Of a DNA stretch of 64,000 bases, positions 1-64,000 are shown piece after piece. Position 1 is the first letter of the stretch. Each line of letters begins with the position of its first letter. Under the pieces are notes generated by a model that ran no database searches, had not been told where the DNA came from, and saw nothing but the letters and a program-made list of their open reading frames with translations. Where the stretch lies: contig JACPHN010000019.1 of assembly GCA_016188575.1 (NCBI GenBank), forward strand, positions 1-64,000, read 5' to 3'. This stretch comes from Candidatus Schekmanbacteria bacterium. Lineage in GTDB: Bacteria > CSSED10-310 > JACPHN01. Position numbers and translations under genes: made by a program.

Positions 1-751
1 GTTCCAGCCCAGGCGGATCGCGCGCGGCGCGCTGTCGATAAGCTGCAGGAAAGGCGCCAGGATCATCATGACGGTGTCGCCGAACGGCGGGGTGATCGCT
101 GGCGTGGGCGTCGCGGTCGGCGGCTGGGTCGGCGTGCGAGTCGAAGTGGCGCTCGGGCCGAGGGTCGCCGTCCTGGTCGCACCGGGCGTCGAGGTCCGGG
201 TCGGGGTCGCGGTTCGCGAGGGGCTGGCGGTGCGGGTCGGGCTCGGTGTCCGCGTCGCGGTGCGGGTCGCAGTCGCGGTTCGGGTCGCCGTCGCGGTGCG
301 GGTGGCGCTCGGCGTGCGGGTTGCCGTCGGCGTCCCGGTCACCGTGGGGGTTGGCGGCAGCGCCCAGGCCGGCAGGTCGATCGCGTCGATCCACACCGCG
401 TCGCCCCCGGCGCTGCCCGTGGCGTCCTTCTCATAGCTCCAGACGAAGGTCCAGATCCCGGCGGTTAGCGGATAGGACGCCCCTATCCACGGCGTCGAGC
501 TCGACCGCGAGCACCGCCGCGCTCCCGTCCGCGAGCGGCGCCGAACGCGCCGCATACACCCCATCTGCCGCGTCACCGGAAGCCACCTGCCAACCATCCT
601 GCGGGTTTCTCTGCCACGGCAGCGCCGAAAAATCACCCGCCTCGAACTAATCGCCCGCGGCGCGCGCGACTCCCGGCACGGTGACCACGACGAAAACGCA
701 GACAAGCGCCACTATAAATGGAATCAGAGACAGACGAATGCTGCGCGCCAC
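1..751 (-). pseudogene. Secreted Thr/Pro-repeat protein, broken by a TAG and a frameshift, cut by window edge
   Basis: A GTG at 749-751 follows a good ribosome binding site (AGAAGGGTGGG) and starts a signal peptide with the core [19 protein letters not shown] and cleavage after ARAA. An in-frame TAG at 647-649 comes right after it. The same frame then continues as [12 protein letters not shown] and a beta-rich domain to about 485. There a one-base shift next to a GGGG run moves the reading into the frame that carries [14 protein letters not shown], then a long Thr/Arg/Pro repeat (TATRT, TPSPT units, about 340-100), then [14 protein letters not shown] up to the window edge. The parts fit together as one exported, probably surface-bound protein. 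The two lesions mean decay, a programmed event, or sequence error at the homopolymer. Confidence 0.7.
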
Positions 752-1354
752 GGCATCCCACCCTTCTGAGCAATCAGGGTCGATTGCTCGTGATTGTCGT
801 TCGCAGCGCCGCGCGGCGCAAGGGCTCACGGCTTCCTATAGCCACCGGCCCGCGGGAGATTTCCCCTCGGTCGCGTCCAGCCGCGGTGGTGTCCCCACTG
901 CACTCGACGCATGGATTTCTGGCGGTTCTCTCGGATCGGACTATCGCTTCGCGACGTGATCTTGAGCCAGCGTGGGACAGCACCGCGCGAAATGCCTACC
1001 CCTGAAAGCCCACCTCCCCTCCGCATACGCGCTCGGATATGGAATGGCAGCGGGCAATAACCCTTCTCCGCTCACTGGAGGGAGGCCAGCAGAGGGGAAG
1101 AACGGCGAGCCCGCCGCGGTCCGCCCTCCACCCCGCAAGCGGCGGGGGGAGGGAGACGCAGCGGGGCGCTGTCGCGTCGACATCGAAAAGGCGGTGGATT
1201 CGGGAGAGGATGTCACCTTGACACCGCGACAGGCAGTGGTTACCCTTTGCCTTGCCGCGGCCGACGGGGACCGATCGCTGACCGCCGACCGCCGACCGCT
1301 AGCACCGCTAACTGCACCCGGCACTCCGGCCACCGGCGCCGGATCGAGGTATCG
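752..1354. other. Long intergenic region before cysS
   Basis: No convincing gene lies in these 600 bases. Open frames here lack ribosome binding sites and any recognisable protein pattern. The only structure seen is one copy of the dispersed repeat at 1126-1207. The promoters of the divergent cysS and secreted-protein genes presumably lie here, but no strong -35/-10 pair was recognised. Confidence 0.5.
1126..1207 (+). repeat. Dispersed intergenic repeat, copy 1 (partial)
   Basis: The segment has a C-rich arm followed by a G-rich arm (CCCCGCAAGCGGCGGGGGG), which can fold into a hairpin, then GCTGTCGCGTCGACATCGA and GGCGGTGGATTCGGG. It matches the central and right parts of the near-identical full copies at 33482-33598 and 50121-50236, but it lacks the left part (GCGCATCACGAAGAC). 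Confidence 0.7.
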
Positions 1355-2773
1355 ATGCTTCGCTTCATGAATACCCTTGGCAAGTGCCTGGAAGATTTCG
1401 TCCCGATCGCTCCTCCCCGCGTGGGGCTCTACACCTGTGGGCCTACCGTCTACGACCACGCCCACATCGGCAACTTCCGCACCTACGTTTTCGAAGATTT
1501 GCTGCGCCGCTACCTCGAGTTCCGCGGCTACGACGTCCACCACGTCATGAACATCACCGACGTTGAGGACAAGACCATTGCTCGTGCCAATGCCGAGGGA
1601 ATCCCGCTGCACGAGCTCACCGCTCGGTATGTCGAGGCCTTCTTCGAAGATATCGATGCTCTGGGCATCCTGCGCGCACACCAGTACCCGCGGGCGACCG
1701 AGCACATTCCGGAGATGGTCGAGCAGATTGAAAAGCTGATCGCGAACGGTCATGCGTACGCCCAGGACGGCTCGGTATTCTTCCGCATCTCGACCTTTCC
1801 CGGCTACGGCCGCCTTTCGGGGATGGATATGGACGGTATCCAGCCGGGAGCGCGGGTCGATTGCGATGAATACGAGAAGGAAGACGTGCGCGATTTTGCC
1901 CTGTGGAAGGCGCCGAAGACCGGCGAGCCCGTCTGGCAAACCCGGCTCGGGCCAGGTCGTCCCGGCTGGCACATCGAATGCTCGAGCATGAGCATGAAGT
2001 ACCTGGGCGCCTCGTTCGACATCCACACAGGCGGCGTGGACAACATCTTCCCGCATCACGAGAACGAGATTGCGCAGGCCGAGGGATGCACCGGCGCTCC
2101 GTTCGTCCGGTACTGGCTGCACAGCGAGCACCTGCTCGTGAACCAGGAGAAGATGTCGAAGTCGAAGCAGAACTTTTACACGCTTCGCGACCTGCTGGCG
2201 CGGGGGTACCCGGCCCGCGCGCTCCGCTACGCGCTCATTTCTGTGCACTACCGCAAACCGCTCAACCTGACCATGGACGCTCTCGATGCGGCCGCGGCGG
2301 CGGTCGAGCGCCTGGCGGATTTTCACCGCCGCATCGTCGAGCTGCCGGCAACGGCGGCGGCGGCGGCGGCAGGCAGCAACCGGGTTGTGGATGCGGTGCG
2401 ACAGACCGAACAGGACGTCACCGAAGCGTTGGATGAGGATCTTGGGGTTTCGACGGCACTCGGGGCGGTTTTCGACTTCGTGCGCGAGATGAATCGGATC
2501 CTGGACGAGTCGGGCGTCAGCACGGAAGACCGCGCCACAGTTCTTGGGCTCTGGCGCAAGCTGGACGACATATTTGGGGTGTTTCAGCCGCCGGTCGAGG
2601 AACTGTCGTCCGAGCTCCTTGGGCTCGTTCGCCAGCGCGAAGCGGCGCGCCGTGACCGGCGATGGAAAGATGCGGATGCTCTCCGGGATACGCTCTTGGA
2701 CGCCGGGGTCGTGCTTGAGGACACCCCGGCCGGAACGCGCTGGAAACGCCGGCGCGCCGCCACGACGACATGA
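1355..2773 (+). CDS. cysS: Cysteinyl-tRNA synthetase
   Basis: This cytoplasmic class I synthetase charges tRNA-Cys with cysteine. The 472-residue product has the zinc-ligand cysteine C28 in YTCGPTVYD, the HIGN signature at 37-40, WHIECSSMS and HHENEIAQAEG in the zinc-site region, and the KMSKS loop at 266-270. Length and motif order are those of the normal bacterial enzyme. The start chosen is the ATG at 1355, with GGATCGAGGT just before it; a TTG further upstream would add an unrelated low-complexity extension. pgk follows after 25 bases, so co-transcription is likely. Confidence 0.96.
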   Translation: MLRFMNTLGKCLEDFVPIAPPRVGLYTCGPTVYDHAHIGNFRTYVFEDLLRRYLEFRGYDVHHVMNITDVEDKTIARANAEGIPLHELTARYVEAFFEDIDALGILRAHQYPRATEHIPEMVEQIEKLIANGHAYAQDGSVFFRISTFPGYGRLSGMDMDGIQPGARVDCDEYEKEDVRDFALWKAPKTGEPVWQTRLGPGRPGWHIECSSMSMKYLGASFDIHTGGVDNIFPHHENEIAQAEGCTGAPFVRYWLHSEHLLVNQEKMSKSKQNFYTLRDLLARGYPARALRYALISVHYRKPLNLTMDALDAAAAAVERLADFHRRIVELPATAAAAAAGSNRVVDAVRQTEQDVTEALDEDLGVSTALGAVFDFVREMNRILDESGVSTEDRATVLGLWRKLDDIFGVFQPPVEELSSELLGLVRQREAARRDRRWKDADALRDTLLDAGVVLEDTPAGTRWKRRRAATTT

Positions 2774-2798
2774 CTTTCTCCCAAGCTGAGGTAGCAAG

Positions 2799-4010
2799 AT
2801 GGACGTGCGCACGCTTGACGACTTGGTGGGCGACTTCGCTCCTGGTGGGAAGCGAATTTTTGTCCGAGTAGACTTCAACGTGCCGCTGGAGCGGGACGCT
2901 GCGGGTGCGATCGTGGTCGCGGACGAGCGGCGCATCGCGGCATCGCTGCCGACGCTGCGCTGGCTGCTTGAGCGCGGCGCGGCGTTGATCGTCGCCTCGC
3001 ACGTCGGGCGGCCCGAAGGCAGGCCCGACCCGGCGCTCAGCATGAAGCCGATCGCGGATCGGCTCGCCGCGCTGCTGGGCCGGCCGGTGGGATTCGTCCC
3101 GAGCAGCATCGGCGAAACGGTCCTCGCGCGGTCGTCCAGGTTGCAGCCGGGCGACGTGCTCGTGCTCGAAAACCTGCGGTTTCACGACGGCGAGGAAGCG
3201 TGCGACCCGGAGCTCGCACGGGCACTCGCCGCGCCCGCCGAGCTTTACGTGAATGACGCCTTCGGCACCTGCCACCGGGCGCACGCGTCGGTTACCGGTG
3301 TCCCCGGAATCCTGCCAGGCGTCGCGGGACGGCTGGTCGAGGTAGAGGTGGCGGCGTTCAAGAAGGCGATGCACGAGCCGGCACGGCCTGTCGTGGCGAT
3401 CCTCGGCGGCGCCAAGATCGGCGACAAGATCGGCACCATCCGGCATCTGCGCAAGCTGGCCGACCACCTCCTCATCGGTGGCGGCATGGCCTGCACCTTT
3501 CAGCGTGCCCAGGGACTGCCCGTTGGCGCCTCCTTGGTGGATATCGCGGCACTGGACGTGGCCAGGGAAATCCTCGCGGAGCGAGATGGCGCGCAGCTAC
3601 ACCTGCCTACAGACTGGATCATCGCCAAGGAGATCTCGTCGTCCGCGCCCTACCAGATTGTCCCGCTGGACGAGGTCGCCGATCCCTGGAGAGCGCTCGA
3701 CATCGGCCCACGCACCATCAACGAGTTCGTCGGGCTCATCAAGGAAAGCGCGACAGTGCTGTGGAACGGACCGATGGGGGTCTTTGAGACGCCCCCGTTC
3801 GATCGCGGCACCCTTGAAGTTGCCGTAGCGATCGCCGAACACCCGTGCGTGTCACTGGTGGGTGGCGGCGACACCGCCCGCGCGGCGAAGAAGGCAAGAG
3901 TCGTCGATCGCCTGACCCACGTCTCGACCGGCGGTGGAGCCAGCCTGGACATGCTGAGCGGAATCGATCTCCCGGGTCTGGCGGTGCTCCGCGGGCGGCT
4001 TGGCGCGTGA
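2799..4010 (+). CDS. pgk: Phosphoglycerate kinase
   Basis: This glycolytic/gluconeogenic enzyme transfers phosphate between 1,3-bisphosphoglycerate and ADP. The 403-residue protein is full length. It has the N-terminal substrate motif RVDFNVPLE, SHVGRPEG, the arginine/histidine region VNDAFGTCHRAHAS, then AILGGAKIGDKI, LLIGGGMACTF, LWNGPMGVFE, GGGDTARAAKK and the nucleotide-binding STGGGASLDMLSG. The ATG has a GAGGT ribosome binding site. It lies 25 bases after cysS. No gapA or tpiA is adjacent, unlike many bacterial glycolytic operons. Confidence 0.97.
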   Translation: MDVRTLDDLVGDFAPGGKRIFVRVDFNVPLERDAAGAIVVADERRIAASLPTLRWLLERGAALIVASHVGRPEGRPDPALSMKPIADRLAALLGRPVGFVPSSIGETVLARSSRLQPGDVLVLENLRFHDGEEACDPELARALAAPAELYVNDAFGTCHRAHASVTGVPGILPGVAGRLVEVEVAAFKKAMHEPARPVVAILGGAKIGDKIGTIRHLRKLADHLLIGGGMACTFQRAQGLPVGASLVDIAALDVAREILAERDGAQLHLPTDWIIAKEISSSAPYQIVPLDEVADPWRALDIGPRTINEFVGLIKESATVLWNGPMGVFETPPFDRGTLEVAVAIAEHPCVSLVGGGDTARAAKKARVVDRLTHVSTGGGASLDMLSGIDLPGLAVLRGRLGA

Positions 4011-4386
4011 CGCCGCCATACCGCGTGCGCCCTGCCTGCCGCTGATCGCACGGGGCCGCGGTCTCGGCATCGCCACGCAACTCGGAGGCGCCGCGCGAAG
4101 GGAACCCGGATCGCCCACTTGCGCGATGCCATGGCGCCGTTATCGTCATACGGGCGAAAGCCGGCATCCTGACAAGGTGCGCCAGAGCCTCGGCCCCGGC
4201 TTTCGCCGGGGTGAAGGTGAAAACATCCACGCCGACGATAGCCCAAGCAGGCGGCGGATTCGAGGGGAACGCGGGAAGTGCACGTAGGGTGGCCTCCGTG
4301 ATATATGGTGCGGAGCGGAACGTCTGGCGCCGTTCCGAGTGTGGGCGCAGCAGGCGGCCCTGGTGGGGGCGAGCTGGAGGAACATC
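4011..4386. other. Intergenic region after pgk
   Basis: No gene is supported here. The region carries the palindromic unit at 4151-4211. It ends with the ribosome binding site GGAGG (4376-4380) of the next gene. An AT-rich GATATATGG at about 4300 could be a -10 region, but no matching -35 was seen. Confidence 0.5.
4151..4211. repeat. Palindromic repeat unit (GGCGAAAGCC type)
   Basis: Arms CGGGCGAAAGCCGG (4151-4164) and CCGGCTTTCGCCGG (4196-4209) are near-perfect inverted repeats separated by about 31 bases. This looks like the widespread palindromic elements of GC-rich proteobacterial genomes that read GGCGAAAGCCGG on each side. Only one copy is present, so the repeat status rests on that resemblance. 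It could also act as a transcript 3' hairpin for pgk. Confidence 0.55.
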
Positions 4387-6726
4387 GTGGCGATTTTGAC
4401 CGAGCAGGCTATGGCCGAGGTTCTTGAGATCCTCGGCGAGATGCCCGCGGGCTTTGACGTCGCCGAGGTGCTGCAGCGGCTCTCGCGCTGGATCGCCGTG
4501 TTGCTCCGCGCCGACCGGTGTAGCATCGTCATCTCCGAGGGTGATCGGTACCGCGTGGTTGCCACTAGCGACTGCGCCGAAGCGGCGCGGCACGTGCTCC
4601 TGCCGGAACGTTATCCCGAGATCGCGCACGTCTTGGTGTCCGGAGAGCCGCTGCGCATCGATGATCTACTCGATCACCCCGTGCTGTCGGCGGTGCGCGA
4701 GCACATCGAACCGAGCGGCTATCGCGCGGCACTCGTGGTTCCCGTCTGCGGCCCCGGACGCGGGGCTGCGGTCACGGCGAGATTGTCCGGCCGCGCCCGG
4801 ACGTTCTCCTCCGACGACGAGCAGGTGCTGCGCGCGCTGGCGCGGCTTGTCGCGGCGCCCGTGGCACTGCTCAAGTTGCACCAGGAATCCCGCGTGGAGC
4901 GCCGCCGCATGCTGGAAGTCTTCTCACAACGCAGCGCCCAGCTCGAGGCCGAGAACCGCGATCTGCGGCGCTGGGCGGTACGCAACGCCGAGCTGCTCGG
5001 CAGCCTTTCTCAGGAGCTCGCGGCGCAGCTCGGCCTGATCAGACGGCGGCTCGATCGCCTGGCAGAGTCGTCTCTGGCGCCTGGAGTGGCCACCGAAATC
5101 GGTCACGTAGCAATCAGCCTCGAAGAGCTCAGAAACCACGTCAGCCGCACCGTCGAAGTAGACAGGCTCGATTGCGCCGAGCTCCGGCCGGTGCCCGTCG
5201 ACCTCGCCGACCTGGTCGCCGAGCTGTGTGCCGGACTGCAGCTTCGGGCGCGGGCCAATGGGCTCAGCCTGCACCTTCGGCCGCACGATCCGGTCACCGT
5301 GATTGAGGCGGACGCGCTCAAGGTAACGCGCGCCATCGTCGCCGCGATTTCCCACGCAATTGACTGCACGCCGCCGGGCGGTCAGGTCGCCGTCAGCCTG
5401 AAAACGGTTCATGACCTCACTACCGAACCGCCGGCGCGATCCTTCGTGCGGTTACAGATCACCGATACGGGACCGGGGCTACCCGCCGGATTGCTCGATG
5501 AGCTCTTCGATCCCACCAACTCTCCCTTGCGCCCGGCTCCTTCTGCGGTGGGACTCGGCCTGCCCATGGTTCGGGAGGTTCTCGAGCTACATGGCGGCCG
5601 GCTCGAGGTCAAGCGCCAGCGCGACGGCGTGACGGCACTGCGACTACTCTTTCCGATCGCGCCGGCCGGGGCACACAGCGAGCCCGCCGCCGCCGCGGCG
5701 CCGGCGCGCCCTGCCGAACATGCCGACGGGCTGGACAAGGTCCTCATCCTGATTGTCGAGGATGACGACGACGCGCGCAACCTCCTGAGCTGGTGCCTCG
5801 GCGACCGCTACCGCCTCGCTACGGCGGTGACCGGACCCGACGGCCTTGCCAAGACCCGCCTCCTCCGACCCGACCTGGTGTTGCTCGACCTCTTTCTCCC
5901 CGGTTTGAGCGGCCAGCAACTCCTCACCGAGATGCGCGCCGACCCCGAGCTCCACGATACGCCCGTGATCGTGTTGACGGCGAGCAGCAATACCGAGCAC
6001 AAGGTCTGGTCATTCCGCACGGGCGCCGACGACTACATCACCAAGCCCTTCATTCGCGAAGAGCTCACCGCCCGCATTGACGCGGCGTTGCGCATGCGAC
6101 GCCTGACCACGCAGCTCAAATCCGCCAATCGAAAGCTGTCCGAGATCTCAGTGCGCGACGAGCTTACCGGGCTTCACAACTATCGCTACTTCCGCCAGCG
6201 ACTTCGCGAGGAGCACGGACGAGCGGGGCGGGCCGGCGCCACGCTGGCATGCCTGATGATCGATCTGGACAATCTCAAACAGATCAACGATCGGTACGGC
6301 CACGTCGCTGGCAACCGGGTGTTGGAGGCAGTCGGCGACACGCTGCGCCAGCAGGTGCGCCAGAGCGACGTGGTCGCGCGCTACGGCGGTGATGAGTTTG
6401 TCGTGCTCCTGGCGGTGGCCGACGCAGCGACGGCCGTGGAGCTCGGGAATCGCATCGTGGAGCTATTCCGCAGGATTGAAGTGGCGGCCGATGGAACCGG
6501 CGACAGCGAAGACGCGGCGGCGACGACGGCGCCGGGCGGTGCCGACACGATCCGGGCGACCGCCTCGGTCGGCGTGGCCGTGGTGACGGGAACCGCCTTG
6601 CCGCAAGATCCCGAGGACCTCGTGCGCATGGCGGACGAAGCCGTATACCGGGCAAAATCCGAGGGCCGCGATCGCGTGGTGCTTGTCGGCGATCCGCGCT
6701 GGAGTGGATCCGAATCGGCCTCGTGA
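4387..6726 (+). CDS. GAF / HATPase / receiver / GGDEF signalling protein
   Basis: This is a probable diguanylate cyclase controlled by a fused sensor and receiver. The 780-residue protein has an N-terminal GAF-like domain (about 10-150), a coiled coil, a kinase-like dimer region, a HATPase with ITDTGPGLP and VGLGLPMV, and a receiver domain. The receiver keeps E458-D459, the phospho-acceptor D501 and K553. The C-terminal GGDEF domain has GGDEF at 667-671 and an RQSD inhibitory site at 658-661, so cyclic-di-GMP synthesis with product inhibition is expected. The dimer region reads SLSQELAAQLGLI, with no histidine where SHELRTPL would be, so autophosphorylation is doubtful. The GTG start is chosen because GGAGG lies 6 bases before it. 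Confidence 0.88.
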   Translation: MAILTEQAMAEVLEILGEMPAGFDVAEVLQRLSRWIAVLLRADRCSIVISEGDRYRVVATSDCAEAARHVLLPERYPEIAHVLVSGEPLRIDDLLDHPVLSAVREHIEPSGYRAALVVPVCGPGRGAAVTARLSGRARTFSSDDEQVLRALARLVAAPVALLKLHQESRVERRRMLEVFSQRSAQLEAENRDLRRWAVRNAELLGSLSQELAAQLGLIRRRLDRLAESSLAPGVATEIGHVAISLEELRNHVSRTVEVDRLDCAELRPVPVDLADLVAELCAGLQLRARANGLSLHLRPHDPVTVIEADALKVTRAIVAAISHAIDCTPPGGQVAVSLKTVHDLTTEPPARSFVRLQITDTGPGLPAGLLDELFDPTNSPLRPAPSAVGLGLPMVREVLELHGGRLEVKRQRDGVTALRLLFPIAPAGAHSEPAAAAAPARPAEHADGLDKVLILIVEDDDDARNLLSWCLGDRYRLATAVTGPDGLAKTRLLRPDLVLLDLFLPGLSGQQLLTEMRADPELHDTPVIVLTASSNTEHKVWSFRTGADDYITKPFIREELTARIDAALRMRRLTTQLKSANRKLSEISVRDELTGLHNYRYFRQRLREEHGRAGRAGATLACLMIDLDNLKQINDRYGHVAGNRVLEAVGDTLRQQVRQSDVVARYGGDEFVVLLAVADAATAVELGNRIVELFRRIEVAADGTGDSEDAAATTAPGGADTIRATASVGVAVVTGTALPQDPEDLVRMADEAVYRAKSEGRDRVVLVGDPRWSGSESAS

Positions 6727-6799
6727 CGAAGGGCGGGCCGGCCCTCGAAGCGGCTCGCGGTCGCCGCCTGGACAACCAAAAGATGACAGGAGCAGGGGC

Positions 6800-7483
6800 G
6801 TGAAGGAAGCATGCAAGCGAGCCGCCGCGGCGCTCGGAGTAACGTTTGTGAAGGACGGAGATCGCGTCGGTCTGGGAACAGGATCGACGGCGCAATACCT
6901 GATCGAGCTCCTCGGGCAGAAAGTGGCGCAGGGCTTGACAGTGTCGTGCGTCGCCAGCTCAGAAGCGACACGAGCGCTCGCGGAAGAGGCGGGCCTGGAC
7001 GTCGGCGACTTGCCGGCCGATGGGAGGCTTGATATCACCCTCGACGGCGCCGACGAAGTCGATCCCGAGCTGAACCTGATCAAGGGTGGGGGGGGCGCGC
7101 TGCTGCGCGAAAAGGTCCTCGCAGCGGCGAGCGATCGCGTGGTGATCATGGTCGATAGCGCCAAGCGCGTCAGCCGACTCGGCGAGAGCTTCCCGGTGCC
7201 GATCGAGGTGCTGCCGTTCGCCGTGAGCTTTGTGCGCAAGCGCCTCCAGGAGGTGAGCCCGCAGGCGGCGCTGCGCCTCGTTGCCGGGGCGCCGTTCGTT
7301 ACCGACAACGGTAACTGGATCGTGGACTGTGCGCTCCCCACCCAGGTCGACGTCGTGTCCCTGGCCGGCAGGCTTGCGGCAGTTCCCGGGATCGTCGAGC
7401 ACGGCCTGTTCGTCGCTCTCGCGACCGAGGTCATCGTCGCGGAAGCGCCGGACCGCGTCCGGGTCATGCGCGCGGCGCACTGA
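6800..7483 (+). CDS. rpiA: Ribose-5-phosphate isomerase A
   Basis: This enzyme interconverts ribose 5-phosphate and ribulose 5-phosphate in the pentose phosphate pathway. The 227-residue protein is normal length. It shows VGLGTGSTAQYLI near the N-terminus, TLDGADEVDPELNLIKGGGGALLREK with the catalytic Asp/Glu/Lys set, and a C-terminal VTDNGNWIVD. The GTG at 6800 is preferred because AGGAGCAGGGGC lies just before it. An upstream in-frame start would run into the preceding signalling gene. The moaB-like gene follows after 15 bases. Confidence 0.95.
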   Translation: MKEACKRAAAALGVTFVKDGDRVGLGTGSTAQYLIELLGQKVAQGLTVSCVASSEATRALAEEAGLDVGDLPADGRLDITLDGADEVDPELNLIKGGGGALLREKVLAAASDRVVIMVDSAKRVSRLGESFPVPIEVLPFAVSFVRKRLQEVSPQAALRLVAGAPFVTDNGNWIVDCALPTQVDVVSLAGRLAAVPGIVEHGLFVALATEVIVAEAPDRVRVMRAAH

Positions 7484-7498
7484 AGGCGGAGGTTTTCG

Positions 7499-8002
7499 AT
7501 GACCAGGGACGTTCACGGCCAAGAAAAGCGACCCGTCTCGTGCGGTGTCTTGACGCTCAGCGACACGCGGACTCTCGCCACCGATGCCAGCGGCGACCGC
7601 ATCGTCGAGCTCTTACTCGGCGCCGGACACACCGTTACCCAAAGAGCGCTCATCGCCGACGACCCCGCGGCGCTGCAGGCCGAGATCGCGCGCTTCAGCG
7701 CCTACACGCCCACGGTCGAGGTCTTGATCTCTACCGGCGGGACCGGGTTCTCTCGCCGCGATATCACCTGCGACGTCCTGTCCGGTCTGTTCGCGAAAAC
7801 GCTGCCCGGCTTTGGCGAGCTATTTCGCTCCCTGTCTTACGCTGAAATCGGCGCACGCGCCATGCTCAGCCGGGCCGACGCCGGCCTGATCGGCGAGATG
7901 GTGGTATTCGCCTTGCCGGGTTCGCGCGCCGCTGTCGAGACCGCGATGACGCGACTGATCCTGCCGGAATTGAGCCACCTGGTGCGCCTCGTCAGAGAGT
8001 GA
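7499..8002 (+). CDS. moaB: MoaB/MogA-family molybdopterin protein
   Basis: This 167-residue protein belongs to the MoaB/Mog family, which adenylates molybdopterin during molybdenum cofactor synthesis. It has VLTLSDTRTLATDASGD near the start, the nucleotide-binding STGGTGFSRRD, and a C-terminal FALPGSRAAVETAM as in MoaB proteins. The ATG has GGAGG 6 bases upstream. No other moa or moe gene is in the window, so it works with genes elsewhere or has a related role. It appears to be part of an rpiA-moaB-amidotransferase transcript. Confidence 0.87.
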   Translation: MTRDVHGQEKRPVSCGVLTLSDTRTLATDASGDRIVELLLGAGHTVTQRALIADDPAALQAEIARFSAYTPTVEVLISTGGTGFSRRDITCDVLSGLFAKTLPGFGELFRSLSYAEIGARAMLSRADAGLIGEMVVFALPGSRAAVETAMTRLILPELSHLVRLVRE

Positions 8003-8023
8003 CACGCCTTACGGGAGCGAACG

Positions 8024-8821
8024 ATGAAGGTTCACGTGCTGCAACATGTCGCTTTCGAGGGGCTCGGGAGCATGGGGCCGTGGCTGCGGCGACGAGGCAC
8101 GGAGCTCTCCGTTACGCGTATGTTTGCCGAGGACCCACTGCCGGCGATCACCGGGATCGACCTATTGATCGTGCTCGGCGGTCCCATGAGCGTCAACGAC
8201 GAGGCCGAGCTCCCGTGGCTCGTGACTGAGAAGCAGCTCGTGCGCTCGGCTATCGAAAATGGCACCGCGGTGCTGGGCGTATGTCTCGGAGCACAACTGA
8301 TTGCCGGCGCGCTGGGGGCACCGGTGTTTCGCAATCCCGTAAAGGAGATCGGCTGGTTTCCGGTGGAGGCGATTGCGGCGACCGGGGAGGCGTGTTTTCG
8401 CTTTCCACCCTCGCTTACGGTCTTTCACTGGCACGGCGAGACGTTTGACCTGCCCCCCGGAGCCGTCCAGCTCGCCCGCAGCCAGGGCTGCGAGAATCAA
8501 GCCTTTCAACTGGGGCAACACGTCATCGGCCTGCAGTTTCACCTCGAGACGACACCCGCCAGCACTCGCCTGCTCATGGAAAACTGCCGCGACGAGCTCG
8601 TTCCCGGGCCGTTCGTGCAGACCGAGGAGGAGCTCAGCGGCGCGCCGCCGGCGCAGTACCGCGCGATCAATGAGGCCATGGATGAGGTGCTCGAGTATCT
8701 GACGGCGAGCGCTGGCCGCCTACACCGCGGTGACTTCAGGCTCGCTCCGCAATACCGGCCGCGCGCGTCCCCCGGGCTCACCGGCATCTGTGGCTCGACC
8801 CCGTCGCCGGCTAGAGATTGA
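8024..8821 (+). CDS. Class I glutamine amidotransferase (GMP-synthase-like)
   Basis: This is a stand-alone class I glutamine amidotransferase domain of 265 residues. The catalytic cysteine is C87 in GVCLGAQLIA, and the His/Glu partners are H173 and E175 in LQFHLET. It begins with MKVHVLQHV and has VLGGPMSVND, typical of the GMP synthase-like subfamily of predicted amidases. The family includes enzymes acting on gamma-glutamyl compounds, but the substrate cannot be told here. The ATG follows GGGAGCGAACG. The C-terminal 80 residues form a helical tail beyond the catalytic domain. Confidence 0.85.
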   Translation: MKVHVLQHVAFEGLGSMGPWLRRRGTELSVTRMFAEDPLPAITGIDLLIVLGGPMSVNDEAELPWLVTEKQLVRSAIENGTAVLGVCLGAQLIAGALGAPVFRNPVKEIGWFPVEAIAATGEACFRFPPSLTVFHWHGETFDLPPGAVQLARSQGCENQAFQLGQHVIGLQFHLETTPASTRLLMENCRDELVPGPFVQTEEELSGAPPAQYRAINEAMDEVLEYLTASAGRLHRGDFRLAPQYRPRASPGLTGICGSTPSPARD

Positions 8822-8942
8822 AATCTCTCGGTCCCCGGGATAAGGTGTGGCCCGGCAATATGCGCGGGTGGAGCGGCTTGGACCCTCCGGCAACGACCGC
8901 TCAGCGGTTTCTCCCGCTCCTGGCTTGCGGAGAGCATCATTG

Positions 8943-10565
8943 ATGACCCGATTCGTTTTTATCACGGGAGGAGTGCTCTCCTCCCTGGGAAAGGGGCTGG
9001 CTGCCGCCTCGATCGGCTACTTGCTGAAGATGCGCGGCCTCGCCGTCACGTTTCTGAAGCTCGACCCCTACATCAATATCGACCCCGGCACGATGAGCCC
9101 TTTTCAGCACGGTGAGGTTTTCGTCACCGAGGACGGCGCCGAATCCGATCTCGACCTCGGCCATTACGAGCGCTTCACGGACGTCGAGATGGGCAGAGTC
9201 AACAACGCCACCACGGGGCAGATCTACCATCGCGTCATCACCCGTGAGCGCATGGGTGATTACCTCGGCGGCACCGTTCAGGTCATCCCACACATTACTG
9301 ACGAGATCAAGAACCGGATTCGCACCGTCGCCCATGGAGTCGACGTGGCCATCATCGAGGTCGGCGGCACGGTGGGCGACATCGAGAGTCTCCCGTTTCT
9401 GGAGGCAGCCCGGCAATTCCGGCATGACCTGCCGCCCGGCACCGTCGTCTACATTCACCTCACCTACGTTCCCTTCATCGCTGCCGCCGGCGAGGTCAAG
9501 ACCAAGCCCACCCAGCACAGTGTGCGCGCTCTGCGCGATGTCGGCATTCAGGCGGACGTTCTTCTGTGCCGGACGGATCGGCCGATTCCGCTCGAGCTGA
9601 AGAGGAAAATCTCACTGTTCTGCGACGTGAAAGAGGAGGCGGTGATTACCGCGATGGATGTCGAGTCCATCTATGAGGTGCCGCTATTCCTCCACCAAGA
9701 GGGGCTGGACCGCATTCTCGTTCGCTACTTGCACCTCGATGCCGGCGAGCCCGAGCTCACGGATTGGAAGGAGCTGGTGCGGCGCATCAAGGAGCCCGAT
9801 GCGGCGGTGCGCATCGGCGTCGTCGGCAAATACGTAAGTCTCAAGGACTCCTACAAGAGCTTGCACGAGGCCTTTGTGCACGCCGGCGTGGCCAATCGTG
9901 CCCGCGTCGACCTCGAGTACATCGATTCGGAAACCCTCGAGACCATGGATCAGACCGGCCTGGCCGACCGCCTCTCCGCGTTTGACGGCATCATGGTCCC
10001 CGGTGGCTTCGGAGAACGTGGAATCGAGGGGAAGATCAGCGCCATCGAGTATGCTCGGCGCTCTCACGTTCCGTTTTTCGGAATCTGCCTCGGCATGCAG
10101 GTTGCGATAATCGAGTTCGCGCGCCACGTGTGTGGGCTCCAGGAGGCCAGCTCGAGCGAGTTCTCTCCTCAGACCCCGCATCCCGTCGTGCATCTGCTGA
10201 CGGAGCAACAGGGCGTGAACGAGAAAGGCGGCACGATGAGGCTGGGCTCGTGGCCGTGCCAGCTCCGAGAAGGAACGCGCGCCCGGAGCACCTATTCTGT
10301 CGGGGAGATCCAGGAGCGCCATCGCCACCGGTACGAGCTCAACAACGCCTATGTCGCGCTGTTTGAAAAGATGGGCATGATCGTCTCCGGGCGCACGCCA
10401 AAGCGGGATCTTGCCGAGATCGTGGAGATCCCCGATCATCCGTGGTTCGTCGGCTGCCAGTTCCACCCCGAGTTCCGGTCGCGACCGCGCCGCGCCCATC
10501 CTCTATTTCGCGACTTTGTCGGCGCCTGCCTGGCCGCTGCCGCCCAGCGCCGGCCTGCCTTGTGA
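8943..10565 (+). CDS. pyrG: CTP synthase
   Basis: This enzyme makes CTP from UTP, ATP and glutamine. The 540-residue protein has the synthetase domain with [18 protein letters not shown] (P-loop), [19 protein letters not shown] and [10 protein letters not shown], and a C-terminal glutamine amidotransferase domain with C382 in GICLGMQ and QFHPEF. The start is the ATG at 8943, where the family normally begins ([10 protein letters not shown]), with GCGGAGAGC upstream. CTP is the donor for CMP-Kdo, which fits the Kdo genes that follow 43 bases downstream. Confidence 0.97.
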
Positions 10566-10608
10566 CGTGCCGCGGTCGCGAGCCGTTTTGGGGGAGAGAG
10601 CGTGAACA

Positions 10609-11586
10609 ATGAACGAATCGCTGACCCGAGCGCGACAGGTTCTGCAGATTGAGGCGCGCGCGATCGAGGCACTGATCCCACGCCTCGATCATCGCTTCGA
10701 GACCGCCGTGCGGATCCTGTACGAGTGCCGCGGGCGCGTGATCGTCACGGGGATGGGAAAGAGCGGGCTCATCGCCAAGAAGGTGGCGGCGACGCTGGCG
10801 TCGACAGGGACTCCCGCGTTGTTCTTGCACCCGGGCGACGCCGTTCACGGCGACCTCGGCATGGTGATGCGCGAAGACGCCGTGGTCGCGCTGTCCCACA
10901 GCGGAGAAACCGCGGAGCTGCTGAATCTTCTCGCCGTGTTCAAGCGCTGGGGCGTGTTCGTCATCGTCCTTACCGGGTGCACGACCTCAACCATGGCCAA
11001 GTTCGCCGATGTCGTGCTGGACGTGAGCATCGAGCAGGAGGCGTGTCCGCTCGGCCTGGCGCCCAGCGCCAGCACGACGGCGGCGCTGGCGCTGGGAGAC
11101 GCGCTGGCGCTGACGATACTGGAGCGTCGCGGGTTTGGACCCGAGGAGTTTGCCAACTTCCATCCGGGCGGCCGCCTGGGCCGCAGGTTGCTGCGGGTTC
11201 GCGACCTGGCGCACTGGGGTGAGGCCCTGCCGGTCGTACCGGAGGCGGCCCCCATGCGCGACGTCCTGGTGACGATTACCGAGAAGTCTCTCGGCATGAC
11301 CGTCGTCGTGGATGGCGACGGCAAGCTCTCCGGCATCATTACCGACGGCGATCTGCGGCGCGCGATTCGCCAGTCCGAGCACGAGGGCGCCCGTCCCCTG
11401 CTGGAGCTCCCGGCGTCGGCGGTCATGAGCCGGAGGCCAAAGCTCATCGACGCGGATGTGCTCGCCGCCGAGGCCGTTCCCGTGATGGATCGCTACGTCA
11501 TCACCGCGCTCGTCATCGCCGACGAGCTCGGCCGGCCCTGGGGAGTGCTCAAGCTGCAGGACCTCATTCGGGAGGGGATCATTTGA
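10609..11586 (+). CDS. kdsD: Arabinose-5-phosphate isomerase (KdsD/KpsF)
   Basis: This enzyme makes D-arabinose 5-phosphate from ribulose 5-phosphate, the first step to Kdo in LPS. The 325-residue protein has an N-terminal SIS domain with VTGMGKSGLIAKKVAATLAS and LSHSGETAELL, a FHPGGRLGRRLL segment, and two C-terminal CBS domains (about 205-325). GGGGGAGAG lies before the ATG. The kdsC start overlaps its stop, so the two successive Kdo steps are translationally coupled. kdsA and kdsB are not in the window. Confidence 0.95.
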   Translation: MNESLTRARQVLQIEARAIEALIPRLDHRFETAVRILYECRGRVIVTGMGKSGLIAKKVAATLASTGTPALFLHPGDAVHGDLGMVMREDAVVALSHSGETAELLNLLAVFKRWGVFVIVLTGCTTSTMAKFADVVLDVSIEQEACPLGLAPSASTTAALALGDALALTILERRGFGPEEFANFHPGGRLGRRLLRVRDLAHWGEALPVVPEAAPMRDVLVTITEKSLGMTVVVDGDGKLSGIITDGDLRRAIRQSEHEGARPLLELPASAVMSRRPKLIDADVLAAEAVPVMDRYVITALVIADELGRPWGVLKLQDLIREGII

Positions 11587-12152
11587 CGGCTCGGCAGATC
11601 GGAGGCTTGCCGAAGAAAAAGCGGCGGAAGGCAGCCCGTGTGCGCCTCATTCTGAGCGATATCGACGGGGTGCTGACCACGGGGCACCTCGCCCAGTTCC
11701 CCGATGGCGCCATCACGAAGACATTTCACGTTGCCGACGGCCTGGCCGTCAAGCTTGCCCACAGGGCCGGGATCGGCGTCGGCTGGATCACCGGCCGCTC
11801 CGACCCGGCATCAGCCCAGCGCGCGCACGAGCTCGGCGTCTCGCCATTCCTGGCCGGTATCCAGGACAAGGGCGAGGCGTTCACCGAAGTCGCGGCAGCG
11901 CTCAGCCTCGATTCTTCGCAAATTGCCTACATCGGCGACGACCTCCCGGATCTGCCCGCGCTGCGCCGAGCAGGCTTCGCCGTTACCGTCGCCACGGCTG
12001 GGCAGGACCTCCGTAAGGCCGCGGACTGGGTGGCTCGCACCCCCCCCGGTTGCGGGGTCTTGCGCGAGGTTGTCGAGCTCGTCTTGCGGTCTCAAGGCCG
12101 ATGGGCGGACGCTCTGGTTCCGTATCTCCCGGGCCGCGACCCGGCGGAGTGA
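11583..12152 (+). CDS. kdsC: 3-deoxy-D-manno-octulosonate 8-phosphate phosphatase
   Basis: This HAD-family phosphatase releases Kdo from Kdo 8-phosphate. The 189-residue protein has motif I in LILSDIDGVLTTG, VGWITGRSDP (motif II region), KGEAF with the motif III lysine, and YIGDDLPDLPAL (motif IV). The likely start is the TTG at 11583, overlapping the kdsD stop as TTGA with GGGAGGGGATC before it. A GTG about 19 codons in would also keep the full HAD fold. It belongs to a kdsD-kdsC-lpxL-lapB operon. Confidence 0.94.
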   Translation: MTARQIGGLPKKKRRKAARVRLILSDIDGVLTTGHLAQFPDGAITKTFHVADGLAVKLAHRAGIGVGWITGRSDPASAQRAHELGVSPFLAGIQDKGEAFTEVAAALSLDSSQIAYIGDDLPDLPALRRAGFAVTVATAGQDLRKAADWVARTPPGCGVLREVVELVLRSQGRWADALVPYLPGRDPAE

Positions 12153-12156
12153 GATC

Positions 12157-13248
12157 GTGCAGACAAGACAACGAGGATCCTTGGCGCGGCGCGTCTCTCA
12201 CGTGGGCCTCGACGTCCTGCTCGGGCTTGGCGATCTCCTCGGGAGGCTCCCGCCGGGCTGGGGATATGCGATGAGTCGCGGTCTTGGCCTTGCGGTCTTT
12301 CATCTGGCGCGTGCGGAGCGCCGCAAGGCAATGAGCCATATCGCGATCGCTTTCCCCGAGCTCTCCGTGAGCGAGCACGAGGCGATTCTGAGGCGTTGCT
12401 GCCAGCATCTATCGTGGAGTGGGCTCGAGTTCGCGCACCTGGTGCACGGTGGCAAGGATTGGGTCAACTCGCGGATCCGGGTCGACGGCGAGCAGCACGT
12501 GTACGCCGCCTTGGCGATCGGACGCGGCGCTCTCTACATCACCGGACACATTGGCAACTGGGAGATCCAGTGCGCCTGGGCGGCGCAACGCATGCCACTG
12601 TATCCGATCGCCCGAGAAAACGCGAGCAGCGGCGTTACCCGCCGTTTCTTGCAGGTGCGGGAGCACTTCGGCGCCAGGAGCTTGCTCCGGGAGCGCGATC
12701 AAAAAACCAGCGTGGTGCGCGCCGCGGTCGAGATTCTCTCGGCGGGCGGAGTCGTGGGCATCCTCATGGACCAGGATCTCGGCGGACGCGGCGAGTTCGT
12801 GCCGTTTTTCGGCAAGCTTGCCCACACTCCGGGGGGGCCGGCACTGCTGGCCCTCATGACCGGAGCACCCGTCCTGTTCGGTTTCAGCTATCGTGAGGGC
12901 CGCGATCGCCGCGGCAGCTTCCACCGTGTCGTTTATTACCCCCCGTACTTCGCCCATCCGGGCATTGAACCCGCCGAGGCTCAAGCACGTGGGCTCGCCG
13001 ATCCCCCTACGCCACTGCTCGCCAGCCGCCCCGAAGCCGCCCAAGTCGCCCCCGAGGATATCCACCGCTACACAGCTTTCTTTACGGCGACGATCGAGAA
13101 CGCGATCCGCAAGGCACCGGAGCAGTGGGTCTGGATGCACCGCCGGTGGCGGCGACAGCCGTCGCAACACTCACCCGAGGCCACGGGGCCGGAGGCTGCG
13201 CCTCTCGCGGCCGCTCCCACGCAGACCGATCAACCCGAGGGAAGATGA
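12157..13248 (+). CDS. lpxL: Lipid A acyltransferase (LpxL/HtrB family)
   Basis: This inner-membrane enzyme adds a secondary acyl chain to Kdo-lipid A. The 363-residue protein has the catalytic HX4(D/E) box as H131 to E136 in TGHIGNWE, then ILMDQDLGGRGEFVPFFG and an N-terminal hydrophobic segment. The GTG start sits 4 bases after the kdsC stop. Its stop overlaps the lapB start. Family members differ in acyl chain and position, so LpxL as against LpxM is assigned only by overall similarity. Confidence 0.9.
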   Translation: MQTRQRGSLARRVSHVGLDVLLGLGDLLGRLPPGWGYAMSRGLGLAVFHLARAERRKAMSHIAIAFPELSVSEHEAILRRCCQHLSWSGLEFAHLVHGGKDWVNSRIRVDGEQHVYAALAIGRGALYITGHIGNWEIQCAWAAQRMPLYPIARENASSGVTRRFLQVREHFGARSLLRERDQKTSVVRAAVEILSAGGVVGILMDQDLGGRGEFVPFFGKLAHTPGGPALLALMTGAPVLFGFSYREGRDRRGSFHRVVYYPPYFAHPGIEPAEAQARGLADPPTPLLASRPEAAQVAPEDIHRYTAFFTATIENAIRKAPEQWVWMHRRWRRQPSQHSPEATGPEAAPLAAAPTQTDQPEGR

Positions 13249-14447
13249 TGTTTGAGCTCATGATGGTGGCGATTGGAGCTGCCGTGGCTGCAGCGTGCCT
13301 GCTCATCGGCTATCGCTGGGGTTGGGCATCGGGCCGTGCGGACGGCATTGCCGCCGCGCGCCGGCTGGACCCAAACCGCCGGCTGCAGTCCTCGATCCTG
13401 GCCATGACGCTGGGTGATCGCGCGGCCGCGCTCGCGGAGCTGGCCGCCGCCACGCGCCAGGATATCCGCGAAGTCGGTCCGTACATCGCGCTTGGCGACC
13501 TCCTGCGCGAGAGCGGCAGGCCCGATCATGCGCGCTACGTTCACGAAATGCTGCTGACGCGGCGCGCCATGGACGGCGAGGAGCGCTGCCGTCTCCTGAT
13601 CAGCGTGGCGGAAGACCTGCTCGCGCTGGGGCGCCAGGGACAGGCGATTCTTTGCCTGCAGGATGCACTGCGGCACAGGCCCAACGACCTGACGGCGCTC
13701 GGACGGTTGCGCGGCATCTATGAGGAAGCGGCAAACTGGAAAGGTGCGCAGATGATCGTGGCGCGCATTGAGCGGGCAACGGATACGTCGCTGGCCGTGG
13801 AAACCGCGTACCTCAACGCCAGAGTGGCGCTCGACGAGGAGCGCCGCGGTAACCTGCGGGAAGCCCTACGGCTCTACCGGCGAGCGGCCAAGGAGCGCGG
13901 CGATTGCGTGCCGGCGCAGCGCGGCGTTGGCCGCATGCTCCTGCGTCTGGGCAGGGAAGCGGAGGCCCTGCACAGTTGGACCGCATTCGTCGACGCCAAA
14001 CCCGGCCTGGCTTACGCTCTGCTCGATGACTTGGGCGAGCTCATTTGCACCGCAAAGGATCAGCAGGCCCGTGCGGGGTTGTCGGCGCTCGCGGAGCGGA
14101 TTGTGAGGCTCGCGGGGAGCGGCGACAGCGCCGGCGCCTTGGGCAAAGCCGCGCGCTTTCTGGAAAAGGTCGGCCGCCCGAGCGAGGCCCTCGCCCTGCT
14201 GCGGGCCCACCAGGCGCTGCCAGGTCTGTTGGACGTGCTGGCGAGCGCCAGCGTTGGCGATGGGAACGCGCCCGAGATCGAAACGCGCGCGCTGCTAGCT
14301 CGCTACGCTCCCGAGAACCCGCGTGCTCTGGTCACCTGCCCGGCGTGCGGCGGTTTGACCGCCGCTGACGACCGCTGCGATTGCTGCCACCGATGGCATG
14401 CTCCTCATCGCGCTGTCGAGTTGGCCGGCGCCAACCGCAGCGCCTGA
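13245..14447 (+). CDS. lapB: LapB-like TPR protein with rubredoxin-type zinc ribbon
   Basis: This is an inner-membrane TPR protein that, by family knowledge, controls LPS assembly and LpxC turnover. The 400-residue product has one N-terminal membrane helix (about 7-24, GAAVAAACLLIGY), the charged SGRADGIAAARRLDPNRR linker, a long TPR region, and a C-terminal metal ribbon with C365, C368, C378 and C380/C381. That order is the LapB (YciM) architecture. It overlaps lpxL by ATGA, with GAGGGAAG as ribosome binding site. LpxC and FtsH genes are not seen nearby. Confidence 0.87.
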   Translation: MMFELMMVAIGAAVAAACLLIGYRWGWASGRADGIAAARRLDPNRRLQSSILAMTLGDRAAALAELAAATRQDIREVGPYIALGDLLRESGRPDHARYVHEMLLTRRAMDGEERCRLLISVAEDLLALGRQGQAILCLQDALRHRPNDLTALGRLRGIYEEAANWKGAQMIVARIERATDTSLAVETAYLNARVALDEERRGNLREALRLYRRAAKERGDCVPAQRGVGRMLLRLGREAEALHSWTAFVDAKPGLAYALLDDLGELICTAKDQQARAGLSALAERIVRLAGSGDSAGALGKAARFLEKVGRPSEALALLRAHQALPGLLDVLASASVGDGNAPEIETRALLARYAPENPRALVTCPACGGLTAADDRCDCCHRWHAPHRAVELAGANRSA

Positions 14448-14504
14448 GCGAGACGCGGCTCGCTGCGTTCGCGCCGCGATAATCGCGTCCGGCCTCGCGC
14501 CCAT

Positions 14505-15668
14505 TCAAGCGGTTTGCTCGATGTGATCGATGACCTGCTGTAGCGCCGAAAGCTCCGCGTGGCGGACCATGAAGACCTCGTCGCCCATGGCCGTGGCGAA
14601 CGCCGTCGGGCAGGGTTCATGCAGCACGAGCAGCGGGCGAACATCCGCCACCACCGCTGCGGCAGGCCGGCGATACGCGATGTGGTGTCGCCTGCCAATG
14701 TGCGCGCAGTAGTACTTCGGCTCCGGCGGCTTGTCGTTACCCGCGAAACCCTGGGTCACTACGCGGGCCCACATGTCGTACAGGTCGGCGTCGGCTGTGA
14801 AGTTCATCATATCGACGCCGAAGCCACCGGGAGGGCGAACGTTGATCTCCAGAAACTTCACGCCACCGCTCGGAGTGCGAAACGCCTCGACATGAAAGAA
14901 GCGCTCCGACAGTCCGAACGCCTTGACGATGCGCCGCGCCGGTTCGGCGACAGCCGCCGGAATGGCGCGGACCGAATAGTAGTGCACCGGACCCTGGCGC
15001 TGGACGATCTCCATGACCCCCTCGCTGACGACAGTCGACATCTCGTATACGATTTCCCCCGCGCGGTCCGTCAGGCCGTCGTAGCTGATCAAGGTCCCGA
15101 CCACGAATTCCTCGACGACATAGCCGGGCGCCAGCGCTTGCAGCGCGCCGTCGAGCTCTTCCATCGTAGACACCTTGAAGGCGCCCTGAGCGCCCACGCC
15201 GAAGTCCGGCTTGAAGAGCACCGGCAGTCCATGGCGCACGACAAAGTCGCGTACGGCAGCAGCCGTGGTCGCTGCCACACCCGCCGGCGTTTCCGCCCCT
15301 ACCGATCGGAAAATCTCCTTCATGCGCGTCTTGCTGCGACTGCGCCGGCGATCCTCCGGCCCCGGTCCGACCACGCCGAAGCTCGCTCGCAGGTCGGCTT
15401 CGACATCGAGCCAGTGCTCGTTCAACGAGTCAATGCGATCGATCCTGCCGTGGCGAAATGTCAGCAACCCCCCGGCGCGAATCATTGCATCGCGATCGTG
15501 CATGTCGCGAACGAAGACGTAATCGTCGAGGTTGGCCGCGAGCTCCGCGCGCACGTCTGCGCCCGGCGTGTCGCCGATGCCGAGCACGGTGGCTCCATGG
15601 CTCTTCAGTCGAGCACAAAAGAAGCCGTACCGCGGCGGAAAGTTAGGCGAAATGAAAATGACGTTCAC
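14505..15668 (-). CDS. ATP-grasp family ligase
   Basis: This is a probable ATP-dependent carboxylate-amine (or similar) ligase of about 387 residues. An N-terminal Rossmann-like part (VNVIFISPNFPPRYGFF) is followed by an ATP-grasp fold: PVLFKPDFGVGAQGAFKV as glycine-rich loop, YVVEEFVVG as hinge, and VKFLEINVRPPGGFG as metal-binding loop. The substrate is not evident. The start is a GTG at 15668 or the TTG two codons earlier; GGGATGATT lies before both. It converges with lapB and is 92 bases downstream of mgtE on the same strand. Confidence 0.82.
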   Translation of the reverse strand: MNVIFISPNFPPRYGFFCARLKSHGATVLGIGDTPGADVRAELAANLDDYVFVRDMHDRDAMIRAGGLLTFRHGRIDRIDSLNEHWLDVEADLRASFGVVGPGPEDRRRSRSKTRMKEIFRSVGAETPAGVAATTAAAVRDFVVRHGLPVLFKPDFGVGAQGAFKVSTMEELDGALQALAPGYVVEEFVVGTLISYDGLTDRAGEIVYEMSTVVSEGVMEIVQRQGPVHYYSVRAIPAAVAEPARRIVKAFGLSERFFHVEAFRTPSGGVKFLEINVRPPGGFGVDMMNFTADADLYDMWARVVTQGFAGNDKPPEPKYYCAHIGRRHHIAYRRPAAAVVADVRPLLVLHEPCPTAFATAMGDEVFMVRHAELSALQQVIDHIEQTA

Positions 15669-15766
15669 CGTCAATCATCCCAGTTCATGGTGTGCGGTGG
15701 ATCCTGTCTCCACGGTATGCCGTCGACGTCAGTGGCGCGACCACCCGAGACGCGGTGAGCGGTTGG

Positions 15767-17143
15767 TCACCTCAGCACCTTCCCCAGGATGAGCGCCGCC
15801 GCCGAAAAGTACATCACAATACCCGTCACGTCGATCAGCGTCGCCACGAGCGGGGCCGAGGAAACGGCGGGGTCGATGCCGATGCGCTTGACGAGAAACG
15901 GCAGCATGGACCCAAAGAGGGTGCCCAGAAGCACGATTCCGGTAAGCGTAACACCGACGGTCGTGGCAATGAGCAACGCGTGCTCGCCGTAGGTGCCGAA
16001 TACCTGTTCCCAAAGTACGACGCGGCCGAATCCGATGATCCCGAGGATGAGCCCGAGAGCCAGCCCCGAGATCGATTCGCGGTAGGCGACGCGCAACCAG
16101 TCCTCTTTGACCAGCTCACCAACGGCGAGGGAGCGGATAATCAGCGTCGTTGCCTGCGAGCCGCTGTTACCGCCGCTGGAGATGATGAGCGGAAGAAAGA
16201 ACGCGAGGACAACGAGGTGAGCGAGCTGTGCTTCATAGTAGCTCATGGCGGTCGCCGTGAGCATTTCGCCGAAGAGCAAGGTAACGAGCCACGGGGCGCG
16301 CTTGCGGATCAGGGTGCGAATGGCCGCGTTCTTGTACGGTTCGTCGAGAGCCGCCGCGCCACCGATCATCTGAATGTCCTCGCTGGCCTCCTCGTGGGCG
16401 ACATCGAGAACATCGTCGGCGGTGACGATGCCGAGCAGCATGCCATCGCTGTCGGTAACCGGAAGCGCGAAGTAGCCGTGGGTTCTGAACGCCTCGACGG
16501 CTGTTTCCTGGTCGTCTGTTGCCGTGAGCGTCGCGAAGCGGCCATCCATGATGTCCTCGACCCGGACCTGGGGGGGCGACAGCAGAATCTCGCGAAGGCG
16601 AAGGTCATCGGTGAGGTGACCTTTGTCGTCGACCACGTATACGCGCGATAAGGTCTCCGAGTCGTGCCCGTACCGGCGAATGTGCGCCAGCACCTCCTCC
16701 ATTGTCCACGAAGGTCGCACCGCCACGTACTCCGGCGTCATCAGGCGGCCGATGCTTTCTTCGGGGTACCCCAACAGGCGCACGGCGATACGCCGTTCGT
16801 TCGGCGACAACAGGGAGAGCAACTGCTGGGTAACCGGCCCCGGAAGCTCTTCGAAAAACTGCGTGCGGTCGTCCGGTGATAGATCGTTCAGGAGGCCCGC
16901 GAGGCGGTCGGTCTCGTTACCGAAGGCGCGGATAAGCTGCTGTTGCCGATCGCTGTGTAGCGCCTCGAAAGCCTCGGCCGCCAGGTGTCGCGGAAGTAGC
17001 CGAAAGGCTACCGTGGCGTCTTCCTCGTCGAGCTCTTCAACCAATTCTGCGACTTCGGGCGGCGCCAGCTCGGCAAGCACTTCCCGAAGACCCTTGAGAT
17101 TGCGATCATCGATGAGCTTGCGGACGATGAGCTTTGTAAACAT
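15767..17143 (-). CDS. mgtE: Magnesium transporter MgtE
   Basis: This is an inner-membrane Mg2+ channel gated by cytosolic Mg2+. The 458-residue protein shows the N-terminal superhelical domain (about 1-130, EELDEEDATVAFRLLP), two CBS domains (about 135-260, with IVTADDVLDV), a plug helix and five membrane helices. The pore motif is SGGNSGSQATTLIIRSLA. The ATG has GGGAGGATTCC before it. The 268-base leader was checked for an Mg2+ riboswitch; only a simple hairpin at 17265-17283 was found. Confidence 0.95.
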   Translation of the reverse strand: MFTKLIVRKLIDDRNLKGLREVLAELAPPEVAELVEELDEEDATVAFRLLPRHLAAEAFEALHSDRQQQLIRAFGNETDRLAGLLNDLSPDDRTQFFEELPGPVTQQLLSLLSPNERRIAVRLLGYPEESIGRLMTPEYVAVRPSWTMEEVLAHIRRYGHDSETLSRVYVVDDKGHLTDDLRLREILLSPPQVRVEDIMDGRFATLTATDDQETAVEAFRTHGYFALPVTDSDGMLLGIVTADDVLDVAHEEASEDIQMIGGAAALDEPYKNAAIRTLIRKRAPWLVTLLFGEMLTATAMSYYEAQLAHLVVLAFFLPLIISSGGNSGSQATTLIIRSLAVGELVKEDWLRVAYRESISGLALGLILGIIGFGRVVLWEQVFGTYGEHALLIATTVGVTLTGIVLLGTLFGSMLPFLVKRIGIDPAVSSAPLVATLIDVTGIVMYFSAAALILGKVLR

Positions 17144-17264
17144 GGAATCCTCCCAATGACCGCCCGCCGGACGATAAATTGGCAGCTTGTCGAAACAAAC
17201 TGTATGTGCGGAGTTACCTCAGCTCACCTTCCCTCGCGGTCGGAATTGGGGCGACCTCGACCAT

Positions 17265-17283
17265 CCCCTGGCGACGCCAGGGG
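17265..17283. other. Perfect hairpin between metF and mgtE
   Basis: CCCCTGGC and GCCAGGGG form an 8-bp perfect stem around a GAC loop. It lies about 130 bases past the metF stop and 120 bases before mgtE, both on the minus strand. No T-run follows on either strand, so it is not a classic intrinsic terminator. It may end the metF transcript weakly or fold in the mgtE leader. Confidence 0.4.
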
Positions 17284-17411
17284 CGCGCGGCAGACCACGC
17301 GACCAGCACGCACCTGAAGCAGCAACACACGCAGTCTCGAGGTAAGCGTTTTCTTAGCCGCTCCCGACGACCGCCGCAAGCCCAAGCCCGGGCCGGGTCC
17401 GCGCGCCGCCG

Positions 17412-18287
17412 TCACGTCAGACCCCCGGCGCGGAGCCGCTCGAAGATGGTTACCGTCGCATGTGACCGATTCAGCGTATAAAAATGGATCCCGGGCGCGC
17501 CGCGCCTCAGCAGCTCGGCGCACTGCTCCGTAGCGTAGTCGGTGCCAATGCGCTCAACCGCATCGGCGTCGGCGCCGGCCGCCTCTAGCTTGGCGAGCAG
17601 ATGCACCGGAATCGTGGCGCCGCACATCTTGGTGAAGCGCTTGATCTGGGCCAGGTTCCGGATCGGCATCACCCCCGGGACGATGGGGACCGTGAGCCCC
17701 TTTGCGCGTGCGCGGCCGACAAAGCGAAAATAGTCCGCGTTCTGAAAGAAGAGCTGGGTGATGACGACGTCGGCGCCTTGATCGACCTTCAACTTGAGGT
17801 GGTCGAGGTCCTGATCCAGATCCGGGCACTCGGGATGGCCCTCCGGGTATCCGGCGACAGCGATGCAGAACGAGTTTCGCTCGCGCAGGTGGCGCACGAG
17901 CTGATACGCGTTGCGGTACCCATCGGGTGCCGGAACGAACGTGGCCTGCCCTTTTGGAGGATCGCCGCGCAGCGCCACGACGTTCTCCACGCCGCGGCTC
18001 AGCAGCCCCGAAATGATCTCGTCAAGCTCCGCTCGGGAGTGCCCCACACACGTCAGATGCGCGGCAGCCTCGAGGTGCAGCTCGTCCCGGATCCTCCCGG
18101 TGAGCTCGATCGTGCGCTCGCGCGTGCTTCCACCGGCGCCATAGGTAACGCTCACGAAGGACGGGCCCAGGCGCCGCAGATCGGCAATCGTGGCGAACAG
18201 CGCGTTCTGCTCCTCCTCCGTGTTGGGGGGGAAGAACTCGAACGAGAACGTGCGGGTGCCTTTGGCGTAGCATTCTGAAATGCGCAT
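17412..18287 (-). CDS. metF: 5,10-methylenetetrahydrofolate reductase
   Basis: This FAD enzyme makes 5-methyltetrahydrofolate for methionine synthesis and one-carbon flow. The 291-residue TIM-barrel protein has the early FSFEFFPPNTEEEQ with the catalytic Glu, VSVTYGAGGST, VVALRGDPPKG with the flavin-site Asp, and VITQLFFQNADYF. GGGGAAG precedes the ATG. An SRPBCC gene, an acyl-CoA dehydrogenase and a radical SAM gene lie just upstream on the same strand, so metF may be the last gene of that transcript. Confidence 0.95.
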   Translation of the reverse strand: MRISECYAKGTRTFSFEFFPPNTEEEQNALFATIADLRRLGPSFVSVTYGAGGSTRERTIELTGRIRDELHLEAAAHLTCVGHSRAELDEIISGLLSRGVENVVALRGDPPKGQATFVPAPDGYRNAYQLVRHLRERNSFCIAVAGYPEGHPECPDLDQDLDHLKLKVDQGADVVITQLFFQNADYFRFVGRARAKGLTVPIVPGVMPIRNLAQIKRFTKMCGATIPVHLLAKLEAAGADADAVERIGTDYATEQCAELLRRGAPGIHFYTLNRSHATVTIFERLRAGGLT

Positions 18288-18314
18288 GACCGCTTCCCCG
18301 TGTTCCTGGCGCGC

Positions 18315-18857
18315 TTACAGAGACGGTTTGCCCTGGGCGTCGAAATATCCCTTGATGCCGGTGGCGAGACTCGTCAGGTTGGGCTCGAGAAGTTGCCTGA
18401 CCATGGCCTCGATCGCGGGCATCGCCCTCTTGACGATGAGCTTGGGCACGCCGGGCACGCGATCCGGATAGATCTCGATGCCGCAGGTGATCTTGATCTC
18501 GGTGTGCTCGGCATCGACCGGTTGAAAGAAGTTGGTGCCGGAGCACGTGTACAGCTCCGTCAGCCAGAAGCCTTCCAGCCGATAGTCAACGCAGTAGCCC
18601 GCATCCCGCCACTCCGCGAAGTCCTTCCAGGCGAAAAACTCGGGCTTGATGATTCCCGACAGGAACCGCGGGAGGTTGGCGACCGCGTACCAGTGATTCA
18701 GTCGGTAGTGTCGCCCGTCGCCGCGATCTTCGCGCTGGACAGTATCGATTCTTTCGATGTTGGGAAGATAGGGGACAATTTTTTGCATCTCGTCGCGAAC
18801 CAGCGGATACACGAGATCAGCAGGATGTGGCACGATCTCTTTGCTTTCCAGGTACAT
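18315..18857 (-). CDS. SRPBCC (START-like) family protein
   Basis: This 180-residue protein has the pattern of the SRPBCC/polyketide cyclase-like fold: an N-terminal strand and long helix (PHPADLVYPLVRDEMQKIVPYL), a central run of beta strands (HYRLNHWYAV, YCVDYRLEGFW), and a C-terminal amphipathic helix. Members bind lipids or hydrophobic ligands, but the ligand is unknown here. GGAGGAGC lies 10 bases before the ATG. It sits between metF (27 bases) and an acyl-CoA dehydrogenase (42 bases), so a link to fatty acyl metabolism is possible but unproven. Confidence 0.72.
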   Translation of the reverse strand: MYLESKEIVPHPADLVYPLVRDEMQKIVPYLPNIERIDTVQREDRGDGRHYRLNHWYAVANLPRFLSGIIKPEFFAWKDFAEWRDAGYCVDYRLEGFWLTELYTCSGTNFFQPVDAEHTEIKITCGIEIYPDRVPGVPKLIVKRAMPAIEAMVRQLLEPNLTSLATGIKGYFDAQGKPSL

Positions 18858-18899
18858 GGTTGGAGTGCTCCTCCGATAGACAGATCTAGTCGTGTGAGA

Positions 18900-20126
18900 T
18901 TACCAGGGGTCGCGAGCGCCGCTCTGCTGAAACTCGTGAATGAGCAAGCGCGGAATAACCATCACTTTCAAGAGCTCGTTCGCGCCTTCGCCGATGCGGC
19001 CGAGGACCGCGTCGCGCAGGTGTCGCTCGATCCGCGCCTCGCCGACGAAGCCGTAGCCGCCCGCGAGCTGGATGGCGCGCTCGGCGACGTAGAACGCTGC
19101 TTCGGTCGCCTTCACCTTGGCGATTGGGGCGACCGCACGGATGTCGGCTCCCGTTGCGTAATCGAAGGCGGCGCCATAGGTCAGGGCGCGGCCTGCCGCG
19201 ATTTCGATCGCCATCTCGGCGAGCTCTTTCCTGGTGTTATCGAGGTCAGCCAGGAACCTCCCGAAGAGCTGCCGCTCATGAGCGTATTTCATGAGCTTCT
19301 CGTACGCTCCCTGGGCAATTCCCGTGGACCACGCGCCAATGGTGATGCGCCCGCCGGAAAGCATCGCCATTGCGTATCCAAATCCCGCTCCGGCATCCCC
19401 GATCAGGTGGTCAGCGGGAACCCGATAGTCCTCGAAGAGCAGCTCGGCGGTGTTTGACCCGCGCACGCCCATTTTTTCTTCGATCTTGTGCTGCTCGAAT
19501 CGCCCCTCTGCGCCGCGCGTGACCAGAAAGGCACTGACCTTTCCAGGAGCGGCCTTGTCCGCCGCGAGCACAAAGAACACATCCGCGCTCAGAGCGTTGG
19601 TAATCCAGTACTTGGCTCCCGTGAGCAAATAGCAGTGCGCGCCTGGGTCGTAGACATAGGTGGTGCGCATGGCCTTGGCGTCGGAACCGGCACCGGCCTC
19701 CGAAAGGCAGAAGCAGCCGATCTTGCGGCCGTGGATCAGGTCCGCGAGATAGCGGTCGCGCAACGCCGCAGAGGCAAAGCGCCGGATGCCCTCACACGTC
19801 GTGCCGTGAATCGCCACCGCGAGGGCAAAGCCGGCGTCCGCCTTCGCCAGCGTCTCCAGCCCCGCCACGTAGTACGGGAAAGGCGCGCCGAATCCGTCGA
19901 GATCGGGTGGGTATGCGAGCGCCATGAAGCCGAGCTGACCCAGCGCGCGAAATGTGTCTTCCCGAAAAACTTCGTCGCGATCGTTATCATGGGCGTGCGG
20001 GGCAACTTCGGAGGCGGCGAACGCCCCCAGGGTATCCTTCAAGAATTCCAGATATTCCGCGTGCGAGGGGTGGTCTCGGTGCAAGTGACGGAGCAGTCGC
20101 TCCTGATCGGCGACGAAGAATGTCAT
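18900..20126 (-). CDS. Acyl-CoA dehydrogenase
   Basis: This FAD enzyme oxidises acyl-CoA to the 2-enoyl-CoA. The 408-residue protein has CFCLSEAGAGSDAKAMRT, YWITNALSADVFFVLA, EEKMGVRGSNTAELLFEDYRVP and the C-terminal IQLAGGYGFVGE. The probable catalytic base is E380 in IGEGANELL, where most family members read YEGTNEI. Chain-length preference cannot be told. Its ATG overlaps the stop of the upstream radical SAM gene (ATGA), so the two are translationally coupled. Confidence 0.93.
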   Translation of the reverse strand: MTFFVADQERLLRHLHRDHPSHAEYLEFLKDTLGAFAASEVAPHAHDNDRDEVFREDTFRALGQLGFMALAYPPDLDGFGAPFPYYVAGLETLAKADAGFALAVAIHGTTCEGIRRFASAALRDRYLADLIHGRKIGCFCLSEAGAGSDAKAMRTTYVYDPGAHCYLLTGAKYWITNALSADVFFVLAADKAAPGKVSAFLVTRGAEGRFEQHKIEEKMGVRGSNTAELLFEDYRVPADHLIGDAGAGFGYAMAMLSGGRITIGAWSTGIAQGAYEKLMKYAHERQLFGRFLADLDNTRKELAEMAIEIAAGRALTYGAAFDYATGADIRAVAPIAKVKATEAAFYVAERAIQLAGGYGFVGEARIERHLRDAVLGRIGEGANELLKVMVIPRLLIHEFQQSGARDPW

Positions 20127-21874
20127 GTCAGTACCACCCTTTCTGCTTCAGCATTCGGTATGGGAACCCGGTCGCGGACGCCTTCCTCCGCGGCGCGGTC
20201 GAGCATGGTCTGATAGCTGCGCCACAAACGCTCCTTTTCGCTGGCGGCGCCGGCAATGTGATCCCATGGCGTCACTTCGTTTCGCAGGCGCGCGCGCACC
20301 ACGTACCAGTCCGTTTGTGCAGCGATTCCTCGCAGCGCCCTGGCCCAGTCACCTCCGGCCTGGTGCGCCGCGATGAGGATGTCTCCGACCTTGCGATCTC
20401 CGCGGCTCAGTAGCGCCTGCACGTACGCCCACTTCGGGTAGTCCGTGTTGAGCCGCACATTGGGGATTGAGCGCAACCGTGCGGTCAGGGCGCGCAACCG
20501 GCGGCGGGCAAGGGGAACCGGAATTTGGCCGGCGAACTGAAACGGCGTGTGCGGCTTTGGAACGAAGGTCGAGGCGCTGCAGGTGATTCGGCGAGGCGTC
20601 CTGCCGTGCGCGGCGCGTGCTCGGGCGTTGATTTCTTCCACGAGATCGCCGATGGCGATCACTTCCTCCTCGGTCTCGGTTGGGTTGCCGACGATCAGAT
20701 AGAGCTTCAGATCGCTCAGCCCGGCGCCGAGCAGCATGACCGCGGCCCGCACCAGGTCTTCGTTACTGCCTGCCTTGCCGACGACGCGCCGCCGGATCCG
20801 CTCGGAACCTGACTCGGGCGCCAAAGTTACACTGCGATGACCAGCCGCGGCGAGATTCGCGGCGAGTTGCTCCGACACGCGGTGAAACGGCACCGAGGAC
20901 ATCGAGAACCGCCCGCCCCGGGCGACGATGTGCGTGGTGAGCTCCTCGACGTGCGGATAATCCGTGAGCGCCGCGCCGATCAGGCCGATCTCGTGGCCGG
21001 TGGCGATTGCCCCATCACAAAGCGACCTCGCGACCTCGAGGTCAACGGAGCGATAGGACTGCGTCACGTAGGTGATCATGCAGAACTTGCACCGCGACCG
21101 ACAGCCGCGGCTGACTTCGAGCAGGAAGCGGTCGCCGAATTCAGTATGGGGGCTGTAGACGCGTGTGTGGGCGGGCTCCCGGCGGATGTCATGCTGAGGT
21201 GGTTCCGCAATGTCGGCGGGGGCGCCGCCGGTCGGCTCCAGCCCGGCGAACGCACCATCCACTTGCCATCGCGCTCTGTAGAGGCTGGGGACATAGACTC
21301 CCGGCAAGCTGGCCAGCTCCGCGAGCAGGTCTTCGCGCCGGGTCCCGTCACGCCATGCGGCGAGCAGTCGCTCGAGCACCGGCGGTGCAGCCGTCTCCCC
21401 CTCCCCGATGACGAAAGCGTCGATAATCTCCGCCAGAGGCTCGGGGTTCATGGTGACCGCCGCGCCTCCCGCCACGACCAGCGGATCCTTCGCTGTCCGG
21501 TCTCGAGAGCGAAGCGCCAGGCGTGCGTATTCGAGCATGCGCAAGACGTTGAGGTAGTCGTTCTCGAAGCTGATCGAGAATGCGAGAATCTGGAAACCGC
21601 CGACGGGGCAACCGGATTCCACCGTGCGCAACGGTGGGCGCGATGCCGCTTCGTCCGGCAAGAAGGCGCGCTCGCAGACGATATCCTCACAGGAGTTGAA
21701 GAGGTGATACATGACGTTCACGCCGAGATTGCTCATGCCCACGAAGTAGGTATTGGGGTATGCCAGCACCACGCCGAGCCGCCCGCGGTGGTCTTTGCGG
21801 ACGACTCCGCTCTCGGTGGCGACGAGATGGCCGCTTTCCCTGGTCGGCCTCGGCGCTCGGGCGGAACGTATCAT
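20123..21874 (-). CDS. Radical SAM protein with N-terminal B12-binding-like domain
   Basis: This is a 583-residue radical SAM enzyme of the TIGR03960-like kind. The N-terminal part (VVLAYPNTYFVGMSNLGVNV, VVAGGAAVTMNPEPLAE, FVIGEGE) has the layout of a B12-binding domain. The radical SAM core has the CX3CX2C cluster at C258, C262 and C265 in SRGCRSRCKFCMI, then LTLAPESGSERIRRRV. The C-terminal part matches the segment normally next to DUF2344 proteins in tRNA/rRNA-modification-like loci, but no DUF2344 gene is here. The start is the ATG at 21874, just past the M42 peptidase stop. The reaction is unknown. Confidence 0.83.
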   Translation of the reverse strand: MIRSARAPRPTRESGHLVATESGVVRKDHRGRLGVVLAYPNTYFVGMSNLGVNVMYHLFNSCEDIVCERAFLPDEAASRPPLRTVESGCPVGGFQILAFSISFENDYLNVLRMLEYARLALRSRDRTAKDPLVVAGGAAVTMNPEPLAEIIDAFVIGEGETAAPPVLERLLAAWRDGTRREDLLAELASLPGVYVPSLYRARWQVDGAFAGLEPTGGAPADIAEPPQHDIRREPAHTRVYSPHTEFGDRFLLEVSRGCRSRCKFCMITYVTQSYRSVDLEVARSLCDGAIATGHEIGLIGAALTDYPHVEELTTHIVARGGRFSMSSVPFHRVSEQLAANLAAAGHRSVTLAPESGSERIRRRVVGKAGSNEDLVRAAVMLLGAGLSDLKLYLIVGNPTETEEEVIAIGDLVEEINARARAAHGRTPRRITCSASTFVPKPHTPFQFAGQIPVPLARRRLRALTARLRSIPNVRLNTDYPKWAYVQALLSRGDRKVGDILIAAHQAGGDWARALRGIAAQTDWYVVRARLRNEVTPWDHIAGAASEKERLWRSYQTMLDRAAEEGVRDRVPIPNAEAERVVLT

Positions 21875-21878
21875 GGTT

Positions 21879-22970
21879 CTATTTGCGCAGAAAAGTGGGC
21901 GGCGGAGTATGGACGAAGGCCGCCAGGAGCGCGACGGTGGCCTCGAGATCCGCCTCGCATAGCACTTCGATCGGTGAATGTGAATAGCGCATCGGCGGCG
22001 CGAGCAGGGCTGTCGGCAGCCCCTTCTTGGTGAGGGTTGCGCCATCAGACCCATAATGGAAGAGGATCGCTCGCTGTAGCGGGAGCTCTGCAGCCGCGGC
22101 GACACCTTCGAGGTAGGCGATGAGCGGTCGATGGTATTGCACGGAAGAGTCTCGGACGACGAGAATGGGGCCACCGCCGAGCTTGACCGGCATGTTCTCG
22201 GGATCAACGGTAGGAATATCGCCGGCGAGCCCGTTGTCGAGAACGATGGCGGCGTCGTATGCCTCGCTCCCGCCCAGACTGTATCCGCCAATGAGGCCGA
22301 TCTCTTCCTGAACGGTGGCCGCCAGCGTCAGGTGAAAGCAAAGCCTCCGACGATCGAGCTCCGCCGCCAGTCGTGTCATGATCGCCAGGCCTACACGATC
22401 ATCAAAACACTTGCCCGCGAGATAGTGACCGACCCGCTGGCATCGCGTTCCCCAGACAATGCTGTGGCCTACTCGCACGCCCCACTCGCGGGCCTCGGAG
22501 TCACTGCGGGCGCCGATATCCACGAACACGTGGTGCCAACTGAGCGGCTCGCGTTTGCGCTGTTCGTCGGTCATGACGTGCCCGGTCGTCGTCGCAAAGA
22601 TGCCCGGAAGCTCGCCTGCAGGCGTCACGACGCGGACCTGCTGCTGCACGAAGTACGGCCAGTCGAGCCGATCGGAGGCACCGCCAATAACGCGCAGGAA
22701 GCCGTTGGCATCAATCGACTGCACCATCAGGGAGAGCTCGTCTGCGTGTGCCGCAATAACCAACCGCGGGGCCGCGTCGCGAGCGGCCGGCGAATCCGGG
22801 GCGACCCGCAGGAGCATGTTGCCGATCGGCGTGCGCTCGACGGTACCGAGCTGGTGCCACCAGCGGTTCAAGACCTCCATGACGGTGCTTTCTTCGCCCG
22901 TTGGACCGGTAACGTTGGAGAGTGTCTCCAGAATCTGCCCGACAGGTGGTATTGTTTGCGACTCTCCCAT
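21879..22970 (-). CDS. M42 family metallopeptidase
   Basis: This is a probable cytosolic dinuclear-zinc aminopeptidase or endoglucanase-like peptidase. The 363-residue protein has H75 in IAAHADEL, the bridging Asp in GKCFDDRVGL, the catalytic Glu pair in TVQEEIGLIG, an Asp ligand in VLDNGLAGDIP, and the C-terminal His in RYSHSPIE. GGAGAAA precedes the ATG. It is the first gene of the run M42-radical SAM-acyl-CoA dehydrogenase-SRPBCC-metF, with gaps of 4 to 42 bases. Confidence 0.9.
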   Translation of the reverse strand: MGESQTIPPVGQILETLSNVTGPTGEESTVMEVLNRWWHQLGTVERTPIGNMLLRVAPDSPAARDAAPRLVIAAHADELSLMVQSIDANGFLRVIGGASDRLDWPYFVQQQVRVVTPAGELPGIFATTTGHVMTDEQRKREPLSWHHVFVDIGARSDSEAREWGVRVGHSIVWGTRCQRVGHYLAGKCFDDRVGLAIMTRLAAELDRRRLCFHLTLAATVQEEIGLIGGYSLGGSEAYDAAIVLDNGLAGDIPTVDPENMPVKLGGGPILVVRDSSVQYHRPLIAYLEGVAAAAELPLQRAILFHYGSDGATLTKKGLPTALLAPPMRYSHSPIEVLCEADLEATVALLAAFVHTPPPTFLRK

Positions 22971-23116
22971 GAGCGCTTTCTCCGCTAGCTCAGACTGCTT
23001 TCTCGGCGCGGCCCGAGGGCCGTCCGGATCCGCCTGTACCCTAGCATGAAGGGGCCTGCCGAGTCATCCTTCTCGCCCGGCCATGCGATCCCGCACGCGG
23101 CCCCGCGGATCGGCTA

Positions 23117-24244
23117 TCAGCGCCTGTCGGGCGCGCCGGAGACCGGCAGAATGAGCGATAGCGTGTTGCCGATGCCAGGCACCGAGGACAGCTCCAAGCG
23201 GCCGCCATGCAGCTCTGCAACGCGGCGACAGAAGTACAGCCCGAGGCCGAGGCCGATCGCTTCGCCGCGCTCGCGCAGCGCGACCTGGGATTCGCGCCTT
23301 GCCGCATTCTCCAAGTAGTCCGGAGACATCGGCGCGCCGTTATCTCGCACGGCGATCCACACACCTTCCAGCGAGTGAATCAAGCTTACCGTGACCACAC
23401 CGTCTGGATCCGACTGCCGCAAGGACATCATCATGAGCGTCGCCAGCACCCGGCGAATCAGCTCGGCGTCCATCGCGATTGGTGCCATCGGCACGCGACA
23501 GGACAGGTTGAGCCGGCTCCCGCCAAAGGCGTTGGTGAGCTCCTTTACGGTCTCCTCGAGCAGCGGGACAAGATTCGCGTCGTGCAGTTCGGCTCCCAGG
23601 GTGCCGCGGTCCATTCGCAGCACATCGACGGCGTCGTCTATCAGCGCGCGGATGCGCTCGCCGGCGGCCGTCGATCTCTGCACGAGACGCTGCATGCGGC
23701 CGCCGTGCTCCGCGTCGAGGTCGCGCGAGACGCGGCGCAACCGCCGGGACAGGGGGATGACCTCACCGCGGATGTCGGCCAGGACTACGGTCAGGAGCGT
23801 TTCTTCGATGGCGGCATGCGCGCCTGCGGGAGCGCGGGTCTGACCGAGCCGAGATCGCAGGTCCGCAAGCTGCGACTGGAGGCGGATCTGCGTGTCCAGA
23901 CGCCGGCGAAACTGAGTGGGATGAATGGGATCCACGAAGATGTCGGTGCACCCGCATGCGTAGGCCTTGTCGAAGTCCAGGTTCGCAACGGCGCAAGCGG
24001 CGAGGTAGATTGGCGCCGCGTCCACCGCGAAATGGCTACGAAGCTCGGCGGTGGTGCTGTATACGTCGGGATCGCGGATAGCCCTGTCGATGAGGAAAGC
24101 GTGGGCGGCGACGCAGCGAGCCTTCTCAACGGCACCGCGGCCCGAAACCGCGAGCTCCACGCGGTATCCCCCGCCCTGCGCGAGCGCGGTGAGCGCGGAC
24201 AGCCGTTCGGCGTCGCTGCTGGCGATGAGGATTGTGGCGCTCAC
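23117..24244 (-). CDS. Receiver-like domain fused to HATPase, sensor-kinase-like protein
   Basis: This 375-residue protein has an N-terminal CheY-like domain (about 1-125) that starts ILIASSDAERL, where receivers normally have an acidic pair. It keeps an Asp in AFLIDRAI but lacks a clear T/K set. A helical part (about 140-230) follows without a recognisable H-box. The C-terminal HATPase has VRDNGAPMS and GLGLGLYFCRRVAELHGGRLEL. It may be an ATP-binding signalling partner rather than an active histidine kinase. The GTG start has no clear ribosome binding site. Confidence 0.72.
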   Translation of the reverse strand: MSATILIASSDAERLSALTALAQGGGYRVELAVSGRGAVEKARCVAAHAFLIDRAIRDPDVYSTTAELRSHFAVDAAPIYLAACAVANLDFDKAYACGCTDIFVDPIHPTQFRRRLDTQIRLQSQLADLRSRLGQTRAPAGAHAAIEETLLTVVLADIRGEVIPLSRRLRRVSRDLDAEHGGRMQRLVQRSTAAGERIRALIDDAVDVLRMDRGTLGAELHDANLVPLLEETVKELTNAFGGSRLNLSCRVPMAPIAMDAELIRRVLATLMMMSLRQSDPDGVVTVSLIHSLEGVWIAVRDNGAPMSPDYLENAARRESQVALRERGEAIGLGLGLYFCRRVAELHGGRLELSSVPGIGNTLSLILPVSGAPDRR

Positions 24245-24323
24245 GCGGCGTCAGCCACGGTGCGGAAGAGGATCACCGATTTTTTTCTCCACGCGCTGCG
24301 CGCGTTTTCCGGGAGCGCCTGCG

Positions 24324-25109
24324 TCACACGTACAATGTCGCAGCAAAAACCGTTACGGCGCAGCCGGCGAGCATCACGCGATCGCCACGCACGCCAACCT
24401 CGACAGTGCCGCCACGCCGCGAGGCCTGAAATGCTCGAAAATCCGTCCTGCCTGTGCGCGCGCACCAGTAGGGGCCCAGGCTGCAGTGCGCGGCGCCCGT
24501 GACCGGATCCTCGGGAACGCCCTCCGAGGGCGCGAAGAACCGCGACACGAAGTCGAAATCGCCGCTGCCGGCCGCCGTCGCGATGACCCTGCGCCCGAGG
24601 CGCCGCAAGGCCTCCATGTCCGGGGCCAGCGCCCGCACGGATGCCTCCGAGTCGAGCTCCGCGAGGAAGCACCGCGCGTTTTCGGACAGCGACAACGGCT
24701 CGACTCCGAGGGCTTCGGCAAGCTCGCGGGAGCGACCGCTCGGCACAACCGGAATGGCGGGGAAGTCGAGCACGATCAGCTCCCCTCGGCGCGATGCCCG
24801 CAACTCGCCGCTCGCCGTATGAAAGGTTAGCGGCGTCTCCTGCGGCGCCTGCAGATGGGTGTAGAGCACGTGGGCGCTCGCCAGCGTGGCGTGTCCGCAG
24901 AGCTCCACTTCGATCTCGGGCGTGAACCACCGCAGGTGCCATCCGTCGCCGCGCCGCAGCAGAAAGGCGGTTTCGGAGAGGTTCATTTCGGTCGCCAGGT
25001 GCTGCATCCAGGAATCCTCGCGCTGCTCTTCGCAGATGCACACGGCGGCGGGGTTGCCGGCAAAGGGCGCCGAGGTGAAGGCATCAACGTGAAAAAGCTG
25101 GAAACTCAC
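24324..25109 (-). CDS. PhzF family isomerase-like protein
   Basis: This is a 261-residue member of the PhzF/DAP-epimerase-like fold. It has FHVDAFTSAPFAGNPAAVC, the catalytic Glu E46 in MNLSETAFL, RWFTPEIEVELCGHATLAS, and EDPVTGAAHCSLGPYW in the second half. Members isomerise small acids or form phenazine precursors. No phenazine genes are near, so the substrate is unknown. AAGGAGTG lies before the GTG start. Confidence 0.87.
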   Translation of the reverse strand: MSFQLFHVDAFTSAPFAGNPAAVCICEEQREDSWMQHLATEMNLSETAFLLRRGDGWHLRWFTPEIEVELCGHATLASAHVLYTHLQAPQETPLTFHTASGELRASRRGELIVLDFPAIPVVPSGRSRELAEALGVEPLSLSENARCFLAELDSEASVRALAPDMEALRRLGRRVIATAAGSGDFDFVSRFFAPSEGVPEDPVTGAAHCSLGPYWCARTGRTDFRAFQASRRGGTVEVGVRGDRVMLAGCAVTVFAATLYV

Positions 25110-25177
25110 GGCAGCACTCCTTTTCGGTCGGAGACTCGAGATCCTTGCTGGCGGCGGGCGAGACGGCGGTGCTGGTT

Positions 25178-26227
25178 TCAGCGCGGGCCATCACCGCAAA
25201 ACTGGGTGACGATCTCGCACCCGCCGGAATGTGACCGTTCATTGCACGAGGCCATGGCAGCTTGCGCCGCGGCCGCGGCGTCATCGCGTGTTGCCCACGC
25301 CCAAGAGTTGTCCTTTGGGCTGCGCGCCATCGCCGCGCAGACGGTAAACGTGGCTGCAACCTGGCAACCGGCGACATTCTTGCCGCATTCCTCGAGCGCT
25401 CTGGCTTCGGCTTCCTCGCGGGTCTGGAACCCCCACGCCTGGCCCCATCCGCCGCCAGCTCCCACCGCCAATGCCGCCCACGATTTCGCGGCGGTGCTGA
25501 TACCCTGTTGGGGGAGCGACCCGATCTCGACGGGCGCGAGCCGCAATCCCAGGTATTCCCGGCAGCGGTCGCGGCGCTCCGTGTAGATTGGTTCCTGCCA
25601 GATGGCGGGTCGGGGCTCCCCTGGCCAGTCTCGTTCGATTTGCTGCTTCAAGCTGGCGCGTGCTCCATCCGCGCATTCCAGCGCCCGCGGGACCTCATGG
25701 TCATAGAGCCGAAACACCTCGGCATCCCACGGAAAGACCTTACGGCAATAGTAGTTTTCAACGGCCTTCTTGAGGTTGGCGACGACCACGGCCTGGACGT
25801 CGGCGATCTTGCGTTGAGCCGAAACCTCCGTGTCCGTCTCCTGTGGTGCGCCCGAGGCCACGTCTCGCAGCCCCTGGATCGAGTCCAGGCTCTGCCTGAT
25901 CGCCGCCAAAACGTCACCGAGCTCAGCCATTCCGTCGAACAGCGGAAAGAGCTCCAGGGTGCGCAGGCGCCAGTTTTCCCAGTCAGCGCCGCTCGGCACG
26001 CTCTCGACGTGCCGCGTCAGATCGTCAAACTGAGCGCGAAGCGTGTCGGACTGGCCCCCGATCTTTCCCAGGCGGGTGCTGATCTGCGCGCAGGTCATGG
26101 GATCATCAGGCGGGCTCCGACGCTCGGACTTCTCCTCGGCAAAGGCGCTCGAGCAGCAAGCGAGAAGGGCGACCAAGACGACAGGCAGGAGCGCTCCAGC
26201 GAACTGGGAAGGTGTTTTCGTGATCAT
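25178..26227 (-). CDS. Exported DUF4189-domain protein
   Basis: This is a 349-residue secreted protein with a signal peptide (core ALLPVVLVALLACCSSAFA). A middle helical part carries several cysteines (MTCAQIS, ENYYCRKVF). The C-terminal DUF4189-like region, about 250-349, has SWAALAVGAGGGWGQAWGF, EAEARALEECGK and CAAMARSPKDNSWAWAT. DUF4189 has no known activity; its paired cysteines suggest disulfides in the periplasm. The ATG at 26227 follows CTGGAGTC; an upstream ATG would add an unlikely charged extension. Confidence 0.78.
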   Translation of the reverse strand: MITKTPSQFAGALLPVVLVALLACCSSAFAEEKSERRSPPDDPMTCAQISTRLGKIGGQSDTLRAQFDDLTRHVESVPSGADWENWRLRTLELFPLFDGMAELGDVLAAIRQSLDSIQGLRDVASGAPQETDTEVSAQRKIADVQAVVVANLKKAVENYYCRKVFPWDAEVFRLYDHEVPRALECADGARASLKQQIERDWPGEPRPAIWQEPIYTERRDRCREYLGLRLAPVEIGSLPQQGISTAAKSWAALAVGAGGGWGQAWGFQTREEAEARALEECGKNVAGCQVAATFTVCAAMARSPKDNSWAWATRDDAAAAAQAAMASCNERSHSGGCEIVTQFCGDGPR

Positions 26228-26401
26228 GCGTGACTCCAGGCGATGACCGAAGCCGATGGGCTCACCAGTGTTGCCGGAACTGCCCATACCACGCCGCCGA
26301 CGCCACCGCAAGCGTCCGTCCGACGACTAAAGTTCAGGACCAGATTCGTAGGGGGATCGCGCCACGGCTCGCGGGCCGGCGAGGCCTCCTCGCGCACATC
26401 G

Positions 26402-26410
26402 TGCTATACT
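26402..26410 (+). promoter_or_regulatory. Extended -10 element (TGCTATACT) of a likely leaderless gene
   Basis: TG-C-TATACT is a strong extended -10 sequence. The ATG of the next gene begins 7 bases after the hexamer, where transcription would be expected to start. No Shine-Dalgarno sequence is present. No good -35 was seen, which an extended -10 can tolerate. Confidence 0.5.
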
Positions 26411-26417
26411 GAGCGCC

Positions 26418-27422
26418 ATGTCGCGAACCGCCACAGAGCAAATCGTGGAGAACAGCCAGCTCGCGGGCAAGACCTATGGGTTCGACGACGGCCACAACGC
26501 CTCCAGACCCGTCGATCACTGGTTTCAGGACGCCCGCGAGGGACGCACGCTGTTTCTTATCCTGTACACGCAGGCGTGCCGCTGGTCGCGCTGCGTGGGG
26601 TGTAATCTCCCGTCGCAGGTCAGCCGGGCCCACGTTCCCTACGATCGCATCATGGATCAGGTTGATTACGTGTTCGACGAGCTCCTGCCCGGGGACGAAT
26701 GCCGGAAGCTCCGCAAGATCATCCTGTCCAACAACGGCTCGGTGCTTGACGAGGACACTTTTTCGACCACGGCGCTGCTGTACTTCGTCGCCAAGATGAA
26801 CCGCCGGTGCCCGAGCGTCGCGGTGCTCACCCTGGAATCGCGGCCCGAATATATCGACGAGGCGGAGCTCGAGGTGCTCGCGCGAGCCCTTCGCGAGGGG
26901 GCGACGACGACAAGACTCGAGCTCGCGGTCGGGCTCGAGGCGTTCGACGAGCGCGTGCGAAACGATGTGTTTCTCAAGGGACTGGCCCTCCCGGTCCTGG
27001 CGCGCACTGTGGCGATGGCGGCGCGCCACGGCTTCCGCATCAAGGCCTATTTCATGCTCAAGCCGGTGCCGGAGATGTCGGAGGAGGAGGCGCTGCGCGA
27101 CGTCGAGCAGGGTCTGGCCTACCTCGACGAGCTCGCGCGCACGCATGACGCCGAGATTAACATGCACCTCAATCCGACCTACGTCGCCAGCGGCACCCCG
27201 CTCGCCGCGGCTTTTGCGGCCGGCAGGTTTTCTCCGCCCCTTCTGGAGACCGTACGCCGCGCCGCGCTAGCGTCCGAAGGAAAGCGCGTAAGTGTTTTCG
27301 TCGGGCTGAACGACGAGGGGTTGGCCGTCCCCGGCGGATCGTTCTTGCGGCCTGGAGACGAGGCGCTCGCGGCGCAACTCGAGCAGTTCAACCGCACTCA
27401 GGATCACGCCTGCCTGCGCTAG
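26418..27422 (+). CDS. Radical SAM protein with CX4CX2C cluster motif (COG1244-like)
   Basis: This 334-residue protein has the shape of a radical SAM TIM barrel. The cluster cysteines are C54, C59 and C62 in ACRWSRCVGCNLPS, a CX4CX2C spacing rather than CX3CX2C. The core includes LRKIILSNNGSVLDEDTFS, VLTLESRPEYIDEAEL and LELAVGLEAFDERVR. It most resembles the COG1244 proteins (archaeosine synthase beta subunit-like), but that role is archaeal and should not be assumed here. It stands alone between minus-strand genes and is probably read from the -10 element just upstream as a leaderless message. Confidence 0.78.
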   Translation: MSRTATEQIVENSQLAGKTYGFDDGHNASRPVDHWFQDAREGRTLFLILYTQACRWSRCVGCNLPSQVSRAHVPYDRIMDQVDYVFDELLPGDECRKLRKIILSNNGSVLDEDTFSTTALLYFVAKMNRRCPSVAVLTLESRPEYIDEAELEVLARALREGATTTRLELAVGLEAFDERVRNDVFLKGLALPVLARTVAMAARHGFRIKAYFMLKPVPEMSEEEALRDVEQGLAYLDELARTHDAEINMHLNPTYVASGTPLAAAFAAGRFSPPLLETVRRAALASEGKRVSVFVGLNDEGLAVPGGSFLRPGDEALAAQLEQFNRTQDHACLR

Positions 27423-27441
27423 CGCCGGGGCAGACCGGCGC
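27422..27441. terminator. Hairpin between convergent genes
   Basis: GCGCCGG and CCGGCGC form a perfect 7-bp stem around GGCAGA. It lies directly after the stop codon of the radical SAM gene and 28 bases before the end of the opposing kinase gene. The place suits a bidirectional transcription stop, but no T-run follows. Confidence 0.35.
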
Positions 27442-27468
27442 GTTGCCGCGCTCACTGCGATCACGAGC

Positions 27469-29388
27469 TCACGCCGTCCCTGGCCCTGCGGCGACCGCCG
27501 GGCCTTCCAGCGCCCCACCGCGGCGCTTCGGAATCGGTAGCTCCACGACAAAGCGCGTGCCGTTGCCGCGCCGGCTGCGCACCCGAATGTAGCCGTAGTG
27601 CTCGGCCACGATCCGACTGACGATTGCCAGACCCAGGCCCGAGCCTTCCTGCTTGGTCGTGAAGCTCGGCAGGAACAGCTTCTTTCGTACCTCCGGCGAA
27701 ATGCCAGGTCCTTCGTCGCTCACCGCCAGGTACGCGATACCGAGGTCCCCGTCCCAACTCGTGGCCACCTCGATTCGGCCGATGCCATTCATGGCGTGCA
27801 CGGCGTTCTCGATGAGATTGACCAGGACCTGACGCATCTGGCCTTCATCCAGATCGAGCAGCGGCAGATCTGACGCCAGCTCCGGGGCGAATTGCACGCC
27901 TTTGTGCAGCTCCTCGTACGAGCTCAGCAGCGAGCGAACGATGCGATTGAGGTCGGCGACGCGCAGGCGCGCCTCGGGGAGACGCGCGAAGCGCGAGAAC
28001 TCATCTACTAACCGCTGCATGCCGTCGACCTCCGCCAGAATGGTCTCCGTACACTCGTCGAAGAGCGGCGGAACCGCCGCATCGCCCGCCGCCTCCCGCC
28101 ACCGGCACAGGCGCTGCGCGCTCAGCTTGATGGGCGTCAGCGGATTCTTGATCTCGTGGGCAACACGGCGGGCCACCTCCCGCCACGCCGACATCTTCTG
28201 GGCCTCGAGGAGCTGTGTGACGTCCTCGGCGACGAGCACCAGACCCAGAAATCTGTCGTCCGCGCCGATTGCGGCCAGCGAGCTGACGCTGGCGGAAACA
28301 ATGAGCTTTTCATCGCCGCTGGCGAGGCGGATTTCCTCCGCGCGGATCGGCACATGATGCGTCCGCGCCTCTTGCATGAGCTCGGCGATGTAGCGCAGAT
28401 CCTCGCGCCCAAAAGCCGCGTCCAAGGACTTCCCGAGCCAACTCATGACCTCGCCCCCGAGCATCCGGCACATCGCCTTGTTAATCGTGACGATGCGGTC
28501 TTCGCGGTCCACTGCCAGGACTCCCGCGGACGCCTCTGCGAGGACAGTGCTGACAAAGGCCCGTTCTTGCTCCAGAAGCCGGTTTCGGTCCTTGAGCTCC
28601 GCAAGCGCCAGCTCGAGGTGCTCGCGCGTTTCCCGCAGGCGGCGCTGCATCTCGGCAAAGGCGCGCGCCAGGACGGCGATTTCGTCGCGCGCGCTCACGT
28701 TCAGCGGGAAGTCGAGCTTGCCATCAGCGATGGCGCGAGCTCCCGCGGCGAGTTGTCGAATCGGCACCGTGAGCTCGCGCGCCAGATAGTTGACGACCCA
28801 GATTGAGCCGAACATGACGAGAAAGGCGACGAGCGCCAGGATGAGCAGGTAATTCCGGCGCACGGGAACGCGCACGCTCTTCTCGCGCTCGTACGTCACC
28901 AACGCCCGCGCCAGGCGATCCGCCAACAGGCGATCCTCGGGTCCCGCGGTAATACTGCCGCGGACCATGCCCACCTGAAAGCGCTGCAGGACCTGGTCGG
29001 CATCGCGCGCCAGCGCGTCCATGCTCGGGTCGAACCAGCGCTGCACGCCGTGATATACAGCCTCCGTCAAGCTGAGCGCGAGCAGCATCGTCATGGGAAT
29101 CGTGAACGTCGAGAAATAGATCAGCAGCCGCCGCTTGAGACCGCCGCCTTCGGCCGAGGTTCTTTCATGAAAGAACTTGACGGCGTTGCGCACGATCACG
29201 AAAAACAGAATGATGATCAGCAGCGCATACAGGTTGAAGATGGCGTGCAGAAGGAACTGCGGAATGTCGTATTGCCGCATCCACGCTTGCAGCACTGTAA
29301 AACACGCCAGAAAGACCACCAGCACTCCCGCAGCGACGAGGGCGCGGGAGCGGTGGGTCTCGGGAACCTGCTTCTCCGGAGACAGCAT
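27469..29388 (-). CDS. NtrY-like membrane sensor histidine kinase
   Basis: This is a 639-residue inner-membrane histidine kinase. Two N-terminal membrane helices (VLVVFLACFTVLQAW, LYALLIIILFFVIV) and a further pair around a periplasmic loop lead to a HAMP domain (RELTVPIRQLAAGARAIADG), a coiled coil and a PAS domain (STVLAEASAGVLAVDRED). The HisKA domain has H411 in RRVAHEIKNPLTPIKLS. The HATPase has NLIENAVHAMN, SDEGPGISPE and GSGLGLAIVS. This is the NtrY layout, but no NtrX-type regulator is adjacent, so its partner is elsewhere. The ATG has AAAGGTCG upstream; a further start would add an unsupported extension. Confidence 0.9.
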   Translation of the reverse strand: MLSPEKQVPETHRSRALVAAGVLVVFLACFTVLQAWMRQYDIPQFLLHAIFNLYALLIIILFFVIVRNAVKFFHERTSAEGGGLKRRLLIYFSTFTIPMTMLLALSLTEAVYHGVQRWFDPSMDALARDADQVLQRFQVGMVRGSITAGPEDRLLADRLARALVTYEREKSVRVPVRRNYLLILALVAFLVMFGSIWVVNYLARELTVPIRQLAAGARAIADGKLDFPLNVSARDEIAVLARAFAEMQRRLRETREHLELALAELKDRNRLLEQERAFVSTVLAEASAGVLAVDREDRIVTINKAMCRMLGGEVMSWLGKSLDAAFGREDLRYIAELMQEARTHHVPIRAEEIRLASGDEKLIVSASVSSLAAIGADDRFLGLVLVAEDVTQLLEAQKMSAWREVARRVAHEIKNPLTPIKLSAQRLCRWREAAGDAAVPPLFDECTETILAEVDGMQRLVDEFSRFARLPEARLRVADLNRIVRSLLSSYEELHKGVQFAPELASDLPLLDLDEGQMRQVLVNLIENAVHAMNGIGRIEVATSWDGDLGIAYLAVSDEGPGISPEVRKKLFLPSFTTKQEGSGLGLAIVSRIVAEHYGYIRVRSRRGNGTRFVVELPIPKRRGGALEGPAVAAGPGTA

Positions 29389-29480
29389 GCGATCGACCTT
29401 TCGCGAGGAACGTCCGCCCGTATTGTAGTGGTCGGTCGCGGCGGAATAAAGGGCGGCGCTCAAGCTGAATCCACGTCACT

Positions 29481-29876
29481 TCATCGCATCCGCCCTGTCG
29501 GGTGTCGCCTGGGAGCGCTTCCCCACAGGCCGCGAGTGACGACGAGGTTGCCGCATGCGCGATGCCGATAGAGCGCGCCCTCCGCGACGAGGTCAATGGT
29601 TCCCGCGCGTCGCAGGGTGCCGAAAAATAGTCCCGCCGATCGGAGAAAGCGCCGCCGGTCGTGGCTTACCCGCTGCACGGGGTGGCAGCTCCCGGCCAGA
29701 TCGTAGAGGATCGCCGCCCAGAGCTCACCGGTTGCGTCGGCGAGCACCACCAGCGGATTCTCGCTGTCCTCTTCGTCGGTGAGGAGGTAGAACGCCGTGC
29801 GCTGCTCGGTAACCTGCGCCGGCTGGGAGCGACAGAGATGCCTCAGGGTTGCGGTGCTTCTGTGGTGTGGCTTCAT
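29481..29876 (-). CDS. Hypothetical protein
   Basis: This is a 131-residue protein of no recognised family. It is Arg-rich at both ends and has a more regular centre (AFYLLTDEEDSENPLVVLADATGELWAAILYDLAG) that looks like strands and a helix. The ATG at 29876 is supported by CGGAGATCGCGC just before it. There is no signal peptide or membrane segment. It lies 92 bases before the NtrY-like gene on the same strand. Confidence 0.55.
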   Translation of the reverse strand: MKPHHRSTATLRHLCRSQPAQVTEQRTAFYLLTDEEDSENPLVVLADATGELWAAILYDLAGSCHPVQRVSHDRRRFLRSAGLFFGTLRRAGTIDLVAEGALYRHRACGNLVVTRGLWGSAPRRHPTGRMR

Positions 29877-30068
29877 GCGCGATCTCCGTTTCTGTGGTCG
29901 AGCTTTGCCCGCGGCATGTCGCCTCACCGGCGACGCGCTGGAGCGGGTTTGCACAGAGACTACGATGATCGCGGGGCGGGTATTCGGCCGGCGGCGACGG
30001 TCGTGGCGGTGCCTGGCCAGGGACGACCTCGGCTCCGTCCCGACGCGGCCGCGGCGCGCGAGCAAGCG

Positions 30069-32273
30069 TCAAGTGCCGGCGCTTTCCGCGAGGTGGCGCG
30101 CGAACCACGTCTGGTACGCGGCGGACTTGGCGACAACCTTCTTGTTGAGCTCGCGCAGGAGCTGTTTCGCAGCGTCCTTGAGCGGCCCTTTCTTCGACTG
30201 GTCGACGAAGGCGAGCAGGGGTTCCTCACGCCAATGGCCGCCTTGGGCGGCGCGCGCCCCGCGGTCCACGAAGCCCGACCGTATGGCGCGGGTGATCTCC
30301 CGCGCCTCCAGCGTGCCGCCGCACTCCTTGACCACCGCCTCGGGTATCTGCCGCACGAGAAGCGCGGCGAGAAACGGAATGATCAGGTCGAACAGGTCCT
30401 CGGTCCGGCGCAACAGCGCAGCATTGGTCGGCGGCCGCAGCAAGAGACGCAGAACGTCCTCGAGGCCTCCAGCGAGCGCGACCTCGAGCAGCGTCGTGTC
30501 GGGTTCCTCGCCAAGAAGCTTGTCAAGATCGCCGCGGTAAAGCTCGAGCTCGTGAGGGTCGCGCACGTCACCCGCGAGCACGGCACGGGAGACGGCCATG
30601 GCGGCTTGCGCGCGCATGGCGGGCTCCAGCCCGACGGGAATGGCGGCGATGCGGTCGACGAATTGGTGCAGGCGGCGATCGGCGCGGATGGCGTCCATGC
30701 CCGGCGCGCCGCGATAGCGAAGCAGCTCGGCCAGATGATCGAGCACGACTTCGTCAGCGGCTGCCGACAAGCGGCCCAGGTAATCAGCGATGTTGTTGCT
30801 TTGCAGCAACCTGCGGAGCAGCTCCAGCGCGTCATCCTGTCGCCTGCGCGGGGCAGGAGATTCCGCCTCGGGCAACGCCGATAGCGGCGGAGCCTCCTGG
30901 AGCAGCCACGAAAGTGAAATGCCGCCGCGCGTGCCGAGAATCCGATGGAGCCGCTCGAAAAACCGCCGCAGCTCCATCGGTGGTCCATAGGGCGCCAGAA
31001 CAGGCCACAGTGCCGTGAGAAGCTGCTGTCCAGCGACCGCCATCATGCGGCTGAGCAGGATGGCGAGCAGGCGATGAAATGGGACGGCTTCCGTGCCCCC
31101 CAAGCAAGCCACGTACAGGCGTCTGAGAACCGCAAGCTGCTCGGGCGGCGGTAGCGTTGAAAAGGCGTCGGCGATGGCCAGAACCCCTTCGGGAAGGTCG
31201 GCGTCGGGGTCATCTTCGGCAGCGCCCGCCTGCCTCTCGGCGGCGGCCTCCACGAACAGGCCGAACAGCCGCGCCGAGCTGTCCGCATCTTTCGCCTCGC
31301 TCAGGAGCGTGAACATGCCGCGCAATCGCGCCTTCGAGAGCGCGCGGAGCACGGCCTTCTGCCCGCGCTTTCCGGCGCGCTCCAGCGCCTCCGAAAGCCG
31401 GGGCCCCGGGAGCAGCTCGTCGAGCATCGCGGCGGGAGCGCCAGACAGAATGTAGAGGAGAACCAGCCCCAGCGTGGACCGCTCGCCGTCCATGAGGTTG
31501 CGGACGATGGCCTCGAAGGTACTGCGCGGAAGGTTTGCGGCCAGGTTGCCGAAAACTCCGGCCATGGCGGAAAAACCGGGCGAGCCGGGGAAGGCGCGCC
31601 CGCCGCCGGCGACTTCAAGAAAGCGGCGCATCAGCGCCGCGAGCACGGGGCTGAGGCGGTTGTCGGGCAAGCCCTGTAGCAGCTCGGCAACCGCTTCGCC
31701 GCCGGACAGGAGCCGCAGGCCGCTGGCCAGTTGTTCAGCGCTGCCGCGCGCCATCGCCCAGAGCACTGCCAGGCGGCCACCTCCGTCCAGGGACGCGAAG
31801 GCTTGCGGTGAGAGTGAACCACCAAGAACGCTTTGCCGGATGTCCGGCGGGAGGCCGCGAAAGACCGATTCGAGCTGCGATGCCAGCCGCGTGTCCGGAG
31901 ACGTGGCGCCGCGGTTGAGAGTGGCGGCGATAAGATGCGCCGCGAGCGCGGGCCCGCGAATCATGCCCGGTGGAGCCGCGTGTGGATTCGCGTGGGGCGC
32001 GACCGGACGCCCCGCCAGCGTGTGTGGCACTGGGGGTGTCCCGATGCCAAGCCTGCCGCGCATCTCCTGGTGCCGCGCCGCTCCCGGTTCGAACCCGTCG
32101 CGGCTCGCCTGGGAGGCCCCTGGGTCGCGGCCAGGCTCTGCCCTCTCTGCCGGTCCGCCGGGCTTTCCGGCCGGCACCCCGGACTTGCTTTCCTGCGGTC
32201 CGCGGGCGTCGGACGGACTCGCCGGCACCGGTACTGGCGGTTGCCCACCACCTTTGGAAATCTCGCCGCTCAT
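30069..32273 (-). CDS. Large Ala/Leu-rich helical protein of unknown function
   Basis: This is a 734-residue cytoplasmic-looking protein. The first 110 residues are Pro/Gly/Ala-rich and probably unstructured. The rest is almost all predicted helix, with repeated leucine-rich helical pairs (QSVLGGSLSPQAFASL, GLRLLSGGEAVAELLQ, AVLRALSKARLRGMF, DVLRLLLRPPTNAALL), as in a HEAT- or ARM-like solenoid. No catalytic motif, signal peptide or membrane segment is seen. The ATG has GAGGC upstream, and a TACAAT -10-like hexamer lies about 40 bases before the start. No function can be assigned. Confidence 0.7.
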   Translation of the reverse strand: MSGEISKGGGQPPVPVPASPSDARGPQESKSGVPAGKPGGPAERAEPGRDPGASQASRDGFEPGAARHQEMRGRLGIGTPPVPHTLAGRPVAPHANPHAAPPGMIRGPALAAHLIAATLNRGATSPDTRLASQLESVFRGLPPDIRQSVLGGSLSPQAFASLDGGGRLAVLWAMARGSAEQLASGLRLLSGGEAVAELLQGLPDNRLSPVLAALMRRFLEVAGGGRAFPGSPGFSAMAGVFGNLAANLPRSTFEAIVRNLMDGERSTLGLVLLYILSGAPAAMLDELLPGPRLSEALERAGKRGQKAVLRALSKARLRGMFTLLSEAKDADSSARLFGLFVEAAAERQAGAAEDDPDADLPEGVLAIADAFSTLPPPEQLAVLRRLYVACLGGTEAVPFHRLLAILLSRMMAVAGQQLLTALWPVLAPYGPPMELRRFFERLHRILGTRGGISLSWLLQEAPPLSALPEAESPAPRRRQDDALELLRRLLQSNNIADYLGRLSAAADEVVLDHLAELLRYRGAPGMDAIRADRRLHQFVDRIAAIPVGLEPAMRAQAAMAVSRAVLAGDVRDPHELELYRGDLDKLLGEEPDTTLLEVALAGGLEDVLRLLLRPPTNAALLRRTEDLFDLIIPFLAALLVRQIPEAVVKECGGTLEAREITRAIRSGFVDRGARAAQGGHWREEPLLAFVDQSKKGPLKDAAKQLLRELNKKVVAKSAAYQTWFARHLAESAGT

Positions 32274-32349
32274 TCACATGCCTCGAAGAAGAGTCTTGGG
32301 CGGGTATTGTAACACGGGCTACGGTCAACAGCGACGGGGCCGCTTCGCC

Positions 32350-32392
32350 CGCATTCGCCGCCTGCTCGACGTCGACGCGACAGCGCACCCTC
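32350..32392 (-). repeat. Dispersed intergenic repeat, copy 2 (partial)
   Basis: GCATTCGCCGCCTGCTCGAC plus GTCGACGCGACAGC is the reverse complement of the right end of the full copies at 33482-33598 and 50121-50236. It stops where the recombinase-like fragment begins. Confidence 0.65.
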
Positions 32393-32650
32393 CATGCTGA
32401 GGGTCTCTCCACGGCGCGGATCGCCGAGCAGCTCAACGAGGAAGGTTCCGCCCTCCGAAGCGCCGCGCCACGTTCCAGGCAGAAATGATCGGCACACTGT
32501 TCTGGCGCCAGAGCGTGCCGTTGTCATGCAGGACGAGGGTGCGGCCCGCGACGGCGGCGATCGCTCTGCGCTCCGGCGGAGCGAGTCGGGGCCGCCTGAT
32601 TCGAGACATGATGGGGGCAACGTGGGCCGCGCGAGCGACCTGACGAGCTC
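32393..32650 (+). pseudogene. Recombinase/transposase-like remnant
   Basis: In one frame 32393 onward reads HAEGLSTARIAEQLNEEG. A one-base loss then shifts the next part to the frame FRPPKRRATFQAEMIGTLFWRQ. Together they match the helix-turn-helix segment seen in serine-recombinase and transposase-like proteins (EGLS..IA..LN.EGFRPPKRR..F). There is no start region, no catalytic domain and no intact downstream part, so this is a decayed fragment. It abuts a partial copy of the dispersed repeat. Confidence 0.6.
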
Positions 32651-32809
32651 GCCCAGCCCCGCAAGTTGGGCGTCGGCCGAATGTGCTTTACACCATGACC
32701 AGCGCAATGCGCGCGGACACTTGTAGAGGAGCATCACCCGACATTCGGTCGACGCCGCACGTTGCGACCCTGACCGCTTCGGTAGAATCGGCCAGGATCA
32801 AGCCGAAGC

Positions 32810-33394
32810 CTACTTGTGGTCGCTGCCTTCATGTCCGCCTGCGGCGGGACCGCCGGGTACGCTCGCCCCGGCCACGACCTCGCCGCAGTGCAGCATGCTC
32901 GCGCCCATATAGGGGTTATTGACGTCGCCCGACTTCTGGAGCCACTTTCCCTTGACCATCGGGCAGTACACCACGTCGACGCCAGCCGGGCGGGCGGCAG
33001 TGGCCCACGTCGCCATCGCCACCGACAGCTCCTTGAAGCTGTCGCGGGCGGCCGCCAGCGTCGATGCTGCCGCGAGCGACTTTGCGGCGGCCCCAATCTG
33101 CTGCGGTAGCGCCTTGTACTCTTCGGCGCGCTCGCCAGTCACGGCGGAGATGTCGAGCGTGGCAGCCTTTTCCGCGATCGCTTGCGCTGCCTGCGCTACA
33201 CCGTCGGTCTTGTCGGCAGCGAGCGCGGCGTGGATTTTCAGATAGTCCGGCACCACCGCCTGCATGGCGGTGTCGAAGGCTTCGGTGCCGGCGGGGTCCA
33301 GTGCGGCGCCAGGCGTTGCCAACGCTGCCGGCAACAACAGCAAGCCACAGAGGAGGGCCGAGATCACCAACAGATGGCGAGAAGTGTGCGTCAT
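32810..33394 (-). CDS. Exported DUF3347-domain protein
   Basis: This is a 194-residue periplasmic protein with a signal peptide (HLLVISALLCGLLLLPAALA) and a DUF3347 domain. The helical part LKIHAALAADKTDGVAQAAQ is followed by the hallmark YCPMVKGKWLQKSGDVNNPY and GASMLHCGEVV. In CusB-like copper efflux proteins this domain is a C-terminal metal-linked module, with Cys and Met as likely ligands. Here it is a stand-alone protein. GAAGGATCTC lies before the ATG at 33394. No efflux genes are nearby, so any link to copper or silver is inference. Confidence 0.82.
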   Translation of the reverse strand: MTHTSRHLLVISALLCGLLLLPAALATPGAALDPAGTEAFDTAMQAVVPDYLKIHAALAADKTDGVAQAAQAIAEKAATLDISAVTGERAEEYKALPQQIGAAAKSLAAASTLAAARDSFKELSVAMATWATAARPAGVDVVYCPMVKGKWLQKSGDVNNPYMGASMLHCGEVVAGASVPGGPAAGGHEGSDHK

Positions 33395-33481
33395 GGCGAG
33401 ATCCTTCACAGTGTTGATTGCAGCTCATGGGCGGTGCAGCACGATAGTCGGCGCGGCGCCGGGAGTCAAGATGCCACGTGT

Positions 33482-33598
33482 GCCTGGATCCACCGCCTGC
33501 TCGACGTCGACGCGACAGCACCGCCCTCCGTCCCTCCCCCGCTTGCGGGGGGAGGCGAGGTGGGGAGTCTTCGTGATGCGCTTTCCGCGCTCCTTGCA
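33482..33598 (-). repeat. Dispersed intergenic repeat, copy 3 (full)
   Basis: This 117-base copy is almost identical, in reverse orientation, to 50121-50236. In the orientation of that copy it reads GCAAGGAGCGCGGAAAGCGC, ATCACGAAGACTCCC, a CCTCCCCCCGC...GCGGGGGAGG hairpin, GGAGGGCGGTGCTGTCGCG, TCGACGTCGAGCAGGCGG and TGGATCCAGGC. It contains no gene. Confidence 0.85.
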
Positions 33599-33638
33599 TG
33601 TGCACCGGTGGTGGATTCAGAGTTGCTGTTTGCGACCG

Positions 33639-33960
33639 TTAGCGGCGCTGAAGCTGCCCCGTCTTTTCAAGCCAGGTTTGCAACCCTAAAGGCATGTCCG
33701 ACAGGCACTCACCTCTAAACAAGATCTCCTCGGTTTCCCCCTGGAGAGCTCCCTTGGGCCGGAGTCCCAGCTCGATTGCCCGACGCAAGCGAGCAGTAGC
33801 CTCGTCGACCTCACCGCGAATGCTGGGGTCAACCGTTTCGCGCAACCCCTCGGCCCGTTCAAGATGGGGCGACGCCGGCCGCCCGCCGAAAGGCCTCGAT
33901 CGCGTCATCCGGCCGCCCCATCATGAACAAGATTTCACGGGCGTAGTCATGGCGCGCGGT
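33639..33960 (-). pseudogene. TPR-like protein remnant with frameshift
   Basis: One frame reads HDYAREILFMMGRPDDAIEA and FRRAAGV, a TPR-type helix pair, and stops at about 33860. A one-base shift at a CCCC run continues it as PHLERAEGLRETVDPSIRGE followed by TARLRRAIELGLRPKG to 33639. There is no start codon or ribosome binding site. The order and helix pattern suggest the tail of a broken TPR gene, or a homopolymer error in a real one. Confidence 0.42.
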
Positions 33961-34398
33961 GACACCGACTTCACTGGGCGTGTCCACGAGGTCGCATTCG
34001 TGCTCGGTCCCTTCTCGGGAGACGCCTACGTCGGCGCGACACAGATCGGCGTGCGCTGGGCAACGACCGTGTTGGCTGGTGCCGCGGTAACCGCGCAGGC
34101 GGTAGCGCCAGTTGCCGGGAGGGCCGCCGTGGTGACGGTGGAAAACGCCGCGGCGCTCGATAATTCTGCCTTTGTCACCGGGCTCACCCCCGCCACACGC
34201 TACGAGCGCACGGTCCGGGCCACCGATGGCGCCGGTAACACGGTACAGGCGCCAGCGATTGTCGTCACGACGCCAGCACAAGGCGCGTCTGCTGCGGTCG
34301 CTGTGGTCAAGGAGCCCTACCCGGTGCCTTTGGCGGTGGCGGCAATGGCGGTCTTGACTGGCCTCTGGTTGGCCTGGCAGCGCCGCCGAAGAGCGTGA
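33949..34398 (+). pseudogene. Fibronectin-III-like fragment with C-terminal membrane anchor
   Basis: The 149-codon frame has a fibronectin type III-like segment (VTVENAAALDNSAFVTGLTP, ATRYERTVRATDGAGN), then a hydrophobic helix PVPLAVAAMAVLTGLWLAW and a basic end RRRRA. This is the tail of a surface-anchored protein. The start has no ribosome binding site and no signal peptide, and the frame runs antisense to the TPR-like remnant. It is probably the 3' remains of a larger gene. Confidence 0.42.
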
Positions 34399-34479
34399 CT
34401 CGCGTCGCCAGCGCGGCTGTGGGCCGGGCCGTATAACCCCAAGCACCCGCCGACTCTGTGCCAGGCCGCTGCTACCGCG

Positions 34480-34562
34480 CCCTCCTCCGTCCTTTCTCCC
34501 GCAAGCGGGGGGAGGAGTCTCGGGGGGCGCAGCTTGCAGTCGAACTGGTGGTGGATTCAGGG
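34480..34562 (+). repeat. Dispersed intergenic repeat, copy 4 (diverged)
   Basis: CCTCCTCCGTCCTTTCTCCC, GCAAGCGGGGGGAGGAG and the end GTGGTGGATTCAGGGC match the hairpin and right end of the repeat family. The middle (CAGCTTGCAGTCGAACTG) has drifted. It lies 48 bases before the start of the MerR-like gene. Confidence 0.5.
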
Positions 34563-34574
34563 CCTGCGAGGGGC

Positions 34575-34603
34575 TTGCGCGCTGCCGCGGTCGTGCGTAT
34601 AAG
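34575..34603 (+). promoter_or_regulatory. Promoter of the MerR-TPR operon
   Basis: TTGCGC (34575-34580) and TATAAG (34598-34603) are separated by 17 bases, a good sigma-70-like promoter. The ATG lies 7 bases after the -10, so the message is probably leaderless; no Shine-Dalgarno sequence is present. The -10 overlaps a 10-bp palindrome TAAGTACTTA (34600-34609) that could be an operator for the encoded regulator. Confidence 0.55.
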
Positions 34604-34610
34604 TACTTAC

Positions 34611-36227
34611 ATGAAATCGTATAGCGCGTTGCACACCGACTCTCCCGAAGGCCCCGCTCCTCCCCCAACCGCCGAGCACAACGCGCCATCCGTGCACCGC
34701 ATCTCCGACCTCGTCGCCGCCACCGGCCTCTCCAAGGAGATCATCCACCACTACCTCCGCGCTGACCTCCTCCCGCGGTCCCCCGACCGCGGCCGCTATT
34801 CCGGTCGCCAGGTGCGCCTCCTGCGCCTGATCCGCAAGCTCCGCGAAGAGCACGGCCTCGCGCTCGAGACGATCCGCGCGCTGTTTGGCATCTTCAGCTT
34901 CGACCCCGACAAGCTCGAGCCACTCGTCCTCGGCGATTCCCTGGCCGCGCGCATGACTCGCCTGGCCGAAAGCGGTCACCTCCAACCCCAGGAGCGGCTT
35001 TCGGCGCAGGAGCTGGCCACGGCCGCCGGCGTCGGACCTGAACGCATCACCGAGTACCTCGCCGGCAGGCTCATCTGCCCGCGCCACGATGACAGCGGCG
35101 GCGTTCGGTTCTCGCGCTACGACGCCAACATCATCCAGCTCTGCGAGTATGGCCAGCGCCTCGGGATGCCCTACGAGTCGTTTCAGACGATCAGCTCCTT
35201 CATCCGCATCGCTTTCGAGCTGGAGCACGCGATCTTCTTGCGGGTGCGCCGCCATCCGGGAATGGGCGCCACGGACGTGCTTGCGGCGTTCTTCACGCAG
35301 CGCGAGATCGCCTCGAGCTTCATCGACAATGTGCTCCAGTCCCTCATCCACGGCCGCTTGCGCGATATCCTCGAGCATCGTGCGCCCGCCGTGCAGCGCC
35401 TCGACGACGTGCTGTACTGCCCGAGTCCGCTGTTTCGGCAGCGGTACGGACTGGAGGAGGCCGGCAGGCAGGCGCGCGAGCGCGTGGGAGCGGAACCGGC
35501 CAACCGTGAGGCCTGGCGGCACCTGGGCGCCATCTTGCTGCACGGGGGCCAGTACCGTGAGGCGACGTTCTTTCTGGAGCGCGCCCATCAGCAGTGGCCG
35601 GACGACGGCGCCATCCGCCTGGACTTTGCACGTGCGGTAATCCTGGCCGGCGACCGCGAGCGCGCACGCCTGCTGCTGGCGCCCGCCAGCACCGACGGCG
35701 CCGCAGCGGTGCGCTTGCCGCTTGCCGCGACCTACCTCGCGCTCGCGATGCTCGCCGAGCTACCCGCCGAGGACGGCGGCTGTGGCCGCCTTCAGACGGC
35801 AATCGACGCCAGCGCGCTCCTGGAAGCGGCCGCGGCGGCTCCCGTGCGCCCGGAAGACGCCGAGGACGCCGAGCGCTGCATGCTCTGCGGCTGGCTGCTG
35901 ACTGCCCTGCCGCCCCTGTTCCGGCGCGCCGGTCCCGGATCGCGCCTGCTCGCCGAGACGCTGGACCGGCTCCAGCGCCTCTCTGTCCCCCCCCCTGGAT
36001 GGCTGCCCGGCCAACGTGAGCGGTACCTGATCAACTGCTCGTATCTGCTCTTCGACGTCCTCGAACGGTGTCACGCACAGGGCCCCGACCTGGCTCCCGT
36101 GGCCGAGGAGTCCTTACGCACCACCATCTGCCGCCTCGACCCTGGGTGCCGGTTCGCTCAGGTCGTCTTCTTGGCGGGCCACCGCACCTCGACAGAAGGG
36201 GAGTCGCATGGTCAGTTCGGAGATTAG
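34611..36227 (+). CDS. Tandem MerR-like transcription regulator fused to a TPR-like domain
   Basis: This is a 538-residue regulator. Residues 28-92 form a MerR-type winged helix (HRISDLVAATGLSKEIIHHY, YSGRQVRLLRLIRKLREEHG). A second MerR-like unit follows at about 129-200 (SAQELATAAGVGPERITEYL, VRFSRYDANIIQLCEYGQRL). Helices then lead into TPR-like repeats from about 295 (EAWRHLGAILLHGGQYREAT, GAIRLDFARAVILAGDRERA). No effector-binding cysteines were seen. The start is the ATG after the promoter at 34575. Its end overlaps the hydrolase gene by 20 bases, so it likely controls the operon it heads. Confidence 0.8.
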   Translation: MKSYSALHTDSPEGPAPPPTAEHNAPSVHRISDLVAATGLSKEIIHHYLRADLLPRSPDRGRYSGRQVRLLRLIRKLREEHGLALETIRALFGIFSFDPDKLEPLVLGDSLAARMTRLAESGHLQPQERLSAQELATAAGVGPERITEYLAGRLICPRHDDSGGVRFSRYDANIIQLCEYGQRLGMPYESFQTISSFIRIAFELEHAIFLRVRRHPGMGATDVLAAFFTQREIASSFIDNVLQSLIHGRLRDILEHRAPAVQRLDDVLYCPSPLFRQRYGLEEAGRQARERVGAEPANREAWRHLGAILLHGGQYREATFFLERAHQQWPDDGAIRLDFARAVILAGDRERARLLLAPASTDGAAAVRLPLAATYLALAMLAELPAEDGGCGRLQTAIDASALLEAAAAAPVRPEDAEDAERCMLCGWLLTALPPLFRRAGPGSRLLAETLDRLQRLSVPPPGWLPGQRERYLINCSYLLFDVLERCHAQGPDLAPVAEESLRTTICRLDPGCRFAQVVFLAGHRTSTEGESHGQFGD

Positions 36228-37188
36228 CAAGCGGTTCGTTACCACGTCCTTCGGCCGTATCGCCTGTCTCGAAGCGGGAGATGCGGAGCGGCCACCGGTC
36301 TTGTTCATCCACGGTATTCCGACGTCGAGCTACCTGTGGCGGCACGTGATGAAGTTCCTGCAAAACGACTTCTACTGCATCGCACCGGACCTTATGGGCC
36401 TCGGCGACACAGAGGTGGATCCGGATGCGGGCTGCTTTGACATGGAGGCGCAGGCGGAGATGCTCCTGGAGCTCATGGATCAGCTCGGCCGTCGCGAGCT
36501 CGCCGTCGTCTGCCACGACCAGGGGGGCGCCGCCGCGCAGCTCATCGCTGCCCGCCAGCCCCAGCGCGTAAGCCAACTCGTCCTCACCGACTGCGTTTGC
36601 TACGACAACTGGCCCGTGCCCGCCATCGCCGCTCTGCAGCGTCTCGCCCGTCTCCCGCTCCTCGCCGATGCCCTGGGCCGCCTCGGCCTGTTCGCGCTCG
36701 CCGAGCGCTACAGCCCATTGTCCAGCTTCCGCCGCGGCATGTACGACCCGAGTCGGTTTCCAGACACATCGATCACGGAATATCTACGGCCGCTCGTCGC
36801 GAGCGCGGCGGCTCGCAAGCGTTTCTTCCAGTTCTTGCTCGCGGGGAGCAATCGCCATACGCTGGCAGCTCTCGACGGCCTGCGGCGCTTCGATCGGCCC
36901 ACCCTCATCTTGTGGGCCGCGGACGACGCCTACCTCTCGCCGTCGTGGGGCGTGCGCCTGTACGAAGACATCCCGGGCGCTCAGCAGTTCACGCTCATCC
37001 CCTTCTGCGGCCACTTCTGGCAGGAAGAGAGGCCTGCGGAGTTCGCCAGCAAGATCGGCGAGTTTCTCGCCGCAACGGCATCACCGGGGCGCGCTGGAGT
37101 GGAGCTCCGGGCGGAGGTGCATCGCTCCGCAGCCGCCTGTTCACCAGCTACCGCGCCCGCCGCCGCCTCCGGCGTGGCCAGCGCCTGA
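36208..37188 (+). CDS. Alpha/beta hydrolase of the Asp-nucleophile (dehalogenase/epoxide hydrolase) class
   Basis: This is a 326-residue hydrolase. It has HGIPTSSYLWRHVMKFL near the N-terminus, the nucleophile elbow VVCHDQGGAAAQ with D104, the acid D239/D240 in WAADDAYLSP, and the base H269 in FCGHFWQEE. Haloalkane dehalogenases have HDWG or QDWG here, with Trp binding halide; this protein has Gln in that place, so dehalogenation is doubtful. The last 40 residues are Ala/Pro-rich. GGGGAG precedes the ATG. The gene overlaps the regulator gene and is 16 bases from the radical SAM gene. Confidence 0.83.
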   Translation: MVSSEISKRFVTTSFGRIACLEAGDAERPPVLFIHGIPTSSYLWRHVMKFLQNDFYCIAPDLMGLGDTEVDPDAGCFDMEAQAEMLLELMDQLGRRELAVVCHDQGGAAAQLIAARQPQRVSQLVLTDCVCYDNWPVPAIAALQRLARLPLLADALGRLGLFALAERYSPLSSFRRGMYDPSRFPDTSITEYLRPLVASAAARKRFFQFLLAGSNRHTLAALDGLRRFDRPTLILWAADDAYLSPSWGVRLYEDIPGAQQFTLIPFCGHFWQEERPAEFASKIGEFLAATASPGRAGVELRAEVHRSAAACSPATAPAAASGVASA

Positions 37189-37204
37189 CCGGGAGGCTGA
37201 CGTG

Positions 37205-39049
37205 ATGGACAATACGATCCTGCTCACGACCCCCGCCTATCCGTACCCCACGCTTCCCGCTAATGACTCGCTCACGGACGCCACCGGCCAGCGGTTCACC
37301 AAGGGCGACGACCTTTTCACCATCATCTCCCATACCCACTGCTTTGCCAACCACATTCTCGCGCAGAACGTCTCCGTCCCGGCGGTCTGCCTCGAATACC
37401 CGCGGTGGGACGATTTCACCGCCGAGGTCGACAAGGGATACGGCCTGATCGGCATCAGCTTTTACCCGGTCCACATGGATCGCGTGCTCCAAATGTGCCA
37501 GTACGTCCGCCGGCGCTCGCCCGCCACGCGGATCATGCTGGGATCCTACGGCGCCATGGCCTTCGCGGCGAGCTTTGCCAAGGAGCGCCAGGCCGAGTAC
37601 GCCGATGACGTCATCCTCGGCGAAGGCGTGACGTTTCTGCGGCAATACCTCGGCGAGGATACGGCCCGTCCGATCCAACAACGCCTCATGCCCAAAGCCG
37701 GCGGCTCACCGCCGTTCATTACGCGCTACCCGCGTGGCACGATCGGCTTTCTCGTGTCCGGCCTGGGCTGTATCGGCGGCTGTGATTTCTGCTCGACCAC
37801 CGCAATGTTCAACCGCCGCCGCACCCAGTTGCTCTCCCCGGCGGAGCTCATCGAGCACATCCACCTCTACCACCAGCACTTTCCGACCCTGAAGCAGGTA
37901 TTCGTGATCGAGGAGGATCACTTCCGCTACCCCGAATATCTGTTTACGATCCGCGACTTCTGGGGCAACAACCCTGAGGTGGTCGAGGACCTGGATTGGT
38001 TCGCCTTCGGGTCGGTCGACCACATCGGGCGGTTCGCCGAAAAGCATGGCTGGGACGCCCTGGCAGACATCGGCATCGGCTGCATTTTCATCGGTGTCGA
38101 GTCCAAGCTTGCCGGCGAGCACGGATACAAGAAGCGCGCCACGGTGGACGCCCGCACCGTCTTCGAGCGGCTCCACGGTATGGGCATCCGCACGGTTGGC
38201 GCCTGGATGTGCGGATGGGACTGGCAGGACCACAGCAACATGTACGAAGACCTCAACTACTTCGTCGCCCTGTGCCCTACTTACCAACAGCTCACGCGCG
38301 TCTCTCCATTTCCCGGCACGACGCTCTGGGAGCGGTTGCGCGAGGAAGGCCGGGTGCGCGACGTCCCGTGGGAGGACGTGCACTTCTGGAGCGGCGCGCA
38401 AAAGAACGTTCATTTGGAGGCGCACGAGACGCTGAACCTGACTGAATACGGCTACGACCTGCTCTACCGGACGTGGGGACCGTCGTTGCTGCGCCGGCTC
38501 TACGTGGAGCTGGACGGTTACGCCTACTGCATCAAGTCGGAAAACCCCGTCCTGCGCCGCCACAAGGCGCGTTTTTTCAAGAAGCAGTGCGCGATGCTCT
38601 GGACAAGCCTGTACGCGATGGATCGCTTCGCGCCCAACGGCGTCGTGCGCCGCCGGGTGCGCAAAGCCGACGAGCAGTATCGCCGCGTGCTCGGCGAACC
38701 CACACCGGTGATGAAAACGCTCGGGCGCTTCATGGAGGCGGGCGCGACAGCCTTCAAGCTGAAGAGCTTCTTCGACCCGCTCAACCGCTCCCCAAAGGAG
38801 GAGCCGTTCAAGCGGTACACGTATGAAAAGAACGGAAACGGCAATGGAGCGATTCCGTATCGCACGGAGTGGCCTGGCGTGACGCCGCTGGCGACCCGCC
38901 TGGACCGGACCGCGGAGGCGATGACGCGCGAGGTGCTCGAAGGCGGCCTCAAGGCCGTGCGCGCCGCGACGTGGCGACAGGGCGATCGGCTCATCGACGA
39001 CTGTCTGATCAACATGATGGCGCAGGGGGGAATGGGGTTCGGATTCTGA
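37205..39049 (+). CDS. B12-binding-domain radical SAM protein
   Basis: This is a 614-residue enzyme. The N-terminal B12-binding-like domain (about 1-150) includes GYGLIGISFYPVHMDRVLQM, ATRIMLGSYGA and DDVILGEGV. The radical SAM core has cluster cysteines C189, C193 and C196 in GLGCIGGCDFCSTTAMF and the later segments VFVIEEDHFRYPEYLF, GIGCIFIGVESKLAGEHGYK and SPFPGTTLWERL. About 200 C-terminal residues form a basic helical region. Such enzymes methylate or rearrange unreactive carbons in lipids, pigments and natural products; the substrate here is unknown. Spacing shows an operon with the regulator and hydrolase. Confidence 0.86.
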   Translation: MDNTILLTTPAYPYPTLPANDSLTDATGQRFTKGDDLFTIISHTHCFANHILAQNVSVPAVCLEYPRWDDFTAEVDKGYGLIGISFYPVHMDRVLQMCQYVRRRSPATRIMLGSYGAMAFAASFAKERQAEYADDVILGEGVTFLRQYLGEDTARPIQQRLMPKAGGSPPFITRYPRGTIGFLVSGLGCIGGCDFCSTTAMFNRRRTQLLSPAELIEHIHLYHQHFPTLKQVFVIEEDHFRYPEYLFTIRDFWGNNPEVVEDLDWFAFGSVDHIGRFAEKHGWDALADIGIGCIFIGVESKLAGEHGYKKRATVDARTVFERLHGMGIRTVGAWMCGWDWQDHSNMYEDLNYFVALCPTYQQLTRVSPFPGTTLWERLREEGRVRDVPWEDVHFWSGAQKNVHLEAHETLNLTEYGYDLLYRTWGPSLLRRLYVELDGYAYCIKSENPVLRRHKARFFKKQCAMLWTSLYAMDRFAPNGVVRRRVRKADEQYRRVLGEPTPVMKTLGRFMEAGATAFKLKSFFDPLNRSPKEEPFKRYTYEKNGNGNGAIPYRTEWPGVTPLATRLDRTAEAMTREVLEGGLKAVRAATWRQGDRLIDDCLINMMAQGGMGFGF

Positions 39050-39177
39050 ATCGCCGATAAGTAATGTTTGTGTTCTGCTGATTTCCGACGGCCGACGAGA
39101 CCCGCCGTCGCTGCTGCAGGAGCGATTGTCGGGAACATGATGCAGGAATGCCGTGATGGCGATGGGAGGACAATTCG

Positions 39178-40302
39178 GTGAGGTGGCAGTCGCGGACATA
39201 TCCGTTTGCGGCGCTCGTCGGCCAGGATGAGGTCAAGCAGGCGCTCGTGCTGCTGGCGGTCAACCCCCGGCTCAACGGGCTGTTGATCCGCGGCGAGAAG
39301 GGGACTGCGAAGTCGACGGCGGCGCGTGGATTGGCGAGTCTGCTGCCGGCGGTGCAGCGCAATGAGGGGTGCCGCTTCGGCTGCGCCGCGGCTCGGCCGC
39401 GCAGTTGGTGCGACGAGTGTGTTACCCGCAGCCCGGTGCCCGCGGTGCCGTCGCCGCCTGGCTTTGAAACGCTACCGCTCGGGATAACCGAGGACCAGCT
39501 TCTCGGGACGATGGACCTCGAGCAGGCGCTCAAGCACGGCGAGAAGCGTTTCGCGCCGGGCTTGTTAGCGCGGGTGAACCACGGAGTCCTCTATGTCGAC
39601 GAGGTGAATCTGCTCGACGACCACATCGTCGACCTGTTGCTGGACTGCGCCGCATCCGGCGTGAACGTGGTGGCGCGCGAAGGCGTCGCCATCGCACATC
39701 CGGCGGATTTTCTCCTGGTAGGCACGATGAACCCGGAAGAAGGAGAGATCAGGCCACAACTGCTGGACCGCTTCGGCCTGTGCGTGGACATCCAGGGCGT
39801 TGGCGATCCCGAGGTCCGGGCGGAGATTGTCGAGCGCACTCTGGCATTCGAGAGAGATCCTGAGGGATTCACCGAGATCTGGGCGGAAGCTACGGCGGCG
39901 CTCAGCCGGACGATCGCCGCAGCGCGTGAAAAGCTCGCAGGAATGGTTCCCGCGCGGCGCTGGTTGCGGGCGGCGGCGCTCTTGTCGGTGTCGCTCGGAG
40001 TCGATGGGCACCGCGCCGACATTCTCATGGCGAAGGCGGCGGCGACGCTGGCGGCGGTTGCCGGGAGAGACCAGGTCGAGGCGACGGACTTCGAGGTCGC
40101 CGCGACGTTCGTCTACCCGCATCGGCTGCGGCGCCGGCCTTTCGAGGAGGCCGCAATGGGCGCGCGGGAGATTGCGGCCCGAGCGCGTGAGGTCGCCGCA
40201 GACGCCGCCGGCAGGGAGTACCTGGTGAGTGCCGCGGCGGGGGAGAAAAAAAAAGCCTTGACGCCAGCGGCCACGACGCCTCCGGCACCCTTGCCGACAT
40301 GA
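39178..40302 (+). CDS. Magnesium chelatase ChlI/BchI-like AAA+ ATPase
   Basis: This is a 374-residue AAA+ ATPase of the chelatase/MoxR clade. It begins YPFAALVGQDEVKQAL and has Walker A GEKGTAKST at 39-47, a cysteine-bearing insertion (C65, C69, C78, C81) that could bind zinc or a cluster, ITEDQLLGTMDLEQALKHGE, Walker B LYVDEVNLLDD, and NPEEGEIRPQLLDRFGL as sensor/Arg finger. Such ATPases pair with VWA proteins to drive metal insertion by ChlH or CobN subunits, or to remodel other enzymes. No such large subunit is in the window. GGAGG precedes the GTG start, and the VWA gene overlaps the end (ATGA). Confidence 0.88.
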   Translation: MRWQSRTYPFAALVGQDEVKQALVLLAVNPRLNGLLIRGEKGTAKSTAARGLASLLPAVQRNEGCRFGCAAARPRSWCDECVTRSPVPAVPSPPGFETLPLGITEDQLLGTMDLEQALKHGEKRFAPGLLARVNHGVLYVDEVNLLDDHIVDLLLDCAASGVNVVAREGVAIAHPADFLLVGTMNPEEGEIRPQLLDRFGLCVDIQGVGDPEVRAEIVERTLAFERDPEGFTEIWAEATAALSRTIAAAREKLAGMVPARRWLRAAALLSVSLGVDGHRADILMAKAAATLAAVAGRDQVEATDFEVAATFVYPHRLRRRPFEEAAMGAREIAARAREVAADAAGREYLVSAAAGEKKKALTPAATTPPAPLPT

Positions 40303-41471
40303 GCGGCGGAGGTCCGCCCGTTGCGGCGGGCGGTGACGCCCCGGCGCCGCCAGGACAGGGCGAGCGCAGCGGCGCATGGCGTTCTGCAGGGCGTGCCGGC
40401 GCCGCCGAGCAATGGGCAACGAATGCGCCGTCCGCGGGCGTTTTCCCCTGCTCCGGTAGCGGCGATGGGAAAACGGCGCGAGCGCGCCCGGAACCGCGAG
40501 CACGGGGGCTGTCGCTCTTTGCCGCGCGGCACGCGCTACGCCTGATGCGCGACGGCGGGCCGTCGCCGGCGACACCACCTGCCGCGTCCGACAAAAGCAT
40601 CGCCGACCTGCCCGCGGGGGCCATTCGCCAGCGCCCCAAACAGCAGCTCCGGCGGCTGCGCATCCCACCTCGTCCAGGGCGCGGCCGCTACCTCGGCCGC
40701 ACGGCCTCGCGGCTGGCCGGGCACCCCATCGCATGGGACGATTCTTTGCGGCACGCGCTCGCGGTGCCGCCGGCGACCACGGCGGCAACCTCGGGCCTGG
40801 CCGTGACCCTGCCGCTGTCGGCCCTGCGCCGCAAGCTCAGAGCCCCGCGCCCGCAGGTCCTCGTGCTCCTTGTCGTCGACGTCTCCGGGTCCATGGGCAC
40901 GAGCCTGATGGCGCTCGCCCGCGAGGTGGCGGAGCGGGTTCTCGAGCACGCCTATGTACGGCGGCTGCTGCTCGCCTTGATCGCGTTCCGCGCCGGCTCC
41001 GCCGAGCTTGTCGTCCGCCCCGGCCGGCAGCCCGAGCATCTCCGGCGCCGTCTCGCCGCGATGCGCTGTGGCGGTACCACGCCGCTGGCGGCAGCGCTGG
41101 GTCTCACGGCCGCAACTCTTGCCCGCGAGTCTCGCCGTCAGCCGCTCACCGGCGCTACTGTGTTGCTGATTACGGACGGACAGGCCAATGTAACCGCCCA
41201 CCGCAGGGGCGCCAGCGGGCTCCGCGAGGAGGTCGACGCATGGGCGCGGCGGCTGGCGGCGCGGCCGGGTTTGCGCATGCTGTTTCTGGACACCACGGAG
41301 GACGGGAAAGATGACCGCCCGGCGAGCGATCTCGCCGTGGCGCTTGGCGCCAGGCACGTGCGCCTGGCCGAGCTCAATCGCGAAGGCGCGGATCCGGTCG
41401 GCCGGATCGCTGGCTGGGTCACGCCTGCCGGCAACACCGGCAGGGGCGCCCTTGGCGCCGAGGAGGTGTGA
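40299..41471 (+). CDS. VWA-domain protein (ChlD-like, without AAA domain)
   Basis: This 390-residue protein has a Pro/Ala/Arg-rich first half, including the RRLRIPPRPGRGRYLGR type linker seen in ChlD/BchD, and a C-terminal VWA domain. The MIDAS motif is D194-V-S196-G-S198 in VVDVSGSMGTS, with GGTTPLAAAL and ITDGQAN completing the metal site. Real ChlD has an N-terminal AAA-like domain; this protein does not, so it is more like the short VWA partners of CobN-type or MoxR-type systems. It overlaps both neighbours by 4 bases. Confidence 0.85.
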   Translation: MSGGGPPVAAGGDAPAPPGQGERSGAWRSAGRAGAAEQWATNAPSAGVFPCSGSGDGKTARARPEPRARGLSLFAARHALRLMRDGGPSPATPPAASDKSIADLPAGAIRQRPKQQLRRLRIPPRPGRGRYLGRTASRLAGHPIAWDDSLRHALAVPPATTAATSGLAVTLPLSALRRKLRAPRPQVLVLLVVDVSGSMGTSLMALAREVAERVLEHAYVRRLLLALIAFRAGSAELVVRPGRQPEHLRRRLAAMRCGGTTPLAAALGLTAATLARESRRQPLTGATVLLITDGQANVTAHRRGASGLREEVDAWARRLAARPGLRMLFLDTTEDGKDDRPASDLAVALGARHVRLAELNREGADPVGRIAGWVTPAGNTGRGALGAEEV

Positions 41472-44400
41472 ACGTGGGAACTATCGTTGGGGGTTGCGAT
41501 CTTGGGAAGTGTGCCGCGCGGTTTGTCCTTGCGGAGGTGGGCGGCGTGGACGGGCTGGTGGTGCTCGACAAACAATACGTGTCGCACGAGGGCCGGCCGA
41601 TGGAGACGTTCCGCGCGTGGTACGCCGCGGAGAGCGTGGGGTCGCGCTGCGGGGCGCTGGCGGTAACCGGTCTGTACGGAGCGGAAGTCGCCGAACCGGG
41701 GCTCGGGGGCCTTCCCGAATCGGTGTGCCTCGAGGCGGCGCTTCGGCATCGCCCCGATCTTGCCGGCTCACTGAACATGGTCAGCGTCGGCGCGCGGGGC
41801 TATTCGGTGCTGACGCGCGACAGTAACGGTCACGTCAGCTACCTCGAGAACGACAAGTGTTCCTCCGGTACCGGCGAAACCATGGTCAAGATCGCCGCGC
41901 GCTTCGGGCTCAGTCTACAAGAAGCCGATCGTCTGGCGTCGACCGCGGCCGAGTCGATCGCCATCACTGCGCGCTGCTCAGTGTTCGCCAAGAGCGAGAT
42001 GACCCACTTCGGGAACCAGGGAAAGCCGGCGGACCAGCTTTTCCTCGGGTATTTCGAGTCGGTCGCCGGGTACGTCGCGGCGCTGCTCGGGCGCAGTCGC
42101 GTGCCTGGGCCGTGCTATCTGACCGGCGGCGGCGCCCGCATCGAAACGCTCGCGGCCGCGATCGCTCGGAGCCTCGGCGAGCCCGTCGCCGTGGATGTCG
42201 AGGCGCTGTTCATGGAAGCGCTCGGGGCCTGCGCCATTGCGGCGGACCACGCTCTCGCCGGCGGGCTTTCGGCTCTGCCCCGCGACCCGGCCGCGCTTAT
42301 CCGCACCACGCGGCGCCAGTTCCGACCGCTGCCCCCGGCGCGTAACTTCGCGCCCCTGGTGACCCGGTTGGCATCCGCCCCGGCGGTCCCCAGCGCGGAG
42401 CTCGCCGCGGGCGGCATCGAGCCCGCGGTGCTGGGACTCGACCTCGGTTCCACAGGAAGCAAGGCCGTACTGACATCGGTCGCATCCGGCGAAATGGTCG
42501 TCGACCTCTATGACCGCACCCGCGGCAATCCTGTCGAGGCTGCCAAGCGACTCGTCCGGGCGCTTCTGGATCAGGGTGCCGTCGACGTTCGCGCTATCGG
42601 GGTCACCGGTTCCGGCCGCGAGGCCGCCGCCACCGTGCTGCGCGCGACCTTCCCCGGGGCCGCCGAGCGCATCGTCGTCATCAATGAAATCGTCGCTCAC
42701 GCCACCGCCGCCATCCGCTGCGATCCGGACCATGGCCGCAGCCTGTCCGTGGTGGAAATCGGCGGACAGGACGCCAAGTTCATCCAGATCGCTCAGGGCC
42801 AGATCGTCGAGAGCGACATGAACAAGGCGTGCAGCGCCGGCACGGGATCGTTCCTCGAAGAGCAGGCACTGTTCTATGGAGTCACGGAGATCGGTGATTT
42901 CACCCACCTCGCGAGGCGCGGCGAGAACCCTCCCGAGCTCGGGCAGATGTGCACCGTGTTCGTCGCGGAGGCGGCCGCAGCGGCGCATCGCGAGGGGTTT
43001 TCGCGGGAGGACTTGTTCGCCGGCTTTCAGTACAGCGTGATCCACAACTACATCAATCGCGTGATGGGGCAGCGCACATTCGGCGAGCGGGTGTTCTTTC
43101 AGGGCAAGCCGGCGAGCGGCGACTCGCTGCCGTGGACGCTGGCGGCGGTAACCGGTCGCGAAGTAGTCGTGCCCTCAAACCCCGGCGCGATGGGTGCCTG
43201 GGGCATCGGCCTGTGCGCCATCGCGGCGCTCGGGCACGCGGCACTGCTCGAAGCTGAGCCGGTTCGCGTTACGGCCTTCCTCGATGCGCGCCGAGTCAAG
43301 AGCACCGAGTTTCAGTGCCGTGATCGCCGCTGTGCAACCTTGTGCCGCATCGAGAAGTCGGTTATCGAGGTGGAGGGACGCCGGGAGACGGTGCTGACCG
43401 GTGGCGCGTGCCCGAAATACGAGGTGACTCGTGCCGCGCTGCACGCCCTCCCGCCACACGCCCCGAGCGCCTTTGACGAACGCGACGCGCTGCTGGCGCC
43501 GTATCTGGCGGCGGCAGCTTCGCCCGGGGACGCGGCAACCGTGGTGGCCGTGCCTCTGGCCGGCGCCTGTTACCAGTTCGTTCCGTGGCTGACGACCTTC
43601 CTGCGCGGTCTCGGCGTGGCGCCCGTGGTTGTCCGCTCCGCGGCCGGCTCGCTGCGGCGCGGCGAGGAGCGCTGCTTCAGCTTCGACGCCTGTGCGCCGG
43701 TCAAGGTGGCGCACGGGCTCGCCGACGCTGGGGCTCCGATTGTCTTTTTTCCGAAGATCCTCAGTTTTCCCGATGCCGACGGTGCGGTGGGCAAGACGTG
43801 CCCCATGGAGCAGGGCGCGCCTGAAATGGTAGAGCAGGCGCTCGCGGGGCGCGGCATGGGCGTCGAGGTTCTCAAGCCCGTGATCCGCCTCGATCTCGGC
43901 CTCCGCGACGCGGAGACCCGCGCCTCTTTGTACGCGGTCGCCCGGCGTTTCGGCATCGGCTTCCCGGCGTTGTGGCAGGCGGTGCGCGCGGCCGATACGG
44001 CACAGCGGCGCTACGAGCAAGAGCTTGCATGCGTGGGCGAGCGCACCCTGTCATACGCCCGCGATCACGGACTGGCCGTGGTGGTGGTGTGTGGTTCGCT
44101 GCACGTAATTCATGAGCCCGCAGTCAATGCCGCGGTACCCGGAATCCTGCGCGACAACGGCGTTCTGGCCCTGCCCGTCGACTGTTTTCCGCTGCCGCCC
44201 GGGATCGACCCACTGGTCCGCGTGGTGTGGGGCGATGCCCGGCGAGCACTGCGGGCGGGGCTGGCGGCGCGCCAGCTCGGCGGCGTCTTTCCACTGCTGC
44301 TGTCTTCTTTCGGGTGCGGCCCCGCCTCATTTTCGGAGCATATCTTTCAGGAGCTCATGGACGGTTATCCCCACACCGCGCTCGAAACCGACGGTCACGG

Positions 44401-45772
44401 CGGAACCGCGGGTTACGTGACGCGCGTCCAGGCGTTCCTACACGCCGTCCGGCAACACGAAACCACACCGCTTCCGGCGCCCGCTGGCCGGCTCGCGCCC
44501 ATCGCGCCCCTGCCGACTCGTTCCATCCGCGACGAAAAGGACGCCCGCCTCGTGCTGTTTGCCATGACGGATCGCGTGCCGCGCATTCTCGCGAGCGCCT
44601 ATCGGTCATTTGGATTCGACGCGGTTGCGGCGGGCCCCTGCACTCAGGAGACGCTCGCCGCGGCCAGACGCGACTGCTCGGGGAAGGAGTGCATCGCCTA
44701 TCAAAACCTGTGGGGAGCGTTCCGCAGCTACCTCGAACGAGATCCGGACCACGCGCAACGCAAAGTCCTGATGCAGGTTTCCGGGGTCGGCATGTGCCGG
44801 AACTGCTTGTTCTCGGTCAAGGACCGCATTGCGCTCCGCGGTGTCCCCGGCGGGGATGCGGTCAGCCTGCGCCATTTTCACCTGGAACATGAGCTGGGAG
44901 TGGTGTTCACCGCCAAGGTGTGGACGGGTCTGGTGACGTGGGACCTGATCAACCAGCTCGCCGCGTATCATCGCGCGCTCGATCGCACGGGCCGCGAGGT
45001 AGATCACCTGTACGCGCAGTTTTGCGACGAGCTGGAGGCGCTCGTGGGTCGGCCGGTCAGCCCCGAGACGCCGCTCGGCACGCTCGCGCGCGGCGCCGAC
45101 GTGCTGGCCGCGCTCCGGCTGGTCGATCGCGCCGCGGACGCCTTCCTCGGGCTGGCGCGCCAGCGGCAGCCGGCCGGCGCAGACCTCCGCACGATCTTGC
45201 TGGCGGGCGATGTGTTCGTCCGTCTGGACGAGTTCGCGGGTGACCAGCTCGGCCGCCATCTTGCCAGTCTCGGGATTCGCGTCATCGTCGAGCCGCTAAA
45301 CGTGTTGGTCGAGTACCTCGCCCACGAGCGATCTCCCGAGCTGATCGGCTTGCCTACCAGTGGGTCTGCGAGCTGGACGCTGGCGCTGGCCATGCGCGTC
45401 ATCCGCGCCGAGCTCTACCGCCGTGTGCGCCGCAAACACCCTTGGCTGCCGATGCCCGATGCTCGCGCCGCCACCCGCGAATCCCGTGCCTTGATCGCTC
45501 GCCACCCGATCGGTGAGGGGCCGATAGCGATCGGCAGCGTGCTGCACGCGTGGCGGCAACGCATGTGCGATGGCGCGGTGCTGTCCAATCCGTGGGGGTG
45601 CGGGCCGGCGCTGATCACGGAAAGCTTGTTGCGGCAGCAGCGCCATATTCCAATGTTGTTCGTTTACCACGACGGCACGCCCATCGACGAGCGGCGCCTG
45701 CGCGGCTTCGCGTATCAGCTTCGGCGGCGCCCGGCGCGGACGGCTGTGGCGGCGGCGCCCGAGTTGCGGTGA
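41468..45772 (+). CDS. Giant acyl-CoA dehydratase activase / dehydratase-like fusion protein
   Basis: This 1434-residue protein joins four parts. Residues 1-270: an ATPase of the BcrAD/HgdC type (IVGGCDLGKCAARF; C131 in NDKCSSGTGE). About 315-590: a second such ATPase (VLGLDLGSTGSKAVLTS; C455 in NKACSAGTGSF). About 620-990: a DUF2229-like region (C648 in GGACPKYE; KTCPMEQGAPEM; SSFGCGPASFSEH). About 1000-1410: a COG3581-like region (C1075 in SGKECIAYQ; GMCRNCLFSVKD; C1378 in NPWGCGPALITES). Such proteins use ATP to send one low-potential electron through iron-sulfur clusters to a dehydratase or double-cubane partner. The GTG at 41468 overlaps the VWA gene; the GTG at 41474 has better spacing from GAGGAGG. 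Confidence 0.9.
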   Translation: MNVGTIVGGCDLGKCAARFVLAEVGGVDGLVVLDKQYVSHEGRPMETFRAWYAAESVGSRCGALAVTGLYGAEVAEPGLGGLPESVCLEAALRHRPDLAGSLNMVSVGARGYSVLTRDSNGHVSYLENDKCSSGTGETMVKIAARFGLSLQEADRLASTAAESIAITARCSVFAKSEMTHFGNQGKPADQLFLGYFESVAGYVAALLGRSRVPGPCYLTGGGARIETLAAAIARSLGEPVAVDVEALFMEALGACAIAADHALAGGLSALPRDPAALIRTTRRQFRPLPPARNFAPLVTRLASAPAVPSAELAAGGIEPAVLGLDLGSTGSKAVLTSVASGEMVVDLYDRTRGNPVEAAKRLVRALLDQGAVDVRAIGVTGSGREAAATVLRATFPGAAERIVVINEIVAHATAAIRCDPDHGRSLSVVEIGGQDAKFIQIAQGQIVESDMNKACSAGTGSFLEEQALFYGVTEIGDFTHLARRGENPPELGQMCTVFVAEAAAAAHREGFSREDLFAGFQYSVIHNYINRVMGQRTFGERVFFQGKPASGDSLPWTLAAVTGREVVVPSNPGAMGAWGIGLCAIAALGHAALLEAEPVRVTAFLDARRVKSTEFQCRDRRCATLCRIEKSVIEVEGRRETVLTGGACPKYEVTRAALHALPPHAPSAFDERDALLAPYLAAAASPGDAATVVAVPLAGACYQFVPWLTTFLRGLGVAPVVVRSAAGSLRRGEERCFSFDACAPVKVAHGLADAGAPIVFFPKILSFPDADGAVGKTCPMEQGAPEMVEQALAGRGMGVEVLKPVIRLDLGLRDAETRASLYAVARRFGIGFPALWQAVRAADTAQRRYEQELACVGERTLSYARDHGLAVVVVCGSLHVIHEPAVNAAVPGILRDNGVLALPVDCFPLPPGIDPLVRVVWGDARRALRAGLAARQLGGVFPLLLSSFGCGPASFSEHIFQELMDGYPHTALETDGHGGTAGYVTRVQAFLHAVRQHETTPLPAPAGRLAPIAPLPTRSIRDEKDARLVLFAMTDRVPRILASAYRSFGFDAVAAGPCTQETLAAARRDCSGKECIAYQNLWGAFRSYLERDPDHAQRKVLMQVSGVGMCRNCLFSVKDRIALRGVPGGDAVSLRHFHLEHELGVVFTAKVWTGLVTWDLINQLAAYHRALDRTGREVDHLYAQFCDELEALVGRPVSPETPLGTLARGADVLAALRLVDRAADAFLGLARQRQPAGADLRTILLAGDVFVRLDEFAGDQLGRHLASLGIRVIVEPLNVLVEYLAHERSPELIGLPTSGSASWTLALAMRVIRAELYRRVRRKHPWLPMPDARAATRESRALIARHPIGEGPIAIGSVLHAWRQRMCDGAVLSNPWGCGPALITESLLRQQRHIPMLFVYHDGTPIDERRLRGFAYQLRRRPARTAVAAAPELR

Positions 45773-45793
45773 ATCGCGCGGCGCGGCCGCCGC

Positions 45794-45802
45794 TGCTAGG
45801 AT
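45794..45802 (+). promoter_or_regulatory. Extended -10 element (TGCTAGGAT) of the kinase gene
   Basis: TG-C-TAGGAT overlaps the first candidate ATG and lies 7 bases before the third ATG (45810), the same distance as at the two other leaderless candidates in the window. No Shine-Dalgarno sequence is present near these start codons. Confidence 0.35.
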
Positions 45803-48800
45803 GATGGCGATGACCAGCGAGGATCTTCCAACCCTTGGTCCGTTCGTCGCCGTCGCGGCGATCGGACAGGGCGGCATGGGCGTCGTCTACGCGGCCGTTG
45901 ACCGCCGCACCGGTGAGCGCGTGGCGCTGAAAACCGTGCGCTGCGCGGGGCGCGGTGCGGCCGGAGCCATGCGCCGTGAAATCCGCGCGCTGGCCGAGCT
46001 GCAGCACCCGGGCATCGTCCATATCCGCGGCCACGGCTTCGACGGAGGCCAGCCGTGGTATGCGATGGACCTGGTCGAGGGCAAGTCCTTGAGCACTCTG
46101 GGGCGCTCCGCAGTCACGAGCGCAGGCAGGCCGCTGGCCGCCGGCTGGCCGCGCGACCTGCTCACGGTCATTCGCCGCTTGTGCTTGCCGTTGGCCTACC
46201 TGCACGGCAACGGTTTCGTGCATTGCGATCTGAAACCCGGTAACGTCATCGTGCGCTCGGACCTCGTCCCGGTGCTTGTCGACTTCGGCGTCATCGCCAC
46301 ATTTGCCGGCAAGGCGAATCGCGAGCGGTTGCTGGCCGACGCGAGCTCCGGTGGTACGTTGACGTACATGGCGCCGGAGCAGATCCGCGGTGGGCTGTTG
46401 GATGCGCGAGCCGACCTGTATTCCCTGGGTTGCATGATCTATGAGCTCGTCGCGGGGCAGCCGCCGTTTGTCGCGGCGTCGGCGCAGGATGTCGTCCTGG
46501 CGCATCTTTCCGCGGCGCCGGCTCCGTTGTCACGGGTCTGCGCGCAGGTCCCCGCGGGCCTGGATGCGCTCCTCGACAGGTTGCTCGCCAAGGACCCGCG
46601 CCAGCGCTTCGGGTATGCGATCGACGTGGCCGCGGCGCTGGAACCTATGGGGGCCGAGAACGGTGCATTCTCGGGGGCACCGGTGGCGGGGCTCTACCTG
46701 TATCGATCGCGCCTGGTTGGGCGGGACGAGGCGCTCGGCTCGCTGCGCCAGCTTCTTGTGGGCGCCGGCGAAGGGGCCGCGCGCTGCGCCGTCCTGACCG
46801 GCGGCGGGGGAGTAGGCAAGACGCGGCTGGCCATGGAGCTGTTGGTAGAAGGCGAGTGCTGCGGGTTCGAGACGTTTTCGGGGCGGTGCCCGGAGCTGGG
46901 CTGCAAGCCACTCGAGCCGTTTCAGAGCGTCCTCCAACATCTGGCGCTCGGACTGCGGGAAGGCGCGATGACGGGCGACGCTCGCATGGCCACGGCGAGC
47001 CGCGAGCTCCTCGGGATCGCGGTCCCCGCGCTCGCGGGGGGGCGAGGCGGCGCGGAGCATGCCGGCCTGCCCCCGGCGCAGGTGCGGCGCCATCTGATCG
47101 CGACGATCGTTGAGGCGATCTCCGCTCTGGGTACGACTCAGCGCCTGTTGTTCGTGCTGGACGATGTGCAGTGGGCGGACGAGCTCTCCCTTGACGTGCT
47201 TGCGGCGCTTGGCGGCGGCATTACCGGCGATGTCGTCGTGGTCGCCTGCATGCGGACGGACGACGCGCTCCCGCCGGCGCTTGACGCGATGCGGCGCTCG
47301 GCCGACCTCGGAATCGAGCTCGCGGCGCTCTCGCCCACCGACGTCGGCCTCATGATCGCGGACATGCTGGCGCTGCGGGAAGTGCCGGCCGTCCTCGCCG
47401 CGCGGCTGTCTTTGCAGGGCCAGGGCAATCCGTACTACGTCGCCGAGCTGCTCCGTTCGCTGCTCGAAATCGGCCATTTGCGGCGCGACGAGCGAGGTGT
47501 GTGGCGGGTATGCGGAGCGGCCCTTGACGCGGAGGAGCTCGACCGCTTGCCACTGCCGTCATCGCTACGTGACCTCCTTTCCCGACGCCTTGCCGAGCTG
47601 GGAGCACCGGCTCGTAGCATCGCGGAAGTGGCGGCGATCGCCGGCCGCGAGGTGTCGCCGGCCCTGGCGCGCCGCGCCGCGGATCTTTCAGACGACGCTT
47701 TCTGGGACGGTTCCCGCGAGCTGCTGCGCCGGTCGCTGATGGAGGAGACGACCCAGGGATCACTGCGCTTTGCACACGACCATATTCGCGAGCGGACCGC
47801 GGCGGCGCTGGTCGACGAGCGCCGGCGACAGCTCCACGCCGCGCTGGGCGCCAGCATCGAAGCGCTTCCAGAGGCAGAGCGAGCGAAGCACGAACAGGTC
47901 CTCGGCTGGCACTGGGAGCAGGCCGGCGAGGTGGACCGGGCGCGTGCCGCGTACCTCGGCGCGGCCCGTAACGTCGCGAAAATGTTCGCGCATGCCGAGG
48001 CTGAACGGCTGTATCGCGCCTGCCTCGCGCTGGCCGACCGCGCGCCCGCGACGAGCGCGGCGGTGCTCGTGCGCGTGGAGCTCGGCGCGCGCGTTCTGGG
48101 GGTGTGCGGCCGGTTCGACGACGCGGTTGCCGAGCTCGACGGAGCGCTGGCGGCGGCACGCGAGCTCGGCGACGAAGGAGCGGCCGCCGAGGCACACCAC
48201 GCGCTCGGCGTCTTGTTGGCACGCACGGGTCGCGTCGCGGAAGGAATCACGATGATCGAGTCGGCGCTCGGCTTCTGGCGGCGGGTGGGCGCCGCCGCCG
48301 GGGAGGCGGCGCGCGTGGCGAGCTCCCTCGGGCTTCTTGGCGCGCTCTACGCCGAACAAGGGCGGCATGCCGAAGGGGAAGCGCTCATGCGCGAAGGCAT
48401 CGCCATGCATAAGGACCGCGGCGAGTTTGGCGCGGCAGGGACCGTGGTCGGCAATCTCGGGCTGCTCTGCGACCGTCTAGGGCGGCACGCGGAGGCCGAA
48501 GCGTGCTACACGGAAGCACTGCGCCTTCTCCACGACGGCGGCAACGTGTACGCCGAGGCCATCTGCCTGTCCAACCTCGCGATCCTCCACCAGCAGCGCG
48601 GCGCTCTCGAGGTCGCCCGCAATCTGCTCGCAAGCTCCGCGGAGCTGCACCGCAAAGTGGGAAACCGACAGTATGCCGGGATTGCCTGCTACAACCTGGG
48701 CGTGCTGGAGGCGGAGATCGACCCGTCACGGCACGCGCTCGCAGTCCAGCTCGTCGGGCAGGCGCTGGAGCTGGCGCGCGCCGTGCGCGACCGGCGCAGC

Positions 48801-49193
48801 GAGGGCATTGCTCTGGGCACGCTCGGCGACCTGGCGCTCGCCGCGGGCGAGGTGGAGCGGTGCCGGGAGCTTCTCGCGCTGGCGCTTGAGATTCACCGCG
48901 AGGTCGGAAACCAGCGGTATGAGGCCGTCGCGCTGGTCTCGCTGGCGCGCGTCGCGCGCACGCTGGACGGCGACATCGCGGCGGCCGAATGGCACCTGGA
49001 GCGCGCCGAGTCGATTCTGACGGCCGCAGAGGACCGCCACGAGCTGGCGCTGTGCCTGTGCGAGCGCGCTCGCTGTGCGCTGGCACGGAGCGAAGATGCG
49101 TCCGCCTTGGCGGCGCGAGTGCGGGAAATCGCCGCTGGTTTGGCTGTGGGTCCGCGCGGCAAGCTCGCCAAAGAGCTGGCCGATCTGCCGTAG
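45801..49193 (+). CDS. Ser/Thr protein kinase fused to an AAA-type ATPase and TPR repeats
   Basis: This is a cytoplasmic 1130-residue signalling protein. An N-terminal Hanks-type kinase (about 12-275) has IGQGGMGVVYAAVD, the lysine in VALKTV, HCDLKPGNVIV, VDFGVIA and MAPEQIRGG. An AAA16/STAND-like ATPase follows, with the P-loop TGGGGVGKTRL (about 332-342) and LLFVLDDVQWADELSL. About 450 C-terminal residues are TPR-like. The usual HRD is HCD here, so this is a non-RD kinase. Such fusions often control secondary metabolism or stress genes. ATGs at 45801, 45804 and 45810 are possible; the last fits the leaderless pattern. Confidence 0.9.
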   Translation: MMAMTSEDLPTLGPFVAVAAIGQGGMGVVYAAVDRRTGERVALKTVRCAGRGAAGAMRREIRALAELQHPGIVHIRGHGFDGGQPWYAMDLVEGKSLSTLGRSAVTSAGRPLAAGWPRDLLTVIRRLCLPLAYLHGNGFVHCDLKPGNVIVRSDLVPVLVDFGVIATFAGKANRERLLADASSGGTLTYMAPEQIRGGLLDARADLYSLGCMIYELVAGQPPFVAASAQDVVLAHLSAAPAPLSRVCAQVPAGLDALLDRLLAKDPRQRFGYAIDVAAALEPMGAENGAFSGAPVAGLYLYRSRLVGRDEALGSLRQLLVGAGEGAARCAVLTGGGGVGKTRLAMELLVEGECCGFETFSGRCPELGCKPLEPFQSVLQHLALGLREGAMTGDARMATASRELLGIAVPALAGGRGGAEHAGLPPAQVRRHLIATIVEAISALGTTQRLLFVLDDVQWADELSLDVLAALGGGITGDVVVVACMRTDDALPPALDAMRRSADLGIELAALSPTDVGLMIADMLALREVPAVLAARLSLQGQGNPYYVAELLRSLLEIGHLRRDERGVWRVCGAALDAEELDRLPLPSSLRDLLSRRLAELGAPARSIAEVAAIAGREVSPALARRAADLSDDAFWDGSRELLRRSLMEETTQGSLRFAHDHIRERTAAALVDERRRQLHAALGASIEALPEAERAKHEQVLGWHWEQAGEVDRARAAYLGAARNVAKMFAHAEAERLYRACLALADRAPATSAAVLVRVELGARVLGVCGRFDDAVAELDGALAAARELGDEGAAAEAHHALGVLLARTGRVAEGITMIESALGFWRRVGAAAGEAARVASSLGLLGALYAEQGRHAEGEALMREGIAMHKDRGEFGAAGTVVGNLGLLCDRLGRHAEAEACYTEALRLLHDGGNVYAEAICLSNLAILHQQRGALEVARNLLASSAELHRKVGNRQYAGIACYNLGVLEAEIDPSRHALAVQLVGQALELARAVRDRRSEGIALGTLGDLALAAGEVERCRELLALALEIHREVGNQRYEAVALVSLARVARTLDGDIAAAEWHLERAESILTAAEDRHELALCLCERARCALARSEDASALAARVREIAAGLAVGPRGKLAKELADLP

Positions 49194-49297
49194 GGCTGCG
49201 GCTCGGCGAGCGCGCGCACCGCGGCGCCGCTCACCTCGGGGCGGCTCCCTCGGGTTCCCGGCGATGCTGCGGCCCACTGCCCTCTCCCGCGTGTGCG

Positions 49298-50008
49298 CTA
49301 CTCTTGCCCGGCGGGACCGACGGCCGCAGCCATGGCGTCGTGGCCACCCAGCACGATCGGCGCGCCGTGCGACACGACGACGCAGTCGAACGGCAGCGCG
49401 AGCAGCCGGCGCAGGGAAGGCCGCAACGCTTCCCGATAACGCACGGGATCGCGCGCCCACGTGATCGGCGGCAAGCGCAGGCCGCCATCCCTACCACCGA
49501 GAAGCGAATCCGCGACAATGAGCGCACCGGCAGCCGGCAGGTAAAGAGCTGACTCGCCCGGGCACAGCCCCTCGATTGAGTACGCCCGTATCCCCTTCGC
49601 GAGCTCGGGATCGTCGCGAAAGCTGCTGGTTACCGGCACCCCGAATCCGCGATGTCGGTCTGCGGCATCCGCGTGCGCCCAGACGGCCACCGCGCCGGAG
49701 GCTGCGTAACGCTGCGCAATAAGTCCGGCAGAGCGGTGGTGGAAACTATTCAGCACGACCAGCACAACCGCACCGCGCCGGCGCTGCACGCGTTCGTCGA
49801 GCATCTGCCAGAAGGCAACCGCCGCATCGCCTTCCTGGGGGGCGAGGGGATCGACCAGCAGCAGCGGCTCATCCGGGTCCGGAGCTTCATACAGCACGCA
49901 TCCTACGTCGCGGTCCCAGTCTCCGGGGCTTCCTGGCGGCGATGGCCGCCAGTCCGGATGGGGCACCGTCCAGCGAGACAATCCAGAGCACAGCACTACA
50001 AGGTCCAT
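49298..50008 (-). CDS. Metallo-beta-lactamase-fold-like hydrolase, degenerate
   Basis: This 236-residue protein looks like a small MBL-fold enzyme: VGCVLYEAPDPDEPLLLVDP, VVLVVLNSFHHRSAGLIAQR, LPAAGALIVADSLLGG and DCVVVSHGAPIV in the right order. The metal motif HxHxDH is replaced by FHHRSA, so zinc binding and hydrolysis are uncertain. AAAGGGGATC precedes the ATG at 50008; an earlier start is less likely. It converges with the kinase gene. The substrate is unknown. Confidence 0.68.
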   Translation of the reverse strand: MDLVVLCSGLSRWTVPHPDWRPSPPGSPGDWDRDVGCVLYEAPDPDEPLLLVDPLAPQEGDAAVAFWQMLDERVQRRRGAVVLVVLNSFHHRSAGLIAQRYAASGAVAVWAHADAADRHRGFGVPVTSSFRDDPELAKGIRAYSIEGLCPGESALYLPAAGALIVADSLLGGRDGGLRLPPITWARDPVRYREALRPSLRRLLALPFDCVVVSHGAPIVLGGHDAMAAAVGPAGQE

Positions 50009-50384
50009 TTGATCCCCTTTCCTCGGCCTCCGCGAAGTGTCGGCCGGTGAGACTGCCATAATGCTGTGCAAAGACTGCCGCAAGCCGTGATTCCAACCTG
50101 GATCCCTCGCCTTTTCGCCTGCAAGGAGCGCGGAAAGCGCATCACGAAGACTCCCGACCTCACCTCCCCGCGCCAGCGGGGGAGGGACGGAGGGCGGTGC
50201 TGTCGCGTCGACGTCGAGCAGGCGGTGGATTCAGGCAAGACGCGCGAACGGCGCAAATATCGCATCAGCGCTCCCAGGCAGCAGGCCCGGCTGCCCCCTC
50301 GCTGGTTGCATTCTCGGCACCATGGCCCTAGAATGCCGCGTGCTTCTCTCCTCTGCAGACCCTTCGAGCCAGGGAGTAACCACC
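50009..50384. other. Intergenic region with repeat copy
   Basis: The gap between divergent genes holds a full copy of the dispersed repeat (50121-50236) and, near its end, the ribosome binding site AGGGAG of the TPR gene. No gene is supported. Confidence 0.55.
50121..50236 (+). repeat. Dispersed intergenic repeat, copy 5 (full)
   Basis: This 116-base copy shows the whole element: GCAAGGAGCGCGGAAAGCGC, ATCACGAAGACTCCC, the hairpin CTCCCCGCGCCAGCGGGGGA, GGGCGGTGCTGTCGCGTCG, ACGTCGAGCAGGCGGTGG and ATTCAGGC. It differs from the inverted copy at 33482-33598 at only a few positions. Confidence 0.85.
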
Positions 50385-51578
50385 ATGTCGCGTCCCACGG
50401 GGACCTCGGACACCCCGTCCGCATGCCGCTCTCAGATTGCTTGTGCCTTCCAGCGAGCGCTGTCCCCAGGTGCGATCCGCTGGGCGTTTGGCCTGTTGTC
50501 GCTGGCGCTGCTAGCCGTGCCGGCGCGTCCGGTTGCCGCCGAAGACGCATATCAGCTCGGCTACGACTACTACCAGAAGGAACAGTACAGTAGCTGCGCA
50601 GAGGAAATGGAAAAGGCCGTGAAGGAGTCGCCGGACGAATACAAGCGGCAGTACCTCCTCGGCCTGTGCTACGCCAAGGCCGGCAAGTGGGATTCTGCAA
50701 TCGAACCGCTGAAGAAGGCGACCATGGTGCAAAACGACTCCCTGGACGGCTTCAAGATGCTCGGTCAGGCCTATTTCAAGCTTCCCAAGCCGGACTACTA
50801 TCAGGCGCAAATAGCGCTCGAGCGCGCCGCGAAGCTAGATCCAAAGGATGCGTCGATCCATTACCTGTATGGATTCGCAAGTCTAAAGATCGGCAAGCAC
50901 GCGGCGGCTATCGAGGCATTGAAGCAGGCCAGAGAGCTCAACCCAAAGGACAAGCGCGCGCTTCGCGAGCTCGGGACCGCCTACGTTGGCGCGAAGGACT
51001 GGGCCAACGCGGAGAAGACGTTGGCAGCCGCCGCCCAGGAGCTCGGCGGCGATTGCGGCGTGATCAAGATGTTGGCAGCGGTCCAGATGACAAACGCCGG
51101 CGCGGTGAGCGGCGATGCGGAACGGAAGAACCTCTTCGGGAAGGCGTTTGCCACGGTCAAGGACTGTGCCGCGAAGGGTGACGACGTCGACCAGATGTAC
51201 ACCGCCGGCAAGGCGGCGCTCTTCAGTGAGCGGGCGGATGATGCCATCTCCTTCCTCGGAAAGGTGGTCGCGAAGTCCCCCAAGAACCACCAGGCCAATA
51301 GCTACCTGGGACAGGCATACGAGCTGAAGAACCAGGAAGAAAAAGCGCTGGCAGCCTACCAGAAGGCGCTGGAAATCGGCAAGGCCGGGGGGCTCAATGG
51401 AACTGATCTGGCCGACTACCTGTATCGCGTCGGCCATGCTCACCACCTGCTGAAAGCATACAAGGAAGCCGTGACGTACTATGATCAAGCCATGAAGATC
51501 AGCCCCGACCACGACCGCGCCACCGCCTGGAAGGAGAAGGCGATGGAGCGGATCAAGCAGGCCGAGATGCAGGAATAG
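50385..51578 (+). CDS. Exported TPR-repeat protein
   Basis: This is a 397-residue periplasmic protein. After a long N-region, the signal peptide core is RWAFGLLSLALLAVPARPVAA. At least eight TPR units follow (AYQLGYDYYQKEQYSSCAEE, QYLLGLCYAKAGKWDSAIEP, ANSYLGQAYELKNQEEKALA, VGHAHHLLKAYKEAVTYYDQ). No catalytic part is seen; it probably scaffolds an envelope complex. AGGGAG precedes the ATG. The SIS gene starts at the next base after the stop. Confidence 0.85.
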   Translation: MSRPTGTSDTPSACRSQIACAFQRALSPGAIRWAFGLLSLALLAVPARPVAAEDAYQLGYDYYQKEQYSSCAEEMEKAVKESPDEYKRQYLLGLCYAKAGKWDSAIEPLKKATMVQNDSLDGFKMLGQAYFKLPKPDYYQAQIALERAAKLDPKDASIHYLYGFASLKIGKHAAAIEALKQARELNPKDKRALRELGTAYVGAKDWANAEKTLAAAAQELGGDCGVIKMLAAVQMTNAGAVSGDAERKNLFGKAFATVKDCAAKGDDVDQMYTAGKAALFSERADDAISFLGKVVAKSPKNHQANSYLGQAYELKNQEEKALAAYQKALEIGKAGGLNGTDLADYLYRVGHAHHLLKAYKEAVTYYDQAMKISPDHDRATAWKEKAMERIKQAEMQE

Positions 51579-52175
51579 GTGCTCTCAGTGGCGATCGAGG
51601 CAACAATCCAGGAATGGCTCGGGGAATCCGCCGCGCTCTTCGGGCGGGTGCGGGAGGAGACCACGCGCGCGATTCAGACGGCCGGACAGGCGCTCGTAGT
51701 GTGCCTCACACGCGGTGGCAAGGTGCTGGTCGCCGGCAACGGCGGCAGCGCGTCGCAAGCGCAGCACCTGGCCACGGAGCTGGCGGGGCGTTTTCTCCTT
51801 TCGGAGCGCCGGCCCTTGCCCTGCGTGGCGCTGTGCGCCGACACCGCGATCCTCACGGCCCTGGGGAATGATTTTGGTTACGAGGCCGTTTTCTCTCGCC
51901 AGATTCTCGCGCTCGCCAAACCAGGCGACACCGCCGTCTTTCTGTCCACATCCGGGAGCTCGCGAAATGTCGTTGCCGCTGCCAGCACGGCGCGCACGTG
52001 CGGGCTCTGCGTCATCGGCCTGACCGGGGAGGGAGGCGGAGCGCTGCGGCAGTGCTGCGACATTCTTGTCGCAGTGCCAAGCACCTTCACGCCGCACATT
52101 CAGGAGGCGCACCTGGCGATCTTGCATATCTGGTGCCAGATGGTCGACACGGCTTTCGGCGGCGACCGGCCGTGA
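51579..52175 (+). CDS. GmhA-like SIS-domain sugar phosphate isomerase
   Basis: This 198-residue SIS protein resembles phosphoheptose isomerase (sedoheptulose 7-phosphate to heptose 7-phosphate, for LPS core). It has VLVAGNGGSASQAQHLATEL, VFLSTSGSSRNVVAA and EAHLAILHIWCQMVD, the GmhA/DiaA pattern. hldE and hldD are not adjacent, and the neighbours (deoxyhypusine-synthase-like, cysteine desulfurase, PTPS-like) are unusual for heptose synthesis, so the substrate is not certain. GTGs at 51579 and 51588 are both possible starts. Its end overlaps the next gene as GTGA. Confidence 0.85.
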   Translation: MLSVAIEATIQEWLGESAALFGRVREETTRAIQTAGQALVVCLTRGGKVLVAGNGGSASQAQHLATELAGRFLLSERRPLPCVALCADTAILTALGNDFGYEAVFSRQILALAKPGDTAVFLSTSGSSRNVVAAASTARTCGLCVIGLTGEGGGALRQCCDILVAVPSTFTPHIQEAHLAILHIWCQMVDTAFGGDRP

Positions 52176-53179
52176 CCCGTTCCCTCCATGGCAGGCCGCT
52201 CGCCACACCTCCGGAGCTTCGTCTGAACGACCTGTCTACCATCAGCCTGGGAGAGCGGTCGAGCAAGGTTGCGGTGGGCGACTTTGCCCGCTCGGTGCGC
52301 AACATTGATGGCGCCGCGAGCCTTTTGGAGGCGTTCCCGCGAATTCTCGGCGGCCAAGCAATCCGCGAGGTCGTCGCCGCGCTGCGCGCCGCCAGACGGG
52401 GTCACCGGCCAATCATCTGGGGATTGGGCGGCCACGTCATCAAGGTCGGCCTTGCGCCCGTGCTGCTCGAGCTTGCCGCGGAAGGCTTTGTCGATGTCCT
52501 CGCCCTCAATGGCGCGGCGGTCATTCATGACTTTGAGATCGCTCTGGCTGGCCATACTTCCCAGGACGTCCAGGTGGCGCTCGAGCGCGGCGATTTCGGC
52601 ATGACAGAGGAGACAGGAACGCTTCTCAATGAAATCTACGCGGGCGGCGTCCGAGCGGGGCTGGGCCTCGGGGAGGCGCTGACCGAGCACATGCGGGGCC
52701 GGAGCCTGCCGTTCGGCGAGCACAGCTTGCTCGCCGGCGCGGCCAGATTGCGTATCCCGGTCTCTGTCCACCTGGCCCTGGGCACGGATACCTCGCATTT
52801 CCACCCGAGCGCCGCATGGGATCTCCTCGGCACCGGCGCCAGGCGGGATTTCGCCCGCTTTTCGGCATGGGTGGCCGAGCTGGGCCGAATCCCCGACACG
52901 GATGGACCCGCTGGCGTCTACCTGAATGTGGGCTCGGCCGTGCTCTTGCCCGAAGTTTTTCTCAAGGCCATAACCGTCGCGCGAAATCTCGGGCGCGATC
53001 TCACCGGCATGGTGACGGTATGCCTCGATTTCCTCGCGCAGTATCGATCCACGGAGAATGTGGTGCGCCGTCCTCCCGCGGCGCTTGGCGGCAAGGGGTA
53101 CTTTCTTTGCGGCCACCATGAGATTCAGATTCCGTTGCTGGCCGCAGCGTTGCTCGACAGGCGAGCAACCGGCGACTGA
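52172..53179 (+). CDS. Deoxyhypusine-synthase-like protein of unknown function
   Basis: This 335-residue protein has the family pattern of bacterial proteins distantly like deoxyhypusine synthase: IIWGLGGHVIKVGLAPVLLE, NGAAVIHDFEIALAGHTSQD, GDFGMTEETGTLLNEI, IPVSVHLALGTDTSHFHPSA, LNVGSAVLLPEVFLKAITVA, and GGKGYFLCGHHEIQIPLLAA. The NAD-binding layout is kept, but the active-site lysine segment of true deoxyhypusine synthase (EAVSWGKI) is not seen, and bacteria of this kind lack eIF5A. The reaction is unknown. The GTG start overlaps the SIS gene by 4 bases. Confidence 0.7.
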   Translation: MTRSLHGRPLATPPELRLNDLSTISLGERSSKVAVGDFARSVRNIDGAASLLEAFPRILGGQAIREVVAALRAARRGHRPIIWGLGGHVIKVGLAPVLLELAAEGFVDVLALNGAAVIHDFEIALAGHTSQDVQVALERGDFGMTEETGTLLNEIYAGGVRAGLGLGEALTEHMRGRSLPFGEHSLLAGAARLRIPVSVHLALGTDTSHFHPSAAWDLLGTGARRDFARFSAWVAELGRIPDTDGPAGVYLNVGSAVLLPEVFLKAITVARNLGRDLTGMVTVCLDFLAQYRSTENVVRRPPAALGGKGYFLCGHHEIQIPLLAAALLDRRATGD

Positions 53180-53197
53180 GTGCGCGTACGCCGTGCG

Positions 53198-54388
53198 ATG
53201 CCCGAGCCGAGCCGAATCTACCTCGACCACAATGCCACAACGCCGATCTGCCCGGAGGTCAGGGTTTTCATGGATCGCCTGCGGGATTCGTTCCCGCTGA
53301 TTGGTAACGCCTCGAGTCCGCACGCGGAGGGGCGACGCGCACGTCGCCTCGTGGAGGACGCCAGAGATAAAGTCGCGGCGCTCTTTGCCGCCGAACCGCG
53401 AGACGTGGTGTTCACCAGCGGCGCAACGGAGGCGAACAACCTGGCGATCTGGGGATGCGCCCTCAAGGAAATGGCGACAGGACACCGCCGGCCGTTTCTC
53501 GTATCCGCCACGGAGCATCCGTCGGTGTCGGAACCCGCCAAGCTACTCACCTCTTACGGCATTCCGGTCACCACGTTGCCCGTTGACAAAAACGGTGCCG
53601 TGGATGTGGATTTCCTGCGGGACGCGCTGCGCCGGGCGGGGGCCGCAATGATATGCGTGCAGCACGCTAACCACGAGACCGGAGTGTTACAGCCCCTCGC
53701 AGCGATCCTCGCGACCATCCGCGGCGCAGCGATGGCAGATCCGCCTCCGCATCTGCATGTCGATGTCGTTCAGAGTTGCGGGCACATGGCGATCGATTTC
53801 CCGCGGTCAGGAATCGATTCGATGGCCATTTCGGGTCACAAGATCTATGGACCTTCGGGAGTTGGCGCGTTGCTCGTGAGGGTAGGAGCGGAGCTTGTGC
53901 CGCTACTGCGCGGTGGCTTGCAGGAGCGGGGCCGGCGCCCCGGAACCGAGAACGCCGCGGCGCTTGCAGGGTTTGGCGAGGCGTGCCGCGTGGTCGCAAA
54001 CCATGTCGCGGGCGACGCCAAGGCGTTGGCGGCCCTGCGGGACCGGCTCGAGGCGGCCCTGCTCAGCCGTTGTCCTGAAGCCGCGGCCGTCGGCGCCGGC
54101 GCGCAGCGCATTCCGGGAACGAGCTGTATTCGGTTCTCGGGAACCGAGGCGCAGTCCGTCGTGGCGGCGCTCGATCTCGCGGGAGTTGCTGCAGCCGCTG
54201 GCAGTGCCTGCGCGTCGGGTTCCCCGGAGCCTTCGGCGGTGCTGCGGGCAATGCACTTTTCAGAACAGGAATCGGCCGAGGGTGTGCGCTTCAGTCTCGG
54301 TCGCGAGACGAGCATTGACATCGTAGATGACGCTGCCGTGCGCATCCCTGCCGTAGTAAGACAAGTTCGGGAGTTCTTGAATGTTTGA
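53198..54388 (+). CDS. Cysteine desulfurase (NifS/IscS family)
   Basis: This PLP enzyme removes sulfur from cysteine for iron-sulfur clusters or thio-modification. The 396-residue protein has YLDHNATTPICPEV, the PLP-binding FTSGATEANNLAI, the Schiff-base lysine K215 in ISGHKIYGPSGVG, RPGTENAAALAGFGEA and the sulfur-carrying cysteine C338 in GSACASGSPEPS. No iscU, nifU or thiI is adjacent. The neighbours suggest sulfur supply to a specific pathway. The ATG at 53198 is preferred over the GTG at 53180, as family members begin near the YLDH strand. Confidence 0.93.
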   Translation: MPEPSRIYLDHNATTPICPEVRVFMDRLRDSFPLIGNASSPHAEGRRARRLVEDARDKVAALFAAEPRDVVFTSGATEANNLAIWGCALKEMATGHRRPFLVSATEHPSVSEPAKLLTSYGIPVTTLPVDKNGAVDVDFLRDALRRAGAAMICVQHANHETGVLQPLAAILATIRGAAMADPPPHLHVDVVQSCGHMAIDFPRSGIDSMAISGHKIYGPSGVGALLVRVGAELVPLLRGGLQERGRRPGTENAAALAGFGEACRVVANHVAGDAKALAALRDRLEAALLSRCPEAAAVGAGAQRIPGTSCIRFSGTEAQSVVAALDLAGVAAAAGSACASGSPEPSAVLRAMHFSEQESAEGVRFSLGRETSIDIVDDAAVRIPAVVRQVREFLNV

Positions 54389-54791
54389 GATCATTGTGGA
54401 GCAAACGATCAGCGCCGCCCACCGACTGGTCATTCGCACCGCGAGTGGAGCGCTTGCGACCGACGAGCCCAATGCGCCCGCACAGCGCATCCATGGCCAC
54501 AACTGGCGCATCCGGGCAGCGCTGACGGCTCGGCGCCTTGATCGCAACGGCATGGTCTATGACTTTGGTCTCGCCGAAGACGCGCTCGCCGCGATTCTCG
54601 CGCCGTTCCGGCATCGGGATCTCGCCGCGCTGCCGCCGTTCGCGGAAATAAACCCCACCGCCGAAGTGCTCGCGCAGCACGTGACCTCCGAGCTCAGCAG
54701 GGTCCTGCGAGACCCCGAGGGACGGGGCCTGCGCGTGGCGTGGGTAGAAGTCTCCGAAACGCCGACGTGCCGGGCGCGCTACACTCCGTAG
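54381..54791 (+). CDS. 6-pyruvoyl-tetrahydropterin synthase / QueD-like protein lacking the catalytic cysteine
   Basis: This 136-residue protein has the PTPS fold. Zinc ligands are H14 (SAAH) and H38 and H40 (IHGHNW), with MVYDFGLAEDAL and the C-terminal Glu in VEVSETPTC. In QueD the catalytic cysteine lies four residues before the first HGH histidine; here that residue is A34. It therefore cannot act by the normal QueD mechanism and may be a PTPS variant with another reaction. It overlaps the cysteine desulfurase gene by 8 bases, the last of four coupled genes. Confidence 0.85.
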   Translation: MFEIIVEQTISAAHRLVIRTASGALATDEPNAPAQRIHGHNWRIRAALTARRLDRNGMVYDFGLAEDALAAILAPFRHRDLAALPPFAEINPTAEVLAQHVTSELSRVLRDPEGRGLRVAWVEVSETPTCRARYTP

Positions 54792-54808
54792 CGCCACCCG
54801 GTCGCGTG

Positions 54809-55804
54809 CTACTTCACGGTCGCCAAGAACTCCTTGACGACGCTGGCCTCGGGGTGATCCGGCGCCAGCTCCAGGAGTTTCTTGAAGCTCGCCTTGGCGC
54901 CCTCGTTGTCGCCGAGTTGCATCTGGCAATAACCCAGTTGCACGTAGGGGTCCGGCCACTCCGGCTTCAGCTCGATCGCCTTCTTGAAGGCCGCGGCGGC
55001 CTTCTCGGTCGCCTTGACGCGGAAGTGAATCGAGCCGATCGTGAAGAAGAGGTTGGCATCCGTGGGATTGAGCTCGGCCGCCTTCTCCAGGTAAGGGCCG
55101 GCCTGGTCGGGCTTGCCCTCGGCGATGTAGGTGTTCGCCAGTGCCGTCATCGCCGCAGAGGAAGAAGCGTCGACGTCGATGATTTTCTGAAACTGCTCGC
55201 GGGCCTTGTCATACGCACCGGCCTTGGTGTACGCGTTGCCGGCGTTGATGCGAATCTCGTTGACCGTCGGGTTGTTCGCCAAAAACTTCTCAAACTCCGC
55301 GGCCGCCTCCGCGTACTTGCCCTGGTTGAAGAGCTCGTTGCCGACCCGCACCAGCTCGATGTCTTCCGGCGACGGCCCCGTGCCTTCACCGCCGGCGGCC
55401 CCGCTTTCCCCTCCCAGCGCGCCCGCCTGTGCCTGCATCTTGAGGATCTTGAATGCCAGCGCCTCGTTGCGGGAAAGCTCAGAGATCTGCACTTCCTTGA
55501 TGTGCTCGTTATAGCCGTCCTTGCTCGCGGAGATTTCGTACATTCCGGCAGTGAGTCCAAGCAGGCCGAAGTGTCCCTTGTCGTCTGTCGTCGCCTCGCG
55601 CGGATTGCCTCCCTGCGTCGGCTTTGCGACGACCTTGGCCCCTTCGAGGGGATTGTCGTCCTGGTCCACGACGCTACCGGTGACACGCCCGCGCCCCATC
55701 TGGGCGGACGCCGACGACAGGCCGACCTGGGCAGCAAGCAGCACAACCGCAGCGATCACCACTGTTCGCCGCATGACGCGATCGCAGCAAATACCATCGT
55801 TCAC
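54809..55804 (-). CDS. Exported protein with carboxypeptidase-regulatory-like domain and TPRs
   Basis: This is a 331-residue secreted protein. A signal peptide (TVVIAAVVLLAAQVGLSSASA) leads to a CarboxypepD_reg-like beta-sandwich (GSVVDQDDNPLEGAKVVAK, TTDDKGHFGLLGLTAGMYEI), a linker rich in Gly, and four or five TPRs (VGNELFNQGKYAEAAAEFEK, VQLGYCQMQLGDNEGAKASF). The GTG at 55804 has GAGGAGATC before it; a start 10 codons later would keep the signal peptide. It converges with the PTPS-like gene with an 17-base gap. It may be an outer-membrane-associated binding protein. Confidence 0.82.
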   Translation of the reverse strand: MNDGICCDRVMRRTVVIAAVVLLAAQVGLSSASAQMGRGRVTGSVVDQDDNPLEGAKVVAKPTQGGNPREATTDDKGHFGLLGLTAGMYEISASKDGYNEHIKEVQISELSRNEALAFKILKMQAQAGALGGESGAAGGEGTGPSPEDIELVRVGNELFNQGKYAEAAAEFEKFLANNPTVNEIRINAGNAYTKAGAYDKAREQFQKIIDVDASSSAAMTALANTYIAEGKPDQAGPYLEKAAELNPTDANLFFTIGSIHFRVKATEKAAAAFKKAIELKPEWPDPYVQLGYCQMQLGDNEGAKASFKKLLELAPDHPEASVVKEFLATVK

Positions 55805-55852
55805 AGCCTGATCTCCTCTCTGGCCCGTGTGTCATACATGCTGGGTCTTGGT

Positions 55853-56746
55853 TCAGATGATCCCGACTTCGATCGGCGCCATGCCGTCGACGCTGACTTT
55901 CACGGTTGCGCAGTTGCCGGTGTTGAAGTCTGCGGACGCCGAGTGGCTTGGCCACGTTATCGCGATGGTTCCGAGGTCGGGATATGGCGAGCACTTGCTC
56001 GAGAAGACCAAAGGACTGGAGACCTGAAAGCTCCCGGTCCCTAGAGTCGAGGCGTTGTAACTCCCTGAGCCTCCAAGCGTGAAGCTTTCGTCGCCAGTGA
56101 CGTTGGCGACGCCGTCGTCCCACGTTCCGGACAGGGTAGCGACGATACTGGTCGTGCGCCCACCGGCGGATACCGTCCCGTCGATGACGTAAGTCACGGT
56201 GCTCGAGGTGGCCGTGGCCGTAACGCTGCCGTCGACAGAAGCAGTGCTGATGGAATAGCTGTCGAAGTCAGCGAGGATCGACACGGTCGAGGTTCCCCAC
56301 GTTACCGTGAAAATGATCCTTCCGCTCATGGTCGGTGAGCTGCCCGACGGCTGGCACCCGGTGCCCCAATCGGCCACGATGCGGAAGGGGTTTGCGGTGA
56401 AGCCGTCCGGGAAGCTTACGGCCGGACAGGCCGCCGCGTTGGCGCCGGGTGCCGGGACCATGGCAACCGGAAGTTGGCCCAGGGCAGGACCGAGGATGGT
56501 TGTGCCGCTTGCCAGGGAAACGCCGCGGTTCGCGGACTGCACCAGCACCGCGGTCGAGCCGGCGACCTGCGCTGCATTTCCCGCATCGGACGAGCCCGGG
56601 TCGGTAACAGTACCGCCGCATGCCAGCGCCGACAGCGCTACGAGCAACCCGGATGCGGCAACCGCACCTCGCGATCGGCCACGAGACGCGTTCGTTCGCC
56701 AGTTTGAAATGAAGCCCGCTCTCCGCGCGCTCTCGCCGCCGCTCAC
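55853..56746 (-). CDS. Probable lipoprotein of unknown function
   Basis: This 297-residue protein has a basic N-region, a hydrophobic core GAVAASGLLVALSALAC with a lipobox-like ALAC, and then a Ser/Thr/Gly-rich beta protein (VTWGTSTVSILADFDSYSIS, TATATSSTVTYVIDGTV). Three later cysteines may form disulfides. The GTG at 56746 is chosen because a full AGGAGG (56753-56758) lies 6 bases before it; the ATG 22 codons upstream has none. No family is recognised. It is 48 bases upstream of the TPR gene on the same strand. Confidence 0.65.
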   Translation of the reverse strand: MSGGESARRAGFISNWRTNASRGRSRGAVAASGLLVALSALACGGTVTDPGSSDAGNAAQVAGSTAVLVQSANRGVSLASGTTILGPALGQLPVAMVPAPGANAAACPAVSFPDGFTANPFRIVADWGTGCQPSGSSPTMSGRIIFTVTWGTSTVSILADFDSYSISTASVDGSVTATATSSTVTYVIDGTVSAGGRTTSIVATLSGTWDDGVANVTGDESFTLGGSGSYNASTLGTGSFQVSSPLVFSSKCSPYPDLGTIAITWPSHSASADFNTGNCATVKVSVDGMAPIEVGII

Positions 56747-57075
56747 CGCAAACCTCCTGAACAGGCCGGCAGCCGAAAGGTTCGCTGCCGTGGTTGAATT
56801 GAGCCACCCCATGTCTAGCGCTAACCGTGCCCCCGATCAAGCCCCGCGCGAGGCCTGCTGAATCCGCCGCCCGCTCGGCTGAAAGCTGTGCGGAAAGCGC
56901 ATCACGAAGACCCCCCGCTTCCCCTCCCACCGCCAGAGGGGAGAGGGGACGCAGGGGCTGCTGTCGCGTCGACGCCGGACAGGCGGTGCATCCAGCGAAG
57001 CCTTCGCGGCCGTTGCGTTGTCATCTGCAAGCTGATAAGCTCGCGGAGAACTTGCTCCGTTGACCAGGGTTCGGC
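56747..57075. other. Intergenic region with repeat copy
   Basis: The gap between divergent genes contains the dispersed repeat at 56888-56996 and the AGGAGG of the lipoprotein gene (56753-56758). No gene is supported. TTGACC at 57059-57064 could be a -35 for dctQ, but a matching -10 was not seen before the start. Confidence 0.5.
56888..56996 (+). repeat. Dispersed intergenic repeat, copy 6
   Basis: GTGCGGAAAGCGCATCACGA and AGACCCCCC match the left part of the full copies. CTCCCACCGCCAGAGGGGAG is the hairpin region, and CTGCTGTCGCGTCGACGCCG and ACAGGCGGTGCATCCAGC are the right part. The copy is full length with more drift than copies 3 and 5. Confidence 0.78.
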
Positions 57076-57672
57076 ATGCGCATCGTTCACGGCTTAGACC
57101 TCGTCATTTCGGCGATAGAGCGCGCGGTTCTGTTCGGCAGTCTTGCCGGCATGCTGGCGCTTTCGTTTACTCAGGTGGTGCTGCGGAACGTCGACAGCCT
57201 GGGCATTCATGGTGCTGGCGCGGTGCTTGGGACGATGACTTGGAGCGACGTCGCGGCGCGCCATCTCGTACTCTGGTTGGCTCTGGCAGGAGCGGCCAGG
57301 ACCACGCGCCGCGGGTCTCATCTGGGCATAGACATCCTCTCCCGCCTGCTGCGCGGTCGCGGCAGGGCCGTTTACGCAGTCTTCTACTCGCTCGTTTCCG
57401 CGGCTATCTGCGTTCTCCTGGGTCTGGCGTGCTGGGATCTGCTGGTCATCGAGAAAGAGGCGGGGTCAGTTCTTTTCCACCTCGGTTCCCTGGCGGTCCC
57501 AACGTACATCGGCCAGGCGATTCTGCCGTTTGGCTTCTGGCTGATCGCAGGCCGGTTCATATTGGTCGCCATCGCGGGACCTTCCGAAGGTAGCGGCGCA
57601 CTGGTCGCGCCCATCAGCGCGCAGCCTTCCGCGGCCGGGGAAGCGCCACCTTCTATGCACGCGGCTTCATAG
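57076..57672 (+). CDS. TRAP transporter small permease (DctQ-like), orphan
   Basis: This 198-residue inner-membrane protein has four predicted helices (GSLAGMLALSFTQVVLRN, AARHLVLWLALAGAARTTRR, VYAVFYSLVSAAICVLLGLA, PTYIGQAILPFGFWLIAGRF). The segment ARTTRRGSHLGIDIL is typical of DctQ. DctQ normally works with DctM and a DctP binding protein, but neither gene is next to it here. The ATG has only a weak ribosome binding site. The last 30 residues are low complexity. Confidence 0.82.
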   Translation: MRIVHGLDLVISAIERAVLFGSLAGMLALSFTQVVLRNVDSLGIHGAGAVLGTMTWSDVAARHLVLWLALAGAARTTRRGSHLGIDILSRLLRGRGRAVYAVFYSLVSAAICVLLGLACWDLLVIEKEAGSVLFHLGSLAVPTYIGQAILPFGFWLIAGRFILVAIAGPSEGSGALVAPISAQPSAAGEAPPSMHAAS

Positions 57673-57890
57673 GAAAGACCGTCGAGATAGCGCTGTTTTC
57701 CTCGCCAACCGCCAATCGCGAGCGAGCTTTCGTGAACAATAGTTGATATCGGGGTACGGCGCGCGCCGGAGAATGACGAGATCTAGCGACTGGGTCGCGG
57801 CCCGATCTGGCATGGCGATTGCTATAGAGTCGTTGGTTCCTTGCCGAAACGCGCCATCTGTTTGACGCAATCTCAGGAGGTAATGACAAT

Positions 57891-58619
57891 ATGACTCACG
57901 TGCCGCTCTTCACCCGGCGGCTTCGGCGCTTCATTCTGCTCGCGGGGTCTGTGGTGCTCATCAGCTTGACCTCCGCGGGTTGCCAGGTGTCGCCCTCCGG
58001 CAACGACGATTCCACGGAAGCGCAGGTGCCGACCAACGCGATCATCGCCACCACGTCCATCACCAATGATGTCGTCACCTTCGACGTCAACACCTACAAG
58101 ACCCTGGGTGTGGACGGCGCTGCATACAAGGATGGGTGGTGGCATATCAACCTGTCTTTCGATTTGAGCCTGGGCGCCAAGATCAACATGGATTTGCAGA
58201 TCCAATGGAAAGATCGCCAGGGCAATGTGGTGCAGATTCCGATCCTCGGCATTTCCGAGCTGACGGTTGTCCACGACATTTCCGGCTCGATTCAAGGCAC
58301 GCCGATTGCTCTCGCCGGCTCGATCAAGCTGATCAATGTCGATAACTCCTATCTGCCGAAGAATCTGGCGATCAGCGGCCGCGGAGACGGAAACTACGGC
58401 TACAGCTCGCTCAGCTATGACGTCCCGGACTTCCGCTTTGATCTGGACGGGAAATACCCCATCGGCACGCTCAACGCGCTCTTGTCCGATCCCGACCTCG
58501 GCAAGTGGACCGTCAACGTCATCTTCGACGGCACCGAGCTCGTGACCATCTCCGCAATCACGGGCGAAGCCGCCTTCGAGCTTCACCTCGATCTCGGTTG
58601 CGTCTGCCTGACCGGCTAG
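57891..58619 (+). CDS. Lipoprotein of unknown function
   Basis: This 242-residue protein has a lipoprotein signal (FILLAGSVVLISLTSAGC, lipobox TSAGC). The mature part is beta-rich (DVVTFDVNTYKTLGVDGAAY, WWHINLSFDLSLGAKINMDL) and ends in HLDLGCVCLTG, so two cysteines near the C-terminus could bridge. No family is recognised. A strong AGGAGGT lies 10 bases before the ATG, and a clear terminator follows at 58705. Confidence 0.78.
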   Translation: MTHVPLFTRRLRRFILLAGSVVLISLTSAGCQVSPSGNDDSTEAQVPTNAIIATTSITNDVVTFDVNTYKTLGVDGAAYKDGWWHINLSFDLSLGAKINMDLQIQWKDRQGNVVQIPILGISELTVVHDISGSIQGTPIALAGSIKLINVDNSYLPKNLAISGRGDGNYGYSSLSYDVPDFRFDLDGKYPIGTLNALLSDPDLGKWTVNVIFDGTELVTISAITGEAAFELHLDLGCVCLTG

Positions 58620-58704
58620 AAGAGCAGCAACGGCAAGTATTTGATCCTCTCGCTCACGGCGAGAGGTCATTCGCTTCCGCTAGCTAGCTTCCTGAGACTT
58701 GCAG

Positions 58705-58735
58705 GGCTGGGAGCGTTAGCTCCCAGCCTTTTCTT
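58705..58735 (+). terminator. Intrinsic terminator of the lipoprotein gene
   Basis: GGCTGGGAGC and GCTCCCAGCC form a perfect 10-bp stem with a GTTA loop, followed by TTTTCTT. It is 85 bases after the lipoprotein stop. The stop codon of the opposing gene (TAA, 58716-58718) sits in the loop. Confidence 0.82.
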
Positions 58736-60899
58736 GTTGATCCATCTTTCCCAGATAGAACCGCGCGTCGGTATTGAAGGGATCGACCTCCAAGACCTCC
58801 TTGAAGGCCTCACGAGCCGCCGCATATTTCTTCAAGCGGTAGAAGGTCTTTCCCCTTTCGGTCGCCTCGAGGATCTTCTCGCCGCGAGTCCGTTCGGCCA
58901 ACACGTCGTCCAAACCCTTCCGGCCATCAGCGCTGCCGGCGTCGATGCGCAGAATATCCCGATACGTGAGCTCCGCGCGGGCGAGGTCGCCCCGCTTTCG
59001 CTGCGCCGCGGCGATAGTCAGGAGCTTCTCCACGCGATCTTGCCGGCGGACCAAGTCGGCCTTTGCCTCCTCGACCTGCTTGATTCCGCGCTGCGCGCGC
59101 TCGTAGTCGGGCTCGCTGGCCTGGATCTTGCGGAGCTCCCGAAGCGCGTCGTCGTACCGCTTCTGGTCAAAGAACGCGAGGCCCCGCTCGAACGAGCTCA
59201 GCGTCGCAAGCAACTCGGCGCTCAAGTCCTCGACATGCTCCTGACCGCTGCCGGATCCCCGCGCCCCCGGCGTACCGCCGGCCTGAGCGGCCGCCGTCTG
59301 CTCGGCCCCGGCGCTCTCGGCGGCGGGCGTGCCGGTACCCGCGCTGTCGCTGGGGGGACCGGGAGTCGACGCCGCAGCAGGAGGCGTCAGCCGCTCGGCC
59401 GTGGGAACCCGCGCCGGTTCTGAATCAAACAGACCGATTCCCCAGGCCACCAGCGCGGCAGCCGCCACGCTTCCCGCCCCGATGCCGGCAATTAACGCAG
59501 GAGAAATGCGCCGCTTCGGCTTCAGTGGTTCACTTTCCTCCTCGCCGGTCGCCGCCAGTTGCGTGCCGATCGAGGCTGCGGCAACCACTGGAGCCGGAGC
59601 ACCAAAGGCGAGCTTCGGGAGATCTTCGCGTTCTTCCTGAGCTTGGTTCCGCAGACGCCCGCCGGGATGCTTGAGCAGGGACGTGAGGTCTGCACTTCGC
59701 TCCTCTCGCGGCGTCTCCGGCATCGCCTGGGCCGCAGGCGCCTCCTCAAACAGCAGGGCGCCGCTGGAGCTCTCCATTCCGTAGGACGCGAATCGGGAGG
59801 AAGAATCCTCGCCGCCAAGCGACAGCTCGCGCTCCATGGCTTCCGCCGGGCCGTCGGCTACCTCGTCGAGCGCGAGCGCGGCAGATCCTAGCGCACTGTG
59901 GTCATCGGCGGGCAGCTCGAGCTCCAGGCCTCTGGCGGTGCTGGCCGGGGAGGTGTCCAGGGTTAGTCGCGCCGTGGGAGTTGCCGACAGCTCTGGCACC
60001 GAAGCCGGTTCCTCAAGCACCAAGAGGCCATCCGAAGCGTCCCGGTTCATGCGAATGTTACCCGCCGACAAGGGAATGCTCCCTGTCGGTGGGGGTGGCG
60101 GGCCTGCGGTCTCGGGAGCTTCCTCGAGCTCCAGCGAGAACCCGCCGCCAAAGGTCGGAGCCCTGCTCGGCTTGCCGCCGCGCGGTTCGATCGATAGACC
60201 GCCGGCGATCGCTTCCACGGATTGCTCGAGACGGCGGCGCACGTCCTCGCTGTCGGTCAAGCTCAAAAATGGCTGCGCGGATTCCGGCGACGACAGGATG
60301 CCCGAAAGGTCTGGAAAGTTGGCGGCCTTTCCAGACCCGCGGGCGAGCCGTCCCGTCAGCTCGGCAATGTCCGCACGCAGCTTGGTGTCGACGGCGAGGA
60401 ACTGCGCGACCTCCAGCGCCACAGCCGCCTCCAAGACGTTACCGGCCTCGGAGAATGCGGCCGCCTTCTGAAAAAAGCGCTGAGCATCCTTGTCGCCGTC
60501 ACGGTAGCCCTTGGCCACCCGCTTCTTGTACCGGGCCACGGCCTGGTCGACGTAGCGGCGCGCCTTCTCGTGATCAGGCACCTTCGACAGGGCGCGCAAC
60601 CACTTTACCAGCGCCTCGCCGAGCTCGCCAGCAGTGTATGCCTCCACACCCAGCAGCACGTCGCGGTCCACCTGACGCCGATCCGGCGCGCTATCGGCGG
60701 CTTCCCGAGCCGGAGATGACGCCTCGCCGGCTCCTCCTTCCCCAAGCATGCGTAACGTTTGTGCCTGGTTGAGCAGCGTCACCGCCTCCGCATGAGCAGG
60801 CTCCCGATCCAGGACGCTGGCGAACAGCCTCTCGGCCTTGTCGTATTCACCGCTCCGGAGAAACGCCTTTCCTTGATCCAGAATGGGTTGAAAATCCAT
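58716..60899 (-). CDS. Large TPR protein with a central membrane helix (FimV-like layout)
   Basis: This 727-residue protein starts with TPRs (GKAFLRSGEYDKAERLFASV, LLGVEAYTAGELGEALVKW), then a long acidic Ser/Pro/Glu-rich middle. One membrane helix (LIAGIGAGSVAAAALVAWGI, about residue 480) follows, and C-terminal TPRs (FFDQKRYDDALRELRKI, RGKTFYRLKKYAAAREAFKE). That puts TPRs on both sides of the inner membrane. FimV and polar-hub proteins share this layout, but no LysM or FimV core is seen. GAGGGCACC precedes the ATG at 60899. Confidence 0.8.
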   Translation of the reverse strand: MDFQPILDQGKAFLRSGEYDKAERLFASVLDREPAHAEAVTLLNQAQTLRMLGEGGAGEASSPAREAADSAPDRRQVDRDVLLGVEAYTAGELGEALVKWLRALSKVPDHEKARRYVDQAVARYKKRVAKGYRDGDKDAQRFFQKAAAFSEAGNVLEAAVALEVAQFLAVDTKLRADIAELTGRLARGSGKAANFPDLSGILSSPESAQPFLSLTDSEDVRRRLEQSVEAIAGGLSIEPRGGKPSRAPTFGGGFSLELEEAPETAGPPPPPTGSIPLSAGNIRMNRDASDGLLVLEEPASVPELSATPTARLTLDTSPASTARGLELELPADDHSALGSAALALDEVADGPAEAMERELSLGGEDSSSRFASYGMESSSGALLFEEAPAAQAMPETPREERSADLTSLLKHPGGRLRNQAQEEREDLPKLAFGAPAPVVAAASIGTQLAATGEEESEPLKPKRRISPALIAGIGAGSVAAAALVAWGIGLFDSEPARVPTAERLTPPAAASTPGPPSDSAGTGTPAAESAGAEQTAAAQAGGTPGARGSGSGQEHVEDLSAELLATLSSFERGLAFFDQKRYDDALRELRKIQASEPDYERAQRGIKQVEEAKADLVRRQDRVEKLLTIAAAQRKRGDLARAELTYRDILRIDAGSADGRKGLDDVLAERTRGEKILEATERGKTFYRLKKYAAAREAFKEVLEVDPFNTDARFYLGKMDQQEKAGS

Positions 60900-60986
60900 G
60901 GTGCCCTCGCTTATCGTTTTTCCATCATCGCAGCATACCGTGCGCCACACCAGCCATGCAATCGCGCCTCCCGGGCCTCTTTTTGC

Positions 60987-61529
60987 TCACCGCACCGGCT
61001 TGGGCGTCGCAGGCGCCGCTGTCGGTGTCGGCGCCGCGGTGGCGGTCTTGTCCCTATTGGGCGCTCCGGCGGCGCCGCTTACGCCGGGCGCCGGCGGCTT
61101 GTTTGGCACCGGGACGCCCCCGGACATGACCTCCTTGGGCTTGTCCTTGATTAGACCGCGAATCGCCCCGGTCTTGTGAGCAATCTCGGCATCGAGATGC
61201 TCGGCCCGATCGACGTGCGCCTGCCCGTCTTGCTCATTGCCCGCGAGTATCAGCATATTGCCAAGAAAGTACTCCACCTGGGCATTGTCCGGGAACTCCT
61301 CCAGCAGCCGCGTGAGGTCCGCTATCGCGTCGTCTTGCTTGCCGATGTTCCACGCGTTGCGGGCTTTCACGACGCGCGCCTCTAGCGGCTGTAGCGGCGG
61401 GGACGCGTCCGCGGGTGCGTTTCCAGGCCCGACTTTCGACTCGTCCTGCGACCAACACCCCGCCCCGAGCGCGCTCGCGCACAGCAGGACCCCGGTAGCC
61501 ATGACCACCCTTATCTGCGACCGCTCCAT
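60987..61529 (-). CDS. Small TPR lipoprotein
   Basis: This 180-residue protein has a lipoprotein signal (VVMATGVLLCASALGAGC), a short TPR-like region (ARNAWNIGKQDDAIADLTRL, VEYFLGNMLILAGNEQDG), and a low-complexity Pro/Ala/Thr tail that ends PTAAPATPKPVR. GGAAGGAGTCG lies before the ATG at 61529, which overlaps the end of the FG-GAP gene by 19 bases. It probably sits in the outer or inner membrane as part of an assembly complex. Confidence 0.75.
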   Translation of the reverse strand: MERSQIRVVMATGVLLCASALGAGCWSQDESKVGPGNAPADASPPLQPLEARVVKARNAWNIGKQDDAIADLTRLLEEFPDNAQVEYFLGNMLILAGNEQDGQAHVDRAEHLDAEIAHKTGAIRGLIKDKPKEVMSGGVPVPNKPPAPGVSGAAGAPNRDKTATAAPTPTAAPATPKPVR

Positions 61530-63175
61530 TTTCGACTCCTTCCCGCAATGCCGAGCATCACTCCGGCGCTGAGCAACAGGATGACACCCCCAGACGGCCT
61601 CGGCAAGGACGGCACGAGTGGTGCGACTACCGTTGCCCGATTCCATGCATCCCCCCGGTGCGCTCGCCAGGAACCCTGTCCTGTCCCGTCCGCTCCGGGG
61701 AAATCCCAGCAATGTAAGCGCGTCTCCTCGGTGAACCCGATATTGTTCACTGTCGTCATCAACAACTCCACATCCCCGTCCGCATCGATATCCCCTACCG
61801 CCGGCCCGTACAGCACCCCAGTTATTCCCCTGCCGGGAAGCAACCGCTGCGGGAACCCGGCGTAGAGCGTCCCGTCGGAGTGGAATACAGCCGCGGAGGT
61901 ATTGTACGTCCCGACGGCAATCTCCGCTCTGCCATCGCCATCCAGGTCGGCAACGACCGGCGGAGCAAAAACACCGCCATCCGCCATGAACGGTGCCCCC
62001 GGGTACGCGGACCCGTCGCGCCGCCAGACGGCGACGCCGCCGCTGCCTGAGTCCGAGGGATTGAACATGCCGGCAAGAATCTCAAGAGTAGCGTCTCCAT
62101 CAAGATCCGCAACTATCGGAAAATACCAGACGGGGAGCGGGATGAACACGGGAAATCCCGGCGCCACCGTGCCGTCGCCCGTCAGGACCCAGACCTGGCC
62201 ATCCTGAATAAACACCACTTCCGGCTGACCATCGCCATCCAGGTCGCCGGCGACCGGAGCGCTCGGCATCTCCGCCCCGTACGACACGGGCCATCCTGCC
62301 GCCGTCGATCCGTCAAGTCGTATCGCCTCGACCCCGACGCCATCCATCGCCACAATGATCTCCGGCGCGCCGTCCCGATCGATGTCGGCGATGGCCGCGT
62401 CGCTATAGTAAAAGAGCCCTGTCCGGGTCACCGTGCGCGGCCACCCCGGCACGAGCACACCCGCGGCGTCCAGAAGGTGCAGGTAGGCTGTCTTGGTCGC
62501 GTCCGGGGACAGCATGCTGCTAAGCCTCGACAGAAGAACCGCAATGCGGCTGCCGAGCCACATACCGGGAAGCGGGACAATCACCGCGGTCGTCCCCAGC
62601 CCGGCCGTCACCTCAATGGTCTCCGCGGGCGGCCAGCCCGGCACGGCGCTGCCGTCGCCGTGGAAGGCAGACGGGCGGCAATAGGTTTCCGGGTTGCCGG
62701 ACGCGCACGAAACGACGATCTCTTCCCCGGGAAACCGCGGGTCCAAGTCAACAGCCGCTACCGGCTCGAGCAGCGCGTTCATCGGATCTCCCGGGCTCGC
62801 TTCGGTAAGCGGCCAGCCCGGCATCTCGTTCCCCAGATGGTCGAAGGCGTGCACGTAGTGTACCGATGACACCTCCTCGTCCCAACTCCGCAGCACCACC
62901 TGCCGGCGATCTCCATCGACGATACGCGCAATCTGCGGTGCCCCCCCCGAGCCCGGAAGAATTACTGGAAACCCCTTGCAGATGGGAGGTGCGGTTTCCC
63001 GCGCCGACGCGATTTCGGTCGCGAGCATAATCGCGAGGATTGCGCCGGCAAGGCGTGCAGCGCGCTGCCGAGAGCGTTGCGGTACCTTGGCGCGACTATG
63101 CTTTCGGCGGGCCGGCTTTTCGGCGGCGGCGCCGCGCTCCCAACGAAAACAGACTATTCTTGCCGACGATGACAT
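61511..63175 (-). CDS. Secreted FG-GAP/VCBS-repeat protein with C-terminal sorting-like tail
   Basis: This 554-residue exported protein has a long basic N-region and the core RLAGAILAIMLATEIASA. A beta-propeller of FG-GAP-like repeats follows with Ca-binding loops (ADIDRDGAPEIIV, GDLDGDGQPEVVF, ADLDGDGRAEIAVG, GDIDADGDVELLM). The end VPSLPRPSGGVILLLSAG, then VMLGIAGRSRKWSGRR, has the form of a C-terminal sorting signal: short Pro motif, hydrophobic helix, basic tail. The ATG at 63175 makes an 80-base overlap with the upstream membrane gene; the true start is uncertain. Confidence 0.8.
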   Translation of the reverse strand: MSSSARIVCFRWERGAAAEKPARRKHSRAKVPQRSRQRAARLAGAILAIMLATEIASARETAPPICKGFPVILPGSGGAPQIARIVDGDRRQVVLRSWDEEVSSVHYVHAFDHLGNEMPGWPLTEASPGDPMNALLEPVAAVDLDPRFPGEEIVVSCASGNPETYCRPSAFHGDGSAVPGWPPAETIEVTAGLGTTAVIVPLPGMWLGSRIAVLLSRLSSMLSPDATKTAYLHLLDAAGVLVPGWPRTVTRTGLFYYSDAAIADIDRDGAPEIIVAMDGVGVEAIRLDGSTAAGWPVSYGAEMPSAPVAGDLDGDGQPEVVFIQDGQVWVLTGDGTVAPGFPVFIPLPVWYFPIVADLDGDATLEILAGMFNPSDSGSGGVAVWRRDGSAYPGAPFMADGGVFAPPVVADLDGDGRAEIAVGTYNTSAAVFHSDGTLYAGFPQRLLPGRGITGVLYGPAVGDIDADGDVELLMTTVNNIGFTEETRLHCWDFPGADGTGQGSWRAHRGDAWNRATVVAPLVPSLPRPSGGVILLLSAGVMLGIAGRSRKWSGRR

Positions 63176-63710
63176 CCGGATAGGCGACTCCCCAAATGAC
63201 GAAGGGCACCAGCAGCGCTCCAGCAACCTCCCAGAACCCATGGATATAGTGTAGCGCGTAGTAGCTCGCGATTTGCGCGAGCTTCCAGAGGCCGCTGCCG
63301 CTCACGACGATGGATGCGTGGGTGGCGCTGTAGAACCCCGCGGTCATGTGAACGCAGTGCGTGAAGAAGACGGCCAGCAACGCGATTCCGAGATTCGCCA
63401 GGCGGCGGTGCAACGGTACTCCCGGAATCGCGAGCATCAATCCGACCAGCGGCACGATGTTGAAGCTCAGGGTCATGCCGTCGAGCGTGCCGACGTACCG
63501 TTCGCGCAGCACGTTGTCCACCTCGAGAAAGATGAGCTGGTGACCTTCGGCGCGGGTGATGACGTTTTGATACCCCGTCACGTGCAGGATGGTGTTGGCG
63601 ACCTGAGAAAAGAAGGTGATGTAGTGGGACACCAAGAACACAGACCAGCATGCGCCCATCGCGAACGAAATGGTCGTGCTGATGACAAGGAATTTCAGCA
63701 ATCGTCGCAC
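63096..63710 (-). CDS. Small polytopic membrane protein
   Basis: This 204-residue protein has about five predicted membrane helices: LLKFLVISTTISFAMGACWS, a hydrophobic segment after VGTLDGMTLSFNIVPLVGLM, NLGIALLAVFFTHCVHMTAG, then GLWKLAQIASYYALHYIHG and EVAGALLVPFVIWGVAY. The loop EGHQLIFLEVDNVLRERYVG is polar. The end is strongly basic. GGGAGAG precedes the GTG at 63710. It overlaps the FG-GAP gene downstream and follows the TPR gene by 4 bases. No family is recognised; a link to export or sorting of the neighbour is possible but only inferred. Confidence 0.68.
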   Translation of the reverse strand: MRRLLKFLVISTTISFAMGACWSVFLVSHYITFFSQVANTILHVTGYQNVITRAEGHQLIFLEVDNVLRERYVGTLDGMTLSFNIVPLVGLMLAIPGVPLHRRLANLGIALLAVFFTHCVHMTAGFYSATHASIVVSGSGLWKLAQIASYYALHYIHGFWEVAGALLVPFVIWGVAYPDVIVGKNSLFSLGARRRRRKAGPPKA

Positions 63711-63714
63711 CGAA

Positions 63715-64000
63715 TCACTCTCCCATTTTTTCGCGGATCTTGGAAAGGTAGTCCCGAGCAATCGCGCTTTCGGGGTTGGCGAGCAGAACCTGCTCGAAGT
63801 GCGCTCTGGCCCTGACGAAATCGCCCGTTTGAAAGGCAACGACGCCGAGATTGCCGATGGTATTCACGTGCAACGGGTCCCGCTCGTGAGCGCGCTGCAA
63901 GAAATAGCCCGCTTGCCGAAACCTCCCCGCCTGAAGGTGTAGATTGCCGAAGTAGAAGTTCGCCGTGACGTCCTGCGGGTCGAGGGCAAGAGCCTTGCGA
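63715..64000 (-). CDS. TPR-repeat protein, C-terminal part
   Basis: The open frame continues past the window edge. The visible 95 residues hold TPR units (DVTANFYFGNLHLQAGRFRQ, TIGNLGVVAFQTGDFVRARA, FEQVLLANPESAIARDYLSK) and end in IREKMGE. It lies 4 bases upstream of the membrane protein gene, so these genes are probably one operon with the FG-GAP and TPR lipoprotein genes. Confidence 0.8.
   Translation of the reverse strand, partial: RKALALDPQDVTANFYFGNLHLQAGRFRQAGYFLQRAHERDPLHVNTIGNLGVVAFQTGDFVRARAHFEQVLLANPESAIARDYLSKIREKMGE

Follow-up and report, generated by a model that had tools for sequence, protein, structure and literature searches.

A probably frameshifted chlD gene in a recurrent operon with a predicted one-chain ATP-driven reductase in Candidatus Schekmanbacteria

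Genes of the fs-chlD class have been described by Antonov and Kuznetsov et al. (PMC9227772), and their function in genomes that hold no cobN or chlH is reported to be unknown (Kuznetsov, Milenkin and Antonov 2022, PMC9227772). In the NorQD system, an AAA+ ring acts via its VWA partner and inserts iron into a client protein (PMC13036017). The family of benzoyl-CoA reductase (BCR), 2-hydroxyacyl-CoA dehydratase (HAD) and DCCP has been described together with its three-cysteine clusters (PMC11971306). The window analysed here is a 64-kb stretch of DNA with a GC content of 66%, taken from the 94% complete genome of a Candidatus Schekmanbacteria bacterium (G000). Its AAA+/VWA gene belongs to the fs-chlD class and lies directly upstream of a 1434-residue protein predicted to be an ATP-driven reductase or dehydratase. 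The operon has the following features.

34692-36227, plus strand: MerR-type DNA-binding and TPR protein, probable operon regulator (Pfam MerR_1 and TPR)
36208-37188, plus strand: alpha/beta hydrolase, haloalkane-dehalogenase-like, conserved operon member (Pfam Abhydrolase_1)
37205-39049, plus strand: B12-binding-type radical SAM protein, HpnJ-like, conserved operon member (weak Pfam B12-binding and Radical_SAM matches)
39178-40302, plus strand: ChlI-like AAA+ product, frame 0 of fs-chlD (TIGR02442/TIGR02030, BchI/ChlI in PDB, motifs)
40246-40254, plus strand: slippery run of nine A (A9), probable -1 frameshift site inside the frame overlap 40191-40302; relatives carry A7-A10 at this junction
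40299-41471, plus strand: VWA part in the -1 frame with intact MIDAS (TIGR02442 residues 409-640, MIDAS motifs)
41468-45772, plus strand: predicted 1434-residue one-chain ATP-driven reductase/dehydratase (BcrAD twice, DUF2229, HAD/BCR/DCCP folds)

The last three reading frames overlap by 4 bases each, ATGA joining AAA+ to VWA and GTGA joining VWA to the 1434-residue protein, and all were found where the original prediction had placed them. The first two, which had been counted as separate genes, are most likely two products of a single frameshifted chlD. The VWA frame is in the -1 register relative to the AAA+ frame. It is open from 40191, upstream of its ATG at 40299, and the AAA+ stop codon occupies 40300-40302. 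The A9 run falls within this overlap. It is the sole A-run of seven or more in the 64-kb window, and the sole run of eight or more of either A or T; by our own arithmetic, about 0.007 runs of nine A are expected by chance in 64 kb with A at about 17%. The upstream-open VWA frame, its -1 relation and the A9 run had been overlooked earlier. A-runs recur at the same frame junction in relatives. The junction carries A7 in genomes G386 and G388, with a shift of -1, and A8 in G387, just 5' of VWA at the extreme edge of a contig. The chlD genes of G003, G282, G241, G145 and G103 have A9-A10 there, each with a -1 shift; G003 is of the same phylum as the window genome. In G388 the overlapping ATG of the window is replaced by CTG, and the slip site is therefore better conserved than the overlapping start. 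When joined, the 764-residue AAA+-VWA fusion (39178-41471) scores 584 bits against TIGR02442 with both halves covered, which is below the curated cut-off of 779 bits for this putative cobaltochelatase subunit model. The window gene thus shows what marks the fs-chlD class: halves homologous to ChlD/TIGR02442, open frames overlapping in the -1 register and an A-rich slip site. Frameshifting would probably yield the AAA+ protein alone plus the 764-residue ChlD-like fusion, a mechanism that we infer from the conserved signal. The RNA fold 3' of the slip site is strong, yet no better than that of shuffled sequences (z -0.5), and downstream structure was dropped as support for frameshifting. A homopolymer sequencing error in an ordinary fused ChlD-like gene would leave a similar frame break, as A9 runs are error-prone and a single extra A would join the frames. 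We regard such an error as extremely unlikely, because independent assemblies carry 7, 8, 9 or 10 A at the same junction, always with a -1 shift, and the published fs-chlD class shows the same signature.

The AAA+ protein is of the ChlI/BchI type. It matches TIGR02442 over residues 1-325 and also TIGR02030, its closest solved structures are BchI and ChlI, and its Walker A (GEKGTAKS) and Walker B (LYVDE) motifs are intact. There is no MoxR-specific model among its matches; the best are ChlI/Mg_chelatase models and the BchI/ChlI structures. The VWA protein matches only the C-terminal part of TIGR02442 (residues 409-640) and keeps the intact MIDAS site ascribed to it, with DVSGSM, GGTTPL and ITDG. 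The insertion with four cysteines reported for the AAA+ protein is present, but relatives linked to CobN and orphan relatives also carry it, and as a family-wide trait it was rejected as a special feature of this operon. A viral contig scan with the VWA protein gave no match, and neither did PADLOC.

The original prediction noted no ChlH or CobN nearby, and this extends to the entire 94%-complete genome, in which a search for a CobN or ChlH elsewhere as partner found none. None is present in G386, G387 or G388 either, all of which are incomplete drafts. Each of G000, G386 and G388 has exactly one chelatase-type AAA+ protein. A true tetrapyrrole metal chelatase, with a large subunit that is unrecognised or encoded in the 6% of the genome that the assembly lacks, would fit the homology of the motor to the I and D subunits of Mg- and Co-chelatase. 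This is very unlikely, as CobN/ChlH is absent from all four genomes with the linked operon and the operon itself has no recognised tetrapyrrole gene.

The 1434-residue protein matches TIGR00241/BcrAD twice, and also DUF2229, in family models, in keeping with the two BcrAD-type ATPases and DUF2229 part first seen in it. The chain is divided as follows.

41468-42367, plus strand: activase (ASKHA) domain 1, about residues 1-300, cluster cysteines C131/C170 (activase-family matches, invariant Cys)
42431-43204, plus strand: activase (ASKHA) domain 2, residues 322-579, cluster cysteines C455/C495 (PF01869/TIGR00241, invariant Cys)
43316-43411, plus strand: four-cysteine module C617/C622/C626/C648 (invariant in the family)
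43451-44461, plus strand: HAD/BCR/DCCP-fold half 1, about residues 662-998, C742/C778/C950 (fold comparison, Cys)
44537-45724, plus strand: HAD/BCR/DCCP-fold half 2, about residues 1024-1419, C1070/C1075/C1110/C1378 (fold comparison, Foldseek, Cys)

Across about 70 homologues all of these cysteines are invariant: the activase pairs C131/C170 and C455/C495, the C617/C622/C626/C648 module, and C742/C778/C950 and C1070/C1075/C1110/C1378 in the two C-terminal halves. By sequence, the C-terminus has no relative among solved structures, and its relationship was found by fold comparison alone. AlphaFold gave models of high confidence (mean pLDDT 91) for residues 640-1434 and 1003-1434. In these models, half 1 aligns with DCCP, HadBC, BzdNO and MbdON with Z scores of 13.2-15.5. 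The same family fills the top eight rows for half 2, with Z scores of 10.6-12.0, and Foldseek matches half 2 to DCCP with an E value of 1.6e-4. A match to the ChlH fold (Z 6.6) is weak, stands among unrelated Rossmann-type matches and was set aside. According to the models, both C-terminal halves have the fold of the catalytic subunits of benzoyl-CoA reductase, 2-hydroxyacyl-CoA dehydratase and DCCP. What was called a giant activase is probably an activase plus reductase/dehydratase in one chain. The original prediction noted that BcrAD/HgdC proteins pass single electrons to dehydratase-like partners; no separate partner of this kind need be assumed, because activase and catalytic pair are both predicted within this chain, which resembles class I benzoyl-CoA reductase made as a single piece.

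A scan for the reductase in one genome per species, covering 84,980 species, returned 80 loci, of which 76 form a near group with 42-57% identity. In three of the loci (L160, L206 and L147) VWA lies directly upstream of the reductase. At L160, in the Polyangiaceae MAG G386, the gene order matches that of the window: regulator, hydrolase, radical SAM, AAA+, VWA and reductase. For L206, in G388, the AAA+ part and the same upstream genes are on a separate contig that ends 245 bases past the slip site. For L147, in G387, the hydrolase and radical SAM genes stand at the end of another contig; the AAA+ part was not found in G387, where the operon is incomplete in the assembly. Three other genomes thus share the operon of hydrolase, radical SAM, fs-chlD and reductase, two of them (G388 and G387) across contig breaks. 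Since G386 and G388 are closely related, the four genomes represent three lineages. Few genomes in the phylum of G386 have a chlD-type VWA (5 of 282). The operon genes are conserved: genes 55-60% identical to the hydrolase and 61-71% identical to the radical SAM protein, which has a CxxxCxxC motif within LGCIGGCDFC, occur in the operons of G002, G386, G388 and G387, and the MerR/TPR regulator gene is likewise at the head of the clusters in G002, G386 and G388. In the trees, the operon-linked AAA+ proteins form one clade (98/98), and so do the operon-linked VWA proteins (96/86), both apart from the CobN-linked proteins and from other orphans. The linked reductases are deeply divergent, about 55% identical; as one clade, the fs-chlD-linked reductases give an AU p of 0.064 with G002 and 0.042 without it. 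A motor clade of its own with divergent reductases is the pattern that a dedicated motor would give. The association of the pair with the activase, put forward from a single locus, does not look accidental, since it recurs in three other genomes without ChlH or CobN and the linked motors are separate from the CobN-linked ones.

The linkage is confined to one type of operon. In G002, from the same phylum as the window genome, the regulator, hydrolase and radical SAM genes stand in this order and the reductase gene comes directly after radical SAM; no chelatase-type AAA+ or VWA was found elsewhere in this genome. VWA is present at only 3 of about 69 related reductase loci that have at least 0.6 kb upstream, and at one of 13 close homologue loci in the phylum of G386, that of G386 itself. 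Loci without the pair have varied regulators instead. The AAA+/VWA pair is not beside the reductase paralogues of the window genome (contigs C162 and C67), and no such reductase was found in 28 neighbourhoods of other chlD/chlI loci, in pieces of about 4-20 kb. Because the G002 operon and most homologues go without it, the pair is not generally needed by the reductase. Judged from gene content, it is facultative, an accessory of one operon type. Such loci allow that fs-chlD does not act on its neighbours at all, or regulates or senses something unrelated, with a linkage that was inherited or moved as a block; orphan fs-chlD genes elsewhere adjoin unrelated genes. The gene has nevertheless been kept in place, with frames overlapping or closely coupled, next to reductases only about 55% identical, its Walker and MIDAS motifs are intact, and it branches as a separate clade. 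We consider a mere bystander unlikely.

The radical SAM gene is no less constant beside the pair than the reductase, and the client could for this reason be either protein. The motor might load or remodel the cofactor of the B12-type radical SAM protein, the reductase being only a pathway neighbour. Its gene is upstream in every fs-chlD operon where this is visible, in G386 directly so with TGATG coupling, and at 61-71% identity the subfamily is better conserved than the reductase. Against this, G002 carries the same subfamily without fs-chlD, and distant homologues with listed neighbourhoods have no tightly linked chelatase genes. To our knowledge, class B radical SAM enzymes have no requirement for an AAA+ loader. 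A radical SAM client seems quite unlikely to us.

The reading we prefer, held tentatively and at close to even confidence, is that the fs-chlD products form a ChlI/ChlD-type motor without ChlH or CobN and that the adjacent reductase is the client, whose Fe-S clusters are inserted, repaired or reset. We infer the frameshift event, the complex, the client and the substrate as follows. With a -1 frameshift on A9 the gene would give two subunits, an AAA+ protein of ChlI type and an AAA+-VWA fusion of ChlD type, which would assemble as in Mg- and Co-chelatase, in this case without ChlH/CobN. Their client would most likely be the next protein, the one-chain reductase/dehydratase in which two activase domains are joined to two HAD/BCR/DCCP-fold halves. 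The VWA MIDAS may dock on the reductase, which the ring would open by hydrolysing ATP, allowing Fe-S clusters to be inserted, repaired or reset. By analogy with NorQD, such ATP-driven opening is a likely mode of action. The hydrolase and radical SAM protein would belong to the same pathway, probably with a lipid or an acyl-CoA as substrate. The reductase of Polyangiaceae relatives is found with a thiolase, an AMP-ligase, an SDR, two acyl-CoA dehydrogenases, a ferredoxin-nitroreductase, a hydrolase and a radical SAM protein, which suggests acyl-CoA or lipid chemistry. If the preferred reading is true, metal-loading motors extend to an enzyme family that uses unusual Fe-S clusters for Birch-type reductions, and the reductase is the first concrete candidate client for chelatase-type AAA+/VWA motors without a large subunit. 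A bolder proposal, which we find doubtful, is a third kind of chelatase-type machine, in which the one-chain BCR/HAD/DCCP-type reductase would itself be the "large subunit" of a frameshift-made ChlI/ChlD motor that builds or exchanges metal in its Fe-S, possibly double-cubane, clusters. Elsewhere, too, orphan ChlID pairs might then serve Fe-S radical enzymes rather than tetrapyrroles.

What looks new here is a dedicated fs-chlD clade kept in an operon beside a complete predicted ATP-driven radical reductase in several distantly related uncultured bacteria. With the "stage 1" fs-chlD genotype (PMC9227772) the window shares a single gene with AAA+ in frame 0 and VWA in -1, an A-rich slip site and a genome without CobN/ChlH; it differs in that the gene recurs beside a BCR/HAD-type reductase in operons that also encode a radical SAM protein, and branches as a separate clade. 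Mg-chelatase ChlIDH and cobaltochelatase CobNST are built on I- and D-type motor subunits like those of the window, with MIDAS in the VWA part, whereas the window genome is without the large tetrapyrrole-binding subunit and the neighbour is a predicted Fe-S reductase. MoxR-type pairs (NorQD, CbbQO and CoxDE) likewise combine an AAA+ ring with a VWA adaptor encoded beside a metalloenzyme, here a predicted one, but the AAA+ protein of the window is of ChlI type and both subunits would be products of a single frameshifted gene. Class I benzoyl-CoA reductase, 2-hydroxyacyl-CoA dehydratase and DCCP share with the window protein two activase domains, two catalytic-subunit folds and conserved cluster cysteines. 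Unlike class I benzoyl-CoA reductase, which is built from separate subunits, the window protein has all modules in one chain of 1434 residues, and compared with the BCR/HAD family it has an extra four-cysteine module.

The gene directly downstream of the predicted one-chain ATP-driven reductase encodes a fused kinase, and its position beside the reductase is not kept in relatives. This gene and two features elsewhere in the window are:

45801-49193, Ser/Thr kinase-AAA_16 fusion with TPR-like repeats further along
53198-54791, Class-V aminotransferase, then a 6-pyruvoyl-tetrahydropterin-synthase-type gene
68-436, low-complexity open frame of repeated valine-arginine-rich units at the window edge

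By eye, the aminotransferase appears cysteine-desulfurase-like.

The fs-chlD type of gene, in which a probable frameshift would join AAA+ and VWA parts, also occurs as an orphan in a genome of the window's phylum (G003):

L127:9245-11586, fs-chlD orphan carrying an A9 slip site

Its neighbours are unrelated genes, and no CobN/ChlH, the chelatase large subunit, was found in the G003 genome. Genome G391 carries a large CobN-like gene (1306 aa) adjoining ChlID/ChlI genes, plus a separate split chlD gene (L240:2072-4062, L241:8085-15084).

Reductase homologues in other genomes have neighbours of several kinds. In many desulfobacterial loci (L164, L169, L170 and about 15 more) a divergent gene lies just upstream of the reductase; these genes all belong to a single family (331 aa in L164), which, judged by eye, resembles AraC/GlxA-type regulators. 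Two other arrangements are:

L220:5783-14197, consecutive genes for radical SAM, molybdopterin oxidoreductase, a small protein and the one-chain reductase
L183:9318-24188, reductase-family operon with thiolase, AMP-ligase, SDR, two acyl-CoA dehydrogenases, Fer4-nitroreductase, alpha/beta hydrolase and radical SAM

The latter operon, from the Polyangiaceae relatives, is also present in L195 and L161, and L218 holds similar genes; it possibly encodes an undescribed acyl-CoA or lipid pathway.
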